DNA of 64,000 nt from Streptomyces sp. ICBB 8177 (GTDB lineage Bacteria > Actinomycetota > Actinomycetes > Streptomycetales > Streptomycetaceae), in NCBI RefSeq assembly GCF_003144095.1, contig NZ_NSKH01000018.1:751965-815964 (forward strand), in the 5' to 3' direction. Below are positions 1 to 64,000 of this stretch, piece after piece. Positions within the stretch are counted from its first letter, which is position 1; the number at the start of each line of letters is the position of its first letter. Both the position numbers and the translations under genes were made by a program. The notes below the pieces were generated by a model. The model had not been told where the DNA came from. It made no database searches and was given only the letters and a program-made list of their open reading frames with translations.

Positions 1-256
1 CGACTGCGCGCAGACCGCCGATTCCACCCGGTCCGCCGCGGCCGACGCGTTCGCCTGCTGGACCCGTCCGGTCGCCGACGCGCTGGCCGGCATGGGCGTT
101 CCGCCCCAACGGGCCGCCGCGCTCGCGACGTTGATGATCAGCACCCTGGAGGGCGCGATCCTCATCGCGCGGGCCGAACGCGACGTGCGGGCGCTGGAGA
201 CGGTGGTACGCGAGTTGGGGCCGCTGCTGGACGCGGCGGTCGTGGGAAGGGGCTGA
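1..256 (+). CDS. TetR-family regulator, C-terminal part (cut by window edge)
   Basis: An open frame enters from the left edge in phase with position 2 and stops with TGA at 254-256, giving about 84 residues. The segment is helical, alanine/leucine-rich, with the pattern STLEGAILIARAERD followed by LETVVRELGPLL. That pattern is typical of the ligand-binding C-terminal domain of small TetR repressors of the LmrA/YxaF type (family knowledge). The DNA-binding half lies outside the window. An MFS exporter follows on the same strand after a 200-base gap that holds a palindrome, so this regulator probably controls that exporter (inference). Confidence 0.7.
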   Translation, partial: DCAQTADSTRSAAADAFACWTRPVADALAGMGVPPQRAAALATLMISTLEGAILIARAERDVRALETVVRELGPLLDAAVVGRG

Positions 257-334
257 AGTCCCCGGCGGGCGTCACGGCCGGCCCGAACCCGGACGAGGCC
301 TCGTCCCCTCCTCCAAGGTATGTCGCCATCAAGT

Positions 335-350
335 ATCTTGACGTCGAGAT
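335..350. promoter_or_regulatory. Operator-like palindrome upstream of MFS gene
   Basis: ATCTTGACGTCGAGAT is a 16-base palindrome with one mismatched pair, and it overlaps the 13-base perfect inverted repeat TCAAGTATCTTGA at 329-341. It lies about 115 bases upstream of the favoured start of the MFS transporter, in a gap with no gene. Placement and symmetry suggest a binding site for a dimeric repressor, probably the TetR protein whose gene ends at 256. No motif match could be run. Confidence 0.4.
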
Positions 351-464
351 GAAGTCGCGGCAGGCTGCCTCCCGTACAGGCGATGCCATCGGTACGGACG
401 GGGAGTGGAGCTCATGCTGCGCGGTGCTGTGCGTTGGGGAGGCGGACGCGGAGGGACGGGGCTC

Positions 465-1790
465 GTGGCGCAGCTGCGTCACCCGCCGGGCGGACGCGAC
501 GCACGGATCATGCTGTTCGCGCAGTTCCTCGACCGCACCGGATCCGGCATGTGGAACTCGGCGGCGGTGCTCTACTTCACCTTCGTCAGTCAGCTGACTC
601 CACGTCAGGTCGGTTTGCTGCTGGGCGTGTCCGCGATCGCCGGTGTCGCGGGGGCGCCGCTGGCGGGACACCTCGCGAGCCGCTTTCCCGCCCGCTCCCT
701 GCTGGTCGGCTGCCACCTGCTGCGCCTGGTCACCATGAGCCTGTTGCTGCTGTGCGGCAGCTTCGCCACGCTGCTGCCGGTGGTCGCCGTCACGTGTCTC
801 GGCGACCGCGCGGCGAAGATGCTGGACATGCTCTTCGCCACTCTGGTGGCGGGCGAGCGGCACTCGACCTACCGGGGACTGTCGCGCAGCGTCACCAACG
901 CCGGGTACGCGGTCGGCGCCGGCGTCGCCGCCCTCGGGCTCGCCGTGGGAACCGCCGGCGCCTACCGGGGCCTGGTGCTGGCGGATGCCGCGTCGTTCGT
1001 GGTCGCGGCCGTGCTCGTCGGCCGCCTGCGGGAATCGGCCCACCCGCGTGCGGCGGCGCGCGAGCACGAGGCGGTGAGGTCGCACGCCGTGGCACCGACC
1101 GGGTCGGCGACGGCGGCCGGGCGGAACCCCTGGCGGGACCGGGGCTACCTGCTGTTCGTCGCGCTCGACACCCCGCTCAACCTGGACGACTCCGTGCTCA
1201 ACGTGGGAATGCCGCTGTGGCTGGTCAGCCGCACCACCGCGCCGCACGCGATCGTCCCGGTCCTCCTCACCGTCAACACCGTGCTGGTCGTCGTCCTCCA
1301 GATGCGGGTGTCCGCCAGAGCGGAGGGCCCGCGGCGGGCGGCACGGGCCGTCGGCCTGTACGGCGCCTCGATGTTCGCCTGCTGTCTCGTGCTGGCGGTC
1401 TCGGCGACGGGCGGCACGTGGCCGGCGGTGTGCGTGATGCTGGCGGCGGCGGTCCTGGTGACCCTGGCGGAGCTGATGCGGACGGTGAGCTCGTGGGAAC
1501 TCGCGGTCTCCCTTGCGCCGCCCGCCCGGCGGCCCGCCTACCTTGGCGTTGCCGGAGTGTCGTCGGCGGTGCAGAAGTCCGCCGGGCCGCTACTGCTCAC
1601 CGGCGCGGTGTTGGCCGCTGGGCCCGCGGGCTGGATCGCGCTGGGGGCGGCCGTCGCCGGTGTCTCCCTGGTCCAACAGCGGGCCTGCGGAAGGCGGTTG
1701 GACGCGATGGAGAGTGCCGCCACCGCACCGGTCGCTGAACCGGTGCGCGCAGACGACGCCGAGAAGCTGCCGCTCACGACACGGAAGTGA
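465..1790 (+). CDS. MFS transporter, probable drug or metabolite exporter
   Basis: An integral membrane protein of about 441 residues with twelve hydrophobic segments and a central charged loop (around residues 205-240), as expected for the major facilitator superfamily. The N-terminal signature LFAQFLDRTGSGMW is typical of actinobacterial MFS efflux proteins that sit beside TetR or MarR genes. I chose GTG at 465 because GGAGGG lies about nine bases upstream and because homologues start shortly before the first helix. GTG 405 and ATG 414 in the same frame would add up to 20 residues. The substrate cannot be read from the sequence. The gene converges with the SDR fusion gene across a strong hairpin. 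Confidence 0.85.
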   Translation: MAQLRHPPGGRDARIMLFAQFLDRTGSGMWNSAAVLYFTFVSQLTPRQVGLLLGVSAIAGVAGAPLAGHLASRFPARSLLVGCHLLRLVTMSLLLLCGSFATLLPVVAVTCLGDRAAKMLDMLFATLVAGERHSTYRGLSRSVTNAGYAVGAGVAALGLAVGTAGAYRGLVLADAASFVVAAVLVGRLRESAHPRAAAREHEAVRSHAVAPTGSATAAGRNPWRDRGYLLFVALDTPLNLDDSVLNVGMPLWLVSRTTAPHAIVPVLLTVNTVLVVVLQMRVSARAEGPRRAARAVGLYGASMFACCLVLAVSATGGTWPAVCVMLAAAVLVTLAELMRTVSSWELAVSLAPPARRPAYLGVAGVSSAVQKSAGPLLLTGAVLAAGPAGWIALGAAVAGVSLVQQRACGRRLDAMESAATAPVAEPVRADDAEKLPLTTRK

Positions 1791-1805
1791 CGTCCCGCCG
1801 GCGCG

Positions 1806-1837
1806 CGGTGGTCGGCACCGGAGAACGCCGACCACCG
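1806..1837. terminator. Bidirectional hairpin terminator
   Basis: Arms CGGTGGTCGGC (1806-1816) and GCCGACCACCG (1827-1837) form a perfect 11-base-pair stem with a 10-base loop. It lies between the convergent ends of the MFS gene and the SDR fusion gene. There is no U-run, as is usual in Streptomyces. Confidence 0.75.
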
Positions 1838-1889
1838 GGCGCACCCAAGCGTCGCCCCGTCGCGCGAGCCGTACGGCCGACCCCGCGGA

Positions 1890-3674
1890 TCACCCCGCGT
1901 TGACGCGCGCCGTCAGCCGCAGCAGAGCGGGGGAGAGGCGGCCGACGAGCCGGGCCGCCTTGGCCTCGAACGTCACCGGGACGACCGCCTTGTTCCCGCT
2001 CACCGCCCGCAGGATCTGCTCGGCCACCTTCTCCGGCGGGTAGTTGCGCTTGGCGTACATCCCCGACACACGCTTGCGGCGGGCGTCCTGCTCGGAGTCG
2101 CTCAGGCCGGAGAACGTCGCGGTCCGGGTGATGTTGGTGTTGACGATGCCGGGGCAGATCGCGCTCACCCCGATCCCCGCGGGCGCCAGCTCCGCGCGCA
2201 GGCAGTCCGACAGCATGAACACGCCCGCCTTGCTGGTGGCGTACGCGGCGAGCACCTTCGAGGGCAGGTAGGCGGCGGCCGAGGCGAGGTTGACGATGTG
2301 ACCGCCCTCCCCGCGGCCACGCATCAGGGTCCCGAAGGCACGGCAGCCGTGGATGACACCCCACAGGTTGACGTCCAGGACCCGCTTCCACTCCTTCTCG
2401 GTGGTGTCGAGGAACGTCCCCGAGTGGCCGATGCCCGCGTTGTTCACCACGACGTCCGGCACGCCGAGTTCGGCCGCGACCTCGGCGGCGAAGGCGTCCA
2501 CGGCCGCGCCGTCCGAGACGTCGACCCGCCACGCCCGCGCGCTCGCGCCGAGCAGTCCCGCCAGTTCCACGGTGCGTTCGGCCGCCTCCAGGTCGAGGTC
2601 GCAGACCGCCACGTCCGCGCCCCGCTCGGCGAACGCCAGTGCCGTGGCCCGGCCGATACCGGACCCCGCGCCGGTGACGACCACCAACTTCCCCGCGAAC
2701 GGCCCCCGTTCGGCCTCCTTGCGACCCGCCCTGTCCAGCCCGGGAGCGGCCGGCTCGCCCTCCACGTGACCGGTGAACTCCCTGACCATGCGTGCCACGG
2801 TCGTTCCCTTCTCCAGCAGCGCCGACCAGTGGGTCGCCGGAACGGTACGCCGCCACAACCGCGGCGCCCACCGCTCCAGTCCTTCGGACAGCGCCGGGCT
2901 GACGTAGTGGTCCTTGGTCAACGTGATCAGCTGCACCGGCACGTCGGTGGGCCGCTGCCGCGGTCGCGCCATACGGGGCAGCATGTTCGCCCGGTACAGC
3001 GTGATGCCGCGCACCGCGTCGTCCGCGAGCGTCGGCTGCGGATGCCCGGGGTGGGGCGTGACGCCCTCGATCCGCCGCAGCACGGTGCTCCAGCGGTCCG
3101 CGAGCCCCAGCCGCCAGGCCGCCGGGGCGAGCGCGGGCAGGTGGAAGGCGGTGATGTACCACGAGTGCGCGGCCTGCGTGAGCAGTTGGCCCACGTGGCG
3201 GGGCGTGGGTCGGGCCAGCCGGTGCCGGATCCACAGCGCCACGTGGTCGAGGCACGGCCCCGACAGCGAGGTGTACGAGGCGACGCGCTCGGCGGCGCCG
3301 GGTTCGGTGACCGCCTCCCAGGACTGGATGGACCCCCAGTCGTGCGCCACCACGTGCACCGGCTCGCCCGGGCTGACCGCGTCGACGACGGCGAACAGGT
3401 CACCGGCGAGCAGCGGGAGCCGGTAGTCCGCGCGCCGCCGAGGCCGCCCGGAGGCCCCGGCGCCGCGCACGTCGTAGCGGACCACGTGGTGGTCGCGGGC
3501 CAACTCGTCGGCCACGTCGTCCCACACCCGGTGCGTGTCCGGATAGCCGTGCACCAGCAGCACCGTGGTCCGGTGCGCGTCGCCCTGCTCGTAGACCGCC
3601 AGCGGCACCCCGGCCGAGTCCACCGTGCGCCGCCGCACCGCCGCCGGTCCGGTCCGCTCCGCCGGGCCGCTCAT
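1890..3674 (-). CDS. Bifunctional alpha/beta-hydrolase::short-chain dehydrogenase
   Basis: 594 residues with two complete enzyme domains. Residues 15-300 are an alpha/beta-hydrolase: oxyanion region HGYP (42-45), nucleophile elbow HDWGS with Asp112 as probable nucleophile, and a late His in the ATHWS segment. An Asp nucleophile is the epoxide-hydrolase/dehalogenase pattern. Residues about 327-590 are a short-chain dehydrogenase with TGAGSGIG cofactor loop, NNAG and the active-site YATSK tetrad. The two may act in sequence on one lipid-like or aromatic substrate (inference). ATGA overlap with the M24 gene upstream (3671-3674) places it last in the operon 6598 to 1890. Confidence 0.88.
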   Translation of the reverse strand: MSGPAERTGPAAVRRRTVDSAGVPLAVYEQGDAHRTTVLLVHGYPDTHRVWDDVADELARDHHVVRYDVRGAGASGRPRRRADYRLPLLAGDLFAVVDAVSPGEPVHVVAHDWGSIQSWEAVTEPGAAERVASYTSLSGPCLDHVALWIRHRLARPTPRHVGQLLTQAAHSWYITAFHLPALAPAAWRLGLADRWSTVLRRIEGVTPHPGHPQPTLADDAVRGITLYRANMLPRMARPRQRPTDVPVQLITLTKDHYVSPALSEGLERWAPRLWRRTVPATHWSALLEKGTTVARMVREFTGHVEGEPAAPGLDRAGRKEAERGPFAGKLVVVTGAGSGIGRATALAFAERGADVAVCDLDLEAAERTVELAGLLGASARAWRVDVSDGAAVDAFAAEVAAELGVPDVVVNNAGIGHSGTFLDTTEKEWKRVLDVNLWGVIHGCRAFGTLMRGRGEGGHIVNLASAAAYLPSKVLAAYATSKAGVFMLSDCLRAELAPAGIGVSAICPGIVNTNITRTATFSGLSDSEQDARRKRVSGMYAKRNYPPEKVAEQILRAVSGNKAVVPVTFEAKAARLVGRLSPALLRLTARVNAG

Positions 3675-4534
3675 CGCAGCGCCCCCTCGTGGACGCGCCG
3701 CACGTGCGGCAGGTCGTCGTCGAGCCAGTAGGCGTCGTCCTCGGTCACCACGAGCAACTCCTCGAACTTCAGGCCCACATCACGGAAACCGACGTGCGGT
3801 TCCACCGCCCACAGCCCCGGCGTCGGCGGATGTGCCGACGAGCGGCCGTCCGCCCACAGCGGGGAGCGCCCGTGCAGCCGCTCGCTGATCAGCTCGCGGC
3901 CCAGCGTCTGGAGGGTGCGCACGCCGAAGCCGAAGAGGTTCACCCCGGCCGGACCGCGCGGGGTCACCCGGGTGACCTGGTGGCCGATCACCCGGCCCGG
4001 GTAGACCTGGTGCCGGTTGTCGTAGCCGTGCCGGGCGATCAGCGCGTCGACGGCCGCGTACACCTCGTTGAGCGGCTTGCGCGCCCGCACCTCGCGCAGG
4101 ATCAGGTCGCGGTACTCCAGCAGGTCGACCGCGATGCGGTCCCAGACGGGATTGTCGCCGACCTTGCCCGCGTACCCGATGTCGGCGGTGTAACCGTCCA
4201 CGACCGGCGCGCAGTCCAGCACGTACGACATGCCGGGCCTGAGCACGCGGCCACTGGCGAAGAACTGCAAGGGCGTGCGGAAGTGCCGGAACGCGGTGCG
4301 GTCTCCGAACCAGGCGAACGGCACGTGGAAGAAGTCCTCGACGCCCTCTGCCACCAGCTCGCGCCGCAGCCGCGCCGCCGCCTGACGCTCCGTCACCCCC
4401 GGTTCCAGCCAGTCGGCGACCCGGCCGGCGCACCGGTAGGCGAGCTGCTGGAGTTCACGGAAGCGGTCGAGGTCGCGGTCGTCGTAACGGAACGACGGGG
4501 CACGCCCGTTGCGGGGCGGCGAGAGGGTGCTCAT
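3671..4534 (-). CDS. M24-family metallopeptidase-like protein
   Basis: 287 residues with the pita-bread fold pattern of Xaa-Pro aminopeptidase, methionine aminopeptidase and creatinase. Candidate metal ligands are all visible: Asp residues in VLDCAPVVDGYTAD, His in VIGHQV, Glu in AVEPHVG and Glu in LKFEELLVV, so the site looks intact. Start ATG at 4534 follows GGAAGG. The usual N-terminal creatinase domain is short, so a small specialised hydrolase is likelier than a general aminopeptidase. It sits in an operon with redox and hydrolase genes whose joint substrate is unknown. Confidence 0.85.
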   Translation of the reverse strand: MSTLSPPRNGRAPSFRYDDRDLDRFRELQQLAYRCAGRVADWLEPGVTERQAAARLRRELVAEGVEDFFHVPFAWFGDRTAFRHFRTPLQFFASGRVLRPGMSYVLDCAPVVDGYTADIGYAGKVGDNPVWDRIAVDLLEYRDLILREVRARKPLNEVYAAVDALIARHGYDNRHQVYPGRVIGHQVTRVTPRGPAGVNLFGFGVRTLQTLGRELISERLHGRSPLWADGRSSAHPPTPGLWAVEPHVGFRDVGLKFEELLVVTEDDAYWLDDDLPHVRRVHEGALR

Positions 4535-4589
4535 GGCGGGCCTTCCGGATGTCGGACGGTGACGTGGGTGCGAGGGCGGGGGGATGCGG

Positions 4590-5693
4590 TCACAGGTCGA
4601 GTTCGAGGCACCCGCCCTCCGGGGCACGCGAGACGCACACCAGCATCCGCCCGGCCGCCCGCTCCTCGTCGGTCAGCTTGCGGTCCCGGTGCTCGACCTC
4701 TCCCGCCAGCACCCGGACCGCGCACACCCCGCAGAACCCCTGTCGGCACGAGTACGGGGTGGCCGGATCGCGCTCGCGCAGCACCTCCAGGGCGGAGCGG
4801 TCCGCCGGCACGTCCAGCACCTCGCCGCTGCCGCGCAGCCGCACCGTGAACGGACGCCCGTCGCGGACCGGCGCGGCGGTGAAGCGCTCGAAGTGCAGCG
4901 CCCGCGCCGCGCTCGCGTCGAACGCGGCCCGCACCGCGTCCAGCATCGGCCCGGGCCCGCAGCAGTAGACGGCCGAGCCGGCGGGCGCGCGGGACAGCAG
5001 CCCGGCCGCGTCCGGCACGCCGTGCTCCTCGTCGGTCAGCACCTCCACCCGGTCCGGCGAGCGCGCGGCCAGCTCGGCGAGTTCGTCGGCGAACGGCAGC
5101 GACGCGCGGGTGCGTCCGCAGTGCACCAAACGCCAGTCCAGGCCGCGCCGTTCGGCCTCGCGGGCCATCGGCAGCACCGGTGTGATGCCGATCCCGCCCG
5201 CGACGAGCAGCACCGAGGCGTCGGCCGCGAACGGGAAGGCGTTGCGCGGCCTGCGCACGGTGATCCGCGTACCGGGACGCAACGCCTCGTGCACCTCCAC
5301 CGATCCGCCGCCCCCGCCGTCGATCCTGCGCACGGCGATCCGGTAGGCGTGGACGTCGGCCGGGTCGCCGCACAGCGAGTAAGGGCGGCGGCGCCCGGAC
5401 GGCAGCGTCACGTCCAGATGGGCGCCGGGCTGCCAGGCCGGAAGCCGCCCGCCGTCCGGCGCGGTCAGCCGCAACGACACCACGTCGTCGGCTTCCTGGC
5501 GCCGCCGCGTCACGAGCAGCTGAAGCGCGTCGTCCACCGGGGCGGGCGCGGGCCTGGGGCGGCGGCGTCCGGCGAGCGGGATGTAGACGTCGGCGAAGGC
5601 GGTCAGCAGGCGCATCATGCGGTCGCTGCGGTGCCGGCCGTTGACGTCCGGTGGCGGTGCGGCGGCCGGCGGGCTGGGGGCGGTGCGGCTCAT
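4590..5693 (-). CDS. PDR/VanB-type ferredoxin reductase (FAD/NAD plus plant-type 2Fe-2S)
   Basis: 367 residues. An N-terminal FAD-binding barrel carries RPYSLCGDP (flavin binding), then a NAD-binding half with LLVAGGIGITPVLPM and YCCGPGPML, and a C-terminal plant-type ferredoxin domain with CRQGFCGVC and a final Cys in MLVCVSRA, i.e. all four cluster ligands. The order FAD-NAD-2Fe-2S is that of phthalate dioxygenase reductase. It would pass electrons from NAD(P)H to an oxygenase. The metal-dependent hydrolase-like protein immediately upstream (5720-6598) is the obvious candidate partner. Start ATG 5693. Confidence 0.9.
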   Translation of the reverse strand: MSRTAPSPPAAAPPPDVNGRHRSDRMMRLLTAFADVYIPLAGRRRPRPAPAPVDDALQLLVTRRRQEADDVVSLRLTAPDGGRLPAWQPGAHLDVTLPSGRRRPYSLCGDPADVHAYRIAVRRIDGGGGGSVEVHEALRPGTRITVRRPRNAFPFAADASVLLVAGGIGITPVLPMAREAERRGLDWRLVHCGRTRASLPFADELAELAARSPDRVEVLTDEEHGVPDAAGLLSRAPAGSAVYCCGPGPMLDAVRAAFDASAARALHFERFTAAPVRDGRPFTVRLRGSGEVLDVPADRSALEVLRERDPATPYSCRQGFCGVCAVRVLAGEVEHRDRKLTDEERAAGRMLVCVSRAPEGGCLELDL

Positions 5694-5719
5694 GGGGTCC
5701 TCGGGCTGGTCGCGGCGGA

Positions 5720-6598
5720 TCAGTGGGCGGCGGCGCGGGCGGCGGGAGAGCTGCCGAGGTAGGCGACGGCCTGCCGGGTCGAGCCCTCCTGGGTGGGGTG
5801 GTAGTGCGGCCGCAGGTAGCGGGCGCCGGAGCGCGCGGTGCGGCGCAGGTCGGGCAGCAGCCCGCGCCGGGCACTGGCGAGGTAGCCGCGCCAGGTGGCC
5901 CGGACCCGGCCGCGCAGTTCCGGGTCGGCGGCCATCAGGAAGCGGGCGCCGCGCACCCACAGCCAGTACAGGACGGGGCCCGCGACGGCCATCGCCCGCA
6001 CCCGGCGCCCGTAGCCCGGGTCGAGGTGGCACAGCAGGTCGTACGCCACGCTGCGGTGCTCGACCTCCTCGGCGCCGTGCCAGCGCAGCAGGTCCAGCAT
6101 GACCGGGTCGGCGCCCACGCGGTCCAGCTCGTCCGCGTTGAGCACCCAGTCGCCGAGGAAGGCGGTGAAGTGCTCGATGGCGGCGATGACGGCGACGCGT
6201 TCGATCACGTGCTCGCGCTGCTGCGCGCCGGACAGGCCGGGGCGGTCGCCCAGCACCCGCCGGAAGAGCCACTCGATCTGCCGCACGTACGGCGCCGGGT
6301 CCAGGCCCTTGGCCAGCAGGTGGTCCAGCACGCCCTGGTGCGCCTCGGCGTGCATCGCCTCCTGGCCGACGAAGCCGATCACGTCCTCGCGCACCCGCTC
6401 GTCGGTGATCAGCGCAAGCGCCTGCTTGAAGACCCGGACGAACCAGCGCTCGCCCTCGGGCAGCAGCAGGTGGAGCACGTTGATCGTGTGGGTGGCCATC
6501 GGATCGCCCGGTATCCAGTGCATGGGCAGACCGGACCAGTCGAACCGGACGTTGCGGGGCTCAAGGACCAGGTCGGCGTGGTCTTCCGCGGTGGTCAT
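5720..6598 (-). CDS. PF10118 metal-dependent hydrolase-like protein, possible diiron oxygenase
   Basis: 292 residues, helical, rich in His and Glu. Motifs read in order are MHWIPGDP, GERWFVRVFKQ, GQEAMHAEAH, AAIEHFTAF and GAEEVEHRSVAYD, spaced like the ligands of a ferritin-type dimetal centre. Family members are annotated as metal-dependent hydrolases, but the E...ExxH repeats and the reductase next door suggest a diiron oxygenase (inference). ATG 6598 is favoured because of GGAG nine bases upstream; a GTG at 6640 would add 14 residues. It is first in the minus-strand operon and divergent from the TetR gene at 6735. Confidence 0.82.
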   Translation of the reverse strand: MTTAEDHADLVLEPRNVRFDWSGLPMHWIPGDPMATHTINVLHLLLPEGERWFVRVFKQALALITDERVREDVIGFVGQEAMHAEAHQGVLDHLLAKGLDPAPYVRQIEWLFRRVLGDRPGLSGAQQREHVIERVAVIAAIEHFTAFLGDWVLNADELDRVGADPVMLDLLRWHGAEEVEHRSVAYDLLCHLDPGYGRRVRAMAVAGPVLYWLWVRGARFLMAADPELRGRVRATWRGYLASARRGLLPDLRRTARSGARYLRPHYHPTQEGSTRQAVAYLGSSPAARAAAH

Positions 6599-6680
6599 GG
6601 CGGCGACTCCGTCAGCGAGAGGGATCACGTGAGGGTTCACGCGGGGAATCAGCGGAGGGGTGCGGCAAGCGAGCGCTTTA

Positions 6681-6722
6681 TTGAGGGTTACTCAACAGTA
6701 AGAGATATTGAGGTCCTGTCAA
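6681..6722. promoter_or_regulatory. Duplicated operator TTGAGG-N5-TCAA in divergent promoter
   Basis: Two 15-base elements share TTGAGG-N5-TCAA: one at 6681-6695 (a perfect TTGAG/CTCAA repeat) and one at 6708-6722. The second extends to TATTGA-N7-TCAATA (6706-6724). Their starts are 27 bases apart. They lie between the divergent hydrolase operon and the TetR gene, the second ending 12 bases before the TetR ATG, so they are very likely the autoregulatory TetR operators. Confidence 0.7.
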
Positions 6723-6734
6723 TAGGATGGGGAC

Positions 6735-7388
6735 ATGGCTCGTACCCCCGCCGCCCGCGCTCCGCGCATGCCGCCGACCGACCGTCGTACCCAGATCCTG
6801 TCGGCGGCCCGCCGCGTCCTGGAGGTCCGTCCGATCGACGACCTCTCGGTGGAGACCGTCGCCGCCGAGGCCGGGGTCTCGCCAGGACTGCTCTTCCACT
6901 ACTTCGGATCGCAGCGCAAGTTCCGGCACACCGTCCTGGAGGCCGCCGCGCAGGAACTCCTCGACCACGTGCGGCCCGACCCCGGCCTGAGCCCCGCCGC
7001 CCAACTGCGCGCCGGAATCGAGACCTTCGTGGACTACGTCACCCGGTATCCCACCATCTACCAGGCGGTGACCCGGCTGGGCGGCGGCGCGGGGGTGCGC
7101 ACCCTGCACCGCTCGGCGCGCTCGACGCTCGCGGGCTGGATCACCGAGGGACTGGCGAGCGCCGGGGCGCCGGTGACGCCCGCGCTGGCCTTCTCGGTCG
7201 CGGGCTGGCTCGCGTACATGGAGGAGGTCGTCCTCGCCTGGCTCGACGATCCCGCGATGGAACGCGCCGACCTGCTCGACCTGTGCGAGCGGACCGCCTA
7301 CCAGGTGGTGATGGTCGCGCTGGACGACCCCGCGCAGTGGGAACGCATCCGCGCCGGGATGCGCGCGGAACCGGAGGCGGGAGTGTGA
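6735..7388 (+). CDS. TetR-family repressor of the divergent oxidoreductase operon
   Basis: 217 residues. The N-terminal HTH (residues about 18-65) reads RRTQILSAARRVLE, then VETVAAEAGVSPGLLFHYFGS, the canonical TetR recognition helix. The C-terminal part is an all-helical ligand domain with the aromatic stretch YVTRYPTIYQAV. ATG 6735 has GGATGGGG just upstream. The gene is divergent from the hydrolase/reductase operon and separated from it by two matching 15-base operator-like elements, so it most likely represses both directions and responds to the operon substrate (inference). Confidence 0.92.
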   Translation: MARTPAARAPRMPPTDRRTQILSAARRVLEVRPIDDLSVETVAAEAGVSPGLLFHYFGSQRKFRHTVLEAAAQELLDHVRPDPGLSPAAQLRAGIETFVDYVTRYPTIYQAVTRLGGGAGVRTLHRSARSTLAGWITEGLASAGAPVTPALAFSVAGWLAYMEEVVLAWLDDPAMERADLLDLCERTAYQVVMVALDDPAQWERIRAGMRAEPEAGV

Positions 7389-7403
7389 CCCCCTGAGAAC
7401 GCG

Positions 7404-7459
7404 CCCGCCCCGCTGCCGCCTTCGTGGGAAGCGCGCACGAATGGGACAGCGGGGGCGGG
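7404..7459. terminator. Nested hairpin terminator
   Basis: Outer arms CCCGCCCCGCTG (7404-7415) and CAGCGGGGGCGGG (7447-7459, one bulged G) enclose an inner stem TTCGTG (7421-7426) / CACGAA (7436-7441). The structure lies between the convergent ends of the TetR gene and the chitosanase gene and can serve both. Confidence 0.7.
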
Positions 7460-7479
7460 GCGATCGGCGTGACGTGGGA

Positions 7480-8367
7480 TCAGGTCGGGCTGCCGGAGCC
7501 GCGTTTGGGGATGGTGTAGCCGAAGTCGGCACCCACGTGCAGCGGCAGCGGCAGGCTCCACTCGCCCGCCGACGCCATCTGCTGCAAGGCCTGCACCCGG
7601 TCCACGCTGTCCGGCCAGTCCGACTTGCGGCCCGGGGTCCTGGGGTTCTTCAGGTGCGCGGTGCGCACCTGGTTGAACACCCCGAGCCAGGTGTGCTCGT
7701 TGACACCGGAGGCCGGTGTGCCGCCCGCCTTCGAGGTCGTCTCTGCGACCAGGACCAGCAGACCGTCGGGGCTGTCGGGGGCGCCGTCCGGGCCCATCTC
7801 GACGGCGGTGTCGAAGAAGTCGGCCACCCCCAGGGCGGAGGTGATCCCGACCTTCCGGGCCTCGGTGAGCGCGGGGTCCAGGTAGTTCATGTGGGCCTGC
7901 TCGAACTGCGCCTGCACGAACACCGGGTCCTTCGCCGCCTGCTTCCACGCGGAGGTGAAGCCGTCCAGTCCGGTGTGCGCGTCGCTGCCCTCGGCGGCGA
8001 GCTTCCTGAGGGCGGGAAGGTACTTCGCCAGCGGGTTGCCCGGCTCCTGCGAGTCGTAGTACGTGACGAGCCTGACGTCGTCGTCGGTCTGGGTGCAGAA
8101 GCCGATGTATCCCGCGGTGTAGCCGCAGCCGTCACCGTAGTCCTCGATGGCGGCGAAGCCGCTGGTGATGTCGCCGTTCTCGAAGACGTTGGTGATCTCG
8201 TCGATCGCGTAGCGCTGGTCGTCCGTGAGGCTGATCCCGGCGGCCCTCGCGGGTGGGGTCGTCGCGGTGTGGGCGCTCGTCGCCTGCGCGGTGGGGACGA
8301 AGGCGACGGTCACGGCGGCGGCGACGCCGGTCGTGCCGAGGGCGAGGGCCCGTTTGTGCGATGCCAT
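7480..8367 (-). CDS. Secreted GH46 chitosanase
   Basis: 295 residues with a signal peptide (MASHKRALALGTTGVAAAVT, cleavage probably near residue 30). The mature part follows glycoside hydrolase family 46: the catalytic acid region VFENGD (Glu63) and IEDYGDGCGYTAGYIGFC, with Asp79 as likely second catalytic residue, correspond to Glu22 and Asp40 of the S. N174 enzyme (family knowledge). EPGNPLAKYLPAL is another GH46 signature. It hydrolyses chitosan outside the cell. It lies 54 bases downstream of the PL14-like lyase gene on the same strand, so the two are probably co-transcribed. Confidence 0.93.
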   Translation of the reverse strand: MASHKRALALGTTGVAAAVTVAFVPTAQATSAHTATTPPARAAGISLTDDQRYAIDEITNVFENGDITSGFAAIEDYGDGCGYTAGYIGFCTQTDDDVRLVTYYDSQEPGNPLAKYLPALRKLAAEGSDAHTGLDGFTSAWKQAAKDPVFVQAQFEQAHMNYLDPALTEARKVGITSALGVADFFDTAVEMGPDGAPDSPDGLLVLVAETTSKAGGTPASGVNEHTWLGVFNQVRTAHLKNPRTPGRKSDWPDSVDRVQALQQMASAGEWSLPLPLHVGADFGYTIPKRGSGSPT

Positions 8368-8421
8368 GCTGGATTCCCTTTCCGCGGTTGGAAGTGTGAC
8401 GTCGCGTCACGACGCTGCGGG

Positions 8422-9301
8422 TCAGTGCTGGACGGAGGTGGAGAGGGAGAAGCCGGCGAACTCGGCGCGTTCGGTGGACTTCGGTCCCCAACTGGTGTCG
8501 TGGCCGCCGAAGAAGGTGGAGAAGAACACCCCGGAGAACGCGATCCCGGAGACGCCCGAGGCGGCCCCCTTCGCGGACAGCACCTGCCGGCCGTCGTACC
8601 AGACGGTGACGTCGCCGGTCCTGCGGTCCACCGACTGCTCCACGGTGTGCCAGTGGCCGTCGGCGGTCAACTTCCAGTCGCCCACACCGATGTCCACTCC
8701 GTAACCGGTCGGACCGGAGTCGGTGGGCGTGTAGAGGTAGACCTCACCCTCGTTCGGGCTGGACTTGGCACGGAACATGTACCGGGTCGACCAGCCCTTG
8801 CCGTGGTTGCCGCCGGACTCCTCGCCGATGGCGCCGCCGTACAGGCCGGGCAGCTTGCCGCCCTTGCCGAAGTCGAAGCCGCTGGGGAGCTTCAGGCTGT
8901 ACTTCAGGTCCAGCGTCGCCGCGTTCGCGAGATCCTGCCGTCCGAGGGCGGACAGCTGGGTGTAGAACTGCCCGCCGCCCGGATCGGCGCAGTCCGTGCA
9001 GGAGTTGGCGGACGACCCCTTGCCGTAGGTGACCTGGAGCGCGGAACCGCCGCCCGGGGCCGCGGAGTCGGTGTCCTCCTTCAACTGCCCCTGGCCCCAA
9101 GCACCCTTGGCTGTGTACCCCCAGGCCGACTTCCATGCGCTCGACCCGTATCCGGCGAACTGGCCGGTCCACGTGGCGGCGTGCGGCCGGGGCGCGGCCC
9201 TCGCGGCGGAGGCGCCGGTGGCGGCGGCGACCAGCGCGGCACCGCAGGCGAGGGCGAGGCGGGCTCCCGCATGGTCGTCGGGCGTGGCCGGAGACGGACA
9301 T
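8422..9301 (-). CDS. Secreted polysaccharide lyase, PL14-like; signal region frameshifted
   Basis: The mature domain (from about 9150 down to 8422) carries YGKGSSANSC, GGGQFYTQL, LKYSLKLPSGFDF and GKGGKLPGLYGG, the signature of alginate/glucuronan-lyase-like PL14 proteins. Upstream in the same frame runs a good signal peptide (GARLALACGAALVAAATGAS), yet it has no start codon. The ATG with an AGGAG site (9299-9301) and a second ATG (9270-9272) are both in other frames. One base more or less in the run at 9266-9268 would join them, so this is either a sequencing error or a real frameshift. A ROK-type operator lies upstream. Confidence 0.72.
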
Positions 9302-9431
9302 GACGCTCCTAGGGGGAGGCGGGCGCGGCGACACCGCGCCTGGAGGTGTTCGCGTACCTGGTCGCGGTACGTGTACGTGTCCTGGCATTGGAGAAGCTAG
9401 CGCCGCACTCGCGCGGGCGTCCAGAGCTATG

Positions 9432-9448
9432 TTAGGAAACTTTCCTAA
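9432..9448. promoter_or_regulatory. ROK-type (CsnR-like) operator upstream of lyase-chitosanase operon
   Basis: TTAGGAAACTTTCCTAA is a perfect 17-base palindrome around one central base. Its core GAAACTTTC fits the GAAA-Y-TTTC core described for CsnR-type ROK repressors of Streptomyces chitosanase genes (literature recalled, not searched). It lies about 130 bases upstream of the lyase ATG and next to a possible -10 element CATAGCT read on the minus strand. No ROK gene occurs in the window. Confidence 0.65.
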
Positions 9449-9558
9449 TCTCGCCACGCGTGGCCGAACCACGACACCGCCGATGCCACGACGGCTGCCG
9501 GGGCCCCGGTGCGCACCGGGCGTCCCCTCCCGCGAGGGAGAGCGGCGCGGCGCCTCCC

Positions 9559-11708
9559 TCAGACGCTGGTGAGGACCACGAGTTGCCGCGTGGCCCGGGT
9601 CATCGCCACATAGCGGTCGACCGCCCCCTCGACGCCCTCGCCGAACGCTTGCGGATCGACGAGCACCACCAGGTCGAACTCAAGCCCCTTCGCCAGCTTT
9701 GGCGTCAGCGACCGGACCCGTGGCGTCTGCCGGAACGTGGGATCGCCGATGACGCAGGCCGTCCCGTTGGCGTTCGCGTCGAGCCAGGTGCCGAGGACCG
9801 ACTCCAGGTCCGCGACCAAGCCGTGCACGACGGGAACGCCACTGTCACGAATGGACGCCGGCACGTTGGCGTCCGGCAGGACGGCACGGATGACCGGCTC
9901 GGCCTCCGCCATGACCTCTCGCGGCGTACGGTAGTTGACACCCAGCGACGTGAGGGTGACGCGGTCGAAGCCGACGCGCTCCAGCCGTTCCCGCCATGAC
10001 TCGGTGAAGCCGTGCCGGGCCTGGGCGCGGTCGCCGACGATGGTGAAGCTGCGCGACGGGCAGCGCAGCAACAGCATCTGCCACTCCGCGTCCGTCAGCT
10101 CCTGCGCCTCGTCCACGACGACGTGCGCGAACGGGCCCGCCAGCGGCTCCCGTTCAAAGGTGGGCAACGCGGTTTCGTCGACGAGCGCCTCCCGCAGGTC
10201 CTCGCCCCGCAGCATGGTCACCGCGCCCTCGCCGTCGGCGTCGGCCGCGATCACGTTGTCGATCACACCGGCCATGCGCTCGCGTTCCGCCGCGACGGCG
10301 GCCTCGTGCCTGCGTCTGCGAACCGCCGCCCCGGGATCGCCGAGCCGGTGCCGTGCCATGTCCAGCAGCGGCAGGTCGCAGTCGGTCCACGCCGGCGGTT
10401 GCGCGCGGCGGCGCAGCGCGCGTGCCTCGTCGGCGCTCAGCCAGGGAGCGCACATGCGCAGGTAGGCGGGGACCGACCACAGATCCGAGACGAGGTCGGC
10501 CGCGTCCAGCAGCGGCCAGGCCCGCCGGAAGGTCGTGACCAACTCCTCGTCGCGCAGCAGCGACCTGCCGAACGCCTCGGGCGGGACGTCGCCGCCGTGC
10601 TTGTCCAGCAGGATCGCCACCAGTTCCTCCCAGACCTGCTCGCGTGCCTCGTTGTGCGGCGTGCCCGGGCCGGGCGCCCGGAACGCCTCGGCCCAGTCGT
10701 CGGCGCTCAGCCAGACGTCGGACCAGTCGGTGGTGACCGTCATCCCCTCGCCGGGTGGTTCCTCGTAGAACCTGACGGCCGCCTCGATCGCCTCCACCAT
10801 GCCCGCGGACGACTTGAGCGGGGCCACCTGCGGTCGGTCTCCTCCTGGGCGCCGGCTCCCTCCGGGACGAGGTCGCGCAGGGTGCAGGTCCGCACGCCTT
10901 CCTCGCCCAGGCTGGGCAGGACGTCGGAGACGTAGGCCAGATAGGGCTGATGGGGGCCAACGAACAGCACGCCGCCGCGACGGTGCCCCAAGCGGGGGTC
11001 GGAGTGGAGGAGGTAGGCGGAGCGGTGCAGGGCGACGACCGTCTTGCCCGTGCCCGGTCCGCCGTCCACCACCAGGGCGCCGCGGGACCCGGCGCGGATG
11101 ACGGCGTCCTGGTCCGCCTGGATGGTGGCGAGCACGTCCCGCATCCGCGGTGACCGGCTGCCGCCGAGACTGGCGATGAACGCGGACTGGTCGTCGAGCG
11201 CGGCATGGTGTTCGAGCCCTTCGGCGGTGAACACCTCGTCCCAGTAGTCGCTGATCCGCCCGCCCGTCCACCGGTACCTGCGGCGGCTCGCCAGGCCCAT
11301 GGGGCGGGCGTGGGTGGCGGCGAAGAACGGCTCGGCCGCGGGGGAACGCCAGTCGACCAGCAGGCGTCGCCCGGTGCTGTCGGTCAGGCCGAGGCGGCCG
11401 ATGTACACCGGGTCGGGGTCGCCGTCGGCCACGACGCGCCCCAGGCACAGGTCGAGCCCGAAACGGCGCAGCGCGCGCAGCCGCGCGGTGAGCCGGTGGA
11501 CCTCGGTGTCCCGGTCCATCGCGGCGCGGCCGACGCCACCGGGCGCCTTGAGCTGCGCGTCGAGGCGGGAGGACAGGTCGGCGACGGTCCGGCGCAGGCT
11601 CTCCGCGACGGCGGCGAAGTGCCGGTCGTCATCGGCGATGAGCGCTGGGTCGGCCTTGGGGGAGAGGCGGCCGGGCAGGTCGAACGCGCTGGGGGACGGC
11701 GGCCTCAT
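9559..11708 (-). CDS. helR: HelR-like helicase-type RNA polymerase protection factor, with apparent frameshift
   Basis: The two frames together encode an UvrD/Rep-type protein of about 715 residues. The N-terminal part (11708 to about 10833) has DRDTEVHRLTARLR, LLVDWRSPAAEPF and Walker A GGPGTGKT. The C-terminal part (about 10830 to 9559) has Walker B VVVDEAQELTD, VGDRAQ and VAMTRATRQLVVL. The domain pattern is that of HelD/HelR proteins, which bind RNA polymerase and displace rifamycins (family knowledge). At about 10832 one C seems missing: reading GACCCGCAG instead of GACCGCAG restores a continuous frame. It is either broken in this strain or a sequencing error. A RAE-like palindrome lies upstream. 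Confidence 0.8.
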
Positions 11709-11829
11709 GCCATCGCCTCCGGCCGATGGCCCGCGCCGCGATCCTGATCAAAGGCTGACGACAACACACGCACGTCGCGAGGCTCCTGTTTGCGCTGGTC
11801 ATGGCTTCGGCCTGCGATTGTGCGGCATG

Positions 11830-11856
11830 CCGGGGGCCTTGCCGCAAGGCCCCCGG
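11830..11856 (-). promoter_or_regulatory. RAE-like palindrome upstream of helR
   Basis: Perfect 13-base arms, CCGGGGGCCTTGC (11830-11842) and GCAAGGCCCCCGG (11844-11856), flank one central base. The inner GGCCTTGC/GCAAGGCC resembles the rifamycin-associated element found before rifamycin-inactivation and helR genes (recalled literature). On the minus strand a TATAGC box (-10-like) lies just upstream, so the palindrome would overlap the transcription start. It is about 120 bases from the helR start. It could also fold as a terminator, but its position favours a regulatory role. Confidence 0.68.
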
Positions 11857-11961
11857 TGCGCTATACGTTGAGAGTGGCGAGGAGAGGAACGGTCTCCTTG
11901 CCCTTTCTGTTTTCCTGACGCCGGTCGGCGACGTGTGTCCGTCCATGGGAGCGCATGCGCG

Positions 11962-12000
11962 GCGCCGCCCGGGTGCCTCGTGGGGAGGACCGGGCGGCGC
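11962..12000 (-). terminator. Hairpin terminator after CBS-domain gene
   Basis: Arms GCGCCGCCCGG (11962-11972) and CCGGGCGGCGC (11990-12000) form a perfect 11-base-pair stem with a 17-base loop, 31 bases beyond the stop of the CBS gene. Confidence 0.6.
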
Positions 12001-12031
12001 GCGATGGGTTCGTCGGACCCGACGGGGAGGG

Positions 12032-12448
12032 TCAGTCGCTGGAGAGCGCCTCGATGAGGGCGCCCGCCTCGGGGTTCGGGACGCTGCGCGCGACGTCGGC
12101 GAGCGCGACCATGCCGACGAGCTTGTGCCCGTCGATCACGGGGAGCCGCCTGACCTTGTGGCGGGTCATCGTGCGGAAGATCTCCTGCGTGTCGTCGTCG
12201 GCGCCGATGGTGACGGCCTCGGCCTGCGCCAGGCTGCCCACGGGGGTGTCCGACGGGTCCTTTCCGACGCCCAGGACCTTCACCACGATGTCGCGATCGG
12301 TGAGCACGCCCTTGAGCCGCTGGTCCGTTCCGCAGATGGGAAGGGCGCCCACGCCGAGGTCCGTCAGCTTGCGGGCCGCGTCGGTGACACTCTCGTCCGC
12401 TGCCACGCACTCGGCGCCGGGTGTCATGATCTCCCGGGCGGTCGTCAT
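12032..12448 (-). CDS. CBS-domain protein
   Basis: 138 residues made of one tandem CBS pair. CBS1 has AREIMTPGAECVAADESVTDAA and ILTDRD-like GVLTDRDIV; CBS2 has AVTIGADDDTQEIFRTM and RRLPVIDGHKLVGMVAL. Such stand-alone proteins bind adenine nucleotides and act as energy or stress sensors, like Mycobacterium Hrp1. Start ATG 12448 has the perfect site GAAGGAGG seven bases upstream. It seems to be a single-gene unit with its own terminator. Confidence 0.92.
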   Translation of the reverse strand: MTTAREIMTPGAECVAADESVTDAARKLTDLGVGALPICGTDQRLKGVLTDRDIVVKVLGVGKDPSDTPVGSLAQAEAVTIGADDDTQEIFRTMTRHKVRRLPVIDGHKLVGMVALADVARSVPNPEAGALIEALSSD

Positions 12449-12691
12449 GGTGCCTCCTTCTGAGTCGGTGGTCGCTGCTGCGTTTCCCCTCGGGTGCCGC
12501 GTAGGACAACGCGCAAACACGCCGAGCGCGGAAGATTCCGCCGCGGTCCGCCCGCCGTTCGACCGCGCGCCCTACGGTGGACGCACTGACGCACTCATCA
12601 CATGACGCGAGATCAGATTCACCGGCCGGCCCTCCGGCCGCCTCGGCAGCGTGCCGCTGACTTCCTCGCGTCGCGGAAGGGCTCAAGTGAC

Positions 12692-13102
12692 ATGAAGATC
12701 CCGACGTCGAAGAAGATCACCACGTTCCTGATGTTCGAGGGCGACGCCGAGGAGGCGATGGCCTTCTACGTCTCCCTCTTCGACGACGCGGAGATCGTCG
12801 CCGTCGACCGCTACGGCGCCGAAGGCCCCGGCAGGCCCGGAAGCGTACGGCTTGGCACGTTCTCACTCGCGGGGGAGGTGTTCATGTGCATCGACAGCCC
12901 CGCGCCACACGACTTCACCTTCACGCCGGCCCTCTCGCTCTTCGTGCAGTGCGGGAACGAGGCCGAGATCGACCGCCTCTACGCCGCGCTCGCCGAAGGC
13001 GGCACCGAGTTGATGCCGTTGGGTGACCACGGTTTCAGCGCGCGATTCGGGTGGGTCGACGACCGGTTCGGCGTCTCCTGGCAACTGAACCTGGCGGCGT
13101 GA
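12692..13102 (+). CDS. VOC / PhnB-like protein
   Basis: 136 residues with ITTFLMFEGDAEEAMAFYVSLF, VRLGTFSLAGEVFMCIDS, LSLFVQCGNEAEIDRLYAAL and the end GVSWQL. These match the PhnB/3-demethylubiquinone-9 methyltransferase-like branch of the vicinal-oxygen-chelate fold (PF06983). Members are small dimers often annotated as glyoxalase-like; the actual substrate is unknown. Start ATG 12692, with GGAAGG about 11 bases upstream. Confidence 0.9.
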   Translation: MKIPTSKKITTFLMFEGDAEEAMAFYVSLFDDAEIVAVDRYGAEGPGRPGSVRLGTFSLAGEVFMCIDSPAPHDFTFTPALSLFVQCGNEAEIDRLYAALAEGGTELMPLGDHGFSARFGWVDDRFGVSWQLNLAA

Positions 13103-13307
13103 GCCCCGGGGGTGCCCGAGCTGCGCGGGAACAACGTGTCGGGTGACAACGACGTTGCCGTGGTGGCCCGTTGGTCCGTCCGTGCATCGCGTTTCCCCGA
13201 GCCCGAGCCGCCGAGCCCGCGTGCCCCCGACGTACTTCACCACTTTCCGACGGCGGAGGAATGATCGCCCGGAGCCGGGGCACTGGCCGTTGTGGAGGTG
13301 GATGACA

Positions 13308-13475
13308 ATGGGTCCCTTGCTTTTGGTTCTTCTGCTCGCCCTCATCCTTTTCGGTGCGGGATTCGCACTGAAGGTGCTGTGGTGGGTCGCCGTGGCGGTC
13401 CTGGTGATCTGGCTGCTCGGATTCCTGATCCGCGCCGGTGAAGGCGCCGGGCGCAGTCGCTGGTATCGATGGTGA
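13308..13475 (+). CDS. Tiny hydrophobic membrane protein
   Basis: 55 residues with two closely spaced hydrophobic segments (LLLVLLLALILFGAGFA and WWVAVAVLVIWLLGFLI) and a short basic tail (GRSRWYRW). It resembles the small two-helix membrane proteins common in actinobacteria and often stress-induced; function unknown. ATG 13308 was preferred over ATG 13302 because GGAGG at 13294-13298 is nine bases away rather than three. A clear hairpin follows. Confidence 0.82.
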   Translation: MGPLLLVLLLALILFGAGFALKVLWWVAVAVLVIWLLGFLIRAGEGAGRSRWYRW

Positions 13476-13520
13476 ACTGACGCCTGATCAGCCCGATCAG
13501 GCGATGCGCACCAGGCCGGA

Positions 13521-13544
13521 GCGGCACCCGGGGACGGGTGCCGC
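13521..13544 (+). terminator. Hairpin terminator
   Basis: GCGGCACCCG (13521-13530), loop GGGA and CGGGTGCCGC (13535-13544) form a perfect 10-base-pair stem 45 bases after the small membrane-protein gene. From here to about 13816 I see no gene. Confidence 0.8.
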
Positions 13545-13816
13545 TGCGGCGCGTTCATGCGAGGACGCGTTTGTCGCGCGTCATCCAGCAAGACATGACG
13601 AATCGGCTCATGCGCCGGGAACCGCCTCGGCGGCCTCGCCGGACAACACGACGGCGCGCGGCGCTCACGACGCCGCCAGGGCTTTTGCGGGGGGTGCTTT
13701 CGTTTGTTGACCGCGAGTCCTCCCGACCTCTCGCCGGGGGTCGGGAACCGGGCGGCCTCCGGTGAGGCCTTGCCCATGCCTTGTCACTCCCGTTCCGCCA
13801 TCGTGCTCGCGCCCGT

Positions 13817-13840
13817 GCATGGTCCCGCTTCACCGGGTAC
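13817..13840 (+). promoter_or_regulatory. Sigma-B-like promoter of stress SDR
   Basis: GCAT-N14-GGGTAC matches the Streptomyces sigma-B-family form GNNT-N14-16-GGGTAY. It lies about 90 bases upstream of the SDR start. The deduced leader contains no other gene. The match is by eye. Confidence 0.5.
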
Positions 13841-13929
13841 TCGCAAAGAGACCGAAATCGCTCCCCACGGCGAACGTCTTGCGGGCGATGCGCTTCTCCA
13901 TCGACCGGACACCGCACGGAGGCCAGAAC

Positions 13930-14817
13930 ATGCCGGAGCGGCACGAACAGCAGCACCCCGCCGACCAGCACCCGAAGCCGGACCTGCCCGCGCAGGACCA
14001 GCCGCATCCGGGCTGGACGGGCCCGATGGACCCGCCGCCGGACCACGGGGAGGAGTCCTACGTCGGAGCGGGTCGGCTGGCCGGACGCCGGGCGCTGATC
14101 ACGGGCGGGGACTCCGGCATCGGAAGGGCCGTGGCGATCGCGTTCGCCCGCGAGGGCGCGGACGTGGCGTTCGCGCACCTGGAGGCGGAGGGCGACGACG
14201 CGGCCGAGACGGCACGCCTGGTGCGTGACGCGGGCCGCAAAGCGGTGCCCGTCGCGTGCGACCTGCGTGAGGAGGACAACTGCGCGGCGCTCCTGGACCG
14301 CACGGTCTCCGAGCTGGGCGGCCTCGACATCCTGGTCAACAACGCCGCCTACCAGATGTCCCAGCCCGACGGCATCGAGGCGATCACCACCGAGCAGTTC
14401 GACCGCGTGATGCGGACCAACCTGTACGCCATGTTCTGGCTGTCCAAGGGGGCCGTCGCCCACCTGCCGGAAGGCGGCAGCATCATCAACACGACATCGG
14501 TCCAGGCGTACAAGCCCAGCCCGCACCTGCTGGACTACGCCACGTCCAAGGGCGCCATCGTCACGTTCACCCAGGGTCTGGCGCAGATGCTCGCGCCCCG
14601 TGGCATCCGGGTCAACGCGGTCGCCCCGGGACCGGTGTGGACCCCGCTGATCCCCGCCACCCTGCCCGACACCGTCGAATTCGGGAAGCAGGCACCGCTC
14701 GGCCGCCCGGCCCAGCCCGCCGAGATGGCGCACGCCTACGTCTTCCTCGCCTCCCAGGAGGCCTCGTTCATCACCGCCGAGGTCGTCAACGCGACGGGCG
14801 GCACACCGATCCCATGA
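13930..14817 (+). CDS. General-stress-type short-chain dehydrogenase
   Basis: 295 residues. A Pro/His/Gln-rich N-terminal extension of about 45 residues precedes a classical SDR fold: GGDSGIGRAVA (cofactor loop), NNAAYQM, catalytic Ser in TTSVQAYKP and YATSK, plus the PGPVWTPLIP segment. The extended SDRs with this head (YdaD/YhdG/YghA group) are general-stress proteins. ATG 13930 follows GGAGG. The sigma-B-like promoter upstream supports stress control (inference). An amide-ligase operon starts 73 bases downstream. Confidence 0.9.
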   Translation: MPERHEQQHPADQHPKPDLPAQDQPHPGWTGPMDPPPDHGEESYVGAGRLAGRRALITGGDSGIGRAVAIAFAREGADVAFAHLEAEGDDAAETARLVRDAGRKAVPVACDLREEDNCAALLDRTVSELGGLDILVNNAAYQMSQPDGIEAITTEQFDRVMRTNLYAMFWLSKGAVAHLPEGGSIINTTSVQAYKPSPHLLDYATSKGAIVTFTQGLAQMLAPRGIRVNAVAPGPVWTPLIPATLPDTVEFGKQAPLGRPAQPAEMAHAYVFLASQEASFITAEVVNATGGTPIP

Positions 14818-14890
14818 CGTTGACGCTCTCGCGTCGGCGCGGCGATCGCCGACCGGGACGTGCCGGTCGTGCGCCACGAGGAGGTGGGCG

Positions 14891-16081
14891 GTGGAGGACG
14901 CGGGACGGACCCTCGGTGTGGAGGAGGAGTTCCTGCTCGTCGACCCGGTCACGCGGCAGGTCTCGCCCGCCGCGCCCGCGGTCCTGGCGGCTGCGGGCGA
15001 CGCGCCGGGCGATGGCGGACGCTTCCATCCCGAGCTGCTGACCGGCCAGGTGGAGCACGCCACAGGGGTCTGCCGCGACCTGCCCGAGCTGGAGCGGCAG
15101 CTGGTGGCGGGGCGGCGGAGGCTGGCCCTGGCCGCGAGCGCACACGGCGTCCGGCTGCTGGCCAGCGGCACCGCTGTCACGACGGCCGACGCGCCCGTCA
15201 CCGCCGGCCCGCGCTACGACCGCATCGCCCGCCGCTTCGCGGGTGTGGTCACCGACTACCACGCCTGCGGTTGCCACGTCCACGTCGGCGTGCCCGACCG
15301 CGACACCGCCGTGGCCGTCGTCAACCACCTCGCCCCCTGGCTGCCCACCCTGCTCGCGCTGTCCGCCAACTCGCCGTTCGAACGCGGGAAGGACACCGGC
15401 TACGCGAGCTGGCGCGCGGTGCGGCAGTGCGGGTTCCCCGGCAACGGACTGCCGCCCTGGTGCGGATCGGCGCGTGCGTACGACGCCATGGTGGAGCGGT
15501 TGGTCGAGTGCGGTGTGCTCGTGGACGCACACATGACGTTCTGGTTCGCGCGTCCTTCCGGCAGACTTCCCACGGTCGAGGTGCGGGCCGCCGACGCGGT
15601 CACCGAGCCCGCCGAGGCGGTGCTCCAGGCGGCGATCACCCGCGCGCTCGTGCGCTCGGCGCTGGGCGACCTGGCCGCCGGGCGGGAGGCCGCACCGGTG
15701 GACCCGCAACTGGGTGCCGCCGCCGTGTGGTCCGCCGCGCGCCACGGGATGACGGGGCCCGCCGTCGACCCGCTCACCGGAACCTGTGCCGGCGCGTGGG
15801 AGCAGACGGACCGACTCCTCCAGCACATCGGCCCCGCGCTGGAGGACACCGGCGACCTGGCCGCCGTACGGCGCGGGCTCGACGGCCTGCGGCGGCACGG
15901 CACCGGGGCGGAGCGCCAGCGCCGTGCCGCCGCCCGGGCCCCCGGCACCGATCCCGCGGCGGCCGTCGTCGACATGCTGATCCGGCGCACCGTGTCCGTA
16001 CGAAACCGGCAGGAATGGGACGACCTTGCCAGGGCACCTGTTACCTCGACGGAGGACCCCGATCCCACGGAGGCACCATGA
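14891..16081 (+). CDS. YbdK-type carboxylate-amine ligase (GCS2 family)
   Basis: 396 residues. The start LGVEEEFLLVDPVTRQVSP is the hallmark of the GCS2 family, ATP-dependent enzymes that join a carboxylate to an amine and include a weak glutamate-cysteine ligase. Further signatures are GCHVHVGVPD, LSANSPF, DAHMTFWFARPS and TVEVRAADA. GTG 14891 has GAGGAGG upstream. First gene of a tight operon with a heme-oxygenase-like oxidase (ATGA overlap), a methyltransferase and a CDGSH protein, so it may act on a small peptide or amino-acid metabolite instead of glutathione (inference). Confidence 0.92.
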   Translation: MEDAGRTLGVEEEFLLVDPVTRQVSPAAPAVLAAAGDAPGDGGRFHPELLTGQVEHATGVCRDLPELERQLVAGRRRLALAASAHGVRLLASGTAVTTADAPVTAGPRYDRIARRFAGVVTDYHACGCHVHVGVPDRDTAVAVVNHLAPWLPTLLALSANSPFERGKDTGYASWRAVRQCGFPGNGLPPWCGSARAYDAMVERLVECGVLVDAHMTFWFARPSGRLPTVEVRAADAVTEPAEAVLQAAITRALVRSALGDLAAGREAAPVDPQLGAAAVWSAARHGMTGPAVDPLTGTCAGAWEQTDRLLQHIGPALEDTGDLAAVRRGLDGLRRHGTGAERQRRAAARAPGTDPAAAVVDMLIRRTVSVRNRQEWDDLARAPVTSTEDPDPTEAP

Positions 16082-17178
16082 CCGCGATTCCCGTCCGGGC
16101 CGGGCTGCCTTCCGTACGACCACAAGCCCGCGCCTGCGCACGGTCCGCGCACCACGCCCCGCCGCCCAGCCCGCGTGGCGAGCTGTCGGCGGCCGTGCTC
16201 GGCGCGCTGACCGGTGCGGATCCCGGCGAACCGCTGCGGCTGCCCCGCCCGAGCGAGACCGCCGCCGCCGATCCGCTCGGGGAGGACGTGCAGCTCACGC
16301 TCTACGTCCTGTACGAACTCCACTACCGCGGCTTCCCCGGCGTCCCGGCGGCGTGGGAATGGCATCCGGACCTGCTGCGGCTGCGCGGTGACCTGGAACG
16401 CGGCTTCGAGGGCGCGTTGCGCGAGCACACGACCGGCGGCACAGACCTTCCCGGCGAACTCGACGCGCTGCTCACCGAGCCGGTCCACCCGCAGGGCCCG
16501 TCCGTCTCCCACCACCTCGCGGACACCGGGGTGTGGTGGCAACTACGCGAACACCTCGCCCACCGGTCCGTCTACCACCTCAAGGAGGCCGACCCGCACG
16601 CCTGGGTCATCCCACGGCTTACCGGGCAGGCCAAGGCGTCGCTGGTGGCCGTGGAGTTCGACGAGTTCGGCGGCGGACGAGGAGAGCGGGTGCACGCGCG
16701 CCTCTTCGCCGACCTGCTCGCCGCCGCGGAACTGGACGACCGGTACGGCGGGTATCTCGACGCCGCCCCCGCCGTCACCCTCGCCACCGTCAACCTGATG
16801 TCGCTGACCGGATTGCACCGCTCCCTTCGCGGCGCCCTCGTCGGGCACTTCGCCGCCGCGGAGATCACCACGGCGCCCTCGGCACGACGCATGGTGCGCG
16901 CACTGGAACGCTCCGGGCACGGCGAGCCCGCGTTCACCCACTTCTACACCGAGCACATCGAGGCGGACGCCGTCCACGAACAGGTGATGCGCCACGAGGT
17001 CATCGGCGCCCTGCTGGCGGCGGAGCCGGAGCTGACCGCCGACGTGGTGTTCGGCATCCAGGCCACAAGCCTGCTGGAGGAACGGCTCGCGGCCCACCTG
17101 ATGAGTGCCTGGAGTGCGGAACGCACGTCCTTGCGGCTACCGCTGCCGGACGGACCGCACGCGGCCACGAACAGCTGA
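16078..17178 (+). CDS. Iron-containing redox enzyme, heme-oxygenase-like diiron type
   Basis: 366 residues. The C-terminal 250 residues carry YELHYRGF, VEFDEFGGGRGE with a following HARLFADLL, and EHIEADAVHEQV. The last two give the Glu/His/Asp ligand set (including HxxxDxxH) of heme-oxygenase-like diiron oxidases. Such enzymes oxidise amines, fatty acids or amino acids in natural-product routes. The first 60 residues are poorly conserved and Pro/Ala-rich. Start ATG overlaps the ligase stop. The pairing with an amide ligase and a methyltransferase suggests a small biosynthetic pathway (inference). Confidence 0.85.
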   Translation: MTAIPVRAGLPSVRPQARACARSAHHAPPPSPRGELSAAVLGALTGADPGEPLRLPRPSETAAADPLGEDVQLTLYVLYELHYRGFPGVPAAWEWHPDLLRLRGDLERGFEGALREHTTGGTDLPGELDALLTEPVHPQGPSVSHHLADTGVWWQLREHLAHRSVYHLKEADPHAWVIPRLTGQAKASLVAVEFDEFGGGRGERVHARLFADLLAAAELDDRYGGYLDAAPAVTLATVNLMSLTGLHRSLRGALVGHFAAAEITTAPSARRMVRALERSGHGEPAFTHFYTEHIEADAVHEQVMRHEVIGALLAAEPELTADVVFGIQATSLLEERLAAHLMSAWSAERTSLRLPLPDGPHAATNS

Positions 17179-17192
17179 CCGGGAGGCTCGCC

Positions 17193-17864
17193 ATGTTGCT
17201 GCTGCGTCCGCCGGGCGTCTACCAACCGCAGTCCGATTCCCTGCTGCTGGCCCGTACCGCACTGGCCCACAAGAGTTCCTGCGCCGCGCGTGAGGGGCGC
17301 AGGCCGCGCGTGCTCGACCTGTGCACCGGCACCGGCGTGCTCGCGCTGGCCGCCGCGCGCGCCGGTGCGGACGTGACCGCCGTGGACATCTCGCGCCGCG
17401 CGGTCCTCGCCGCCCGCTGCAACGCGGCCCTGCACGGCGTGCCGCTGCGCGTCCTGCGGGGCGACCTGGCCGCGCCGGTGGCCGCCGAGCGCTTCGACCT
17501 CGTCCTGGCCAACCCGCCCTACGTCGTCCGCCTCGCCGGCCGGCCCGGCCACCACAGCCGCGCCCGCGCCTGGGACGCGGGGCCGGACGGCCGGGAACTG
17601 GTGGACCGGATCTGCGGCGCCGCCCCGGCACTGCTGGCCCGTGGGGGAGCGCTGGTGATGGTGCACTCCGGCTTGTGCGGCGTGGGCGCCACCTTGCGGC
17701 TGCTCCGGGACGGCGGGCTGCGGGCGGACGTGGCGGCCCGCAGCGACGAGCCGTTCGGTCCCGTGATGTCCGCGCGGGCGGCCGGTCTCGCCGGGCGCGG
17801 CCTGATCGAGCGGGACCAGCGGTCGGAGGAACTGGTGGTGATCCGTGCCGAACGCGTCGTCTGA
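17193..17864 (+). CDS. HemK/Mtq2-type class I methyltransferase
   Basis: 223 residues. GVYQPQSDSLLLA at the N-terminus, SAM motif I VLDLCTGTGVLALAAARAG, motif II VTAVDISRRAV and the catalytic NPPYVV place it with HemK/PrmC/Mtq2 enzymes, which methylate the amide nitrogen of glutamine or a related group. RBS GGGAGG eight bases before ATG 17193. It lies in the ligase/oxidase operon and overlaps the CDGSH gene, so the target may be the pathway product and not a release factor (inference). Confidence 0.9.
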   Translation: MLLLRPPGVYQPQSDSLLLARTALAHKSSCAAREGRRPRVLDLCTGTGVLALAAARAGADVTAVDISRRAVLAARCNAALHGVPLRVLRGDLAAPVAAERFDLVLANPPYVVRLAGRPGHHSRARAWDAGPDGRELVDRICGAAPALLARGGALVMVHSGLCGVGATLRLLRDGGLRADVAARSDEPFGPVMSARAAGLAGRGLIERDQRSEELVVIRAERVV

Positions 17865-18111
17865 CGAGCCGGGGACGGCAGCCGCGGGCAGGCCTCCGGT
17901 GCGCGTCCGGCTCGACCCGGGCGGGCCGCTGATGGTCGAGGGGCCGGTGGAGGTCGAACTCGAGGACGGGACGCTCGTGCGCTCCGACCGGTTCCAGTGC
18001 GCGGTGTGCGTCTGCCGCCGCAGCCGCACCTACCCGTGGTGCGACACCAGCCACCGCAGGCGCTCGCGCGACGGCCGACGCGACGGGGACGAGGCCGAAA
18101 GGCAGCGTTGA
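17845..18111 (+). CDS. CDGSH iron-sulfur protein
   Basis: 88 residues. Ligands Cys55, Cys57, Cys66 and His70 lie in CVCRRSRTYPWCDTSH, the 3Cys-1His signature of mitoNEET-like 2Fe-2S domains. The usual Gly after CD is Thr here. The N-terminal part is a short beta-rich segment (VEGPVEVELEDGTLV). GTG 17845 lies inside the methyltransferase gene (20-base overlap), so translation is coupled. It probably supplies electrons or senses redox for the oxidase in this operon (inference). Confidence 0.9.
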   Translation: MPNASSDEPGTAAAGRPPVRVRLDPGGPLMVEGPVEVELEDGTLVRSDRFQCAVCVCRRSRTYPWCDTSHRRRSRDGRRDGDEAERQR

Positions 18112-18141
18112 GCCGTCGGCACGGCGTGACCGGGCGGTGTG

Positions 18142-18420
18142 TCAGCGGCGCAGCCGCCTGCGGACGACGAGCAGGTCGACCAGCGCGGTCGCAGCGATCA
18201 CACCGCAGACACCCGCGAGCGTGGCCAGTTCCGCCGTGTTCGGCGACCCGTCGGTCGTGGTCGCCGTCGACCACCAGGCCAGGGCACCGGTGCCCGCGGC
18301 GAAGACCACAAGCGCGACGGCGGCCAGCGCCGACCGCAGCCTCAACGGACTGCGCGCGGTCACAGGTTCCGAGCCCGCACGGGGTACGTCCCCGCCGGAC
18401 CGCCCTGGTCGCGCCGTCAT
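18142..18420 (-). CDS. DUF6343-like small membrane protein
   Basis: 92 residues with two transmembrane helices (about 29-50 and 64-85), a polar head containing GSEPVTARSPLRLR, which is the family signature, and a basic end RRRLRR. Function unknown. ATG 18420 follows GAGGAAGG. The gene converges with the CDGSH operon and is divergent from the acyl-CoA dehydrogenase operon. Confidence 0.78.
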   Translation of the reverse strand: MTARPGRSGGDVPRAGSEPVTARSPLRLRSALAAVALVVFAAGTGALAWWSTATTTDGSPNTAELATLAGVCGVIAATALVDLLVVRRRLRR

Positions 18421-18508
18421 GGCCTTCCTCTCACACTTCTCCGTTCGTCTCGCGAGGTCGGGTACCCCCGCCTCCCGCGGGCGAAAACACCGGCGCGCTG
18501 CACTGCTC

Positions 18509-18533
18509 GTTTCCCGTGGGAAAGCGTGGGCAC
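18509..18533 (+). promoter_or_regulatory. Sigma-B-like promoter of the dehydrogenase-glycosyltransferase operon
   Basis: GTTT-N15-GGGCAC, one base off the sigma-B-family consensus, ends 30 bases before the acyl-CoA dehydrogenase ATG. Another GGGTAC at 18460-18465 has a poorer -35. Match by eye only. Confidence 0.42.
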
Positions 18534-18562
18534 TGGCTCCGGTGGGAGATCTGGAGGCAAGC

Positions 18563-19612
18563 ATGGCGCTGTCGCACGAGGACCGGGACGAGGCGGGGAC
18601 GGCCGGTGCCTCGACGGCCGAGGAGCACCGGAAGGCTGTCGCGCGGGAATTCACCCGCCTGGTGGAAGCGGGCGAAGCCGACCTGCCGCTGCCCGGGCAC
18701 GGGGAGACCCGGCGCCGCTGGGATCTGCTGACACGGGTGGCCGAGACGGACCCGGCGCTCGCCCGGCTGGTGGAAGGGCACACCGACGCCCTGGCCATCC
18801 TCGCGGAGCTGGCCGACCTGGGCGTCCCCGAGGTGCCGCACGCCGCGCCGGGCACCCGGTGGGGAGTGTGGGCGGCGGAGCCCCCGGGGCAGGTGCTGCG
18901 GGCGGAGCGCGACGCGGACGGCTCGTGGCGGCTGTCGGGGCTCAAGCCGTACTGCTCCGGCGCCAGGGTGTGCACGCACGCCCTGGTCACGGCGCGTGCG
19001 GGCGAGGAGCGCAGGCTGTTCGCCGTCGAGGTCGACCCGTCGCGCATGGCCCCCGTCCCGGGTAGCTGGCCCGCCGCCGCCATGTCGGGCAGCGACACGC
19101 TGGATGTGCGCTACGTGGACATGCCCGCGGCGCCCGTGGGCCCGCCCGGCGCCTACCTGGAGCGTCCCGGCTTCCAGCACGGTGGCATCGGGGTCGCCGC
19201 CTGCTGGTACGGCGGCGCACGGGCCGTGGCACGCACCCTGTACCAGGCGATGGCCGATCGGCCCGAGCCGCACGGGTTGGCCCATCTCGGCGCCGTGGAC
19301 GCCCAGTTGGATGCCGTCGACGCCGTGCTGGACCGCGCCGCGGCCGAGGTCGATGCCGACCCCGCCGACCGCAAGGGCCGCGCCGCACTGCGTTCCCGAC
19401 GGGTGCGGGCCTTCACCGAACGGGTCGCGTCCGAGGTCGTCGAACGGGTCGGCAGGGCCCTGGGTGCGGCGCCACTGGGACACGACGAACGACACGCGAG
19501 GACCGTCTCGGACCTCACCGTCTACCTGCGACAGCATCACGCGGAACGGGACCTGGCCGCCCTGGGCACCGAACTCGCCGAGCTGACGCGCACCAAGGAG
19601 AACCTCCGATGA
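18563..19612 (+). CDS. Acyl-CoA dehydrogenase-like protein
   Basis: 349 residues, shorter than usual (about 380). The central beta domain WRLSGLKPYCSGARVCTHALV and LDVRYVDMPA are recognisable acyl-CoA dehydrogenase features, and HGGIGVAACWYGGARA corresponds to the start of the C-terminal helical domain. The N-terminal domain is shortened. I cannot place the catalytic Glu with certainty, so it may act on an unusual acyl or acyl-carrier substrate. GGAGG precedes ATG 18563. It overlaps the PIG-L gene by ATGA and heads a four-gene operon. Confidence 0.85.
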   Translation: MALSHEDRDEAGTAGASTAEEHRKAVAREFTRLVEAGEADLPLPGHGETRRRWDLLTRVAETDPALARLVEGHTDALAILAELADLGVPEVPHAAPGTRWGVWAAEPPGQVLRAERDADGSWRLSGLKPYCSGARVCTHALVTARAGEERRLFAVEVDPSRMAPVPGSWPAAAMSGSDTLDVRYVDMPAAPVGPPGAYLERPGFQHGGIGVAACWYGGARAVARTLYQAMADRPEPHGLAHLGAVDAQLDAVDAVLDRAAAEVDADPADRKGRAALRSRRVRAFTERVASEVVERVGRALGAAPLGHDERHARTVSDLTVYLRQHHAERDLAALGTELAELTRTKENLR

Positions 19613-20427
19613 GACTCACGACCGCCCAGGCCACCGCCACGACCGCTTCGCCCGATGCCACGACCACGCGAGCCGCCGCCACGCGACCCGCGGACCCCAT
19701 CGAGGCGCCCGGGACCCCGGAGGACGTCTGGGCAGCGTGGCAGGGGCCCGCGGCCTTCCCTGAGGTGGACCTGGCAGGTCTGCGCGACGTCGTCCTCGTG
19801 GCGGCCCACCCCGACGACGAGGTGCTCGGGCTCGGCGGCACGATCGCACGCCTGGCCGCCGCCGGCGTCCGGCTGACCCTGGTCGCGGTGACCGACGGCG
19901 AGGCCTCGCACCCGCGCAGCACCGCCGTCACCCGCAGGCAACTGGCCCGCACCCGGCGCCACGAGACGCGGCGGGCGCTGGAGGTGCTCGGCGCGTCCTG
20001 CACCGAGATCGTCCACCTGGGCGTGCCCGACACCGCCGTCACCGACCACGAGGAGTGGCTCACCGAGCGGCTGACGCGCGTGTGCGACGGCGCCGACGTG
20101 CTGGCCGCGCCCTGGAGCGGCGACGTGCACAGCGACCACGAGGCCTGCGGCCGTGCGGCGTCGACGGCGAGCCACGCGACGGGCGTGCCGCTGTGGCACT
20201 ACCCCGTGTGGACCTGGCACTGGGCCGTGCCCGGCGACCCTCGCGTGCCCTGGGACCGCGCGGCGCGCGTCCCGCTCGACGAGGCGACGCGCGACCGCAA
20301 GCGCCGGGCCCTGGAGTGCTTCGCCAGCCAGATACACCCGCTCGGCCGCCACGCGTCCGACGCGCCCATCCTGCCCCCCGAGGAACTGGCGCACTTCGCC
20401 CGCGACTACGAGACGGTGCTGCGATGA
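19609..20427 (+). CDS. PIG-L family (GlcNAc-type) deacetylase
   Basis: 272 residues. Zn site AAHPDDEVLGLGG (His67, Asp69-Asp70) and second motif HSDHEACG are those of PIG-L/MshB deacetylases, which remove acetyl groups from N-acetylglucosamine units of glycolipids or small glycosides. The first 50 residues are a Thr/Ala-rich low-complexity extension. Start and stop overlap neighbours by four bases on both sides. Together with the NodS-like methyltransferase and GT2 this suggests a deacetylated, methylated glycoconjugate (inference). Confidence 0.92.
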   Translation: MRLTTAQATATTASPDATTTRAAATRPADPIEAPGTPEDVWAAWQGPAAFPEVDLAGLRDVVLVAAHPDDEVLGLGGTIARLAAAGVRLTLVAVTDGEASHPRSTAVTRRQLARTRRHETRRALEVLGASCTEIVHLGVPDTAVTDHEEWLTERLTRVCDGADVLAAPWSGDVHSDHEACGRAASTASHATGVPLWHYPVWTWHWAVPGDPRVPWDRAARVPLDEATRDRKRRALECFASQIHPLGRHASDAPILPPEELAHFARDYETVLR

Positions 20428-21050
20428 GCACACCGGCGCAGTACTTCGCCGAGATGTACCGGGACAGCGACGACCCGTGGCGGCTCGCCGAGCGGTGGTA
20501 CGAACGGCGCAAGTACGCGCTCACCATGGCCGCGTTGCCCCGTGAGCGCTACCGCGACGCGTTCGAACCCGCGTGTTCGGTCGGCGTTCTCACCCGGCTG
20601 CTGGCCGACCGGTGCGACCGCCTGCTCAGCTGCGACCGAGTGCCACGCGCCGTGGACGCCGCCCGCCGCCGCGTGGCGGGCCTCGCGCACGCCACCGTCG
20701 AGCAGCGGGTGCTGCCCGCCCAGTGGCCGACCGACCGCCGCTTCGACCTCGTCGTGCTGTCGGAGATGCTCTACTACTTCAGCCCTGACGAGGAGCGCAC
20801 GCTGCTCGACCAGGCGACGGCGTCGCTGGAGCCGCAAGGCACCCTGGTGGCCGTCCACTGGCGTCACCCCGTCGACGACCACGCGCAGACCGGCGACGAA
20901 GCGCACCGGGTGCTGCGCTCCGTCCCCGGGCTGGCCCGGGTCGCGGCGCACGAGGAACCGGACTTCCTGCTTGAGGTGTTCGCACGGTCCTCGCGCCCCG
21001 GCGCCGACCCGCGGAGCCTGTCGGTGGCCGCGCTGGAAGGCCTCGTGTGA
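20424..21050 (+). CDS. NodS-like SAM-dependent methyltransferase
   Basis: 208 residues. The start YFAEMYRDSDDPWRLAERWYERRKYALTMAALP and then FEPACSVGVLTRLLADR and VLSEMLYYF are the NodS family pattern. NodS N-methylates the deacetylated end of rhizobial chito-oligosaccharides. The acidic SAM motif is changed to ACSVGVLT, as is normal in this family. Coupled by overlaps to the deacetylase before and the GT2 after. An N-methylation of the amine freed by the PIG-L enzyme is the simplest reading (inference). Confidence 0.88.
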   Translation: MSTPAQYFAEMYRDSDDPWRLAERWYERRKYALTMAALPRERYRDAFEPACSVGVLTRLLADRCDRLLSCDRVPRAVDAARRRVAGLAHATVEQRVLPAQWPTDRRFDLVVLSEMLYYFSPDEERTLLDQATASLEPQGTLVAVHWRHPVDDHAQTGDEAHRVLRSVPGLARVAAHEEPDFLLEVFARSSRPGADPRSLSVAALEGLV

Positions 21051-21802
21051 TCCGGGCGGTCCTCGTCGTGGTTCCCGCACACGACGAGGAGGCGCTCATC
21101 GCCGACTGCCTGGCGTCGGTGGCCCGGGCCGCCGCGCACCCCCGGCTGGCGGGCGTGGCGGTGGCGACGACGGTCGTCGCGGACGCCTGCCGCGACGACA
21201 CGGCGGCGATCGCCCGACGACACGGTGCCCGGGTGGTGGAGGTCGTACGGCGCAACGTCGGCGCGGCCAGGGCGGCCGGCACCAGGTCCGCGCTCACCGA
21301 GGCGACGGCCACCGGACTCGCTCCGGCCTCGGTGTGGCTGGCCCACACCGACGCCGACAGCCAAGTGCCGCACGACTGGCTCGCGGACCACCTCGACCGG
21401 GCCGCGGAGGGCTTCGACGCCGTGCTGGGCACCGTCGACGTCCACGGCTGGTCACGGCACGCCCCGCTGACCCGGGTGCGCTACCTGCACGACTACCACG
21501 CCTACCGCGCGACGTCGCGCGAGCACCCGCACGTCCACGGCGCCAACCTCGGAGTGCGAGCCGACGCCTACCTGGGCGCGGGTGGCTTCCGGCCCCTGGC
21601 CACCGGTGAGGACCGTGCGCTGGCCGCCGCTCTCGAACGCCGCCGGTGCCGCATCCACCGATGCGACAGCCGCCCGGTGCGCACGTCGGGGCGTCGGGAC
21701 TTCCGCGCTCCGGGAGGGCTCGGCAGCCTCCTGGCCGACATCGCTGCGACGCGGGAACAGAGCGTCGTGCCCCCGCCCCCGCTGTCCCCGGGCGTAGGCT
21801 GA
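21047..21802 (+). CDS. GT2-family glycosyltransferase
   Basis: 251 residues. VVVPAHDEEALIADCLASV, VVADACRDDTAAIARRHG and the DxD-type metal motif HTDADSQVP are typical of GT-A fold, family 2; ANLGVRADAYLGAGGF and GEDRALAAAL follow as expected. No transmembrane helices, so cytosolic. GTG start overlaps the methyltransferase stop. Last gene of the operon 18563-21802. Confidence 0.9.
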   Translation: MIRAVLVVVPAHDEEALIADCLASVARAAAHPRLAGVAVATTVVADACRDDTAAIARRHGARVVEVVRRNVGAARAAGTRSALTEATATGLAPASVWLAHTDADSQVPHDWLADHLDRAAEGFDAVLGTVDVHGWSRHAPLTRVRYLHDYHAYRATSREHPHVHGANLGVRADAYLGAGGFRPLATGEDRALAAALERRRCRIHRCDSRPVRTSGRRDFRAPGGLGSLLADIAATREQSVVPPPPLSPGVG

Positions 21803-21927
21803 GGACCGCAGTGGCGTGAGCGTCGCCATCCGCCGCCCGGCCGAGCCAATGGCGTCGCGAGACCGGCGAGGGGCGCCCTCGTGCTCCCGCCGGCGCCGCG
21901 GCCGGAGCAGCGGGGAGACAGGGCGAC

Positions 21928-23265
21928 ATGGACGACCACGACCTGGAAGGCGCACTGCGCGGCGCGCTGACCCGCCTGACCCTGCTCAACGAGATCGCCA
22001 CCGTGCTGTCCAGCACCCTGGACGCCACCGAGGCCATCACCCGGGTCTGCCGGGTCCTGGTCCCGGCGCTGGCCGACTGGTGCACGGCCGACCTCACGGA
22101 CGACGACGGCGGTCTGCGACGGGTGTGCGTCACCCACCGCGACGGCAAGGTCGACCTGGCCGGCATCACCGGGCCCCTGCCACGGCCTCCGGCGGCTGCC
22201 TGCGGCCCGTTGTCCCGCGCGTTGCGGGGGGAGGGCCCGTTGCTGCTGCGGGGCAAGGACATGCCACCCGCGGAAGAGGCCTTCGACCCGCTGCACAGGC
22301 TGAACCTGGAACTCTTCGCCCGGCTGGGCGGCGGAACGCTCGTCGTCGCGCCCATGCGGGTGCGCGGCCGGGTGTTCGGCGCCGTCACCCTGGTCAGGAG
22401 CGACGAGCGCTCACCGCTGGACGAAGCGGACCTGAGCCTGGTCGAGGACCTGACGCACCGGATGGCGCTGGCCGCCGACAACGCCCGCCTGCACGCCGAG
22501 GCGAAGACGACGGCCGAGCACCTCCAGCGCTCGCTGCTGCCCGACCTGCCGGACGTGGGCGGCCTGGCCATCACCGGCCGCTACACGCCCGCCCGCAGGA
22601 CCGCCCAGGTCGGAGGGGACTGGTACGACAGCTTCGTGCTCCCCCAGGGCGACGTCACGATGATCATCGGGGACGTCACCGGCCACGACCTCCAGGCGGC
22701 AGTCACCATGTCGCAGCTGCGCAACATGCTGCGCGGCATCGCGTGCGACCGCCACGAGCCACCCGGTCGCATCCTGCGCCGGCTGGACGCCGCGATCGGC
22801 ACGCTCTACGGCCACACCACGGCGACCTGCGTGTACGCGCTGGTCAGGGAAACCGGGAACGGCCACTACGAACTGCACTGGTCGCAGGCCGGTCACCCGC
22901 CCCCGCTGCTGATCACGGCGGACGGCGACGCCCAGTACCTCGACGACGCCCACGAGATGATGCTCGGTGTGGTACCGGACATCGACCGCCCCTCGGCCCG
23001 GCGTGGACTCCCGCCGGGCGGAACGCTGTTGCTCTACACCGACGGCCTGATCGAGCGCCAAGGAGAGGTCATCGACCACGGCTTCACCCGCCTGCGCCAG
23101 CACGCCGCGGCCCTGGTCCACCGTGAACTCGGTGAATTCTGCGAGGAGTTGCTCGGCCTCCTGCCCTTCGAGGCCGACGACGACGTGGCGTTGCTGGCCC
23201 TGCGCCTGCCCGCGACCGGACCGGGACCCGGCGCGGGACAGGGCGACGGGAGCGGTCAGGCGTAG
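21928..23265 (+). CDS. GAF-domain PP2C (SpoIIE-like) phosphatase
   Basis: 445 residues. A GAF domain occupies about 20-180 (LTLLNEIATVLSSTLD opens it). The PPM/SpoIIE domain starts at LQRSLLPDLPDVGG and shows GGDWYD, IGDVTGHDLQAA, QAGHPPPLL and LYTDGLIE, with all metal Asp residues present. These enzymes dephosphorylate anti-anti-sigma factors and so control sigma-B-type stress factors in Streptomyces. No RsbW-type kinase domain is fused. A regulator of the surrounding stress genes is plausible (inference). ATG follows GGGGAGA. Confidence 0.92.
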   Translation: MDDHDLEGALRGALTRLTLLNEIATVLSSTLDATEAITRVCRVLVPALADWCTADLTDDDGGLRRVCVTHRDGKVDLAGITGPLPRPPAAACGPLSRALRGEGPLLLRGKDMPPAEEAFDPLHRLNLELFARLGGGTLVVAPMRVRGRVFGAVTLVRSDERSPLDEADLSLVEDLTHRMALAADNARLHAEAKTTAEHLQRSLLPDLPDVGGLAITGRYTPARRTAQVGGDWYDSFVLPQGDVTMIIGDVTGHDLQAAVTMSQLRNMLRGIACDRHEPPGRILRRLDAAIGTLYGHTTATCVYALVRETGNGHYELHWSQAGHPPPLLITADGDAQYLDDAHEMMLGVVPDIDRPSARRGLPPGGTLLLYTDGLIERQGEVIDHGFTRLRQHAAALVHRELGEFCEELLGLLPFEADDDVALLALRLPATGPGPGAGQGDGSGQA

Positions 23266-23468
23266 TCCTTGCTGGTCTTCATGCCCTCGTGCTTCTCGTC
23301 GTCCGGCTCCTTCTCGTCGAGCCGCTCGCGGCGGGAGGTGTACGTGGGCTCCTCCGCCTCCTCCACCCGACGCGCCTCCTCCTTGCGCGCGTCCCGAAGC
23401 TCCTCGGCCCTGCGCCGGGACTCCTCGGTGCTGTCGTCGTCCCGCTTGGCGGTGTCATGCCTGGTCAT
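23256..23468 (-). CDS. Small highly charged hypothetical protein
   Basis: 70 residues, more than half Arg, Lys, Glu or Asp, without a hydrophobic core (e.g. SRRRAEELRDARKEEARR), so likely disordered or a single coiled coil. GGAGGGACAGCC leads into ATG 23468, a strong site. Its last ten bases overlap the end of the convergent phosphatase gene. Similar proteins are common beside Streptomyces stress genes; function unknown. Confidence 0.72.
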   Translation of the reverse strand: MTRHDTAKRDDDSTEESRRRAEELRDARKEEARRVEEAEEPTYTSRRERLDEKEPDDEKHEGMKTSKDYA

Positions 23469-23650
23469 GGCTGTCCCTCCGGTAGGTGATCGACCGGTCG
23501 GCCTCCAGGCGTACGGCTTCCCCGCGAGGTAGCGGCTACACCTGGCGGTGGCCGGTTCCGTTACGCCGCCGGGGCGGGGGGCCTACGCCGCAGGGAGTGG
23601 CGCGCGTGGCGGCGCGTTTGGGGTCAGCCGGTCGTGGCAAACCGCTTCCC

Positions 23651-24610
23651 ATGTGGCCGATTTCCGTGAAACGCCTGTCCTCGTACCTCGCGGTGTCCCC
23701 GACCTCCTCACCACCGGCGCCTTGCGCGGCCGACGCCGCCCTGAGGGCCGCTGAGCGGTTGCGCGACGCGCTGGACGCGCTGGAGCGGCCCTCGGTGCTC
23801 GACCGCGCCGTCGGCCCCGTGCAGCGCCTCGTGCGGGCCCTGCCGCTGGGGGAGGGGCGCGACGTGCTGCACGGACGGCACCTCGGCCACCCCCTGCACC
23901 CGGCGATGGTGCAGCTGCCGGTCGGCGCCTGGCTGTCGGCAGGGGTGCTGGACGCCCTGCCGGGTGCCCGGCGCGGCTCGGGAACGCTGATCGCCGTCGG
24001 CCTCGCCGGTGCCTTGCCCGCGGCGCTCGCGGGCTGGGTCGACTGGGCGGAACAGCACGAACAGCAGATGCGCACCGGCCTCGTCCACGCCCTCACCAAC
24101 GGCGCCGCCATCGCCCTGTACACCGGCTCCCTGACCGCGCGACTGCGAGGCCGGTCCGGACGGGGCCGCCTGCTGGCCTACGCGGGTCTCGCCACGGTCG
24201 GCTTCGGCGGGCTGCTGGGCGGCCACATGGCCTACCGGCAGGCCGCGGGCGCCAACAAGACCGAACCGGTGCCCCACCTCGTCGAACCCGGCTGGCACGC
24301 GATCGGCCGCACCGAGGAGTTCGCGGTGGGCGAGCCGGTGCGCAGGACACTGGGGGAGGTCCCGCTGCTCGTGGTGCGCGTGGACGAGGCCACGGTACGA
24401 GTGCTGGGCGACCGGTGCAGCCACTTCTCCGGCCCGCTGTCGGACGGCGAGGTCGCCGACGGCTGCGTCGAATGCCCCTGGCACGGAAGCGTGTTCAGGC
24501 TCTCCGACGGTCTGAACGTGCGCGGCCCAGCCACCGCGCCGCAGCCTTCCTTCGAGACGCGGACGCGACCCGACGGCACGCTTGAGGTCCGCCTGCCGAA
24601 CGCCGGCTGA
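23651..24610 (+). CDS. Rieske 2Fe-2S protein fused to DUF2231 membrane domain
   Basis: 319 residues. Residues 75-210 form a DUF2231 membrane domain (LHGRHLGHPLHPAMVQLPVGAW, then four helices with conserved His). Residues 215-315 form a Rieske domain with CSHFSGPLSDG and CPWHGSVF, i.e. both Cys-His pairs. Probably a membrane electron carrier with the cluster on one face. ATG 23651 has no good RBS; an in-frame GTG a few codons later is possible. It converges with a His-rich membrane protein that could be its redox partner (inference). Confidence 0.88.
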   Translation: MWPISVKRLSSYLAVSPTSSPPAPCAADAALRAAERLRDALDALERPSVLDRAVGPVQRLVRALPLGEGRDVLHGRHLGHPLHPAMVQLPVGAWLSAGVLDALPGARRGSGTLIAVGLAGALPAALAGWVDWAEQHEQQMRTGLVHALTNGAAIALYTGSLTARLRGRSGRGRLLAYAGLATVGFGGLLGGHMAYRQAAGANKTEPVPHLVEPGWHAIGRTEEFAVGEPVRRTLGEVPLLVVRVDEATVRVLGDRCSHFSGPLSDGEVADGCVECPWHGSVFRLSDGLNVRGPATAPQPSFETRTRPDGTLEVRLPNAG

Positions 24611-24641
24611 GGACCGGACGGGCGTCCTCCGCCGCCCCCCG

Positions 24642-25289
24642 TCATCCGGACTCGTCGCGGTGTGTCCGGGAGGTCCGTGCCCCGCGGCCCTCCCGGACAC
24701 ACCGCCACAGCTCCTCCCCGTACGGCAGCGCCACTCCGAGCAGGATGGCCACCGAGACGCCCGCCAGGTAGGGAGCGGGAAGGCGGCGCCGCCTGAGTAC
24801 CAGACGCCACGCGTCCGGATCGCCCCGCCCGCCCCGCAGCAAGGACCGCACCTGGTCCGGGTGCAGGCACATCAGCGCCGACAGACCGGCGAACGGCAGC
24901 GACTCCAGGAAGCTGTGGATGTGCTGCTCGACGGGCTTGACCTCCCGGTCGCTGCGCACCGCCGTCCGCACGTCCCACAGTGCTGTGGCCTCGTGGGCTC
25001 CGGTCGCCCCGAGCATCACGGCCAGCAGCAGCGGGTTGACCTCGCAGACGAACGCCAGCGCGATGGGAACGCCGACCTCGGTCATCATCAGGGCGTGGAT
25101 CAGCGACTCACGCGTTCCGGCCGTCTTCTCGATGCGGGTGCGGCGGTGCATCACCCAGTCGGCGAGACCGGGCACGAACCAGGACGGCAGCAGCCCGTAC
25201 ATCAGGTAGCGCAGCGTCGCGTCCTGGGCGTCCAGTGCGGGCGAGGCGGGTTGAAGCACCGGTTTGCGCAGCCAACGGCTCAACAACAT
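24642..25289 (-). CDS. His-rich integral membrane protein of unknown function
   Basis: 215 residues, five or six hydrophobic segments. Conserved-looking polar residues lie in or near the membrane: DWVMHRRTRIEKT, SLIHALMMTE, GAHEATALWDV and VEQHIHSFLESLP. The His/Glu spacing suggests a membrane dimetal centre, as in fatty-acid hydroxylases or desaturases, but the standard three-box pattern is not complete, so I do not assign an activity. The neighbouring Rieske protein would be a natural electron donor. The C-terminal codons overlap a long terminator hairpin. Confidence 0.72.
   Translation of the reverse strand: MLLSRWLRKPVLQPASPALDAQDATLRYLMYGLLPSWFVPGLADWVMHRRTRIEKTAGTRESLIHALMMTEVGVPIALAFVCEVNPLLLAVMLGATGAHEATALWDVRTAVRSDREVKPVEQHIHSFLESLPFAGLSALMCLHPDQVRSLLRGGRGDPDAWRLVLRRRRLPAPYLAGVSVAILLGVALPYGEELWRCVREGRGARTSRTHRDESG
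24659..24703. terminator. Long terminator hairpin overlapping a coding end
   Basis: GGTGTGTCCGGGAGG (24659-24673) and CCTCCCGGACACACC (24689-24703) form a perfect 15-base-pair stem with a 15-base loop. It lies inside the last 20 codons of the minus-strand membrane-protein gene and 48 bases past the Rieske gene stop, so it can terminate the Rieske transcript. Confidence 0.7.
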
Positions 25290-25491
25290 CCTGCGTCCTT
25301 CGCCGGTCGGGGGCGGCCGTCACGCGACAGCCGGGGAGAGTGACGGCCCCGCCGGGGGTCGGAGCCTCCCGGGGAGGCTCGTGCGGGGCCTGCCTATCGG
25401 GTGCCGCGCGGCGGCACCGCGCAAACCTGGCCGTCGTGGGATCGCGGGCACCCACACGGCACGGTTCGTCCGGTCGGGCCACTCGCGGGAT

Positions 25492-25515
25492 GATTGGAAC
25501 GCGCCTCGCGGGTAC
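25492..25515 (+). promoter_or_regulatory. Sigma-B-like promoter directly before SDR
   Basis: GATT-N14-GGGTAC fits GNNT-N14-16-GGGTAY exactly. The -10 ends nine bases before the SDR ATG at 25525, so a transcript from here would be nearly leaderless. Confidence 0.45.
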
Positions 25516-25524
25516 CCGGAGCGC

Positions 25525-26328
25525 ATGACGGACAACCCACCACTCGCCCTCGTGACCGGTGCCTCCCGTGGCATCGGCTACGAGCTGGCCAAGCAGTTCG
25601 CCGACCACGGCTTCGACGTGATGGTGAACTCCGAGGACGCCGCCATCAGCGACGCCGCCGAGACACTGAGGGCCTCGGGGCGCGAGGTCACACCGCTGCG
25701 CGCCGACCTGACGGTCCAGGACGGTGTGGAACGGCTCTACGCGGCGGTGGCCGCCACCGGACGGCCGGTGGCGGCTGCCGCGCTCAACGCGGGTATCGGC
25801 GTGGGCGGTTCGTTCCTGGACAACGACCTCGCGGACGAACTGCGGCTCATCGACCTGAACGTGAAGTCGACGGTCCACCTGGCGAAACGGCTGCTGCCCG
25901 CGATGGTGCGGCAGGGGGAGGGCGGCATCCTCTTCACGTCCTCGATCGCCTCGACCATGCCCGGGTCCTTCCAGGCCGTCTACAACGCCTCGAAATCCTT
26001 CATCCAGTCGTTCGCGGAGGCACTCCACAACGAGCTGAAGGACACCGACGTCGTGGTCACCTCGCTCATGCCGGGGCCGACCGACACCGACTTCTTCCGC
26101 CGCGCCGGCATGCAGAACACCCGGATCGGGCGGATGAACAAGGACGATCCGGCGCTGGTCGCACGGCAGGGCTTCGACGCCCTCATGGCCGGCCGGACCA
26201 AACGCGTCGCCGGGTCGGTGAAGACCCGCGCGCAGGGACTGGCCAACGCGTTCCTGCCGGACGGCGCCAAGGCGCAACTGCACCGGCGGATGGCCGAACC
26301 GGACGCGAGGAGCGGTGACGAGCAGTAA
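25525..26328 (+). CDS. Short-chain dehydrogenase
   Basis: 267 residues. TGASRGIGYELAKQF cofactor loop, NAGIGVGGSF, SSIASTMPGSFQAVYNASKSF (Ser-Tyr-Lys) and the PGPTDTDFFRRAGM segment are those of classical SDRs of the type found beside stress and gas-vesicle genes. ATG 25525 has GGAG five bases upstream. The gene is convergent with gvpK. Substrate unknown. Confidence 0.9.
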   Translation: MTDNPPLALVTGASRGIGYELAKQFADHGFDVMVNSEDAAISDAAETLRASGREVTPLRADLTVQDGVERLYAAVAATGRPVAAAALNAGIGVGGSFLDNDLADELRLIDLNVKSTVHLAKRLLPAMVRQGEGGILFTSSIASTMPGSFQAVYNASKSFIQSFAEALHNELKDTDVVVTSLMPGPTDTDFFRRAGMQNTRIGRMNKDDPALVARQGFDALMAGRTKRVAGSVKTRAQGLANAFLPDGAKAQLHRRMAEPDARSGDEQ

Positions 26329-26385
26329 GCAGCGGGCGCGGACGGTTGAGACGCGCTGCCGCGCCGAAGTCCCGCCGACGGGAGC

Positions 26386-26799
26386 CTACTCGCGGGGCAG
26401 CAGCGTGCCGAGCGGGCCGAGGTCCAGGTTGAGGTCCTCCATCGTGAGGCCGTAGCGCTCGCACAGCTCCGCCATGCGGTCCGCGAGGATCATCAGGGTC
26501 GACCCGATCCGCTCCTCCTGCTCCTCGGTCAGGTCGCCCTGGTCGACGCGATTGAGCGCGGTACGCTCCATCAGCTGCCGCAGCAACTCCACGATGGTGA
26601 GCACCAGCCGGATCAGATCGCGTTCGACCGTCTCCGGGTCCGTGTGCAGCCGCTGGGCCACCCGGCTGCCGGGGGCCGCCGTGCTCTCGTCCGGGCCCGC
26701 GGGCAGCAGGTCGAACGCCTGGGCGGCGGCTTTCGCCACGTCGTCCAGGCGGTTGCGCGGCGTGGGCTGCTCCGCGCGCGGTCCGCTCGTGTCGTTCAT
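26386..26799 (-). CDS. gvpK: Gas vesicle protein GvpK
   Basis: 137 residues. The conserved core RDLIRLVLTIVELLRQLMERTALNRVDQGDLTEEQ, followed by MAELCERYGLTMEDLNLDLGPLG, is GvpK, an accessory protein needed for vesicle assembly. Start ATG 26799 after GGGAG. Last gene of the gvp cluster, 50 bases after gvpS. Confidence 0.95.
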   Translation of the reverse strand: MNDTSGPRAEQPTPRNRLDDVAKAAAQAFDLLPAGPDESTAAPGSRVAQRLHTDPETVERDLIRLVLTIVELLRQLMERTALNRVDQGDLTEEQEERIGSTLMILADRMAELCERYGLTMEDLNLDLGPLGTLLPRE

Positions 26800-26849
26800 G
26801 GGATCTCCCGGCTCCTGCCCTTCCGCTCCGTGCGCCCGCGGGCGTGTGT

Positions 26850-27161
26850 TCACCACGGCGCGGGTTCCTCCGCGGTGACCGACTTGATGACGGCGCGCAG
26901 GTTGATGTGGACCAGGTCCACGTCGGCGATGGACAGCACCAGGTCGCCGGTGAGGACCGCGCCGCCGGACAGAAGGCGGTCGAGCAGGTCGATGAGGGCC
27001 ACCTGCCGCTGTGCCAGGGGCCGGTCGTCCTCGGCGTCGTCGAAGCCGCTGACGTCGGCGCCGTACGACGTCAGCTCGTCCTCGGCGGCCGCCGCACCGC
27101 CCTGCGGTACCGGCATCGCCTCCGCCGCGCGTCGTCCCACCGAAGGCCGTTCGACGGTCAT
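26850..27161 (-). CDS. gvpS: Gas vesicle structural-type protein GvpS
   Basis: 103 residues. After an acidic linker, QVALIDLLDRLLSGGAVLTGDLVLSIADVDLVHINLRAVI is the GvpA/J/M/S helix-strand-strand fold. In Streptomyces the copy between gvpL and gvpK is called GvpS. The start overlaps the gvpL stop by one base (TGATG) with GGGAGG upstream. Confidence 0.9.
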   Translation of the reverse strand: MTVERPSVGRRAAEAMPVPQGGAAAAEDELTSYGADVSGFDDAEDDRPLAQRQVALIDLLDRLLSGGAVLTGDLVLSIADVDLVHINLRAVIKSVTAEEPAPW

Positions 27162-28012
27162 CACGGCCTCCCTTGGGTCCTGCCGGGATCGTCCGGGGTG
27201 GCGAACGAGTACGGAGCCCACGGCCCGGTGATCTCCAGCCGTACGCCCGGTACGACACCGGCGGCGTCCCGCACCGCCCGCCGGAACCGCTCACCGTGCT
27301 CGGCGGGCACCAGGAACGCCCAGTTCACGATGTTCTCGCCGGGCCCGGTCGCCAGGTCACCCTGCTGCGGCCGGTGGGCCGCGCTCGCGGACGCCCAGCT
27401 CGCCGCCTCCTGGGAGATGCGGCGGGCGGCGTCCTCCGCGGCCCCGTGCGCCTCCGCCGCGCCGCGCCGTGCCGCACGGCGCGCCTGGAGGTAGGCCCTG
27501 CCGGAACTCGTACCGGGCCGGGGCGGGGCCTGCGTGTCACGGGCGGCCCGTACGTCGACGTAGAGCTTCACTCCCCATTCGACCTGCCCGGTCAGCCAGT
27601 CGAGCATCGAGGTGAACTCCTCCTCGCGCTCCTGGAGCATCCCGGCCGCCCGCTCGTCGTCGAAGTAGACGGTGGCCAGCCGCATGGGAAGGACGGTGGC
27701 GTGTTCCCAGGCCGACGCCACCACGTCGTGATGGCGTCGGGCGACAGCCTCCAGCCGCTCCAGGTCGCCGAGTTGGGCCCGCAGGCCCCGCTCGTCGAAC
27801 TGCTCGGCCGGGACGTCGGCGACCAGGGCGGCCAGCCCGCGGGCGGTCACCACCCGCAACGCGACCCCGCCGGGCCGCTCGGCGGCGACGTCCCGCAGCG
27901 CCTGTTCGTCGCGGCCCACCGCGTACACGTACGACATCGAGGCGCCCGGTTCGGGCCGCTCGGGCGGCGGTACGGCGGGGGAGGAGGCGATCGGGTCCGG
28001 GGCACTGGTCAT
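27161..28012 (-). CDS. gvpL: Gas vesicle protein GvpL (GvpF/L family)
   Basis: 283 residues. YVYAVGRDEQALRD, HHDVVASAWEHATVLPMRLATVYFDD and NWAFLVPAEHGERFRRAV followed by GPWAPYSFA are GvpF/L signatures. These proteins bind GvpA monomers early in assembly. The N-terminal 25 residues are a Pro-rich extension. ATGA overlap with gvpJ. Confidence 0.95.
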   Translation of the reverse strand: MTSAPDPIASSPAVPPPERPEPGASMSYVYAVGRDEQALRDVAAERPGGVALRVVTARGLAALVADVPAEQFDERGLRAQLGDLERLEAVARRHHDVVASAWEHATVLPMRLATVYFDDERAAGMLQEREEEFTSMLDWLTGQVEWGVKLYVDVRAARDTQAPPRPGTSSGRAYLQARRAARRGAAEAHGAAEDAARRISQEAASWASASAAHRPQQGDLATGPGENIVNWAFLVPAEHGERFRRAVRDAAGVVPGVRLEITGPWAPYSFATPDDPGRTQGRP

Positions 28013-28452
28013 GACGTGCCGTCTCCTTCTTCGTCGACGCGGTCACGGCGTGCGGCGGAGCCGTCGGGGAGGGAGTCGTCGGCAGCCGGCTCCAGCGCCC
28101 GCATGCGCTCGATCTCACCACGCAACCGCTCGTTCTCCCGGGCCAGTTCCTCACGACTGCCCGAATGCGAGGAGGACACCTCGGGGCGGCGCGCCGAGGA
28201 CGAGAGCGACGGGTCGTGCTCCCACCAGTCGATGCCCATCTCCTTGGCCTTGTCGACCGAGGCGACCAGCAATCGCAGCTTGATGGTGAGCAGTTCGATG
28301 TCGAGCAGGTTGATCTGGATATCGCCCGCGATCACTATGCCCTTGTCGAGCACGCGTTCCAGGATGTCCGCGAGATTGGCGGACGACCCCTGCTGCCCGT
28401 ACGGGGAGACCCCGCCGGACGGTCCCATGCGCCTGGACACTGAGTCGGACAC
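28009..28452 (-). CDS. gvpJ: Gas vesicle protein GvpJ
   Basis: 147 residues. The GvpA-like core NLADILERVLDKGIVIAGDIQINLLDIELLTIKLRLLVASV is followed by a charged coiled-coil tail (SREELARENERLRGEIERMRAL). GvpJ is a minor vesicle-wall or nucleation protein. It is coupled to gvpL by ATGA. Confidence 0.92.
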   Translation of the reverse strand: MSDSVSRRMGPSGGVSPYGQQGSSANLADILERVLDKGIVIAGDIQINLLDIELLTIKLRLLVASVDKAKEMGIDWWEHDPSLSSSARRPEVSSSHSGSREELARENERLRGEIERMRALEPAADDSLPDGSAARRDRVDEEGDGTS

Positions 28453-28489
28453 GGTCGATCACACTCTCGTCTCTCGTTCGACGGCCGGT

Positions 28490-29707
28490 TCAGCGGGCCG
28501 CGGCACGGCGCCGCGAGCGGCCGCCGCGCGGGGCGTCCTCTTCGTCTGCGGCGTCCTCGTCCTCGTCGTCCTCGGCCTCTTCGTCCTCGTCGTACGGTTC
28601 GTCCTCGGCCTCGTCTCCCCGGTCCTCGTCGTCTTCGTCGTCCTCGTCGTCTTCGTCTTCGAGTTCGTCCTCGGGCGGGGCCTCGTCCTCGTAACGGTCC
28701 TCGTCCTCGTCGTCCTCGGGAAGCTCCTCGTCGGCGTCGTCCTCGAAGCGGTCGTCGTCGGCTTCCTCGTCGTCGTCGGGCTCGTCCTCGTCGCGGGCGT
28801 CCTCCTCCGCGTCGGTGTCGTCCCGAGGCTCGCGCTCGTCCGCGTCGGTGTCCCGCGCCTCGTTCTCCTCGCGTTCCACCGCCTCGTCGTGGTCCTCCAC
28901 GACCTCGCCGTCGCGGATCTCACCGCGCCAGGCGTCGGTCGCCTCGCCGCGCATCATGATGAACTTCCGGTACAGCTTCAGGTCGAGCCGTGCCCGCCGG
29001 CCCTGCGCCCGCCAGATGTTCCCGGTCTTCTCCACGAAGCCCTGCGGGTGGTATTCGAGCACCAGCAGCACGCGAGTGAGGTCGTCGGTGATGCGGTGGA
29101 ACGTCACCACACCCTTGACGCTGCCCTTGGCGCCCTCGGTGGTCCAGGCGATGCGTTCGTCGGGGATCTGCTCGGTGACGTTCGCCTTCCAACTGCGCGT
29201 GGACTTGGCGACCTTCACCTTCCAGTTGCTCGTGGTGTCGTCGGACCGCTCGACACTGACGACGCCCTTGGCGAAGGTGCTGAACTCCTGGAACTGGGTC
29301 CACTGGTCGTACGCCTCGCGCACCGGCACACCGACGTCGATGTCCTCGCTGATGGTCACGGTCTTGGACTTGCCACCGCCGCCCTTGCGGCCCTTGCCGA
29401 ACACTTGCTTGACCTTGTCCTTGACGGTTTCCTTCAGATGCGAGGTGCCGACGCTCATCGCGGCCTGCGCGGGCGACTTGCCCTCGCTCAGCGCCTGACC
29501 GCCCTTGGCGAGTGATCCGGCGAGCCCACCGGGCCCCTGCTTGGGGTCGGCGAGCTTGTTGATGCTGTCGCCGAGCCGTTCGCCCAGGCCGGTCAGCGCG
29601 TGTGCCGCGCGGGCCTCGAGGTAGCCGCGCAGCTCTTCCTTGAGCCGGTCGGTGGCCGGGTTCTCCGCCACCTGGTCCTTGATCCTGGTGAGGGGGGTGT
29701 CAGCCAC
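28490..29707 (-). CDS. gvpZ: Gas-vesicle-cluster SRPBCC protein with acidic tail (GvpZ)
   Basis: 405 residues. An N-terminal helical region (to about 115) precedes an SRPBCC/polyketide-cyclase-like domain (about 118-270: VTISEDIDVGVPVREAYDQW, ERIAWTTEGAKGSVKGVVTF, LEYHPQGFVEK). The last 130 residues are almost only Asp and Glu, ending in a short Arg-rich tip. GTG 29707 with GAGGAGG upstream overlaps the gvpY stop by eight bases. The symbol follows the S. coelicolor gvp1 order as I remember it. Confidence 0.88.
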   Translation of the reverse strand: MADTPLTRIKDQVAENPATDRLKEELRGYLEARAAHALTGLGERLGDSINKLADPKQGPGGLAGSLAKGGQALSEGKSPAQAAMSVGTSHLKETVKDKVKQVFGKGRKGGGGKSKTVTISEDIDVGVPVREAYDQWTQFQEFSTFAKGVVSVERSDDTTSNWKVKVAKSTRSWKANVTEQIPDERIAWTTEGAKGSVKGVVTFHRITDDLTRVLLVLEYHPQGFVEKTGNIWRAQGRRARLDLKLYRKFIMMRGEATDAWRGEIRDGEVVEDHDEAVEREENEARDTDADEREPRDDTDAEEDARDEDEPDDDEEADDDRFEDDADEELPEDDEDEDRYEDEAPPEDELEDEDDEDDEDDEDRGDEAEDEPYDEDEEAEDDEDEDAADEEDAPRGGRSRRRAAAR

Positions 29708-30341
29708 GGCTGCCTCCTCGGCTGGAAGCCTTACGGGCGGACGACGCGGTCTTGCGCGCGGTCGTACCCGTCTTGCGCGTCGTACCGGAGGCGGTCTTGC
29801 GCGCCGTGCCGGACGCCTTGCGGGAGCTCGTGGAGGCGGTCTTGCGGGCGCCCGACGACGCCCGGGAGGCGGTCTTGCGGGTGCCGGAGGAACCGGAACG
29901 CGAGCGGGACTTCTTCTGTTCGCCGCCGTCGTCCTGGTCGGAGGAGCGTCGCGCCGCGCTCTTCCCGTCCTCTTCCTCATCCTCGTCCTGTGCCCGGTCC
30001 GTCTCCCCGTCCGCGTCGGCTTCGCCTTCGGAGGTGGCGTTTTCGCCGTTCTCCAGGCTCAGGGTGCGTTCGTGGAGCGAGTCCGCGAGGAGGTTGACCC
30101 GGTTGGTGAGGGCGTTGGTCGCCGCGTTCTTCGTGGCATCGACCAGTTGCTTGCGCGCCTGGGCGCTGAGCCCCTCGAACAGCGGTGACTCGGAGACCAT
30201 CCTGCCGATCGCCTGCGGGTCGAGGCTGATCTTGCGGCCTGCCAGGAACATCCCCAGCCCGATCGCCATCCTCGCCTTCTTCGTCCTGCCGAGGAGGTAT
30301 CCGCCCACCAGGGCCGCCCCGACTTTCGCGTTGTCCACCAT
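29700..30341 (-). CDS. gvpY: Gas-vesicle-cluster protein with histone-H1-like tail (GvpY)
   Basis: 213 residues. The first 90 residues contain a short hydrophobic start (VGAALVGGYLLGRTKKA) and a helical region. An acidic patch follows, and the last 75 residues are Lys/Arg/Ser/Thr/Ala repeats of the type RKTASRASSGARKTAS, resembling histone H1. The tail could bind the acidic tail of GvpZ or nucleic acid (inference). ATG 30341 with GAGGAG upstream. Confidence 0.85.
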   Translation of the reverse strand: MVDNAKVGAALVGGYLLGRTKKARMAIGLGMFLAGRKISLDPQAIGRMVSESPLFEGLSAQARKQLVDATKNAATNALTNRVNLLADSLHERTLSLENGENATSEGEADADGETDRAQDEDEEEDGKSAARRSSDQDDGGEQKKSRSRSGSSGTRKTASRASSGARKTASTSSRKASGTARKTASGTTRKTGTTARKTASSARKASSRGGSRG

Positions 30342-30372
30342 CTGCTCCTCACCTCGAAGGGTGCCGTCTGCC

Positions 30373-30639
30373 TCATGGGGCCTGGCCGGGTCCGCGCAGC
30401 CGCGCGTACTCGGCCTCCAGCCACTCAAGCCTGTCCAGGAGTTCGTCCTCACGGCGGTCGAACTCCTCCTCGTCGATGTTCCCGTCGAGCAAGTCCTGCT
30501 CCAGCGCAGCGAGTTGGGCGCGCACCGGCGCCGGGTCGTAACACTCGGCCTCGGCGGTGCGGACCACCTGCTGGATCACCCACGCGCTGCCGCGGGCTGG
30601 AGCGAGCGGAAGGGTCAGGATCTGCGTGATGAGTCCCAT
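30373..30639 (-). CDS. gvpG: Gas vesicle protein GvpG
   Basis: 88 residues. The start MGLITQILTLPLAPARG and the helical charged body (QLAALEQDLLDGNIDEEEFD) are typical of GvpG, a small accessory protein acting with GvpF in early assembly. Between gvpF and gvpY on the same strand. Confidence 0.94.
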   Translation of the reverse strand: MGLITQILTLPLAPARGSAWVIQQVVRTAEAECYDPAPVRAQLAALEQDLLDGNIDEEEFDRREDELLDRLEWLEAEYARLRGPGQAP

Positions 30640-30715
30640 CGAGACACCTCGGATCTCATGTCGCCGTTGTCTCGCCCGTCCCCGCCCGTCCCGGGCCGTT
30701 CCCAGCCGGGATCGT

Positions 30716-31429
30716 TCAGACGAAGCTGTACGGGGGAAGCGGCCCGCGCAGCCGGAACGTGTAGGCGTCGCCGCGCCGGTTCGCCTCTTCGGTCACCGCT
30801 CGCGAGAACGCGGGGGCGTCCTCGCGCTTGACCAGGAAGGACACGTTGAGGAACGCCGACTCCACCGGATCGGCCACGGCGTGGCGGTCGGCGGCGCCGG
30901 ACAGCCGGTCGACGACGTCCTTGGCCTCCTGCTCCTCCCGGGCGCGCACCTCCTTCGCCAGCAGCTCGCCCAGCGCCACCTTCTGGTCCTGCGCGGTGGG
31001 GTTGGCCCGGGTGAGCTCGTTGAGCCGGCGCACGTCCTGCGAGTCCTCGACGATCTCCCGCAACATGTCGTCCTCGTCACGCGAGACCTTGAGGTTGTAC
31101 TCGACGCGGCCGTCGACCTCGCCCAGTCGCTCGGCGTAGGCCGTGGCGTTCGCCTCCAGAACGGAGACCACCTGCTCGTCGTCGGCGCCGACCAGGCCGA
31201 AGCGCATCGGCAGCACCGCGCCGTCCTCCAGGAGCCGCTCGAGCACGCCCTGGTGCGCGGCCAGGTCGCGCCGCTTGGCACGCAACTGGGCCGGCGCGTC
31301 GCTCACGACCGCCCGCAGGTTCCCTGCCTCCACCGTGCGAAGAGCTCCGCCCGGCTCCCCGACGCCCTTGAGACCGTCGAGCCGAAGGGGGTGGTCGGTG
31401 TCGACGATGGCGTACACGTAGATGGACAC
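30716..31429 (-). CDS. gvpF: Gas vesicle protein GvpF
   Basis: 237 residues. SIYVYAIVDTDHP, HQGVLERLLEDGAVLPMRFGLV, NVSFLVKREDAPAFSRAV and the end LRGPLPPYSFV are GvpF/L family motifs. GTG start at 31429, three bases after gvpA, so expression is tightly tied to the main shell protein. Confidence 0.95.
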   Translation of the reverse strand: MSIYVYAIVDTDHPLRLDGLKGVGEPGGALRTVEAGNLRAVVSDAPAQLRAKRRDLAAHQGVLERLLEDGAVLPMRFGLVGADDEQVVSVLEANATAYAERLGEVDGRVEYNLKVSRDEDDMLREIVEDSQDVRRLNELTRANPTAQDQKVALGELLAKEVRAREEQEAKDVVDRLSGAADRHAVADPVESAFLNVSFLVKREDAPAFSRAVTEEANRRGDAYTFRLRGPLPPYSFV

Positions 31430-31432
31430 AGC

Positions 31433-31864
31433 TCAGTCCTCCCTACTGCGGCTGCTGCGGCGGCTGGACGACGTGCTCTTGCGCGGCTGACGCTCCCGTT
31501 CCTCGCCGTCGCCGCCCTTCTGCAGCGAGTCGCTGAGCGCCTCGACCGCGCCGGTCAGCGCTCCTTTCGACTTGCCCTTGGCGCCGTGCTCCACGGTGTC
31601 GCCGACGATGTCGGTCAGCTGGGTGGGAGCCTTGCGGCCGCTCTCCAGGTCGAGGCGGTTGCACGCCTCGGCGAAGCGCAGATAGGTGTCGACGCTCGCG
31701 ACGACCACACGCACATCGATCTTGAGAATTTCGATTCCGACAAGGGAGACCCGCACGAACGCGTCGATGACCAGACCTCGGTCCAAGATCAGTTCGAGTA
31801 CGTCGTAGAGATTCCCCGAGCCGCTTCCGCCGGAGGCGGAACTCGTTTGCGGAACTACGCTCAC
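31433..31864 (-). CDS. gvpA: Gas vesicle shell protein GvpA
   Basis: 143 residues. The core [40 protein letters not shown] and [15 protein letters not shown] is the GvpA helix-strand-strand-helix unit that polymerises into the vesicle wall. The 75-residue C-terminal extension, Ser/Arg/Lys-rich at the end, is usual in Streptomyces but absent from halobacterial GvpA. GTG 31864, with GGAAGG about 11 bases upstream. Confidence 0.95.
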
Positions 31865-32082
31865 GATGAGTTCTTCCTTCCTGGGTTACGGGCTGTTTCG
31901 ATGAACACGCTTTCCGTGTGCCGTTTTCTGGCGTCATCAGGAGGCACCAATGGCGCTCGGCCGCCTGGCGCGGTACATGCCGACGCCGCGTAGGGCCGAC
32001 GGTGGGCCTTCACTCCAGGTGAACGGCGGTGACGGTCCGAGAGACGCCGGGCGCCGGTGTCAGCTGGGTACGACCGGTCGTG

Positions 32083-32397
32083 TCACTGCCGGTCGGTCTG
32101 CCCGCGGGTGTAACGCCGGGTGCGTTCGTACCCGGTGATCTCGCCGCCCTTGTCCAACTGGACGTGGTAGGAAGCCATCACGCTCGTGGTTTCCGGGATG
32201 CGCTCGACCTCGACGATCTCCACGTCCGCCGCCCATCCTTCCCGGGTGGACTTGACCGCCGACACCGAGACCGCCTCACAACCCAGCAGCTCACCGAGTT
32301 GCTTCGCGGCCCCGCGCATGACCTGGGTTAGCGTGACGCGGCGTGCGGGACGATCTCCGTCTCCTCCCGCGCCCTTGTCCTGCTGCTTGGTGGTCAT
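32083..32397 (-). CDS. gvpO: Gas vesicle protein GvpO
   Basis: 104 residues. RVTLTQVMRGAAKQLGELLG, GWAADVEIVEVERIPET and VMASYHVQLDKGGEITGYERTRRYTR match GvpO, which opens the Streptomyces cluster and has been linked to gvp expression. ATG 32397 with a weak RBS. 218 bases, without a credible gene, separate it from gvpA, so gvpA may have its own promoter. Confidence 0.94.
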   Translation of the reverse strand: MTTKQQDKGAGGDGDRPARRVTLTQVMRGAAKQLGELLGCEAVSVSAVKSTREGWAADVEIVEVERIPETTSVMASYHVQLDKGGEITGYERTRRYTRGQTDRQ

Positions 32398-32769
32398 GCC
32401 ATATCCATCCGTTCGTCAATGGAATTGTTCAATTGGTGTCGTCCGCCAATTCGGGGCTGGTGGCCGCCTTCCCCCTGCGCTCGAACGTATGCACCGACGG
32501 GAAGGTCTTGGCTCGATTCGACGCCGGGCGCCCGGGCGTTGCGGGTGGCCCGCCACGCAACGGCGACGAGTGATGACCCCGGGTCGTGCAGGGAGACCGC
32601 ACGGCCCCCATCGGCGCATCGGAGCCACTCCACGCGTCGCCTGCCACACGCAGCGCGCGAGGCAGCACGCGCACCCGTGGCATGTGGATCCGTCGCGGCG
32701 GACCCGGTTGGACGGGCCCGGCGCGACAATGGACGGAACGGATGCATCCGACGAGGACGGGAGAAGCTC
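32398..32769. other. Intergenic region carrying the gvp promoter
   Basis: No convincing gene in 372 bases. Near gvpO it is less GC-rich, with the repeats CAATTG and CAATT in the last 45 bases before the gvpO start, which is where a promoter is expected. I could not find a clean GGGTAY box here. The right end leads into the small-peptide gene at 32770. Confidence 0.5.
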
Positions 32770-32874
32770 ATGCTGCAACCCATCGCGGACGCGCTGGCAG
32801 CCGTGGGAAGCGCGATCGCCGCTGTCGTCACCGCCCCCTTCAAGCTGCTCGCCCGCCTCTTCGGCGGGGCGTAG
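32770..32874 (+). CDS. LPFR-motif-type small peptide
   Basis: 34 residues: an amphipathic, hydrophobic helix ending TAPFKLLARLFGGA. It resembles the actinobacterial LPFR-motif small proteins (usual ending LPFR-LLARLFGG); here the motif reads APFK. ATG 32770 has GGGAGA six bases upstream. It stands alone, convergent with the FUSC-type gene 18 bases beyond. Function unknown; the helix could lie on a membrane. Confidence 0.72.
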   Translation: MLQPIADALAAVGSAIAAVVTAPFKLLARLFGGA

Positions 32875-32892
32875 CCGGGAAGGCGGCCGTCC

Positions 32893-34092
32893 CTAGCCGC
32901 GCGCTCGGGCCGCTGCGGCGAGCGCGTCGCTGGTGTTGCGCAGTTCTTCCATGATCCGGCTGGCCTCGACCACGAGGATTCCGTAGGGCCGGGCGGGATC
33001 GGACAGCGGGAGGTGGTCGGCGTCCGCCTGCTCGGCGACCCGGCGGCGCTCGTCCTCCGCACGGTCGGCCAGCTCCGCCAGCCGCGAGGCCTGGGCCGCC
33101 AGCGCGTCCTCGTCGATCCCGGCCAGGACGCGCATCATGCCGTCGACGTCGTCGAGGAAGTCCGCGTACCGGCTCAGCAGGTCCTGGTAGGGAAGGCTCT
33201 CGGGCTCCTCCCACTGCCGCAGCGCGCGCACCAGTGACGAGAGCTGGTACGTGACGCGCTCCAGAGCGTTGATCACTGACCGGTAGCGGTCGAACGAGGT
33301 GCGGGCGCGGTGGCGCGGCAGGAAGCGGCGGGGATTGAACCACACGCTCTGCTGCGCGGTCTCCACGGCGGAGCGGGCCTGGGCGATCAACCCCTCGGCG
33401 TGCAGCGCGAGTTCGCCGAGCCGCTGCGTCTCCTGGCCTTCGAGCCGCCCTTCGCGCAGCGCCGGCGCGAGTTCGCGCAACAGGGCGTCGACGGCGGCCG
33501 CGAGCGACTGGATGGCGTACTCGGCGCTGCGGTAGCGCAGCGGTGGTGCGACGAACAGGTTGACCGCGACACCGATCGAGCAGCCCAGAAGGACCAGCAC
33601 CACGATCCAGCCCAACTGCACCGCCTTCTGCGCCGCCCCCGCCGTGGAGACATAGGTGGCGAACGCGAAGAACGCGGCGGTGGAGACCTGGGCGCGTTGC
33701 GACCTCAGAACGGGCCATCGCTCGATGGAAAGGGTGATCGCGGCCAGCAGCACGAACGCCAGCAGCCGCGGCCCCGCGACGAACCCGATCCCGGCCTGAA
33801 CGAGCACCCCGATGGCGACCGCTCCCACGTACAGGGCCGCCTGCCGCAGCGACTCGTACAACGTCACGTTCATGATCAGCACGGCCGAGAACGGCGCGAA
33901 CGCGGGCGACCGCGCGTGCAGCACGTCATGCGCGACGAACCACGCCAGGGCTGCCGCCACCACACTCTTGCCGACCAGCAGCACCGTGTGCCGCTCGTGG
34001 CCCGGCACCCGCACGGCCCGGTTCAGCCAGGCCAGCGCCCGGTCCCGGCGATCCGTGCCACGTCCCGCCGCGCCCACCGTTTGTTCCGCCAC
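32893..34092 (-). CDS. FUSC-family / aromatic-acid-exporter-like membrane protein
   Basis: 399 residues. Five to six hydrophobic segments in the first 165 residues (VGKSVVAAALAWFVA, LYVGAVAIGVLVQAGIGFV, LGWIVVLVLLGCSIGVAVNLF), then the marker APPLRYRSAEYAIQSLAAAVDALL and a long helical cytosolic domain. This is the ArAE/FUSC layout. The substrate is unknown. GTG 34092, with GGGAGG four bases before it, was preferred over a longer frame lacking an RBS. Confidence 0.82.
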   Translation of the reverse strand: MAEQTVGAAGRGTDRRDRALAWLNRAVRVPGHERHTVLLVGKSVVAAALAWFVAHDVLHARSPAFAPFSAVLIMNVTLYESLRQAALYVGAVAIGVLVQAGIGFVAGPRLLAFVLLAAITLSIERWPVLRSQRAQVSTAAFFAFATYVSTAGAAQKAVQLGWIVVLVLLGCSIGVAVNLFVAPPLRYRSAEYAIQSLAAAVDALLRELAPALREGRLEGQETQRLGELALHAEGLIAQARSAVETAQQSVWFNPRRFLPRHRARTSFDRYRSVINALERVTYQLSSLVRALRQWEEPESLPYQDLLSRYADFLDDVDGMMRVLAGIDEDALAAQASRLAELADRAEDERRRVAEQADADHLPLSDPARPYGILVVEASRIMEELRNTSDALAAAARARG

Positions 34093-34265
34093 GCCACCTC
34101 CCGCTCGTCGCACGGCCTTCCCGCACCCGATGACTTCTCCCCCGCGCGGTCCACGGAATACCGCGACCTCTTCGCCGGCAACCAGCGGAGACGTCGCGGA
34201 TGCCACGGCGCGGTGCGAGTGGGAGGGTGGGGTACGTGGGGGCCGCCAGGAGGAGGAACACACTC

Positions 34266-34676
34266 ATGTCGAAGACGCCCAAGCGTTCGCATCCCACGCA
34301 CGGCGAGGGCCCGAGCCGGTACAAGGGCACAGACCAGCACGGCTGGGCGCCCGATGTCGACGCCGAGCGCCAGCAGGACAACCCGAGCGCACACCGCTCC
34401 TTCCACGCCGACCAGTACGCGCCGGACGCCGACGAGACGCAGCGCACGGACCCGTCGGAGCGGGACCGGGCGCGCGAGCGCAGCATGGAACCGTCGAGCA
34501 GGACCGGGCAGAGCCCCACGAAGAGCGGTGAGCAGCACGCCCGCGGGTCCGGCCAGAAGGGCCACCGCGACGCGGGGACCCGTGGTCGCTCCCAGCGGCC
34601 CAGCGGCACCAAGGACGCCTCGGCCTACACCGGTGTGGACCCGCAGGACGAGTCCGGCAAGGGCGACGACCGCTGA
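34266..34676 (+). CDS. Hydrophilic, probably disordered small protein
   Basis: 136 residues, rich in Gly, Ser, Asp, Arg, Gln and His with almost no hydrophobic residues (e.g. SSRTGQSPTKSGEQHARG). Strong RBS AGGAGGAGG before ATG 34266. A GGGTAC box lies 30 bases upstream but without a good -35. Such proteins recur in Streptomyces stress regions and may be desiccation protectants (inference). Confidence 0.75.
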   Translation: MSKTPKRSHPTHGEGPSRYKGTDQHGWAPDVDAERQQDNPSAHRSFHADQYAPDADETQRTDPSERDRARERSMEPSSRTGQSPTKSGEQHARGSGQKGHRDAGTRGRSQRPSGTKDASAYTGVDPQDESGKGDDR

Positions 34677-34765
34677 CCCGATCCCGTCGGGCCCGCGCAG
34701 CGCACGGCACCCCCTCCGCGACCGTCGTCATCGGATCCGTCCTCGCATCACGTCACCCCGGCTGA

Positions 34766-34801
34766 GGAACGCCTCCAGGGCGGCCGACCTGGAGGCGTTC
34801 C
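34766..34801 (+). terminator. Hairpin terminator
   Basis: GGAACGCCTCCAGG (34766-34779) and CCTGGAGGCGTTCC (34788-34801) form a perfect 14-base-pair stem with an eight-base loop, 90 bases after the disordered-protein gene. Confidence 0.82.
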
Positions 34802-34891
34802 CATGTCCCGGAGCCGTCCCCCTGTGCGGCGGACAGGTGATATCGGCGGCGTCACCGTGCCGGTGCGGCCGGCCGGAGGAAGGACCAGCGG

Positions 34892-36049
34892 GTGGGAGAC
34901 GTGCGGGTGGTCCGTTCGCCCGGTGCCGTGCGGCTGGAGCGGCCGGGCGGCACCGTGCGGCGGGCGATGCCCGCGGTGGTGTGTGTGCTGGCGGTCCGGC
35001 TGCTGGGCGTCGGGATGCTGGCCCTCTTCCGGGCGTTCGGCGGCCAGGCGCCGCAACGGCTGCTGGCCGGACGATGGGATTCCCTGTGGTACGCGCGGGT
35101 CGCCGAGTACGGCTACGGATACCACCTGCGGCTCGGCGACGGGCGCGTGCTGTCCGACCTGTCGTTCTTCCCCCTGCTGCCCTGGCTGGAACGGACGCTC
35201 TCCGGCCTCGTCGGCGCGCTCGGCGCGGCCGCCGCCGGGGTCGCGGTCAGCACGGTGGCCTGCGCCTTCGCCGCCGCGGGCGTCTTCCGCGTCGCGGACG
35301 GCGTGCTCGGTGGACGCGGCGCGTTTCTCGCGGCGGTGTCGTGGGCCGCGGTGCCGGTCGGCGTCGTGGAATCGATGGCGTACAGCGAGTCGCTCTTCAC
35401 GGCGCTCGCGGCCTGGGCCCTCGTCCACCTCGCGGAACGCCGCTGGCTGGGCGCGGCAGCCCTCGCCTGCCTCGCGGGGCTGACCCGGCCGGCCGGACTG
35501 GCCGTGGCGGCGGCCGTCGTCGCCGGCGCGGTGTGGCCGGGGCGGGGCACGGGCCGGGTGGCCGTTCGCACCGCCGCCGTGGTCCTCGCGCCGGCCGGTG
35601 GCGTCGGCTACGTCGTGTGGGTGGCGTTCACGACCGGGCGGCCGTTCGGCTACCTGGACGTCCAACGGGGCTGGGGCAACGGCATCGACGGCGGGCTGTC
35701 GTTCGCGCGGTTCGCCGTACGTCTGCTGACGAGCGGCGATGCCGCCGCCGGGCTCGCACTGGCCGCGGGCGTGGCGGTGCTGCTGTGGTGCCACTGGCTG
35801 GGATGGCGCGACCGGTACCCGTTGGCGCTCCAGGTGTACACCGGCGTCATGCTGCTGCTGGCGCTCACCACCGCCGGGTACTTCGGGTCGAAACCCCGGC
35901 TGCTGCTTCCGGCGTTCGGACTGCTCCTCCCGCTCGCGGGGGCGCTTGGGCGCCGAGGGCCGGTCACCCGGACGGCCGTGGTGTGCTGTCTGGCCGTCGG
36001 ATCCGCCCTGTACGGGGCCTGCTGGCTGAACGGCTCCGGCCCGCCCTGA
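34892..36049 (+). CDS. PIG-V-like GT-C glycosyltransferase (mannosyltransferase)
   Basis: 385 residues, about ten transmembrane helices. WDSLWYARVAEYGYGY and SDLSFFPLLPWLE resemble the first periplasmic loop of PIG-V/GT76-type mannosyltransferases, and GLTRPAGLAVAA is another family marker. It would use a polyprenyl-phosphate sugar to modify lipids or proteins outside the membrane (family knowledge). GTG 34892 has GGAGGAAGG about 12 bases upstream; GTG 34901 is an alternative. Confidence 0.85.
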   Translation: MGDVRVVRSPGAVRLERPGGTVRRAMPAVVCVLAVRLLGVGMLALFRAFGGQAPQRLLAGRWDSLWYARVAEYGYGYHLRLGDGRVLSDLSFFPLLPWLERTLSGLVGALGAAAAGVAVSTVACAFAAAGVFRVADGVLGGRGAFLAAVSWAAVPVGVVESMAYSESLFTALAAWALVHLAERRWLGAAALACLAGLTRPAGLAVAAAVVAGAVWPGRGTGRVAVRTAAVVLAPAGGVGYVVWVAFTTGRPFGYLDVQRGWGNGIDGGLSFARFAVRLLTSGDAAAGLALAAGVAVLLWCHWLGWRDRYPLALQVYTGVMLLLALTTAGYFGSKPRLLLPAFGLLLPLAGALGRRGPVTRTAVVCCLAVGSALYGACWLNGSGPP

Positions 36050-36075
36050 GCCCCGCCGGCCGGAGGGGGCGGTGG

Positions 36076-36411
36076 CTATGACCGGCCGGCGTCCGCGAGT
36101 TCGGCGATGACCTGTGCGTGGCAGGGCAGCGGCACGCACCAGCAGCCCAGCCGCCGGCCGCGCAGCCCGGGCAGGAGGGCCAGCAGGTCGGGCCGGTCCA
36201 GGAGGTAGGCGCGGTACCGCTCCACCACCTCCTCGCGGGTCCCGTCAGGGCCCGGCCGGTACGGGCAGGCGAACGGGGACGCCGCCAGGTGCCAGCCGCC
36301 CCGGTGCATCGCGCGGCCGACGTAGACCACGTCCGCGTAGTCCGGGTCGTCGCGATGGCCTTTGAGGTTGACGACGGTGGTCCTCTTCCGGCGCGCGGCT
36401 GTCCTGCCCAT
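36076..36411 (-). CDS. DUF4326-domain protein
   Basis: 111 residues. TTVVNLKGHRDD, VVYVGRAMHRGGWHLAASPFACPY and LGCWCVPLPCHAQVIAEL are DUF4326, with the conserved CWC..PCH that may bind metal. Function unknown. ATG 36411 was chosen because homologues begin near this point; another in-frame ATG lies at 36441 and neither has a clear RBS. The gene is convergent with the glycosyltransferase. Confidence 0.85.
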   Translation of the reverse strand: MGRTAARRKRTTVVNLKGHRDDPDYADVVYVGRAMHRGGWHLAASPFACPYRPGPDGTREEVVERYRAYLLDRPDLLALLPGLRGRRLGCWCVPLPCHAQVIAELADAGRS

Positions 36412-36572
36412 ATGCCCATCGTGCGACGCGCCGGCGCCCATGCGCTACGAGCCGCGCCACGAGGCGGTCGGCGTCCACCGGTTGTGGCAGGAGTGCGCGC
36501 GGGGCCCGACCGGGCGTGCCCTGCGGCCGGGCGGGCGTGACAACCGTCTCATCCGTCCCGGTCGCCCTTGCC

Positions 36573-36590
36573 TATGCAACGAGTTGCATA
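36573..36590. promoter_or_regulatory. PadR-type operator
   Basis: TATGCAAC-GA-GTTGCATA is a perfect 18-base palindrome that ends 13 bases before the PadR ATG at 36604. Position and symmetry indicate autorepression. Confidence 0.72.
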
Positions 36591-36603
36591 CCAGGATGCG
36601 GGC

Positions 36604-37176
36604 ATGGCACTGGAGCACGCCATCCTCGTCTCCCTGCTGGAGAAGCCGGGGTCCGGCTACGAGCTGGCCCGGCGGTTCGACCGGTCCATCGGGTACTTCT
36701 GGACCGCGACCCACCAGCAGATCTACCGCGTCCTCAAGCGCATGGAGGCCGACGGGTGGATCGACGCGCGGGACGTCCCGCAGGACGGGCGGCCCGACAA
36801 GAAGGTCCACTCCGTCGCCGCCCCGGGCCGGGCCGCGCTGTCCGCGTGGATGGCCGAGCCGGTCGAGCCGGAGTCGGTACGGCACAGCCTCGCGGTGAAG
36901 ATCCGCGGCGCCGCCTACGGCGATCCGGCCGCCCTGATCGCGGAGACCGAACGCCACCGGGCGGCCCACGCCGACCGCCTCGCGCGCTACCTCGCGGGGG
37001 AGCGGCGCGACTTCCCCGAAGGCGTGGAGCCGACCGAGGGCGAGGAGCTCCAGCACGTCGTCCTGCGCGGCGGCATCGCCTACGAGCGGATGACGCTGGA
37101 GTGGCTGGACGACGTGCTCGCCACCCTGCGGCGCCTCGCCGGCGCCCGCACGGCGGGTGGCCAGGACCAGAGCTGA
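36604..37176 (+). CDS. PadR-family regulator
   Basis: 190 residues. Winged helix MALEHAILVSLLEKPGSGYELARRFDRS, YFWTATHQQIYRVLKRMEADGWI and the C-terminal helical domain define a PadR regulator (subfamily with Vir_act_alpha_C tail). ATG 36604 lies 13 bases after a perfect palindrome. It is followed by an acyl-CoA dehydrogenase gene 84 bases downstream, which it likely controls together with itself (inference). Confidence 0.93.
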   Translation: MALEHAILVSLLEKPGSGYELARRFDRSIGYFWTATHQQIYRVLKRMEADGWIDARDVPQDGRPDKKVHSVAAPGRAALSAWMAEPVEPESVRHSLAVKIRGAAYGDPAALIAETERHRAAHADRLARYLAGERRDFPEGVEPTEGEELQHVVLRGGIAYERMTLEWLDDVLATLRRLAGARTAGGQDQS

Positions 37177-37260
37177 CGCTCCGTCACTCAAGGTCGCACC
37201 TGAACTCGTACCCCGAACTCGCACCCCCGACGAACCCTCACCCAGGAAGGCGCTGCGCAC

Positions 37261-38982
37261 ATGGCCGACGCCCTGCTGTTCAACCCGCACACCTACGACC
37301 CGGCGCACTTCGACCCCGAGACGCGGCGTCTGCTGCGCGCCACGGTCGACTGGTTCGAGGAGCGCGGCAAGCGCAAGCTGATCGAGGACTACCGCAACCG
37401 CGCCTGGCTGGAGGACTTCCTCGCCTTCTCCGCCAAGGAGAAGCTCTTCGCCACCTTCCTCACCCCGGCGGCGCAGGCCGGTGGCGACGGCGACAAGCGC
37501 TGGGACACCGCGCGCGTCGCCGCGCTCAACGAGATCTTCGGCTTCTACGGGCTCGACTACTGGTACGCGTGGCAGGTCACCATCCTCGGCCTCGGCCCGG
37601 TCTGGCAGAGCGACAACGCCGAGGCGCGCGAGCGGGCGGCCCAACTCCTCGACGAGGGCGAGGTGTTCGCGTTCGGCCTGTCGGAGCGCACCCACGGCGC
37701 CGACATCTACTCCACCGACATGGTGCTCACCCCCGACGGCGACGGCGGATTCACCGCCAGCGGCTCGAAGTACTACATAGGCAACGGCAACGCGGCCGGC
37801 CTGGTCTCCGTCTTCGGCCGCCGTGCCGACGTCGAGGGCCCGGACGGCTACGTCTTCTTCGCAGCCGACAGCCGCCACCCCGCGTACCACCTGGTCAAGA
37901 ACGTCGTCGACTCCTCCAAGTACGTCAGCGAGTTCCGTCTGGAGGACTACCCGGTGCGGCAGCGGGACGTGCTGCACACCGGCCGCGCCGCGTTCGACGC
38001 CGCGCTCAACACGGTCAACGTCGGCAAGTTCAACCTGTGCACCGCCTCCGTCGGCATCTGCGAGCACGCCATGTACGAGGCGGTCACGCACGCCCACAAC
38101 CGGGTGCTCTACGGCCGACGGGTGACCGATTTCCCGCACGTGCGACGGGAGTTGACGGACGCGTACGCGCGCCTGGTGGGCATGAAGCTGTTCAGCGACC
38201 GCTCGGTGGACTACTTCCGCTCCGCCGGCCCCGAGGACCGGCGCTACCTGCTCTTCAACCCCATGACGAAGATGAAGGTGACGACCGAGGGCGAGAAGGT
38301 CATCGACCTGATGTGGGACGTCATCGCCGCCAAGGGCTTCGAGAAGGACACCTACTTCGCCCAGGCGGCGACCGAGATCCGCGGTCTGCCCAAGCTGGAG
38401 GGCACGGTCCACGTCAACCTGGCCCTGATCCTGAAGTTCATGGGCAACTACCTGCTGGCCCCGGCCGAGTACCCGGCGGTCCCCCGCCGCCTCGACGAGG
38501 CCGACGACGACTTCCTGTTCCGGCAGGGCCCGGCGCGCGGTCTGGGCGCGGTGCGGTTCCACGACTGGCGCGCCGCCTACGACGACCGCGCGCACCTGCC
38601 CAACGTCGCCGTCTTCCGCGGGCAGGCCGACGCGCTGTGCGAGTTCGTGACCACGGCGGCGCCGGACGAGGAGCAGAGCAAGGACCTCGACCTGCTGCTC
38701 GCGGTCGGCCAGCTGTTCGCGCTCGTCGTCTACGGTCACCTGGTGCTGGAGCAGGCCCGGCTGACCGGTCTCGACGAGGACGTGCTGGACGAGCTGTTCG
38801 GCATCCTGGTCCGCGACTTCTCCGCCTACGCGGTGGAACTGCACGGCAAGGACTCCGCGACCGCGGCGCAGCAGAGGTGGGCGCTCGCCGCGGTGCGCCG
38901 CCCGGCCGCGGACCCGGAGCGCTCGGCGCGCGTGTGGTCCCGCGTCGAGGAACTGTCGGGCGCGTACGAGATGCGTCCGTGA
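37261..38982 (+). CDS. Acyl-CoA dehydrogenase family protein, long form
   Basis: 573 residues, longer than ordinary acyl-CoA dehydrogenases. FGLSERTHGADIYSTDMVL and SGSKYYIGNGNAAGLVSVFGR form the flavin/substrate-binding middle domain, NTVNVGKFNLCTASVGICEHAMYEAVTHA the C-terminal helical domain, followed by a further 170-residue helical extension. Close relatives in actinobacteria are paired with PadR genes. The substrate is probably a fatty acyl-CoA. AGGAAGG lies about 12 bases before the ATG. Confidence 0.9.
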   Translation: MADALLFNPHTYDPAHFDPETRRLLRATVDWFEERGKRKLIEDYRNRAWLEDFLAFSAKEKLFATFLTPAAQAGGDGDKRWDTARVAALNEIFGFYGLDYWYAWQVTILGLGPVWQSDNAEARERAAQLLDEGEVFAFGLSERTHGADIYSTDMVLTPDGDGGFTASGSKYYIGNGNAAGLVSVFGRRADVEGPDGYVFFAADSRHPAYHLVKNVVDSSKYVSEFRLEDYPVRQRDVLHTGRAAFDAALNTVNVGKFNLCTASVGICEHAMYEAVTHAHNRVLYGRRVTDFPHVRRELTDAYARLVGMKLFSDRSVDYFRSAGPEDRRYLLFNPMTKMKVTTEGEKVIDLMWDVIAAKGFEKDTYFAQAATEIRGLPKLEGTVHVNLALILKFMGNYLLAPAEYPAVPRRLDEADDDFLFRQGPARGLGAVRFHDWRAAYDDRAHLPNVAVFRGQADALCEFVTTAAPDEEQSKDLDLLLAVGQLFALVVYGHLVLEQARLTGLDEDVLDELFGILVRDFSAYAVELHGKDSATAAQQRWALAAVRRPAADPERSARVWSRVEELSGAYEMRP

Positions 38983-39039
38983 CGCGCCCCGTGTGACGAC
39001 GCGCCCCGCGTGACGCGCCCCCTGCGGCACGTCCTTGAG

Positions 39040-39083
39040 CGTGGGACGGGCGGAGGCCGCCGGCGGCCTCCGCCCGTCCCACG
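39040..39083. terminator. Long perfect palindrome terminator
   Basis: A perfect 44-base palindrome centred at 39061/39062; the arm begins CGTGGGACGGGCGG. It lies between the convergent acyl-CoA dehydrogenase and HdeD-like genes, so it can terminate both. Before it, GACGCGCCCC is repeated three times between 38980 and 39021. Confidence 0.82.
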
Positions 39084-39102
39084 TCCGGCCCGCGAGGACC
39101 GC

Positions 39103-39717
39103 TCAGAGCGCGGGCGCGTGGTGCGCGTGGTGCCGGCGCGGCCGGTGGCCGTGGGTGGCGGCCCGCAGCTCGAAGGCGCTGGTCGCGCCCAGCAGTCCCA
39201 CCACGATGAGCATGAGGCCCAGCAGCATGGCCACGGCGAACACCGTCGGAGCGGGGAAGCTCAGCAGGACGATCCCCGCGACGAAGGTGATCACGCCGCC
39301 GACGATCATCGGGGCCCGGTGCGGCGAGGCCCGGTCACTGATCGCGGTGAACATGTTCACCAGCCCTGTCGCCGTCCACAGCACGCCCAGCACCAGCACG
39401 ATCAGCGCGACGGTCTGGAACGGGTGGCGCAGCACGAGGATCCCGGCGAACAGCGAGAAGGTCGCCATCAGGATCCGCAGCACCTTGATCCCGGTGTCGT
39501 CCGTGGCGAACGCGCGGAAGAACTCGTACCCCGCGACGACGAGCAGCTGGATGCCGAAGAGCACCGCGATCACGTGCACGGTCCGGCCGGGCCAGGCGAC
39601 GGCCAGCACCCCGGCCGCGAGCGTCAGCAGCGAGAACGTGAGCATCATGCCCCAGTGGCCACCGGCCCTGGCCATCACGTCGTGCGGGTCCCCGGTCGAG
39701 GGGGAGGTGCGGTCCAT
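39103..39717 (-). CDS. HdeD-like membrane protein
   Basis: 204 residues, six transmembrane helices in pairs (e.g. LTFSLLTLAAGVLAVAWPG, LFGIQLLVVAGYEFFRAF, VGGVITFVAGIVLLSFPAPT), the DUF308/HdeD pattern, with a His/Arg-rich C-terminus (HGHRPRRHHAHHAPAL) that may bind metal. HdeD is linked to acid resistance in E. coli; here the role is unknown. ATG 39717 after AAGGAGG. Confidence 0.9.
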   Translation of the reverse strand: MDRTSPSTGDPHDVMARAGGHWGMMLTFSLLTLAAGVLAVAWPGRTVHVIAVLFGIQLLVVAGYEFFRAFATDDTGIKVLRILMATFSLFAGILVLRHPFQTVALIVLVLGVLWTATGLVNMFTAISDRASPHRAPMIVGGVITFVAGIVLLSFPAPTVFAVAMLLGLMLIVVGLLGATSAFELRAATHGHRPRRHHAHHAPAL

Positions 39718-39910
39718 CTCAGGCCTCCTTGAGAGATCCCATGGCTGGTGCGTCCCATGCCATCGCACGGTCCGCCGCCGCCACAGGGCCGAAGGTCCCG
39801 GGTCCTGCGGCCGGAGGACACCTGCGGGCGCGCCTCGCCACGGTCCGCCGGTCATGGGCCACACAGCGTGGCCGACCGGCCCGGGACGGACCGTTCGTTA
39901 TGGTGCGGGA

Positions 39911-40486
39911 GTGATCCCTGAGGCGTTCCGCGAGTTCTTCACCGCGTCCGCCGGCGCGAGCGGCGCGCTGATCGGGCTGCTGTTCGTGGCCATCACCGTC
40001 GCACCGGAGCGTGCGCACCGCGTCGAGACGCAGGTGGAGTTCCGGGTCCGCGCGTCCGCGGCGCTGCTGGTCTTCACCAACGCGCTGGTGCTGTCGCTGG
40101 TGGCGCTGGTGCCGCAGGGCTCGCTCGGCTACTGGGCGGTGCTCGGGAGCGCCTTCATCGCCGCCTTCGCCGCCGCCACCGCGCGCTCCGGCGTCACCGA
40201 GGGCCGCCACCAGCGGGGCCGGCGCCAGCACTTCACCCTCGCCGCCGGACTGCTGGTGATCGCGGGCTTCGAGGCGTACGGCGGCGTCCTGCTGCTGGGC
40301 GACCCGTCCGACCGGACCGGCGGGGAGGTGCTCAGCTACATCGTCATCGCCGACCTGCTGCTGGGGATCGGCCGCGCCTGGCAGCTGACCAGCATGCGCG
40401 ACACGGGCCTGGTGTCCTCCCTGCGTGTCCTCGCCCGCGGCGAGGAACTGCCCCCGGCCACCGACGGGCCCGAGCCCGGCCGGTGA
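39911..40486 (+). CDS. Hypothetical four-helix membrane protein
   Basis: 191 residues with four to five hydrophobic segments: FFTASAGASGALIGLLFVAITVA, ASAALLVFTNALVLSLVALVPQ, YWAVLGSAFIAAFAAAT and FTLAAGLLVIAGFEAYGGVLLL. No catalytic motif is visible. GTG 39911 is the likely start, yet the RBS is weak. Divergent from the HdeD gene. Confidence 0.75.
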   Translation: MIPEAFREFFTASAGASGALIGLLFVAITVAPERAHRVETQVEFRVRASAALLVFTNALVLSLVALVPQGSLGYWAVLGSAFIAAFAAATARSGVTEGRHQRGRRQHFTLAAGLLVIAGFEAYGGVLLLGDPSDRTGGEVLSYIVIADLLLGIGRAWQLTSMRDTGLVSSLRVLARGEELPPATDGPEPGR

Positions 40487-40525
40487 CGGCGGGCCGCCAG
40501 AGACCGCCGCGCCCTGCCGCGTCCG

Positions 40526-40855
40526 TCACGGCGCCGCCGGAAGTCTCAGGGCGAGCAGCGGCCCGTGCTGCTGGGCACCGTAGACGTCGGTCTCGCCGAT
40601 GTCGCCGGACACCAGCGGCCTGCGCAAGGTGATCTTCACCGCCCTGGCCGGCGCGTAGTAGACCGGCTCGGCGACGTCGGCCACCGGCACGCCGTACGCC
40701 TCGGCGACCCACTCCTTGCTGATCGCCCGCTCCCGCGCCACCAGATCGAACTGCTCGCGCCGGGTGAAGACGATGTCCAGGGTGAGTTCGTAGGGCCCCG
40801 CGTTCTTGCTGCGGACGACGTCGGCGAGTTCGGCGACGGGGACGAGGGCGGTCAC
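40526..40855 (-). CDS. DUF4387 protein (AtuA partner)
   Basis: 109 residues. VRSKNAGPYELTLDIVFTRREQFD, AYGVPVADV and VYYAPARAVKITLRRPLVSGDIGETDVYGAQQH are DUF4387. This protein is nearly always encoded after an AtuA-like protein, and in some species the two are fused; they probably form one hydratase-like enzyme. The GTG start overlaps the AtuA stop (GTGA), so the two are translated together. Confidence 0.9.
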   Translation of the reverse strand: MTALVPVAELADVVRSKNAGPYELTLDIVFTRREQFDLVARERAISKEWVAEAYGVPVADVAEPVYYAPARAVKITLRRPLVSGDIGETDVYGAQQHGPLLALRLPAAP

Positions 40856-42240
40856 GGCGCTCCTTGAAGGTCGGAGGGTTGCTGCCGCCAGGTGGAGGAG
40901 CGGACCGGGAACAGCGCGCCCGGATCGTCGACCTCCATCAGGTGGTACACGCTCCACTCGTAGACCTCGCCCGCGTGGAGGTCCGAGGGCGAGTACGGGA
41001 AGGCGAGGTTGCCGGCCGTGGAGATACGGCCCGGGTAGCCCAGGTGCAGCATCGTGGAGCGGGCGAACGCGCACAGGGTGTCGGCCAGGGCCTGCTCGCC
41101 CGCCACCGCCTCGATCACGATGCCGACCTCGTGGCCCACGGGCGCCGGGGTCGGCTCCAGCGGCCCCATGCAGCCGTCGCCTCCGTACACCCGCACCAGC
41201 AGGTCGTAGGAGCCCGCCGGAATGCCGGGGAAGTTGTCGGCGGTCCGCTCCCGTACCGCCTTCACGATCCCGTCCAGCTCGCGGAGGAAGAACGGGTCGC
41301 GCGCCCCCGCGATCGACACCGTGCGGTAGCCGCGCAGCCGGGCGCCCTCCAGCTTGACGGTGTACGGCTGTTCCACGTGCCGCGAGCCGCTGACCCGCAC
41401 CGCGCGGTCGCCCTCCGGCTCGAACACGCAGTCGTCCAGCAGAAGGCACCCGCCGGGCCCCGGCAGCCGCGCCGGGTCGCTCTTCTCGTACAACGTGTGC
41501 GCCGCCACCGAGGCGGGGGTGCAGCGGCGGTCGGGGCTGAGCGGTTCCACCACGAAGTGGTCGGCACGCAGCGTGCCCAGCATGCAGTCGCCACCGCTGC
41601 CGGGGGAGGCGGCGATCGCCGCGCACTCCAGGATCTTGCTCATGTGCAACGCAGGGCCCGGATCGAAGCCGTGCAGCAGGGGGAGCGCGGCGAAGACCGC
41701 CGGGTCGTAGGCCCGTCCTGCGAGCATCACGTCGGCGCCGTCGCGCAGCGCGGCCGTGATCGGTTCCGCGCCCATCTGCCCGACGAGGCGGGTGCTGGCG
41801 AGGACCTGTTCCTCCGTCAGGGCGGGGCCGTGCGGGACGGGACGGATCCTGCCCTTCCGCAGCGCCTCGATCACGGTCGCCTTGTCGACATCGGCCGGGA
41901 TGACCGCGACGCGCGGGGTGGTCCCCTGTTCGCGGACGATCTCCTCGGCGATCCGGCACAGCCAGTCCAGGTGAGGCTTGGCGCCCGCGCCGCCCGCCGA
42001 CCCCACCACGACGGGTACGCGCAGCCGGTGGGCCGCGGCCAGGATCCGTTCGAGGTCGCGCCTGACCGCGGCGCGGTCGGTGAACGAGCGCCCGGCGCCC
42101 AGGTAGTACGGGCCGGGGTCGGTGGATCCGGCGTCCACGGCGATGACGTGCGGTCGCCGGGCCACCCCGGCCTCGAACGACGCGTCGGGGAAGCCGTACC
42201 CGAGGATCGCCGTGGGGGCCAGCACGCGGATCTCGTCCAT
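40852..42240 (-). CDS. AtuA-like acyclic terpene utilization family protein (DUF1446)
   Basis: 462 residues. APTAILGYGFPDASFEAG, VIAVDAGSTDPGPYYLG, VVGSAGGAGAKPHLDW, GQMGAEPITAALRDGADVML and CMGPLEPT are AtuA/DUF1446 features. AtuA belongs to the citronellol/geranyl-CoA degradation system of Pseudomonas. Without the Atu carboxylase and dehydrogenases nearby, the substrate here is open. ATG 42240 follows AAAGG. Confidence 0.9.
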   Translation of the reverse strand: MDEIRVLAPTAILGYGFPDASFEAGVARRPHVIAVDAGSTDPGPYYLGAGRSFTDRAAVRRDLERILAAAHRLRVPVVVGSAGGAGAKPHLDWLCRIAEEIVREQGTTPRVAVIPADVDKATVIEALRKGRIRPVPHGPALTEEQVLASTRLVGQMGAEPITAALRDGADVMLAGRAYDPAVFAALPLLHGFDPGPALHMSKILECAAIAASPGSGGDCMLGTLRADHFVVEPLSPDRRCTPASVAAHTLYEKSDPARLPGPGGCLLLDDCVFEPEGDRAVRVSGSRHVEQPYTVKLEGARLRGYRTVSIAGARDPFFLRELDGIVKAVRERTADNFPGIPAGSYDLLVRVYGGDGCMGPLEPTPAPVGHEVGIVIEAVAGEQALADTLCAFARSTMLHLGYPGRISTAGNLAFPYSPSDLHAGEVYEWSVYHLMEVDDPGALFPVRSSTWRQQPSDLQGAP

Positions 42241-42439
42241 CGCAGCCTTTCTCGCCGTCACGCGCCTTCCCTTCGCTCGTGCTTCCTGCTGTTTCCCGGG
42301 AAGCGCCCCGGCTACCCGTGATCGCACGCGGCGTCCGCGTCCGCCCCCCGTCGCCGCCGCCCGGCGCGGCGCTTGGGCGGCAGCGCCCTTGGGCAGGACT
42401 TCCGGGACATGACAACATCCCCGACCCGGAGGTCCGCCC

Positions 42440-43141
42440 ATGAACCGCAGACGGTTGTCACTCGTCGCCGCGGCCGCCCTCGTCCTCGGCGTGTCCGGGG
42501 TCGCGTCCGCCGACAGCGGTTCGGCGCCGCACACCCTGGCCCTGGCACCCCATCACGTACGCGCCGCGGACACCACGGACTCGCCCTGCGGCTTCACCCC
42601 CGCGGTGCCCGCCGACCGCTTCAAGGGCATCCCGGTCTTCGCCGCGACCGAGGCCGCCAAGCCGTACACCGCCCGGCTGAGCACCAGCCAGGGCCCGATC
42701 ACGGTGCGGGCGCTGACCGCGAAGGCGCCCTGCACCACCTTCTCGTTCCGCTTCCTGGCGCAGCGGCACTACTTCGACGGCACCCACTGCCACCGGCTCA
42801 CCACCCAGCACATCTACGTGCTGCAGTGCGGCGACCCGACCGGCACCGGGAGCGGCGGCCCCGGTTACTCCTTCAAGGACGAGAACCTCACCGGCGCGAC
42901 CTACCCGGCCGGCACCGTGGCGATGGCGAACGCCGGACCGAACACCAACGGAAGCCAGTTCTTCTTCGTCTGGAAGGACACCCAACTGCCGCCCGACTAC
43001 ACGCCGTTCGGCACGGTGACCGGCGGCATGGACGTGCTGCTGAAGATCGCCCGGGCCGGTGAGGACGACCAGAACGCGCCCGGCGACGGCTTCCCCACCC
43101 TCCCGGTCGGCATCCGGCACGTCCGGATCACCGCGCACTGA
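42440..43141 (+). CDS. Secreted cyclophilin-type peptidyl-prolyl isomerase
   Basis: 233 residues with a Sec signal peptide (RRRLSLVAAAALVLGVSGVASA). The cyclophilin domain starts near 75; FSFRFLAQRHYFDGTHCHRLTTQHIYVLQCGDPTGTGSGGPGY, the MANAGPNTNGSQFFFV core and YTPFGTVTGGMDVL are diagnostic. It would help folding of secreted proteins outside the membrane. ATG 42440 after GGAGG. Confidence 0.94.
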   Translation: MNRRRLSLVAAAALVLGVSGVASADSGSAPHTLALAPHHVRAADTTDSPCGFTPAVPADRFKGIPVFAATEAAKPYTARLSTSQGPITVRALTAKAPCTTFSFRFLAQRHYFDGTHCHRLTTQHIYVLQCGDPTGTGSGGPGYSFKDENLTGATYPAGTVAMANAGPNTNGSQFFFVWKDTQLPPDYTPFGTVTGGMDVLLKIARAGEDDQNAPGDGFPTLPVGIRHVRITAH

Positions 43142-43243
43142 CCGCGGCCGCGCGGGACGGCCGCACGCCCGCCCGGGGGACCCGGTCACCGCATCGGACG
43201 CTTCCCTGAGCGGCACCGGCACGGGTCACCTACCGTCGAAACC

Positions 43244-44467
43244 ATGGTCGTCCCCACGGATCACTCCCGTCGTCGTGTCCTGAGCTGGGTCGCCGGACTG
43301 GGCGGCGGGGCGATCGCGGCGGCTCCCGCGCCCGGTCCGGCGCACCGGGCCGCCGCGCGCCCCGCCGCGCACCGCACCGCCACAGCGCGCCCAGCCACCG
43401 CACACCCCGTCACCGCCCGCACGCGGACCTACTTCGTCGCCGCCGACACCGTCGTGTGGAACTACGCCCCGCAGGGCCGCGACCTGATCGACGGGCGGCC
43501 GTTCGACGCGACGCAGGCACGCGTGGCGCTGCCCGGGCCCGGGCGGCTCGGCCCGGCCTACCTCAAGTCCCGCTACCGGCGCTACACCGACGCCACGTTC
43601 ACCGAGCGGTACACCGGCCCGGACGACGACGGCTTCTCGGGGATCCTCGGTCCGGTGGTCCGGGCGCGCGTCGGCGACACCGTCGAGGTGGTGTTCCGCA
43701 ACAACACCCCGTTCCCCGCCTCGATGCACCCGCACGGCGTTTTCTACACCGGGGCCAACGAGGGCGCGCAGTACGACGACGGCTCCGCGACGGCGGGCAG
43801 GCCGGGTGACGCGGTGGCCCCCGGCGCCACGTTCACCTACCGCTGGCAGGTGCCCGACCGAGCGGGCCCCGGCCCCGGCGACCCCTCGTCGGTCGTGTGG
43901 CTCTACCACGACCACAGCGCGGACATGGGCGTCCCCGGCGTCCAGTCCGGGCTGACCGGGCCCATCGTGGTGACCCGCGCGGACGCGGCGACCGCCGACG
44001 CGGCACCCTGCGACGTCGACCGCGAGGTCTTCGCCCTGTTCACCGAGTTCGACGAGAACTCCAGCCCGTACCTGAAGGACAACATCGCCCGCTTCGGACG
44101 CGGCCAAAGGCTCGACCCGTCGGACACCGCCTTCCAGAACTCCAACCGCAAGGAGACCATCAACGGTTATCTCTTCGGCAACGGCCCGAGCGGCACGAGC
44201 GAGGACCACCCGGCGCTCACCCTCGAGCGCGGCTCACGGGTGCGCTGGTACGTCCTGGACATGGGCGGCGCCCGGGACGCGCACACCCCGCACTGGCACG
44301 GCAACACCGTCCTGGTCCACGGCCACCGCGAGGACACCGTCCAGCTCCTGCCCGCCACGACCGTCACCGCCGACATGCGCCCCGACGACCCCGGCATCTG
44401 GCTCTTCCACTGCCACGTCGACGAGCACATGATCGGCGGCATGTCCACCCGCTACCGCGTGCTGTGA
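43244..44467 (+). CDS. Tat-exported multicopper oxidase
   Basis: 407 residues. A Tat signal (SRRRVLSWVAGLGG) and low-complexity Ala/Pro/Thr linker precede two cupredoxin domains. The four copper-binding segments are present: MHPHG, YHDHSADMG, HTPHWHGNTV and HCHVDEHMIGGM, the last with the Cys and axial Met of type-1 copper. The two-domain layout is like small laccases or ceruloplasmin-type oxidases. It ends 24 bases from the convergent spore-pigment hydroxylase, so oxidation of a pigment precursor outside the cell is possible (inference). Confidence 0.92.
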   Translation: MVVPTDHSRRRVLSWVAGLGGGAIAAAPAPGPAHRAAARPAAHRTATARPATAHPVTARTRTYFVAADTVVWNYAPQGRDLIDGRPFDATQARVALPGPGRLGPAYLKSRYRRYTDATFTERYTGPDDDGFSGILGPVVRARVGDTVEVVFRNNTPFPASMHPHGVFYTGANEGAQYDDGSATAGRPGDAVAPGATFTYRWQVPDRAGPGPGDPSSVVWLYHDHSADMGVPGVQSGLTGPIVVTRADAATADAAPCDVDREVFALFTEFDENSSPYLKDNIARFGRGQRLDPSDTAFQNSNRKETINGYLFGNGPSGTSEDHPALTLERGSRVRWYVLDMGGARDAHTPHWHGNTVLVHGHREDTVQLLPATTVTADMRPDDPGIWLFHCHVDEHMIGGMSTRYRVL

Positions 44468-44491
44468 CCGGGCCGCGCGGCGCGGCTCCCG

Positions 44492-46129
44492 TCAGGTCCG
44501 GCTCAGCAGCGTCCGCAGCGCACCGGCCAGCTCCGTCTCCGGGTCCGGCACCGCACCGGGCGCGCGCCAGGCGATGAAGCCGTCCGGCCGCACCAGCACC
44601 GCCCCTTCCGGCGTCGTCCCGTGCGAGGCCGCCCAGTCGGCGTCCCCCTCGGTGACGAAGTCCGCGTCGGGTCCGGTGCCCAGGCGGTGGCAGACCAGAG
44701 GGACGCCGAGCCGTGCGGCCACCGCGTCCGCGACCTTCCGCCAGCGCTCGCCGGCCTCCCCGTCGCCCGCCAGCAGTGTCATGCGACGCTCGTACGCGTC
44801 CAGCGTGGACCGGCGCCCGCCGCTCGGGTCCGTCACCCACAGGTGCGGTGCGCGGCCCCCGGGCTCGCCGACCGGGCGGAACTCCTCCGGCACCACCGGC
44901 GCCGACGCATCGGTGCCGAGCACGGCGCCGTCCTGATAGCGGTAGCCCAGGGCGACCACGAGCACGCCCTTGCGCGGACCGCCGCCCGGCGGCGGCGCGT
45001 ATCCGGGGTGGCTGTGCTCGGCGGAGCGGGCGGAGGCGCGCTCGGCGGTCGCGACCGCCACCGGGCGGCGTTCCCGCTCGTAGGTCTCCAGCAGCCCCCG
45101 GCCCGCCCAGCCGTCCAGGACCGCGGCCAGCTTCCACGCGAGGTTGTGGGCGTCCTGGATGCCGGTGTTGGAGCCGAACGCGCCGGTGGGGGACATCTCG
45201 TGGACGGCGTCCCCGACGAGCAGGACGCGTCCGTGTGCGTACCGGTCCGCCACCCTCTCGGCGGCCCGCCACGGAGCCTTCCCGGTGATCTCGACCTCCA
45301 GGTCGGGCACGCCCACCGCGGCGCGAATGTGCGCCGCGCACCGCTCGTCGGTGAAGTCCTCCAGCGTCTCGCCGTCCCCGGGGCGCCAGGGGGCGTGGAA
45401 GACCCAGTTCTCGCGGTTGTCGACCGGCAGCAGCACGCCCTCGGCCGCGCCACCTGTCAGGTAGCAGGCGATGAAGCGGCGCTCGCCCACGGTGTCGGCC
45501 AGCCGCTTGGCCCGGAACGTCACGCTGACGTTCGCGAACAGCTCACCGCTGCCCGACTGCCCGATGCCCAGCCGCTCGCGCACCCCGCTGCGCGGACCGT
45601 CGGCCGCCACGAGGTAGTCGGTGCGCACGGTCCGCCGACGACCGGTGCCCCGGTCGAGGAGCACGGCGGTCACGCCCTCGTCGTCCTGCTCGAAGGACAC
45701 CAGCTCCGTGCCGAAGCGGATGTCACCGCCCAACTGCGCCGCGTACCGCAGCAGCACCGGCTCCAGGTCGTTCTGACTGCACAGGCACCAGCCGGTGGGA
45801 CTGATCCGGCCCAGCGCGCGGCCGGGGTCCATGTCCTTGAAGAGCCACTCGCCCTCCTGCCCGGCGAGGGACGAGGCCTGCAGGATGCCGTGGTTGTCCG
45901 CCAGGACGGACGCGGCCTCGCGGATCATCGGCTCGGCGCCCGCAACGCGGAACAGTTCCATCGTGCGCAGGTTGTTGCCACGGCCGCGGGGATGGCGTGA
46001 GGTGCCGGAGTGCTTCTCGACCAGCAGGTGGCGTACGCCGAGCCGGCCGAGGAAGACCGAGGTGGACAGCCCCACCAAAGAGCCGCCGACGACGAGGACG
46101 GGAACGTGCGGGGCGGGCGTGGAGGTCAT
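44492..46129 (-). CDS. whiE-ORFVIII: FAD-dependent hydroxylase of spore pigment (WhiE ORFVIII-like)
   Basis: 545 residues. PVLVVGGSLVGLSTSVFLGRLG (FAD GxGxxG-like), RGRGNNLRTMELFR, VAADGPRSGVRERLG (DG motif) and GRVLLVGDAVHEMSPTGAFGSNTGIQDAHNLAWKLA (GD motif) make it an aromatic-polyketide monooxygenase of the RdmE/TetX-like group. In S. coelicolor the divergent gene next to whiE encodes just such an enzyme as the late tailoring step. GAGG precedes ATG 46129, about 35 bases from a sigma-F-like promoter. Confidence 0.93.
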   Translation of the reverse strand: MTSTPAPHVPVLVVGGSLVGLSTSVFLGRLGVRHLLVEKHSGTSRHPRGRGNNLRTMELFRVAGAEPMIREAASVLADNHGILQASSLAGQEGEWLFKDMDPGRALGRISPTGWCLCSQNDLEPVLLRYAAQLGGDIRFGTELVSFEQDDEGVTAVLLDRGTGRRRTVRTDYLVAADGPRSGVRERLGIGQSGSGELFANVSVTFRAKRLADTVGERRFIACYLTGGAAEGVLLPVDNRENWVFHAPWRPGDGETLEDFTDERCAAHIRAAVGVPDLEVEITGKAPWRAAERVADRYAHGRVLLVGDAVHEMSPTGAFGSNTGIQDAHNLAWKLAAVLDGWAGRGLLETYERERRPVAVATAERASARSAEHSHPGYAPPPGGGPRKGVLVVALGYRYQDGAVLGTDASAPVVPEEFRPVGEPGGRAPHLWVTDPSGGRRSTLDAYERRMTLLAGDGEAGERWRKVADAVAARLGVPLVCHRLGTGPDADFVTEGDADWAASHGTTPEGAVLVRPDGFIAWRAPGAVPDPETELAGALRTLLSRT

Positions 46130-46170
46130 GGCTGCCTCTATAACCCCGTTGTCGTTGAATGTTTCGCGGT

Positions 46171-46194
46171 TCACCCGGATGGCTCACACAAATC
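46171..46194 (-). promoter_or_regulatory. Sigma-F/B-like promoter of the pigment hydroxylase
   Basis: Read on the minus strand, GATT-N14-GGGTGA resembles the SigB-family consensus GNNT-N14-16-GGGTAY with two changes. It would start transcription about 35 bases before the hydroxylase ATG. In S. coelicolor the matching promoter whiEP2 needs sigma-F (recalled literature). Confidence 0.45.
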
Positions 46195-46216
46195 GCGCCG
46201 AACGGATGAATATGCC

Positions 46217-46231
46217 CATGGTCGAACCATG
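46217..46231. promoter_or_regulatory. Palindrome in whiE divergent promoter
   Basis: CATGGT-CGA-ACCATG is a perfect 15-base inverted repeat in the middle of the 174-base divergent region between the hydroxylase and the SchA/CurD gene. It is a candidate site for a developmental regulator. Confidence 0.45.
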
Positions 46232-46303
46232 TGAGCCTTGGCCCCATCGAGGTTCGGCAATCGACGACAGTCGGTGTGCGACGACGTTGACGGAAGGGTG
46301 AGC

Positions 46304-47407
46304 ATGACTTCGCCGACCACCACGGTCTCGCAGTCCGCCCTCGACGACTCCCGGCTCCGCGTGGTGCTGCTGGTGGACGTCGTCAGCGGTGCGGAGGACC
46401 GGTTCCTGGAAGCCTACGCGCAGATGTCCCGCCGGGTCAGCGCGGTCCCCGGCCACCTCAGCGACCAGTTGTGCCAGTCGATCGAGAACCCCTCGCAGTG
46501 GCTGATCACCAGCGAGTGGGAGAGCGCCCTGGCGTTCCTGGCCTGGGTCGACAGCCCCGTCCACCTGGAGATGGTGGAGCCGATGCACGGGTGCGTGCGC
46601 GACACCCGGTCATTGCGCTTCAGCGTGATGCGCGAGACGCCGGGCGGCATCGCGGTGACCGAACACCTCACGGCCCCTCCCCGGCGCGGCGACGGTGTGG
46701 TGCGGCACGCCATCACCTTCACCGTCCGCCCCGGCAGCGAACCGGTTGTCGCCGACATCCTCGCCGGGTACACCTCGCCGCAGCCGGTGGTCGACGACAC
46801 CACACGGCTGTGCCGCACCACGTTGTTCATGCACCGCAACCGCGTCGTACGCGCCGTCGAGGTGCGCGGCGAACTCGTGCGGGCCCTGCGGCACGTGGCC
46901 GCCCAGCCCGAGGTGCGCGCCGTCGAGAAGGCCATCGACCCGTACCTGGAACAGGAGCGGGACCTGAGCGACCCCAACTCGGCGCGGACCTTCTTCGCGA
47001 AAGCCGCGCTGCCCGCCGTCCACCACGTGGGCGTCCCCGCCGACCGCACGGAAGGACTGCGGCGGCACGCCCTGCTCTACCCGACCAGGCCCGGTTGCGG
47101 CACGGCCGTCGCCAGGCTCCTCGCGCGGCACGACGAGAGCGGCGCCGCGCGGCCGGACGGCCCGGTCGCGGCGGCCACCGTCTTCCTCCGCGACGACCTG
47201 GTGGTGCGCCTGGTCGACCTGCGCGAGGCGGCCGCGGACCATCCGGCGGACGCGATCGGCGCGAGCGGTCCGCGCAAGGCCGCCGTCCTGGCCCGGCTGC
47301 TCGACCCGGTGCCCGAGTCCGTTCCCCGCGGCGCGGACGGCGCCGAGCGCCTCCTGGCCGCGCACGACATGCGGCTGATCACCGACCGCCGCGCGGCCAC
47401 CGGCTGA
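46304..47407 (+). CDS. whiE-ORFI: SchA/CurD-domain protein (WhiE ORFI-like)
   Basis: 367 residues. RVVLLVDVVSGAEDRFLEAYAQM, VSAVPGHLSDQLCQSIENPSQWLITSEWES and LHVGRNV-like later repeats form tandem ABM-type folds as in SchA/CurD, found only with spore-pigment type II synthases. Its precise role is unknown; it may help the synthase choose chain length or cyclisation. GGAAGG lies before ATG 46304. It opens the operon 46304-55278. Confidence 0.92.
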   Translation: MTSPTTTVSQSALDDSRLRVVLLVDVVSGAEDRFLEAYAQMSRRVSAVPGHLSDQLCQSIENPSQWLITSEWESALAFLAWVDSPVHLEMVEPMHGCVRDTRSLRFSVMRETPGGIAVTEHLTAPPRRGDGVVRHAITFTVRPGSEPVVADILAGYTSPQPVVDDTTRLCRTTLFMHRNRVVRAVEVRGELVRALRHVAAQPEVRAVEKAIDPYLEQERDLSDPNSARTFFAKAALPAVHHVGVPADRTEGLRRHALLYPTRPGCGTAVARLLARHDESGAARPDGPVAAATVFLRDDLVVRLVDLREAAADHPADAIGASGPRKAAVLARLLDPVPESVPRGADGAERLLAAHDMRLITDRRAATG

Positions 47408-47470
47408 CCGCGCCGCACCCCTGACCGCCCCCTGACCGACAACCCCCTGACCGCCGACCCGCCTGACCGA
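47403..47470 (+). repeat. Imperfect CCCTGACCG repeats
   Basis: The gap between the SchA/CurD and cupin genes contains four near copies of CCCTGACCG with spacers of two to ten bases. They may reflect replication slippage. No gene is seen in the gap apart from the RBS of the cupin. Confidence 0.6.
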
Positions 47471-47512
47471 CCCACCCGGCCGGCGCACCGTCGCGCCGAC
47501 AGAGGAGTGATC

Positions 47513-47953
47513 GTGAACGACGCGCCCCAGTCCCCCCGCATCGTCACCCTCGCCGACACCCCGCCCAACCGCCGCCGCGGCGGCGACCTGCGAGCCATGC
47601 TCACCCCCTCGGCGGTGGGCGCGACCAGCGGATTCATGGGCGTCGCGCTGATCGGCCCCGGAGAGCGCATCGGTGAGCACTACCACCCGTACTCCGAGGA
47701 GTTCGTCTACGTCGTCCACGGCGACCTGGAAGTCGACCTCGACGGCGCACCGCACCCGCTGCTGCCGGACCAGGGGCTGCTGGTGCCCATCGGGACCCGG
47801 CACCGGTTCCGCAACGTCGGCGACCGCCCCGCCCGCATGGTCTTCCACCTCGGACCGCTGGCACCCCGGCCGGACCTCGGGCACGTCGACACCGAGGAGA
47901 CCCCCGCGCCCCCGCCACAGGGCGCCCGAGTGCCGGGAGGCGAGGCATCGTGA
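47513..47953 (+). CDS. whiE-ORFII: Cupin-fold protein (WhiE ORFII-like)
   Basis: 146 residues, one double-stranded beta-helix with [25 protein letters not shown] (metal-binding HYH...E) and [24 protein letters not shown]. Spore-pigment clusters always contain such a cupin, thought to act as cyclase or oxygenase on the nascent polyketide. GTG 47513 fits AGGAG five bases upstream. GTGA overlap with KS-alpha. Confidence 0.92.
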
Positions 47954-49218
47954 ACCGGCGCGTGGCCGTCACCGGCGTCGGCGTCGTGGCCCCCGGCGGC
48001 GCGGGCGTCCCCGCGTTCTGGGACCTGCTGACCGCCGGACGCACCGCGACCCGTGGCATCACGCTCTTCGACCCCGCCGGCTTCCGCTCGCGGATCGCCG
48101 CCGAGTGCGACTTCGACCCCTACGCCCACGGGCTGACGACCCAGGACACCCAACGGGCCGACCGCTACACGCAGTTCGCGATGGTCGCGGCCGACGAGGC
48201 GATGCGCGACAGCGGACTCGACACCTCGGGCGAGGACCCGTGGCGGCTCGGGGTGTCCCTGGGCACCGCGGTCGGCGGCACGACCCGCCTGGAACACGAC
48301 TACGTCGCGGTCAGCGAGCGCGGGGCGCGCTGGGACGTCGACCCGGACCGCGCGGGACCGCATCTGCACCGCGCCTTCGCCCCCAGCGCGCTCGCGTCCG
48401 AAGTGGCCGAACGCCTGGGCGCGCACGGCCCGGTGCAGACGGTCTCCACCGGCTGCACCTCGGGCCTGGACGCCATCGGCTACGCGTTCCACACCATCGA
48501 GGAAGGCCGCGCGGAGGTGTGCGTCGCGGGGGCGTCCGACTCGCCCGTCTCCCCCATCACGGTGGCGTGCTTCGACGCCATCAAGGCCACCTCGCCCAAC
48601 AACGACGACCCCGCCCACGCCTCCCGCCCGTTCGACGCCCATCGCGACGGGTTCGTCATGGGCGAGGGCGGCGCGGTCCTCGTCCTGGAGGAGCTGGAGC
48701 ACGCCAGGCGGCGCGGCGCCCGGATCCACTGCGAGATCCGCGGCTACGCCACCTTCGGCAACGCGTACCACATGACCGGCCTGACCCGGGAGGGCCTGGA
48801 GATGTCCGCGGCCATCGACGAGGCACTGCGGCACGCGCGGCTGGATCCCACCGACGTCGACTACGTCAACGCCCACGGGTCCGGGACCCGGCAGAACGAC
48901 CGGCACGAGACGGCCGCCGTCAAACGGTCCCTGCGCGAACACGCCCGCACCACCCCGATGAGCTCCATCAAGTCGATGGTCGGGCACTCGCTCGGCGCCA
49001 TCGGCGCGATCGAGGTCGTCGCCTGTGTGCTGGCCCTCGTCCACGGCGTCGTCCCGCCGACCGCGAACTACGAGACGCCCGACCCGGAGTGCGACCTGGA
49101 CTACGTGCCGCGCCAGGCACGGCCGTTGAGGCTGCGCAACGTGCTGTCGGTCGGCAGCGGGTTCGGGGGCTTCCAGTCCGCCGTCGTCCTCGGCCGCACC
49201 GAGGGGAGCCGGCGATGA
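47950..49218 (+). CDS. whiE-ORFIII: Type II PKS ketosynthase alpha (WhiE ORFIII-like)
   Basis: 422 residues. Condensing-enzyme signatures: [13 protein letters not shown], active-site Cys169 in [12 protein letters not shown], His in [13 protein letters not shown], and [18 protein letters not shown]. With KS-beta it builds the poly-beta-ketone chain of the grey spore pigment. GTG 47950 overlaps the cupin stop. ATGA overlap with KS-beta. Confidence 0.97.
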
Positions 49219-50432
49219 GCGGCCGGACGGTGATCACCGGGATCGGTGTCGTCGCGCCCAACGGCATCGGGACGGACGCCTTCTGGAAGGCGACCAAGGA
49301 GGGCGTGAGCGTCCTGGACACCATCGGGCGCGACGGCTTCGACGGACTGCCATTGCGGATCGCCGGCCAGGTCCGCGGATTCGACGCCACCGCGATGATC
49401 GAGGAGCGGTACCTCGTCCAGACCGACCGGTTCACCCACTTCGCGATGGCCGCCGCCGACCTCGCCCTCGCCCAGTCCGGACCGCCCGCGCCGGACGGCT
49501 CACCGCTGGACGTCGCCGTGGTGACCGCAGCCGGTTCCGGAGGCGGCGAGTTCGGGCAGCGAGAACTGCAGAAGTTGTGGGGGCGCGGCTCCCGGCACGT
49601 CGGCCCGTACCAGTCCATCGCCTGGTTCTACGCGGCCAGCACCGGCCAGATCTCCATCCGCGGCGGCTTCAAGGGCCCGTGCGGGGTGGTCGCCGCCGAC
49701 GAGGCGGGGGGCCTGGACGCGCTCGCCCACGCCCGCCGCAGCCTGCTGCGCGGCACCCGCGCGGTGGTGGTCGGCGCGGCGGAGGCACCGCTCGCCCCCT
49801 ACTCGGGAGTCTGCCAGCTCGGCTACGAGGAGTTGAGCCTCGTCCCCGACGCCGACCGGGCCTACCTGCCGTTCACCACGAGTGCCCGCGGGTTCGCCCC
49901 GGCCGAGGGCGGCGCGATGTTCGTCGTCGAGGACGCTCGCGACGCGGCCGATCGCGGGGCGACTCCGCGTGCCGTCGTCGCCGGGCACGCCGCCACGTTC
50001 ACCGGTGCCTCGCGCTGGGCGGAGTCCCGCGAGGGGCTGGCCAGGGCCGTCCGCGGCGCCCTGGACGACGCCCGCCTCGCGCCCCGCGACGTCGACGTCG
50101 TCTTCGCCGACGCGCTCGGCACCCCGTGGGCCGACCGGGCCGAGGCGCTCGCCCTGCGCGACGCGCTCGGTCCGCACGCCGCACGGGTACCGGTGACGGC
50201 CCCCAAGACCGGGACCGGACGGGCCTATTGCGGCGCCCCGCTGCTGGACACCGCCGCGGCCGTGCTCGCCCTGGAGCACGACACCGTGCCGCCCACCCCG
50301 CACGTGCACGAGGTCTGCCACGACATCGACCTGGTCACCGAGCGGCCCCGCCCCGCCGAGCTGCGCACCGCTCTCGTCCTCAGCCGCGGGCTCATGGGAT
50401 CCAACGCCGCGCTGGTGATCACCGCGCCCTGA
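49215..50432 (+). CDS. whiE-ORFIV: Type II PKS chain length factor / KS-beta (WhiE ORFIV-like)
   Basis: 405 residues, the catalytically silent partner of KS-alpha. The usual active-site Cys is replaced: [15 protein letters not shown] has Glu163 where most CLFs have Gln. [44 protein letters not shown] and the end [11 protein letters not shown] are typical. It sets chain length and forms the heterodimer tunnel. Confidence 0.96.
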
Positions 50433-50501
50433 AGTCAGCACAAGTGGCCACATCCGCAAAGCCATTCACACCCCGAAACGACCCCACCGAAGGAGGAACC
50501 C

Positions 50502-51544
<1,043 letters not shown>

Positions 51545-51545
<1 letters not shown>

Positions 51546-53341
51546 TGGATTCCGGCAACGAGACGACCACCGCGGCGGTGCGGGCGGCCCCCGGCCGCGC
51601 CGTGCCGGCCTGGGTGCGCTGCGACGGATGCGAGACGCTGATCTACGGCAAGCGGTTCGCACGCGGCATCCGGGTCTGCCCCGAGTGCGGCGAGCACGCC
51701 CGGCTCACCGCCCGCGACCGGATGGAGTACCTGCTCGACCCCGGATCCGCGCGGCTGCTGGAGAGCGCGGGGCCGCCGCACGACCCGCTCGACTTCACCG
51801 ACACCAAGCCGTACGCGGACCGGCTGGCGGAGGCCAGGGACGTCACCGACCTGAACGAGGCGGTGCTGTGCGCCCACGGTGCCATCCAGGGGCAGCCGGT
51901 CGTGGCGGCCGTCATGGACTTCCGCTTTCTCGGCGGCAGCCTCGGCTGCGGCGTGGGCGCCCGCATCACCGACGCGGCCCGCACCAGCCTGCGACTGCGC
52001 GTCCCGCTGCTGCTGGTCACCGCCTCCGGCGGGGCCCGGATGCAGGAGGGCGCGCTGTCGCTCATGCAGATGGCCAAGACCGCACAGGCGCTCGCCGACC
52101 TGGACGAGGCCGGGATCCTGGTCGTCTCGCTGATCACCGACCCGACCTACGGGGGAGTGGCCGCCTCGTTCGCGACCCTCGCCGACGTCATCCTCGCCGA
52201 ACCGGGCGCGCGACTGGGGTTCGCCGGGCCCCGGGTCATCGAACAGACCACCCGGGAGCGGCTACCGGCCGGATTCCAGACCGCGGAGTTCCTGCTCGGC
52301 CACGGGCTCGTCGACGACGTGGTGCCGCGCGCCGCCCTGCGCGGGCGGCTGGCGAACCTGCTGGCCCTGGGCCGACCGGGAACGAAGCCGGAGCCCGGCC
52401 GCCCGGACCGTGTGGCCCCGGACCGCCCGGCGTCGGGCCGGCCGGAGCCCACCGGCGCCGAGGCCGGTACCGACCCCGGGGCCGAACGGCCGCCCGGCGA
52501 CGAGGCGTTGCTGCGGCGCATGGAGGACCTGCCGAGGCGCGAGGCGTGGGAGGCGGTCCGGCTCGCCCGGCACCCCGACCGGCCCACGACGGCGCAGTAC
52601 GCCGAACACCTGCTGGAGGACTTCCAGGAACTGCACGGGGACCGCTCCACCGCCGACTGCCCGGCGCTCATCGGCGGCCCCGGACGGCTCGACGGCCGGC
52701 CGGTGATGCTCATCGGCCACGACAAGGGCGGCCCGCGCCTCGCCGAACGGCAACGCCACCACTTCGGCATGGCGACCCCCGCGGGCTACCGCAAGGCGGC
52801 GCGGCTGATGCGCATGGCCGCCAAACTCGGCCTCCCCGTCGTCGCGTTGATCGACACACCCGGGGCCAACCCCGGCGCCGACGCCGAGTCCGGCGGGCAG
52901 GCCGTCGCCATCGCGGAGAACCTGCGCCTGATGTCCCGCCTGCCGGTGCCCATCGTCGCGGCGATCACCGGCGAGGGCGGCAGTGGCGGAGCGCTCGCCC
53001 TGGCCGTCGCCGACCGGGTGCTGATCAGCGTCAACGGCATCTACTCGGTCATCAGCCCGGAGGGCTGCGCCGCGATCCTGTGGAAGGACGCCGAGGCGGC
53101 TCCGGAAGCCGCCAGCGCCCTGCGGCTGCACGCCCGCGACCTGCTGCGCCTCGGCGTGGTCGACGGGGTCGTGCCGGAGCCCGAGGGCGGCGCGCACGAG
53201 GACCACACCGAGGCCGCCGCGCTGCTCGGCCGGGCGCTCACCGCGACCCTGGGGGGACTGGTGCCCTGGGACGCCGAGCAACTGCTGCGGGCCCGGCACG
53301 AACGATTCCACCGTTTCGGACTGGAAGAGACACCACGGTGA
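51545..53341 (+). CDS. Fused acetyl-CoA carboxylase carboxyltransferase (AccD-AccA)
   Basis: 598 residues. Residues 25-285 are the beta subunit with zinc ribbon CDGC...CPEC and [25 protein letters not shown]. After a Pro/Gly/Arg-rich linker (about 285-325) the alpha subunit follows (320-595: [60 protein letters not shown]). It transfers the carboxyl group from biotin to acetyl-CoA, making malonyl-CoA. Coupled to the pigment cyclase gene, so a dedicated supply line for the polyketide synthase is likely. Confidence 0.94.
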
Positions 53342-53913
53342 AGACCAACACGGACAAGTGGACAGAACCGATCGTGCGCGCCCCGCTGGACGAGCACGAA
53401 CCGCGGCCCGAACACCCGCCCCGTAAGGCCGACGTCGAGCGGCTCTGCCAGGGCGTCGCCGAACTCGCGCGCACCTTCGACGCGCCACCGCGCCGGATCA
53501 GGCTGCGCAGCGGGACGGCCTTCGTGGAGGTGGAGTGGCCCACGGCGCCGCCCACCCCGCCACCCGCCGACCGCGCGGGGCCCGCACCCGCCGCGCCCGC
53601 CGCCCCCGTCGACCGCCAGGAGGGCGCCGCGACCGACGCCCCCGCGCGGGACACCAGGCACTACGTGGACGCGCCCGGCGTGGGCACCTTCTACCACGCC
53701 CCGGAACCCGGCGCGCCCGCGTACGTATCGGTCGGTGACGTGGTGCGGCCAGGGCAGCCGGTCGGCGTGCTGGAGGTCATGAAGATGACGAGCACCATCG
53801 AGGCGGACGTCGCCGGACGCGTCGTGGAGATCCTGGCCGAGGATGCCCAGGGCGTCGAGTACCAACAGCACCTGATCGCGCTGGAACCGCTCACCACGAC
53901 GACGGGGGAGTGA
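53338..53913 (+). CDS. accB: Biotin carboxyl carrier protein (AccB-like)
   Basis: 191 residues. The C-terminal biotinyl domain (about 107-187) contains [10 protein letters not shown] and the biotin site EVMKM with Lys149. The N-terminal helix ([17 protein letters not shown]) and a Pro/Ala-rich linker are as in AccB. GTG 53338 overlaps the carboxyltransferase stop. Six bases later the biotin carboxylase gene begins. Confidence 0.95.
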
Positions 53914-53919
53914 ACCGCC

Positions 53920-55278
53920 GTGTTCTCCACCGTACTCGTCGCCAACCGAGGCGAGATCGCCCTGCGCGTCGCCCGCGCCTGCCGCGAACTGGGCATCCGT
54001 ACCGTGGCGGTGTACTCCACCGCCGACCGCGACTCGGCGGTGGTGCGGTTCGCCGACGACGCGGTGCACATCGGGCCCGCACCCGCCAAGGCCGGATACC
54101 TCAACATCCCCGCCGTCGTGGAGGCCGCCCGGCTCACCGGAGCCGAGGCGCTCCACCCCGGCTACGGATTCCTGTCCGAGGACCCCGACTTCGCGGAGGT
54201 CTGCGAGGCGGAGGGCATCACCTTCATCGGGCCGGCCCCGCAGGTGATGCAGCGCCTCGGCGACAAGGCGGCCTGCCGCGCGCTGATGGCCGACGCCGGC
54301 CTTCCGGTCCTGCCGGGCAGCACCGGGCCTTTGACGTCGGCGGCGGAGGCCGGGGACGTGGCGCGGCGCACCGGTTACCCGGTCATCCTCAAGGCGGTGG
54401 CCGGAGGCGGCGGCCGGGGCATGGCCGTCGTCCGCGACCCCGCCGACCTGGTGGCGGCCTACCGCGCCACCCGCGCCCAGGCCTTCGCGGTCTTCGCGGA
54501 CGAACGGCTCTATCTGGAGCGGTACGTGGAGCAGGCCCGGCACATCGAGGTGCAGGTGCTGTGCGACCGCCACGGCGGCGCCGTTCACCTCGGCGAACGC
54601 GACTGCTCGGTGCAGCGCCGCCACCAGAAGCTCATCGAGGAGTCCCCGGCGCCCGGACTGACCCCGGCGTTGCGCGAGCGGATGTGCGAGACGGCCGTAC
54701 GCGGCGCGCTGGCCGCCGGGTACACCGGCGCCGGGACCTTCGAGTTCGTCCTCACCCCGCAGGACGACTTCTACCTGATGGAGGTCAACTGCCGTCTCCA
54801 GGTGGAGCACCCGGTCACCGAGATGGTCACCGGCATCGACATCGTCCGGGAGCAGATCCTCATCGCCGACGGACAGCCCTTGACGTTGCGTCAGGACCAG
54901 GTCGCGCCCAGGGGGGTCGCCATCGAGTGCCGGGTCAACGCGGAGGACCCCGCCCGCGGCTTCGCGCCCGCCCCCGGCACCCTGACCGAATTCGTCCCGC
55001 CGGGCGGCCCGTTCGTACGGGTCGACACCCACGCCTTCGCCGACTGGGAGGTTGGGCCGCACTACGACTCCCTGCTCGCCAAGACCGTGGTGTGGGCGCC
55101 GGACCGCGAGCAGGCCAGGGCCCGGATGGACCGGGCGCTGGGGGAGTTCAGGATCGACGGCAAGGGGATGCGCACCACGGCGGAGTTCCTGCGCTCGGTC
55201 CTGGCCCATCCGAGGTTCCGCGCCGCGTCCCACACCACGTCCCTGGTCGGGTCGATGAACGACGAGGCCGCGGCCTGA
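53920..55278 (+). CDS. accC: Biotin carboxylase (AccC-like)
   Basis: 452 residues, ATP-grasp fold. VLVANRGEIALRVARACRELGI, LHPGYGFLSED, GGGGRGMAVV, ERDCSVQRRHQKLIEE, FEFVLTPQDDFYLMEVNCRLQVEHPVTE and ECRVNAEDP are all in place. It carboxylates biotin on the BCCP. GTG 53920. It is the last gene of the pigment/carboxylase operon; a 282-base gap follows. Confidence 0.96.
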   Translation: MFSTVLVANRGEIALRVARACRELGIRTVAVYSTADRDSAVVRFADDAVHIGPAPAKAGYLNIPAVVEAARLTGAEALHPGYGFLSEDPDFAEVCEAEGITFIGPAPQVMQRLGDKAACRALMADAGLPVLPGSTGPLTSAAEAGDVARRTGYPVILKAVAGGGGRGMAVVRDPADLVAAYRATRAQAFAVFADERLYLERYVEQARHIEVQVLCDRHGGAVHLGERDCSVQRRHQKLIEESPAPGLTPALRERMCETAVRGALAAGYTGAGTFEFVLTPQDDFYLMEVNCRLQVEHPVTEMVTGIDIVREQILIADGQPLTLRQDQVAPRGVAIECRVNAEDPARGFAPAPGTLTEFVPPGGPFVRVDTHAFADWEVGPHYDSLLAKTVVWAPDREQARARMDRALGEFRIDGKGMRTTAEFLRSVLAHPRFRAASHTTSLVGSMNDEAAA

Positions 55279-55343
55279 CACCCAGCGGTCCTCACCCGCG
55301 CGGGCGGCGGGAGGATCGAGTGCGCGTACCCCGGCCACCTCAA

Positions 55344-55371
55344 GCCACCGGCCACCGGCCACCGGCCGCCG
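55344..55371. repeat. Heptamer repeat GCCACCG
   Basis: Three exact copies of GCCACCG (55344-55364) plus a fourth, GCCGCCG, follow each other without spacers in the gap behind the biotin carboxylase gene. Possibly part of a terminator region; too short for a firm role. Confidence 0.6.
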
Positions 55372-55400
55372 GCCCGCCCACGGGCGGAACGGCGCCACCA

Positions 55401-55439
55401 CGACATCGGGTGGCAGTTGTAGGGGTTCCCCCAATGTCG
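55401..55439. promoter_or_regulatory. Inverted repeats upstream of the peptide gene
   Basis: CGACAT (55401-55406) and ATGTCG (55434-55439) flank TTGTAGGGGTTCCCCCAA, itself a partial inverted repeat (GGGG-TT-CCCC at the centre) that resembles the CTVGGGAWWTCCCBAG sites of PimM-type LuxR regulators. The site lies 120-160 bases before the peptide ATG and is a good candidate for control by one of the LuxR proteins encoded downstream. Confidence 0.45.
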
Positions 55440-55560
55440 CGTTCCCGCGTGAGTGCCACGCTGCTGTCCGGCCGGAAGACCGGCCGCAGCGCGGTAACGC
55501 GCAATCGCGTCGTGGACGCCTCACCCGGGGCGCCCGCTTGTCCTCAGGACGGAGAACCCG

Positions 55561-55662
55561 ATGAAGAAGATCGCCATCCGCAAGCCCGGTTCCGTGCGTC
55601 TGACCTCCGCCGCCCACGCGCTCTACGGCGGCTCCTGCGGCATCATCATCGCCAAGGCCTGA
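55561..55662 (+). CDS. Candidate RiPP or signal-peptide precursor
   Basis: 33 residues. It begins MKKIAIRKPGSVRLT and ends LYGGSCGIIIAKA. The first part is basic and could serve as a leader recognised by the PqqD-like domain next door; the end is small and hydrophobic with one Cys, and GG at 23-24 is a possible cleavage point. The ATG has GGAG seven bases upstream. A strong hairpin separates it from the protease gene, a common way to keep the precursor abundant. I do not know a family for it. The assignment rests on size, composition and context. Confidence 0.62.
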   Translation: MKKIAIRKPGSVRLTSAAHALYGGSCGIIIAKA

Positions 55663-55685
55663 CGCGTCCGGCGAGTTACCGCAGG

Positions 55686-55717
55686 GGAGAGCCCGGTCCA
55701 CGGGGGCCGGGCTCTCC
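55686..55717 (+). terminator. Attenuator-like hairpin between peptide and protease genes
   Basis: GGAGAGCCCGG (55686-55696) and CCGGGCTCTCC (55707-55717) form a perfect 11-base-pair stem with a 10-base loop, 23 bases after the peptide stop and 48 bases before the protease start. Partial read-through would give more peptide than enzyme. Confidence 0.72.
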
Positions 55718-55765
55718 TCCCGCCCCCACGGTCCATCCCGCAGAACCGACTGGAGCGCACCGGCC

Positions 55766-57082
55766 GTGTCCACCGTGATCCCAGGCGACGAACTTCCCGG
55801 CGACCCGGTACCGTCCGGCGAGGCCGCACCCGCCGGCGCGTCACCCGGCGACGCGGCGGCGGGGGGCGCCCCGGCAGCAGTGCCGCCCGGCGCCCCCGTC
55901 CGCCTGTACCCGCTGACCTACCTGGACGAGGGCGACGAGGTCACCGTGGGCCGTCCCGACATCGACTCCTACGCGGTCCTGCCCGCGGACGGCGCGGCAC
56001 TGCTGCGCCGCCTCGGCGACGGCGTACCGCCCGCGCAGGCCGCCGCGTGGTACCGGCAGACCTACGGAGAGCCCGTCGACATCGACGACTTCGTGGACAC
56101 GCTGCGCGAGCTGGACTTCGTCCGGCAGGCCGACGACGACGCCGAACCGGCGGCCCGGCCGGTGCGCTGGCGGGCCCTGGGCGCCGCCGTCTTCTCACCC
56201 GTCGGCGCGGTCTGCCTCGCCGCGCTGCTGACGGCGTGGGTGGTGGCCATGGTCCGCTCGCCGGGCCTGGTCCCCACGTACCACAACCTGTTCTTCACGC
56301 GGTACATGACCGTCCTCGAACTGGTCACGTTCGTCTGCCAGTTCCCGCTGATCCTGCTGCACGAGGCCGCCCACGCGCTCGCCGGACGGCGACTCGGGCT
56401 GCGCTCCCGGCTGTCGATCGGGCGGCGCCTGTACTACGTGGTGTTCCAGACCACGATGGACGGCCTGGTGTCGGTGCCGCGCCGCAAACGCTACGTGCCG
56501 ATGCTCGCCGGCATCCTCACCGACCTCGCCGTCCTGGCAGCGCTCACCCTGGGGGCGGCGGCCACCGAGGGACCGGACGGCCACCCCTCGACCACCGGCC
56601 GCATCCTGCTGGCGCTGGCCTACATGACGCTGCTGCGGGTGTCGTGGCAACTGTGGTTCTACCTGGAGACCGACCTGTACTACGTCGTCGTCACCGTGCT
56701 GGACTGCGTCGACCTGCAAGCCACCGCCCGCGACGTGCTGCGGCAGCGGCTCAACCGGCTGCTGGGGCGCCCGCACACCGTGCCGGACGAGACGCGCTGG
56801 CACCCGCGGGACCTGTCGGTCTCGCGCTGGTACTCCTGGCTGCTGCTGGTCGGCTGGACCGTCTCGATCGGCACGCTGCTCGCGGGCGTGCTGCCGGTCG
56901 CCGTACGGGTGCTGTCCACCGTACTGGGACGCCTGGTCACCTCCCACACGCACGGCACCGCGGGCCTGCTGGACAGCGTGGGCTTCCTCGTCATCAACCT
57001 CGCCCAACTCGCCGTCATCGCCCACCTGGTACGGCGCGAACGCCGCGCGCGCCGGGCCCGGTCGTCCGACGTCCCGTCCTGA
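55766..57082 (+). CDS. PqqD-like::M50 membrane metalloprotease
   Basis: 438 residues. After a Pro/Ala/Gly-rich head, residues 48-122 (VRLYPLTYLDEGDEVTVGRPD ... TLRELDFVRQ) look like a PqqD/RRE peptide-recognition fold. The rest has six or more transmembrane helices with the zinc motif HEAAH (His199, Glu200, His203) and a later LETDLYYVV whose Asp could be the third ligand, as in M50 site-2-type proteases. It would bind the leader of the adjacent peptide and cut it at the membrane (inference). GTG 55766 with GGAG upstream. Confidence 0.85.
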   Translation: MSTVIPGDELPGDPVPSGEAAPAGASPGDAAAGGAPAAVPPGAPVRLYPLTYLDEGDEVTVGRPDIDSYAVLPADGAALLRRLGDGVPPAQAAAWYRQTYGEPVDIDDFVDTLRELDFVRQADDDAEPAARPVRWRALGAAVFSPVGAVCLAALLTAWVVAMVRSPGLVPTYHNLFFTRYMTVLELVTFVCQFPLILLHEAAHALAGRRLGLRSRLSIGRRLYYVVFQTTMDGLVSVPRRKRYVPMLAGILTDLAVLAALTLGAAATEGPDGHPSTTGRILLALAYMTLLRVSWQLWFYLETDLYYVVVTVLDCVDLQATARDVLRQRLNRLLGRPHTVPDETRWHPRDLSVSRWYSWLLLVGWTVSIGTLLAGVLPVAVRVLSTVLGRLVTSHTHGTAGLLDSVGFLVINLAQLAVIAHLVRRERRARRARSSDVPS

Positions 57083-57095
57083 CCGGAGGAAACAC

Positions 57096-59297
57096 ATGAC
57101 CGTGACGCCCCGTCACCAGTGGATCAAGGCACCGCGCCGGACCCAGCGGATTCGGACGGCCGAACTGTCGCGAACCGAGCAGCAGTTGACGCCGGTGATC
57201 GACGCCCACCGGCGGCTGCGCGGGCCCTACACGGCGGCGGGCGCGATCGCACGGGCACTGGTGCCGCGGGTCCTGGACGCGACACCCGACCTGGTGACCG
57301 CCCACACCATCGAACTGCTCACCGTGGCACCCGAGTTGCGCGGCGCCGTGCCCGCCACCCGTGAGACGCTCACCTCGCTGGCCGTGCCCGAGGAGCGCAC
57401 CCGCTTCTACTCCCGGCTGCGCACCCTGCGGATCGCGCACGGCCTCGCCGAGTTCCTGCGCGACCACGCCGCAGCCTCGGGAGGCGGTCCGTACGGGCTC
57501 ACCGTCGAGAACGTGCACGCCGCCGACGCCACCGACCGTGAACTGCTGGCCGTCCTGCTGCGCAGGATCGACCCCGCACTGCTGCGGCTGACGCTGTGCG
57601 GCGCCCCCGACGGCGAGGAGACCGCCGAGGGCGCGGAGTCGCTCGCCGAGGCACTGGAACGCCACGCCGAACACGTCGAGGCCCTGCCGCTCAGCGAAGC
57701 CGACACCCTCGTGCTCTGCGGCTCGCGGGATCTCGCGTGGGAGTACATCGCCTCCGACTGCACCGACGACACCCCCGCCCTGAAGGCCGCCTACCACGCA
57801 CTCCCGCTACCCGAACGCGCCGTGCTGCACGACCGCAGGGCGGCGGAACTGGAGGCCACCGGCGAGGCGTCCTGGCTGCTCGGCGCCGTCCCGTACCACC
57901 GCGAACACGGCACCGATCCGGCCGGCGCCGGGGTGCGGGCCCTGCGCACCGCGCTCGACACCTGCATCGACACCGGCTTCTACGAGGCCACCGTCGACTT
58001 CGGCAGGCGCGGGCGCGCGCTCGTCGACCAGGACGGGGACCGCGACCAGTGGTGGGCGTTCACCACCAAGATGACCACCTCGCTCGCGGCCCTGTCCCGC
58101 CCCGAGGAGGCCGAGGCGCTCTACGACGAGGCCCGGGCGGTCTGCGCCGACCCGGCCGTCCACCTCCAGGCCGCCTACGCCACCGCCATGCTCTACACCC
58201 GTCACCACGGCACCGAGCGGCGCGACCACCACACCGCGCTCGGCTGGATCAACGAGGCCATCGCCATCTCCACCCTGCTGCCCGACGAGCGGCAACGCGC
58301 CTTCCACACCGTCTTCCACCAGAACGGCCTGGCCCTCATCGAGAACCACCTCGGCCGCCCCGAGGAGGCCCTGCGCCTGGTCACCGAGGGACTCGCGCGC
58401 CTGGAACGGGAGTTGGGGCCCGACGAGCACCGGCTGCACCGCTCTGTCCTGCGCTACAACCGCGCCCAGGTGTACGCGGGCCTCGGCCGCCTCGACGAGG
58501 CGCTCGCCGACTTCACCGATGTCATCGCCGAGGACCCCAACTACCCCGAGTACCACTTCGACCGCGCGGGCGTGCTGCGGCGGCTCGGCCGCGACGACGA
58601 GGCGCTCGCCGAGTACGAGGCCGCGATGCGGCTCAGCCCGCCCTTCCCCGAGCTGTACTACAACCGCGGCGACCTCAGGGCGGCCCACGGCGATGTCGAA
58701 GGGGCGCTCGCCGACTTCGCCTACGTCCTCGACATCGAGCCGCGGTACGTCGACGCGCACGTCAACCTGGCCGGGCTGCTGGTGGAGGAGGGCGACACCC
58801 GGCGGGCGGCCGAGGTGGTCGCCGCCGGCCTCGCGGTGGACCCGGCCAACGCCTACCTGCTGTGCCTGCTGGGGCGCCTGGAGGCCGACGCGGGCCGCGC
58901 CGACCGCGCCCGCGCCGCGCTGGACGCCGCCGTCGAGGCCGACCCGCGCTGCGCCGAGGCGCTCGCCACCCGCGCGGTCCTGGCCTTCGAGACCGGTGAC
59001 CTGCCCGGCGCCGTCGAGGACTTCAGCCGTTCGCTGGAGATCGCCCAGGACCCCGTCGTGCTCTTCAACCGCGGCAGCGTCCACGAGGAACTGGGCCGCT
59101 GGAAGGAGGCCGCCGCCGACTTCGACCGCGTGGTGGAACTGGACCCGGAGGGGCCGGACGGCTGGCTGCGGCGCGGCGCCTGCCGACTGCGGCTCGGCGA
59201 CGAACCAGGCGGCCGGGCCGACCTACGGCGCTTCACCACGCTGGCACCGGAGCGAGCCCCCGAGGCGGCGGCGCTCTGCGCCCCGGCGGGCGGCTGA
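57096..59297 (+). CDS. TPR protein with degenerate ATPase-like head
   Basis: 733 residues. Residues 30-200 resemble a STAND/AAA module without a working P-loop: RRLRGPYTAAGAIARAL stands where Walker A would be and LTVENVHAADATDRELLAVLLRR where the DDxHWAD Walker B is expected. From about 330 on, at least eight tetratricopeptide repeats follow (e.g. DEALADFTDVIAEDPNYPEYHFDRAGVL). No HTH or membrane helix. TPR arrays bind peptides, so it may sense or carry the product of the peptide gene (inference). GGAGG before ATG; 13 bases after the protease gene. Confidence 0.82.
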   Translation: MTVTPRHQWIKAPRRTQRIRTAELSRTEQQLTPVIDAHRRLRGPYTAAGAIARALVPRVLDATPDLVTAHTIELLTVAPELRGAVPATRETLTSLAVPEERTRFYSRLRTLRIAHGLAEFLRDHAAASGGGPYGLTVENVHAADATDRELLAVLLRRIDPALLRLTLCGAPDGEETAEGAESLAEALERHAEHVEALPLSEADTLVLCGSRDLAWEYIASDCTDDTPALKAAYHALPLPERAVLHDRRAAELEATGEASWLLGAVPYHREHGTDPAGAGVRALRTALDTCIDTGFYEATVDFGRRGRALVDQDGDRDQWWAFTTKMTTSLAALSRPEEAEALYDEARAVCADPAVHLQAAYATAMLYTRHHGTERRDHHTALGWINEAIAISTLLPDERQRAFHTVFHQNGLALIENHLGRPEEALRLVTEGLARLERELGPDEHRLHRSVLRYNRAQVYAGLGRLDEALADFTDVIAEDPNYPEYHFDRAGVLRRLGRDDEALAEYEAAMRLSPPFPELYYNRGDLRAAHGDVEGALADFAYVLDIEPRYVDAHVNLAGLLVEEGDTRRAAEVVAAGLAVDPANAYLLCLLGRLEADAGRADRARAALDAAVEADPRCAEALATRAVLAFETGDLPGAVEDFSRSLEIAQDPVVLFNRGSVHEELGRWKEAAADFDRVVELDPEGPDGWLRRGACRLRLGDEPGGRADLRRFTTLAPERAPEAAALCAPAGG

Positions 59298-59305
59298 CGG
59301 GGGGA

Positions 59306-59343
59306 GCGCCCGCGCCGGAGCCTGTCGGATCCGGCGCGGGCGC
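59306..59343 (+). terminator. Hairpin terminator of the peptide-protease-TPR unit
   Basis: GCGCCCGCGCCGGA (59306-59319) and TCCGGCGCGGGCGC (59330-59343) form a perfect 14-base-pair stem with a 10-base loop, directly after the TPR gene stop. Confidence 0.85.
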
Positions 59344-59456
59344 GGTATGACGGTGGGAGGGACCGGCGCCGCCTCCTGGCGGCGGACGGACCGGGCGGGG
59401 CAGTCCCTGCCAAGGGTGTCGTGCCCCGGGAGGAGTCCCGCGGCCTCGGGGGAGCC

Positions 59457-62261
59457 ATGGAACGAGTCGACCCACCCGGACGGACCGTCACGGTCCGCCG
59501 GGCACGACAGGGCGGGCCGCGCGCGGCCTTCCCGGAGCGGGCGCTGCCCGTTTCGATGACCGGCCGGGACCGCGAACTGGCACGCGTCATCGCGGCGTTG
59601 ACCGGCGGCGGACCGGGCGGTACGCCGTTCGTCGAGGTCACCGGCGACCCGGGAACCGGCAAGAGCCTCCTGCTCGCCGAGGCGTGCGAACGTCTCGCGG
59701 CCCGGGGAACGGTCGTCATCCGCTCCGACGGCGCCCGCGTCACCGGCGCCGTGCTGTCCGCGCTGCCCGCCCGCACGGGCTCCGGACAACGGGTCCTGCT
59801 CGTCCTGGACGACCTGCACCGCGCCCGCCCCGAGGCGCTGGACGCGTTGCGCCGCGTGCGGTCGGCCGTGCTGTGCGCGTACCGCGTCCGCCAAACGCCG
59901 CCGGGCCTGGTGCGGCTGCTGCGTGAACTGCCGGGCGACCGCGAGAGGGTGGGCGTCGACCTCGGCCCGCTCGACGCGGCCGACGCCCGGCGGCTGACGG
60001 GCCTGCCGGTGGACGGCGAGGACGCGGACTGGTGCGCCCGGGCCGGCGGGGGAGTGCCGCGCCACGTCATCTGGGTGGCGCGCAGCCCCCGCCTGCCCTC
60101 GGCGGCGCGACGCCGTGCGGGAGACGGCTTCACCGACCTCCTACCGCTGCCCGCCCACCCGGTCGTGGACGCCGAACTCGACGCTCTGGAGGGCGTGGTG
60201 GGCCGGGTCGCCCGCGCGGCCGCGGTGGTCGGCGACCCCTTCGCGGCCGAACCGACGGCCGCCGTCGCGGGTGTGGACACCGCGACGTTCCTCGCAGCCG
60301 CCGACGACCTGGTCCGGCGCGACCTTGTACGGCCCGACCCCGAGGGCTGCGGTCTGCTGCGCTTCCGGCACCCTCTGGTCCGCGCCCGCCTGTACCAGCG
60401 GATACCCGTTGCCGACCGCCTCTCGGCCCACCGGCACGCCGCCGCCCTGCTCGCCGGGACCGGTACGCCGGCCGCCCGCGCCCGCCACCTGTCCCGAGGC
60501 GCGCCGGCCACCGGTTTCGAGGCCGCGGCGGTGCTGGCGGAGGCGGCGGCCTGCGACCTGGGCCTGCACCCGGCCCGCGCGGTGGTGTGGGCCGGTGAGG
60601 CGCTGCGCCGGCTGCCCGCGCGTGCGGCCCGCGACCGGGGCCGGACGCTGGTGCTGCTCGCGGAGGCGCTGGGCACCGACGGGCGGCTGCGCGAGGCGCG
60701 GGCCGTGCTGGCGACCGTGGCGGACGACCCCGCGCGACGGGTCGCCGTGGCACGCCTGAGCGCCCGCTACGCACGGCAGTTGGGGCGGCACACGGAGGCG
60801 GCCGAGGTGCTGCGCCGGGGCGCGACCGGCACTGAGGGCCCAGGAGCGTGCGACCCTTCGGGCGAGGTGGCCCTGCGGTGGGAGGCGGCGCTCGGCGCGC
60901 TGGCCGCGGGGGACACGGCTGCCGCCCGGCGCGCGGCCACGAAGCCGTGGCGATCGTCGTGTCCTTCGGCTCCGGACTCCCGGCTGCGCGGTGCGGTACT
61001 GCGGGCGGCGACAGCGGCATTCGATCACGGACCGCCGACCGCCGACCACCAACTGCGCCGCGTCGCCGCAGAGTTCGACGCCCTGCCCGATCCGGCCCTG
61101 GTGCCGCTGCTGGACGCCGTGGTCCTCACCGCCGCCGCCCGCCGCGCCGTCGGCCCTGCGGCGGAGGCGTCGCGGCTCGCCGACCGCGCGGTGGGGATCG
61201 CTCGCCGCACCGGTCAACGCGGGCTGCTGCCCGAGGCGTTACTGGCGAAGGGCGCCGCACTGCTGGACCTCGGCGCGCTGGAGGCGGCCAGGGCATGTTG
61301 CGAGGAGGCGGCCCGGCTGGCCCGGGACACCGGGGCGGTGGAACACACCGGTGGGGCGCTCGCGCTGCTCGCGGAGTACGAACGCCACACCTCGGGGCAC
61401 GGTCCCGGCGCCGCGTACCAGCAGGCACGGCGTGCGCTGGAGGCACGTCCGGCCTCACGGCTCACCGTCATGGCCCGCGCCAGGCTGTGGTCGGTGTCGC
61501 CCGCCGGACGGGCCTGCGGCCTCGTCGCGATCGCGGGTGGCGAGGGCCTGCCGGGGCTCGACCGCTGCGAACATCCGCGCTGGATGCGGGCGTTGGCCGA
61601 GGCGGAAGTACGGGCTGGGGACACCGGGGCCGCCCGGGTCTGGGCGCGCCGGGCCGCGGGGGCCGCCGACGACCTCGGCTCGCCGGTGCAGACGGCGCAC
61701 GCGCTGGCGGCACGGGCCGCCGTCGCGCTGGCCCGCGGCGACTTCCCGGCGGCCGGAGCCGCGGCGCGGTCCGCGGCGGAGGCTTTCGGACGGGCGGGGG
61801 CGGCGCTGGAGGAGGGCGCGGCACTGCTTGCGCTGGCCCGCGCGCTCGCGGGGGAGGGGCGGTGGGCGCTGGTGCCGCCGGTGCTGGCGAGGGTCCGCGC
61901 GATCGCCGCCGAGTGCGGCTCCCGGGGTCTGCACGGACGCGCGGTGGCGGAGCAGCGCAGGGTGATGTCGCTGGCCGGGCGCGTACCGGAAGCCGTCCGG
62001 ACGCCCGTCGAATCCTCCGGGGGCGGCCGAAGGGACGCACCGGCGGGCGGTGGGGCGCCGGCCCTGACCCGGCGCGAGTCCCAGATCACCGGACTGGTCG
62101 CGAGCGGTCTGCCGAACAGCCAGGTGGCGGCCAGGCTCGGCGTCAACGCCAAGACCGTCGAGGCCCATCTCACACGGATCTACCGGAAGTTGGGCATCAC
62201 ACGGCGATCGTCCCTGGTCTCACTGCTGGCCGCGGGGACACCCGGCAGGGCCGGCCACTAG
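59457..62261 (+). CDS. LAL-type LuxR regulator with in-frame TTA codon
   Basis: 934 residues. An AAA/STAND ATPase opens it (Walker A VTGDPGTGKSLLL about 60-73, Walker B VLLVLDDLHRARPEALD), TPR-like repeats fill the middle, and the last 65 residues form a LuxR HTH (LTRRESQITGLVASGLPNSQVAARLGVNAKTVEAHLTRIYRKLGI). Large ATP-binding LuxR regulators usually activate secondary-metabolite genes. Codon 595 (61239-61241) is TTA, read by bldA tRNA, which suggests developmental control. Residues around 495-510 (60938-60985) may be locally out of frame. ATG 59457 after GGGGGAG. Confidence 0.9.
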   Translation: MERVDPPGRTVTVRRARQGGPRAAFPERALPVSMTGRDRELARVIAALTGGGPGGTPFVEVTGDPGTGKSLLLAEACERLAARGTVVIRSDGARVTGAVLSALPARTGSGQRVLLVLDDLHRARPEALDALRRVRSAVLCAYRVRQTPPGLVRLLRELPGDRERVGVDLGPLDAADARRLTGLPVDGEDADWCARAGGGVPRHVIWVARSPRLPSAARRRAGDGFTDLLPLPAHPVVDAELDALEGVVGRVARAAAVVGDPFAAEPTAAVAGVDTATFLAAADDLVRRDLVRPDPEGCGLLRFRHPLVRARLYQRIPVADRLSAHRHAAALLAGTGTPAARARHLSRGAPATGFEAAAVLAEAAACDLGLHPARAVVWAGEALRRLPARAARDRGRTLVLLAEALGTDGRLREARAVLATVADDPARRVAVARLSARYARQLGRHTEAAEVLRRGATGTEGPGACDPSGEVALRWEAALGALAAGDTAAARRAATKPWRSSCPSAPDSRLRGAVLRAATAAFDHGPPTADHQLRRVAAEFDALPDPALVPLLDAVVLTAAARRAVGPAAEASRLADRAVGIARRTGQRGLLPEALLAKGAALLDLGALEAARACCEEAARLARDTGAVEHTGGALALLAEYERHTSGHGPGAAYQQARRALEARPASRLTVMARARLWSVSPAGRACGLVAIAGGEGLPGLDRCEHPRWMRALAEAEVRAGDTGAARVWARRAAGAADDLGSPVQTAHALAARAAVALARGDFPAAGAAARSAAEAFGRAGAALEEGAALLALARALAGEGRWALVPPVLARVRAIAAECGSRGLHGRAVAEQRRVMSLAGRVPEAVRTPVESSGGGRRDAPAGGGAPALTRRESQITGLVASGLPNSQVAARLGVNAKTVEAHLTRIYRKLGITRRSSLVSLLAAGTPGRAGH

Positions 62262-62276
62262 GAAGCCGCCGTCGCC

Positions 62277-64000
62277 TCACGTCGTGCGCGGCGGCCCCGC
62301 CGCCGTCGTCGTGCCGTCCCCGCGGAACTCGTGCCCGCCCATCGCCACGAGGGCGGAACGGGACGTCACCCCGAGCTTGCGGTACGTCCGGGTCAGATGC
62401 GCCTCGACCGCCTTGACGGTCACGTGCAGCCGTTGCGCCACCTGCGCGTTGGTCAGCCCCGACCGCACCAGCGCGACCACGTCGTGCTCGCGCTGCGTCA
62501 GGTCCGCCGGACGCTTCCGCTCACCCGGCGGGGTCGCGGCGGCTGACGGGTGGACGTCCGCCGCACCCGACGGGCTCAACTGGCCGTAGCGGTACGCCGC
62601 CCGGTCGGCCAGGCCGCGGGCGCCCCCGGCGTCGCCGATGGCCCACGCCCGGGCCAGCTCCGCCCGCGCGGCCCCCGCCCTCCCCGACGCGGCCCGCGCC
62701 TCGGCGGCCAGCAACCGGCAGCGCGCCTCCTCCAACGGCTGACCGCAACGCCCGAACGTCGCCGCCGCCCACCGCGCGACGGTCGCCGCGCCGGCCGGAT
62801 CGCCGGTGCGCAGCAGCAGTTCGGCCCTGGCCGCCAGCGCGTGGCCCCGCTGGGCGGGCAGCGACACGGCGGCCGGGTGCGTCAGCGCCCTCCGTACCAG
62901 TGGCTCCGCCTCGTGCGGCCGCCCGAGGACCAGCAGCGCCTCCGCCTGGACCGCGAGCCACATCGGCAGGGCGCACACGTCGACTCCGGGCATCCCCGGT
63001 CCGCCACCCGCGTCGTCCAGAACGCGCAACGCCTCCAGCGCGTCGCCCTCCAGCAGCCTGACCCGGGCCAGGATGCGCCGGGCGACGCCCGTCCACCAGC
63101 CGCGCCCCCGGCTGCCCAGCCGCACCGCCCGCTCCGCCACCGGAGCGGCACCGGCAGGGCCGTCTCGCCACAGCAGCGCCCCGGCCCGCATCGACAGGGC
63201 GAACGCCAGCATCGGATCGCTGCGCAGCAGGCGGCTGCGTTCCTCCGCCTCGTCGGCGGCGCGCAGCGCGGCGCGCACGTCGCCGAGCCGGAGGACGGCG
63301 AGAATCTGGCCGATGAGCAGATACGTCGACAAATGGCTCTGCCCGGTGTGCTCCGCGACCCGCAGGCCCCGGGCGAAGTGCTCGCTCGCCCGCGCGGGCT
63401 GCTCCAACAGGACCTGTGCCCAGCCGAGTTGACCCAGGCAGTCCAGCAGCGGCGCCAACTCGTCCTCGGAGCGGCCGGACAGCAGCCCGTTGGCCTGCCG
63501 CGCCGACTCGAGGGCGTGCGGAACGCTCCCGCGGCACGCCTCGACGAGGGCCCGGGTGCTCAGCGCGAGCAGCCGCGCGTCGTCGGCGACGGACCGGTCG
63601 GCGCAGGCCCGCACCGCACGCCGCACGTGATCGACCGCCTGCCGCCGTCCGGCCAGCACCTCGCAGGCCGCCCGCAGGGCCAGCACCGACGGCAGATCGG
63701 GACCACCGCGGCGGGACTCCTCGTGCAGTACGGCGGCGCCCTCCTCGTACTTGCCCTGCATGCGGTCGACCAGCGACAGCAGCCGCAACGCCGCCGCCCG
63801 GTGCGGTGAGTTTGGCGGCAGTGCCGCCAGCAGGTCGTGCAGGATGCGCCGCCCACGTTGGAGATCACCGGCCGCCGCGCAGGCGTGGGCCAGCAGCAGC
63901 GACAGTTGCCGCCGCGCCCCGGACTCCCCCTCGGGCAGCAGGGGCAGCGCGCGCCCGAGCCAGTGCGCCGCCGACGCCGGAACGCTGCTCAGCACCGAAC
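62277..64000 (-). CDS. LAL-type LuxR regulator, C-terminal part (cut by window edge)
   Basis: At least 574 residues; the frame runs off the right edge, so the N-terminal ATPase domain is not visible. The visible part is TPR-like helical repeats followed by a LuxR HTH (LTQREHDVVALVRSGLTNAQVAQRLHVTVKAVEAHLTRTYRKLGV). It is convergent with the other LAL gene, only 15 bases apart. It may be the second regulator of the peptide or pigment genes (inference). I saw no TTA codon in it. Confidence 0.9.
   Translation of the reverse strand, partial: SVLSSVPASAAHWLGRALPLLPEGESGARRQLSLLLAHACAAAGDLQRGRRILHDLLAALPPNSPHRAAALRLLSLVDRMQGKYEEGAAVLHEESRRGGPDLPSVLALRAACEVLAGRRQAVDHVRRAVRACADRSVADDARLLALSTRALVEACRGSVPHALESARQANGLLSGRSEDELAPLLDCLGQLGWAQVLLEQPARASEHFARGLRVAEHTGQSHLSTYLLIGQILAVLRLGDVRAALRAADEAEERSRLLRSDPMLAFALSMRAGALLWRDGPAGAAPVAERAVRLGSRGRGWWTGVARRILARVRLLEGDALEALRVLDDAGGGPGMPGVDVCALPMWLAVQAEALLVLGRPHEAEPLVRRALTHPAAVSLPAQRGHALAARAELLLRTGDPAGAATVARWAAATFGRCGQPLEEARCRLLAAEARAASGRAGAARAELARAWAIGDAGGARGLADRAAYRYGQLSPSGAADVHPSAAATPPGERKRPADLTQREHDVVALVRSGLTNAQVAQRLHVTVKAVEAHLTRTYRKLGVTSRSALVAMGGHEFRGDGTTTAAGPPRTT

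Follow-up and report, generated by a model that had tools for sequence, protein, structure and literature searches.

Introduction

The closest described relatives of the locus reported here include systems in which a membrane protease matures a ribosomally made peptide: the M50 proteases TglG, TmoG, and EpeP process RiPP precursors (PMC10885120), and TmcP is the S2P-clan leader peptidase of the TMcins (PMC13252029). In the pearlins, the 3-thia-amino-acid RiPPs of TglG and TmoG, a membrane M50 protease acts intracellularly on a short ribosomal peptide; there the modified amino acid is built on a scaffold peptide and cut off its C-terminus (PMC10885120). The epipeptides (EpeX/EpeP) are made by a very small operon whose M50 protease is proposed both to cleave the product and to export it (PMC10885120). 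Epipeptides require a radical SAM epimerase. In TMcins, a DUF3267 protease acts on a transmembrane precursor with two universally conserved Cys residues in a disulfide (PMC13252029). Lasso B1/B2 systems (TbiB1, 5v1u) provide the closest RRE structures, and in them the RRE brings the leader to the protease, which is a soluble cysteine protease found with a lasso cyclase. RRNPP quorum sensing (Rap, NprR) likewise pairs a short peptide with a TPR protein, and some RRNPP members use M50-type processing.

Here we describe a three-gene cassette within a 64,000-nucleotide stretch of Streptomyces DNA (the window, meaning that whole stretch) that resembles each of these systems only in part. No ligase matching that of the pearlins is conserved in the cassette, the relevant passages of PMC10885120 do not describe an RRE::M50 fusion, and we saw no peptide-aminoacyl-tRNA ligase among the conserved neighbours or the window ORFs tested (without a dedicated model). 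Unlike in epipeptide operons, a radical SAM epimerase is not conserved, and radical SAM domains are absent from the flanking window ORFs tested. In contrast to the TMcin precursors, the cassette precursor is soluble and not hydrophobic; DUF3267 models gave no match to the window protease. Whereas lasso systems rely on a soluble protease, here the RRE is fused to a putative membrane metalloprotease, and unlike RRNPP systems the cassette has an RRE, a precursor without a Sec-like signal, and a TPR protein in which no DNA-binding domain was found. The literature that we searched, which covered few subscription papers, held no description of the leader motif or of the RRE::S2P plus TPR architecture, and PGAP names the plasmid homologues simply 'hypothetical protein' and 'tetratricopeptide repeat protein'.

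Organization of the cassette

The features of the locus are collected in Table 1. The preliminary description, made from the sequence alone, had claimed a peptide gene with its own ribosome-binding site, a perfect hairpin, an HEAAH protease, and a TPR gene followed by a strong terminator. The first four are all present as claimed. The terminator claim held only in part: the perfect inverted repeat is there, but it has no T-run and does not fit the intrinsic-terminator consensus. U-less inverted repeats are common in high-GC actinobacteria.

Table 1. Features of the precursor, protease, and TPR cassette and its surroundings in the window.
Feature	Position	Strand	Evidence or remark
Upstream block (likely the cassette's promoter/5' region)	55393..55560	+	Near-identical to Streptantibioticus parmotrematis L095
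Ribosome-binding site (GGAG) for the peptide gene	55551..55554	+	Sequence; six bases 5' of ATG
33-aa precursor peptide gene MKKIAIRKPGSVRLTSAAHALYGGSCGIIIAKA	55561..55662	+	Family kept in 79/80 fetched loci; GC3 0.94
Conserved leader MKKIAIRKPGSVRLT	55561..55605	+	Column counts, 95 distinct precursors
Variable core SAAHALYGGSCGIIIAKA, containing Tyr and Cys	55606..55659	+	Exact cleavage site not known
Hairpin with a perfect 11-bp stem in the precursor-protease intergenic gap	55686..55717	+	
RRE::site-2-protease fusion (M50-like), 438 aa	55766..57082	+	AlphaFold, fold matches, alignment
RRE / PqqD-like domain, residues 43-122	55892..56131	+	VIA-align fold matches
Site-2 protease fold, residues 178-381	56297..56908	+	VIA-align matches; invariant motif residues
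HEAAH of the protease, residues 199-203	56360-56374	+	
TPR protein, 733 aa	57096..59297	+	AlphaFold, Pfam TPRs, fold search; GGAGG RBS
Perfect 14-bp inverted repeat 3' of the TPR gene, probable transcript end	59306..59343	+	No T-run
Neighbouring LuxR-type large regulator (AAA_16 + GerE)	59421..62261	+	Pfam
Second neighbouring LuxR-type regulator, GerE at C-terminus, truncated by the window end	62277..63995	-	Pfam

The S. parmotrematis peptide gene is identical in DNA to the window copy, and further 5' of the upstream block the two sequences diverge. We found no sigma-70 consensus in this block, and no known RNA family matched anywhere in the window. Of 68 testable loci, 50 have a perfect stem of at least 8 bp separating the precursor gene from the protease gene; at 48 loci the stem was significant (p<=0.05) against shuffles that preserved base composition only. 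The protease and TPR genes are frequently packed closely, sharing 4 bp or standing at most 20 bp apart.

On its 5' side in the window, the cassette adjoins a type II polyketide cluster (encoding two proteins of ketosynthase fold, an ACP, and a cyclase) and acetyl-CoA carboxylase subunits. We rejected the idea that the cassette is part of this polyketide cluster. Among the clustered carriers, the ketosynthase-fold, ACP, cyclase, and carboxylase genes recur only in S. parmotrematis, and we therefore treat the cassette as an independent unit.

The peptide gene belongs to a conserved precursor family

We scanned 84,980 species genomes and fetched the best 80 of 210 relatives; these are the top-scoring loci and so are biased toward close relatives. 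Immediately 5' of the protease gene, 79 of the 80 independently fetched loci carry a short ORF encoding MKKIx(V/I)RKxGxVRLT(S/A). Among the relatives examined first, too, almost every close homologue of the protease is preceded by a same-strand short ORF with this leader. The motif proper is found in 77 loci, and two Ktedonobacter loci (L117 and L120) have a variant leader, MKK(V/I)VVRKTQAVKLT. Only L164, one locus in 80, lacks a leader-bearing short ORF. The TPR gene follows the protease in all 80. Carriers of the precursor span more than 20 actinobacterial genera plus Ktedonobacter, and the peptide gene is present in considerably more than 100 soil bacteria. Of 150 relatives, 46 have a protease homologue, and these fall in 15 of 60 genera; among 396 genomes sampled evenly across the phylum, just 4 have one.

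Family conservation, codon bias, and synteny rule out a chance ORF. The GC content of the window ORF by codon position is 0.52/0.55/0.94, and differences among closely related precursor copies number 142/165/486 at codon positions 1, 2, and 3, most of them thus at third positions, with the caveat that the pairs are not independent. In 100 relatives, leader-bearing short ORFs are confined to cassettes; orphan precursors away from a protease were looked for there and none was seen, other matches to the pattern falling within longer frames. Tandem precursor copies occur at four loci (L097, L101, L125, and L130). These results show that the 33-residue ORF is a member of a real precursor family. 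The preliminary description would have been contradicted had relatives shown no conservation of a small ORF ahead of the protease gene, or had the protease N-terminus lacked an RRE-like fold; the small ORF is conserved, and the RRE fold was found by AlphaFold and structure search (see below).

Across 95 distinct precursors, the leader segment RKxGxVRLT is almost fixed while the cores vary, which meets the general criterion for a RiPP precursor. Its R, L, and T are invariant, G is kept in 92, and the V position is V or I in all 95. Both Tyr and Cys are kept in 94 of the 95 cores; the remaining one is an additional L125 copy that seems to have decayed, and L125 has normal copies as well. The first Tyr is the seventh residue past RLT in 70 of the 95, and the Cys lies anywhere from four residues before Tyr to sixteen after it. 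An internal disulfide is ruled out in 53 cores, since each has a single Cys. Core type follows the protease tree. The peptide of a plasmid-borne locus flanked by transposase genes (L175) is divergent and has neither Tyr nor Cys.

The protease joins an RRE to a site-2 protease fold

The AlphaFold model of the protease (pLDDT 87.6) was compared with known structures using VIA-align. The N-terminal domain most resembles leader-bound lasso RREs (TbiB1 5v1u, Z 10.3; lasso B1 6jx3, Z 9.9), followed by PqqD 5sxy (Z 7.9). The PqqD-like N-terminus proposed in the preliminary description thus held; PF05402 (PqqD) also scored above its gathering score in L057, alone among the homologues tested. The membrane domain matches RseP (Z 7.6), SpoIVFB (Z 7.2), and the M. 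jannaschii S2P, mjS2P (Z 5.7). These values are middling for a helical fold, and PF02163 fell below cutoff for the window protease and one homologue. The S2P assignment is nevertheless firm because the HExxH...D motif coincides with the fold: H199, E200, H203, and D303 are invariant across 71 aligned sequences. The invariant T302-D303 probably provides the third zinc ligand. These data show that the protease is an RRE joined to a site-2-protease fold with an invariant HExxH, as predicted by the model; its leader binding and proteolytic activity are inferred.

Given the S2P fold, the short peptide could instead be an inhibitor or activator of the protease, with another membrane protein as the true substrate, as in classic regulated intramembrane proteolysis. 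The fold itself fits this idea, and a soluble, non-hydrophobic peptide would be an unusual S2P substrate. However, the leader/core split with a variable C-terminus, the tandem precursors, and the RRE are hallmarks of substrates and not of regulators, and we regard this alternative as unlikely.

The TPR protein

The AlphaFold model of the TPR protein (pLDDT 94.4) has an N-terminal alpha/beta domain (about residues 1-260) and a TPR superhelix (about 273-733). The superhelix matches LGN, OGT, NprR, and Rap, but such TPR matches are generic. The N-terminal 260 residues are conserved in two alignments. A degenerate STAND/LAL NTPase at the N-terminus had only weak support (AAA_16, E 0.0016 in one homologue), and profile-profile comparison of this region with the neighbouring LALs gave no match. 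No HTH or other DNA-binding Pfam domain was found in the protein. We also considered an anti-phage defence system and rejected it; PADLOC gives no model for the protease and only a weak, TPR-driven match (1e-5) for the TPR protein.

Flavin enzymes and regulators accompany many cassettes

Neighbouring genes were called with a simple GC-frame script. Clustering of all neighbours at 135 loci revealed no universal gene besides the precursor, M50, and TPR genes, and no conserved exporter or immunity gene was found in the neighbourhood. Two kinds of genes are concentrated there. In 36 of 80 loci a flavin reductase gene (PF01613), which the distal flanks lack, lies directly 3' of the TPR gene; counting old-yellow-enzyme (OYE) genes as well, many relatives have such an enzyme at the operon end. 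SARP regulator genes occur at about 39 loci, with a density per 100 kb of 17.5 just downstream and 5.9 just upstream, compared with 0.5-2.3 in distal bins. The flavin reductases and SARPs are local accessories, and only three genes are universal.

These accessories divide by core type. Loci with Cys before Tyr have a flavin enzyme in 29 of 35 cases and a SARP in 33 of 35, versus 4 of 27 for each at loci with Cys after Tyr, the type found in the window. In a tree-based test of flavin enzymes against Cys-before-Tyr cores there were too few independent changes, and related species dominate each group; because phylogeny confounds the comparison in this way, a functional link between core and flavin enzyme is unconfirmed. 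A B12-radical SAM gene lies behind the cassette only at L065, L067, and L068. The window's subclass has neither flavin reductase nor SARP.

A RiPP or processed signal lacking any standard modifying enzyme, as first proposed, is therefore supported for the window and its subclass (proteolysis, modification, and activity remaining inferences), but the claim is not valid for the whole family. It is possible that the core is processed without modification, its Cys and Tyr serving in metal binding, disulfide dimerisation, or activity; no modifying enzyme lies beside the window copy or most Tyr-before-Cys relatives. Against this, retention of Cys in nearly every core at a shifting position points more readily to a chemical link than to a fixed binding site, and flavin enzymes and the B12-radical SAM enzyme accompany other members.

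The regulators add to the earlier reading: SARPs, or LuxR-type LALs in the window, are much commoner next to the cassette than in distal flanks. In three Streptantibioticus species the first of the two LuxR-type regulators that adjoin the window copy is found together with the cassette, as shown by the same gene cluster in L035 and L036. A BTAD regulator adjoins a sister ThiF-M50 plasmid locus. These observations would fit a peptide signalling cassette, in which the core would be a pheromone matured by the RRE::S2P protein and the TPR protein an intracellular receptor, as in RRNPP systems, acting on the neighbouring SARP or LuxR-type regulator; the likeness of the superhelix to Rap and NprR, among many TPR folds, also fits. 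But SARPs routinely serve as pathway activators within biosynthetic clusters, the TPR matches are generic in a protein with no DNA-binding domain found, and there is no conserved oligopeptide importer nearby. On balance we lean slightly against this explanation.

Discussion

We favour the interpretation that the locus is an undescribed RiPP-type cassette in which one fused protein binds and removes the leader at the membrane, and we consider this likely (probability about 0.7). The gene family, architecture, folds, catalytic motif, hairpin, and neighbours are shown; leader binding, cleavage, modification, the role of the TPR protein, and export are inferred. In the proposed mechanism, the ribosome would produce the 33-residue precursor, with the hairpin 3' of its gene lifting its output above that of the protease and TPR protein. 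The leader MKKIxVRKxGxVRLT would then add as a beta-strand onto the N-terminal RRE; its alternating hydrophobic residues suit such strand addition, an inference that follows the lasso B1 complexes. The fused site-2-protease domain would cut the leader off at the membrane and release a short core, roughly 11-20 residues long, that contains Tyr and one or more Cys. Because Tyr is fixed and Cys is obligatory yet mobile, we suggest a Cys-dependent step on the core that may form a thioether, thiolactone, or other cross-link. A flavin enzyme would catalyse it at loci that have one, and in the window's subclass an enzyme acting in trans would do so. The TPR protein may be a partner protein in the cytoplasm, with the precursor, the core, or a helper enzyme as its ligand.

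Several lines of evidence support this reading: the conserved leader and variable core, an RRE closest to leader-bound lasso B1, the S2P fold with HExxH...D, the invariant precursor-M50-TPR order, the recurring hairpin, the tandem precursors, the concentration of flavin reductase, OYE, and SARP genes beside the cassette, and known M50 processing of RiPPs (PMC10885120, PMC13252029). Against it stand the lack of a modifying enzyme in the window's subclass and of a conserved exporter or immunity gene. Antibiotic-like and signal-like uses of the product are both compatible with the data, and the regulator linkage points to secondary metabolism either way. A bolder reading, which we offer only as a possibility, is that the fusion of an RRE to a membrane site-2 protease, together with its own TPR partner, defines a new RiPP class. 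The product would then be a short, Tyr-Cys cross-linked peptide signal activating SARP or LuxR-type regulators of antibiotic clusters.

The cassette represents a peptide-maturation unit that is minimal, widespread, and, it appears, not previously described; in it a single fused protein seems to combine leader recognition and membrane proteolysis. Such cassettes can evade genome mining because RiPP systems are usually detected through their modifying enzymes. The obligatory Tyr/Cys pair makes a concrete chemical prediction, and the tight linkage to regulators typical of antibiotic clusters makes the cassette a candidate peptide control layer in actinomycetes.

Variation and spread of the cassette

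At two loci carrying homologues of the window's protease (L125 and L130), two to four precursor genes lie in tandem 5' of the protease gene, and one copy in these arrays is likely decaying. After the TPR gene in L065, L067 and L068 lies a B12-binding radical SAM gene, the sole modifying-enzyme-like neighbour of that type seen. In the window itself, the type II polyketide core has acetyl-CoA carboxylase subunits dedicated to it.

Features of the window and of two further loci
Feature	Locus	Coordinates
Type II polyketide core (ACP, cyclase and a pair of ketosynthase-fold proteins) with its acetyl-CoA carboxylase subunits	window	47950-55278
Multicopper oxidase (Cu-oxidase_2/3), upstream of polyketide genes	window	43244-44464
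Sister ThiF/E1-like + M50-like locus	L176	4829-7197
Cassette on linear Streptomyces plasmid	L175	5731-9368

We also observed a sister architecture, in which a ThiF/E1-like protein adjoins an M50-like protein only distantly related to the window's protease (about 28-35% identical) and the TPR gene is absent (L033, L070-L073, L176). Short ORFs, such as MKIEVKKVEKVQATIYMPPPKL, lie upstream of some of these loci. The architecture is also present on several Streptomyces plasmids; on the one inspected, a BTAD regulator adjoins it.

The plasmid-borne cassette L175 is flanked by transposase genes, and its peptide combines a related leader with a core that has neither Tyr nor Cys. Finally, the cassette is complete in Ktedonobacter (Chloroflexota; L117, L120), with the leader MKK(V/I)VVRKTQAVKLT; these complete copies suggest that the cassette was transferred between phyla.
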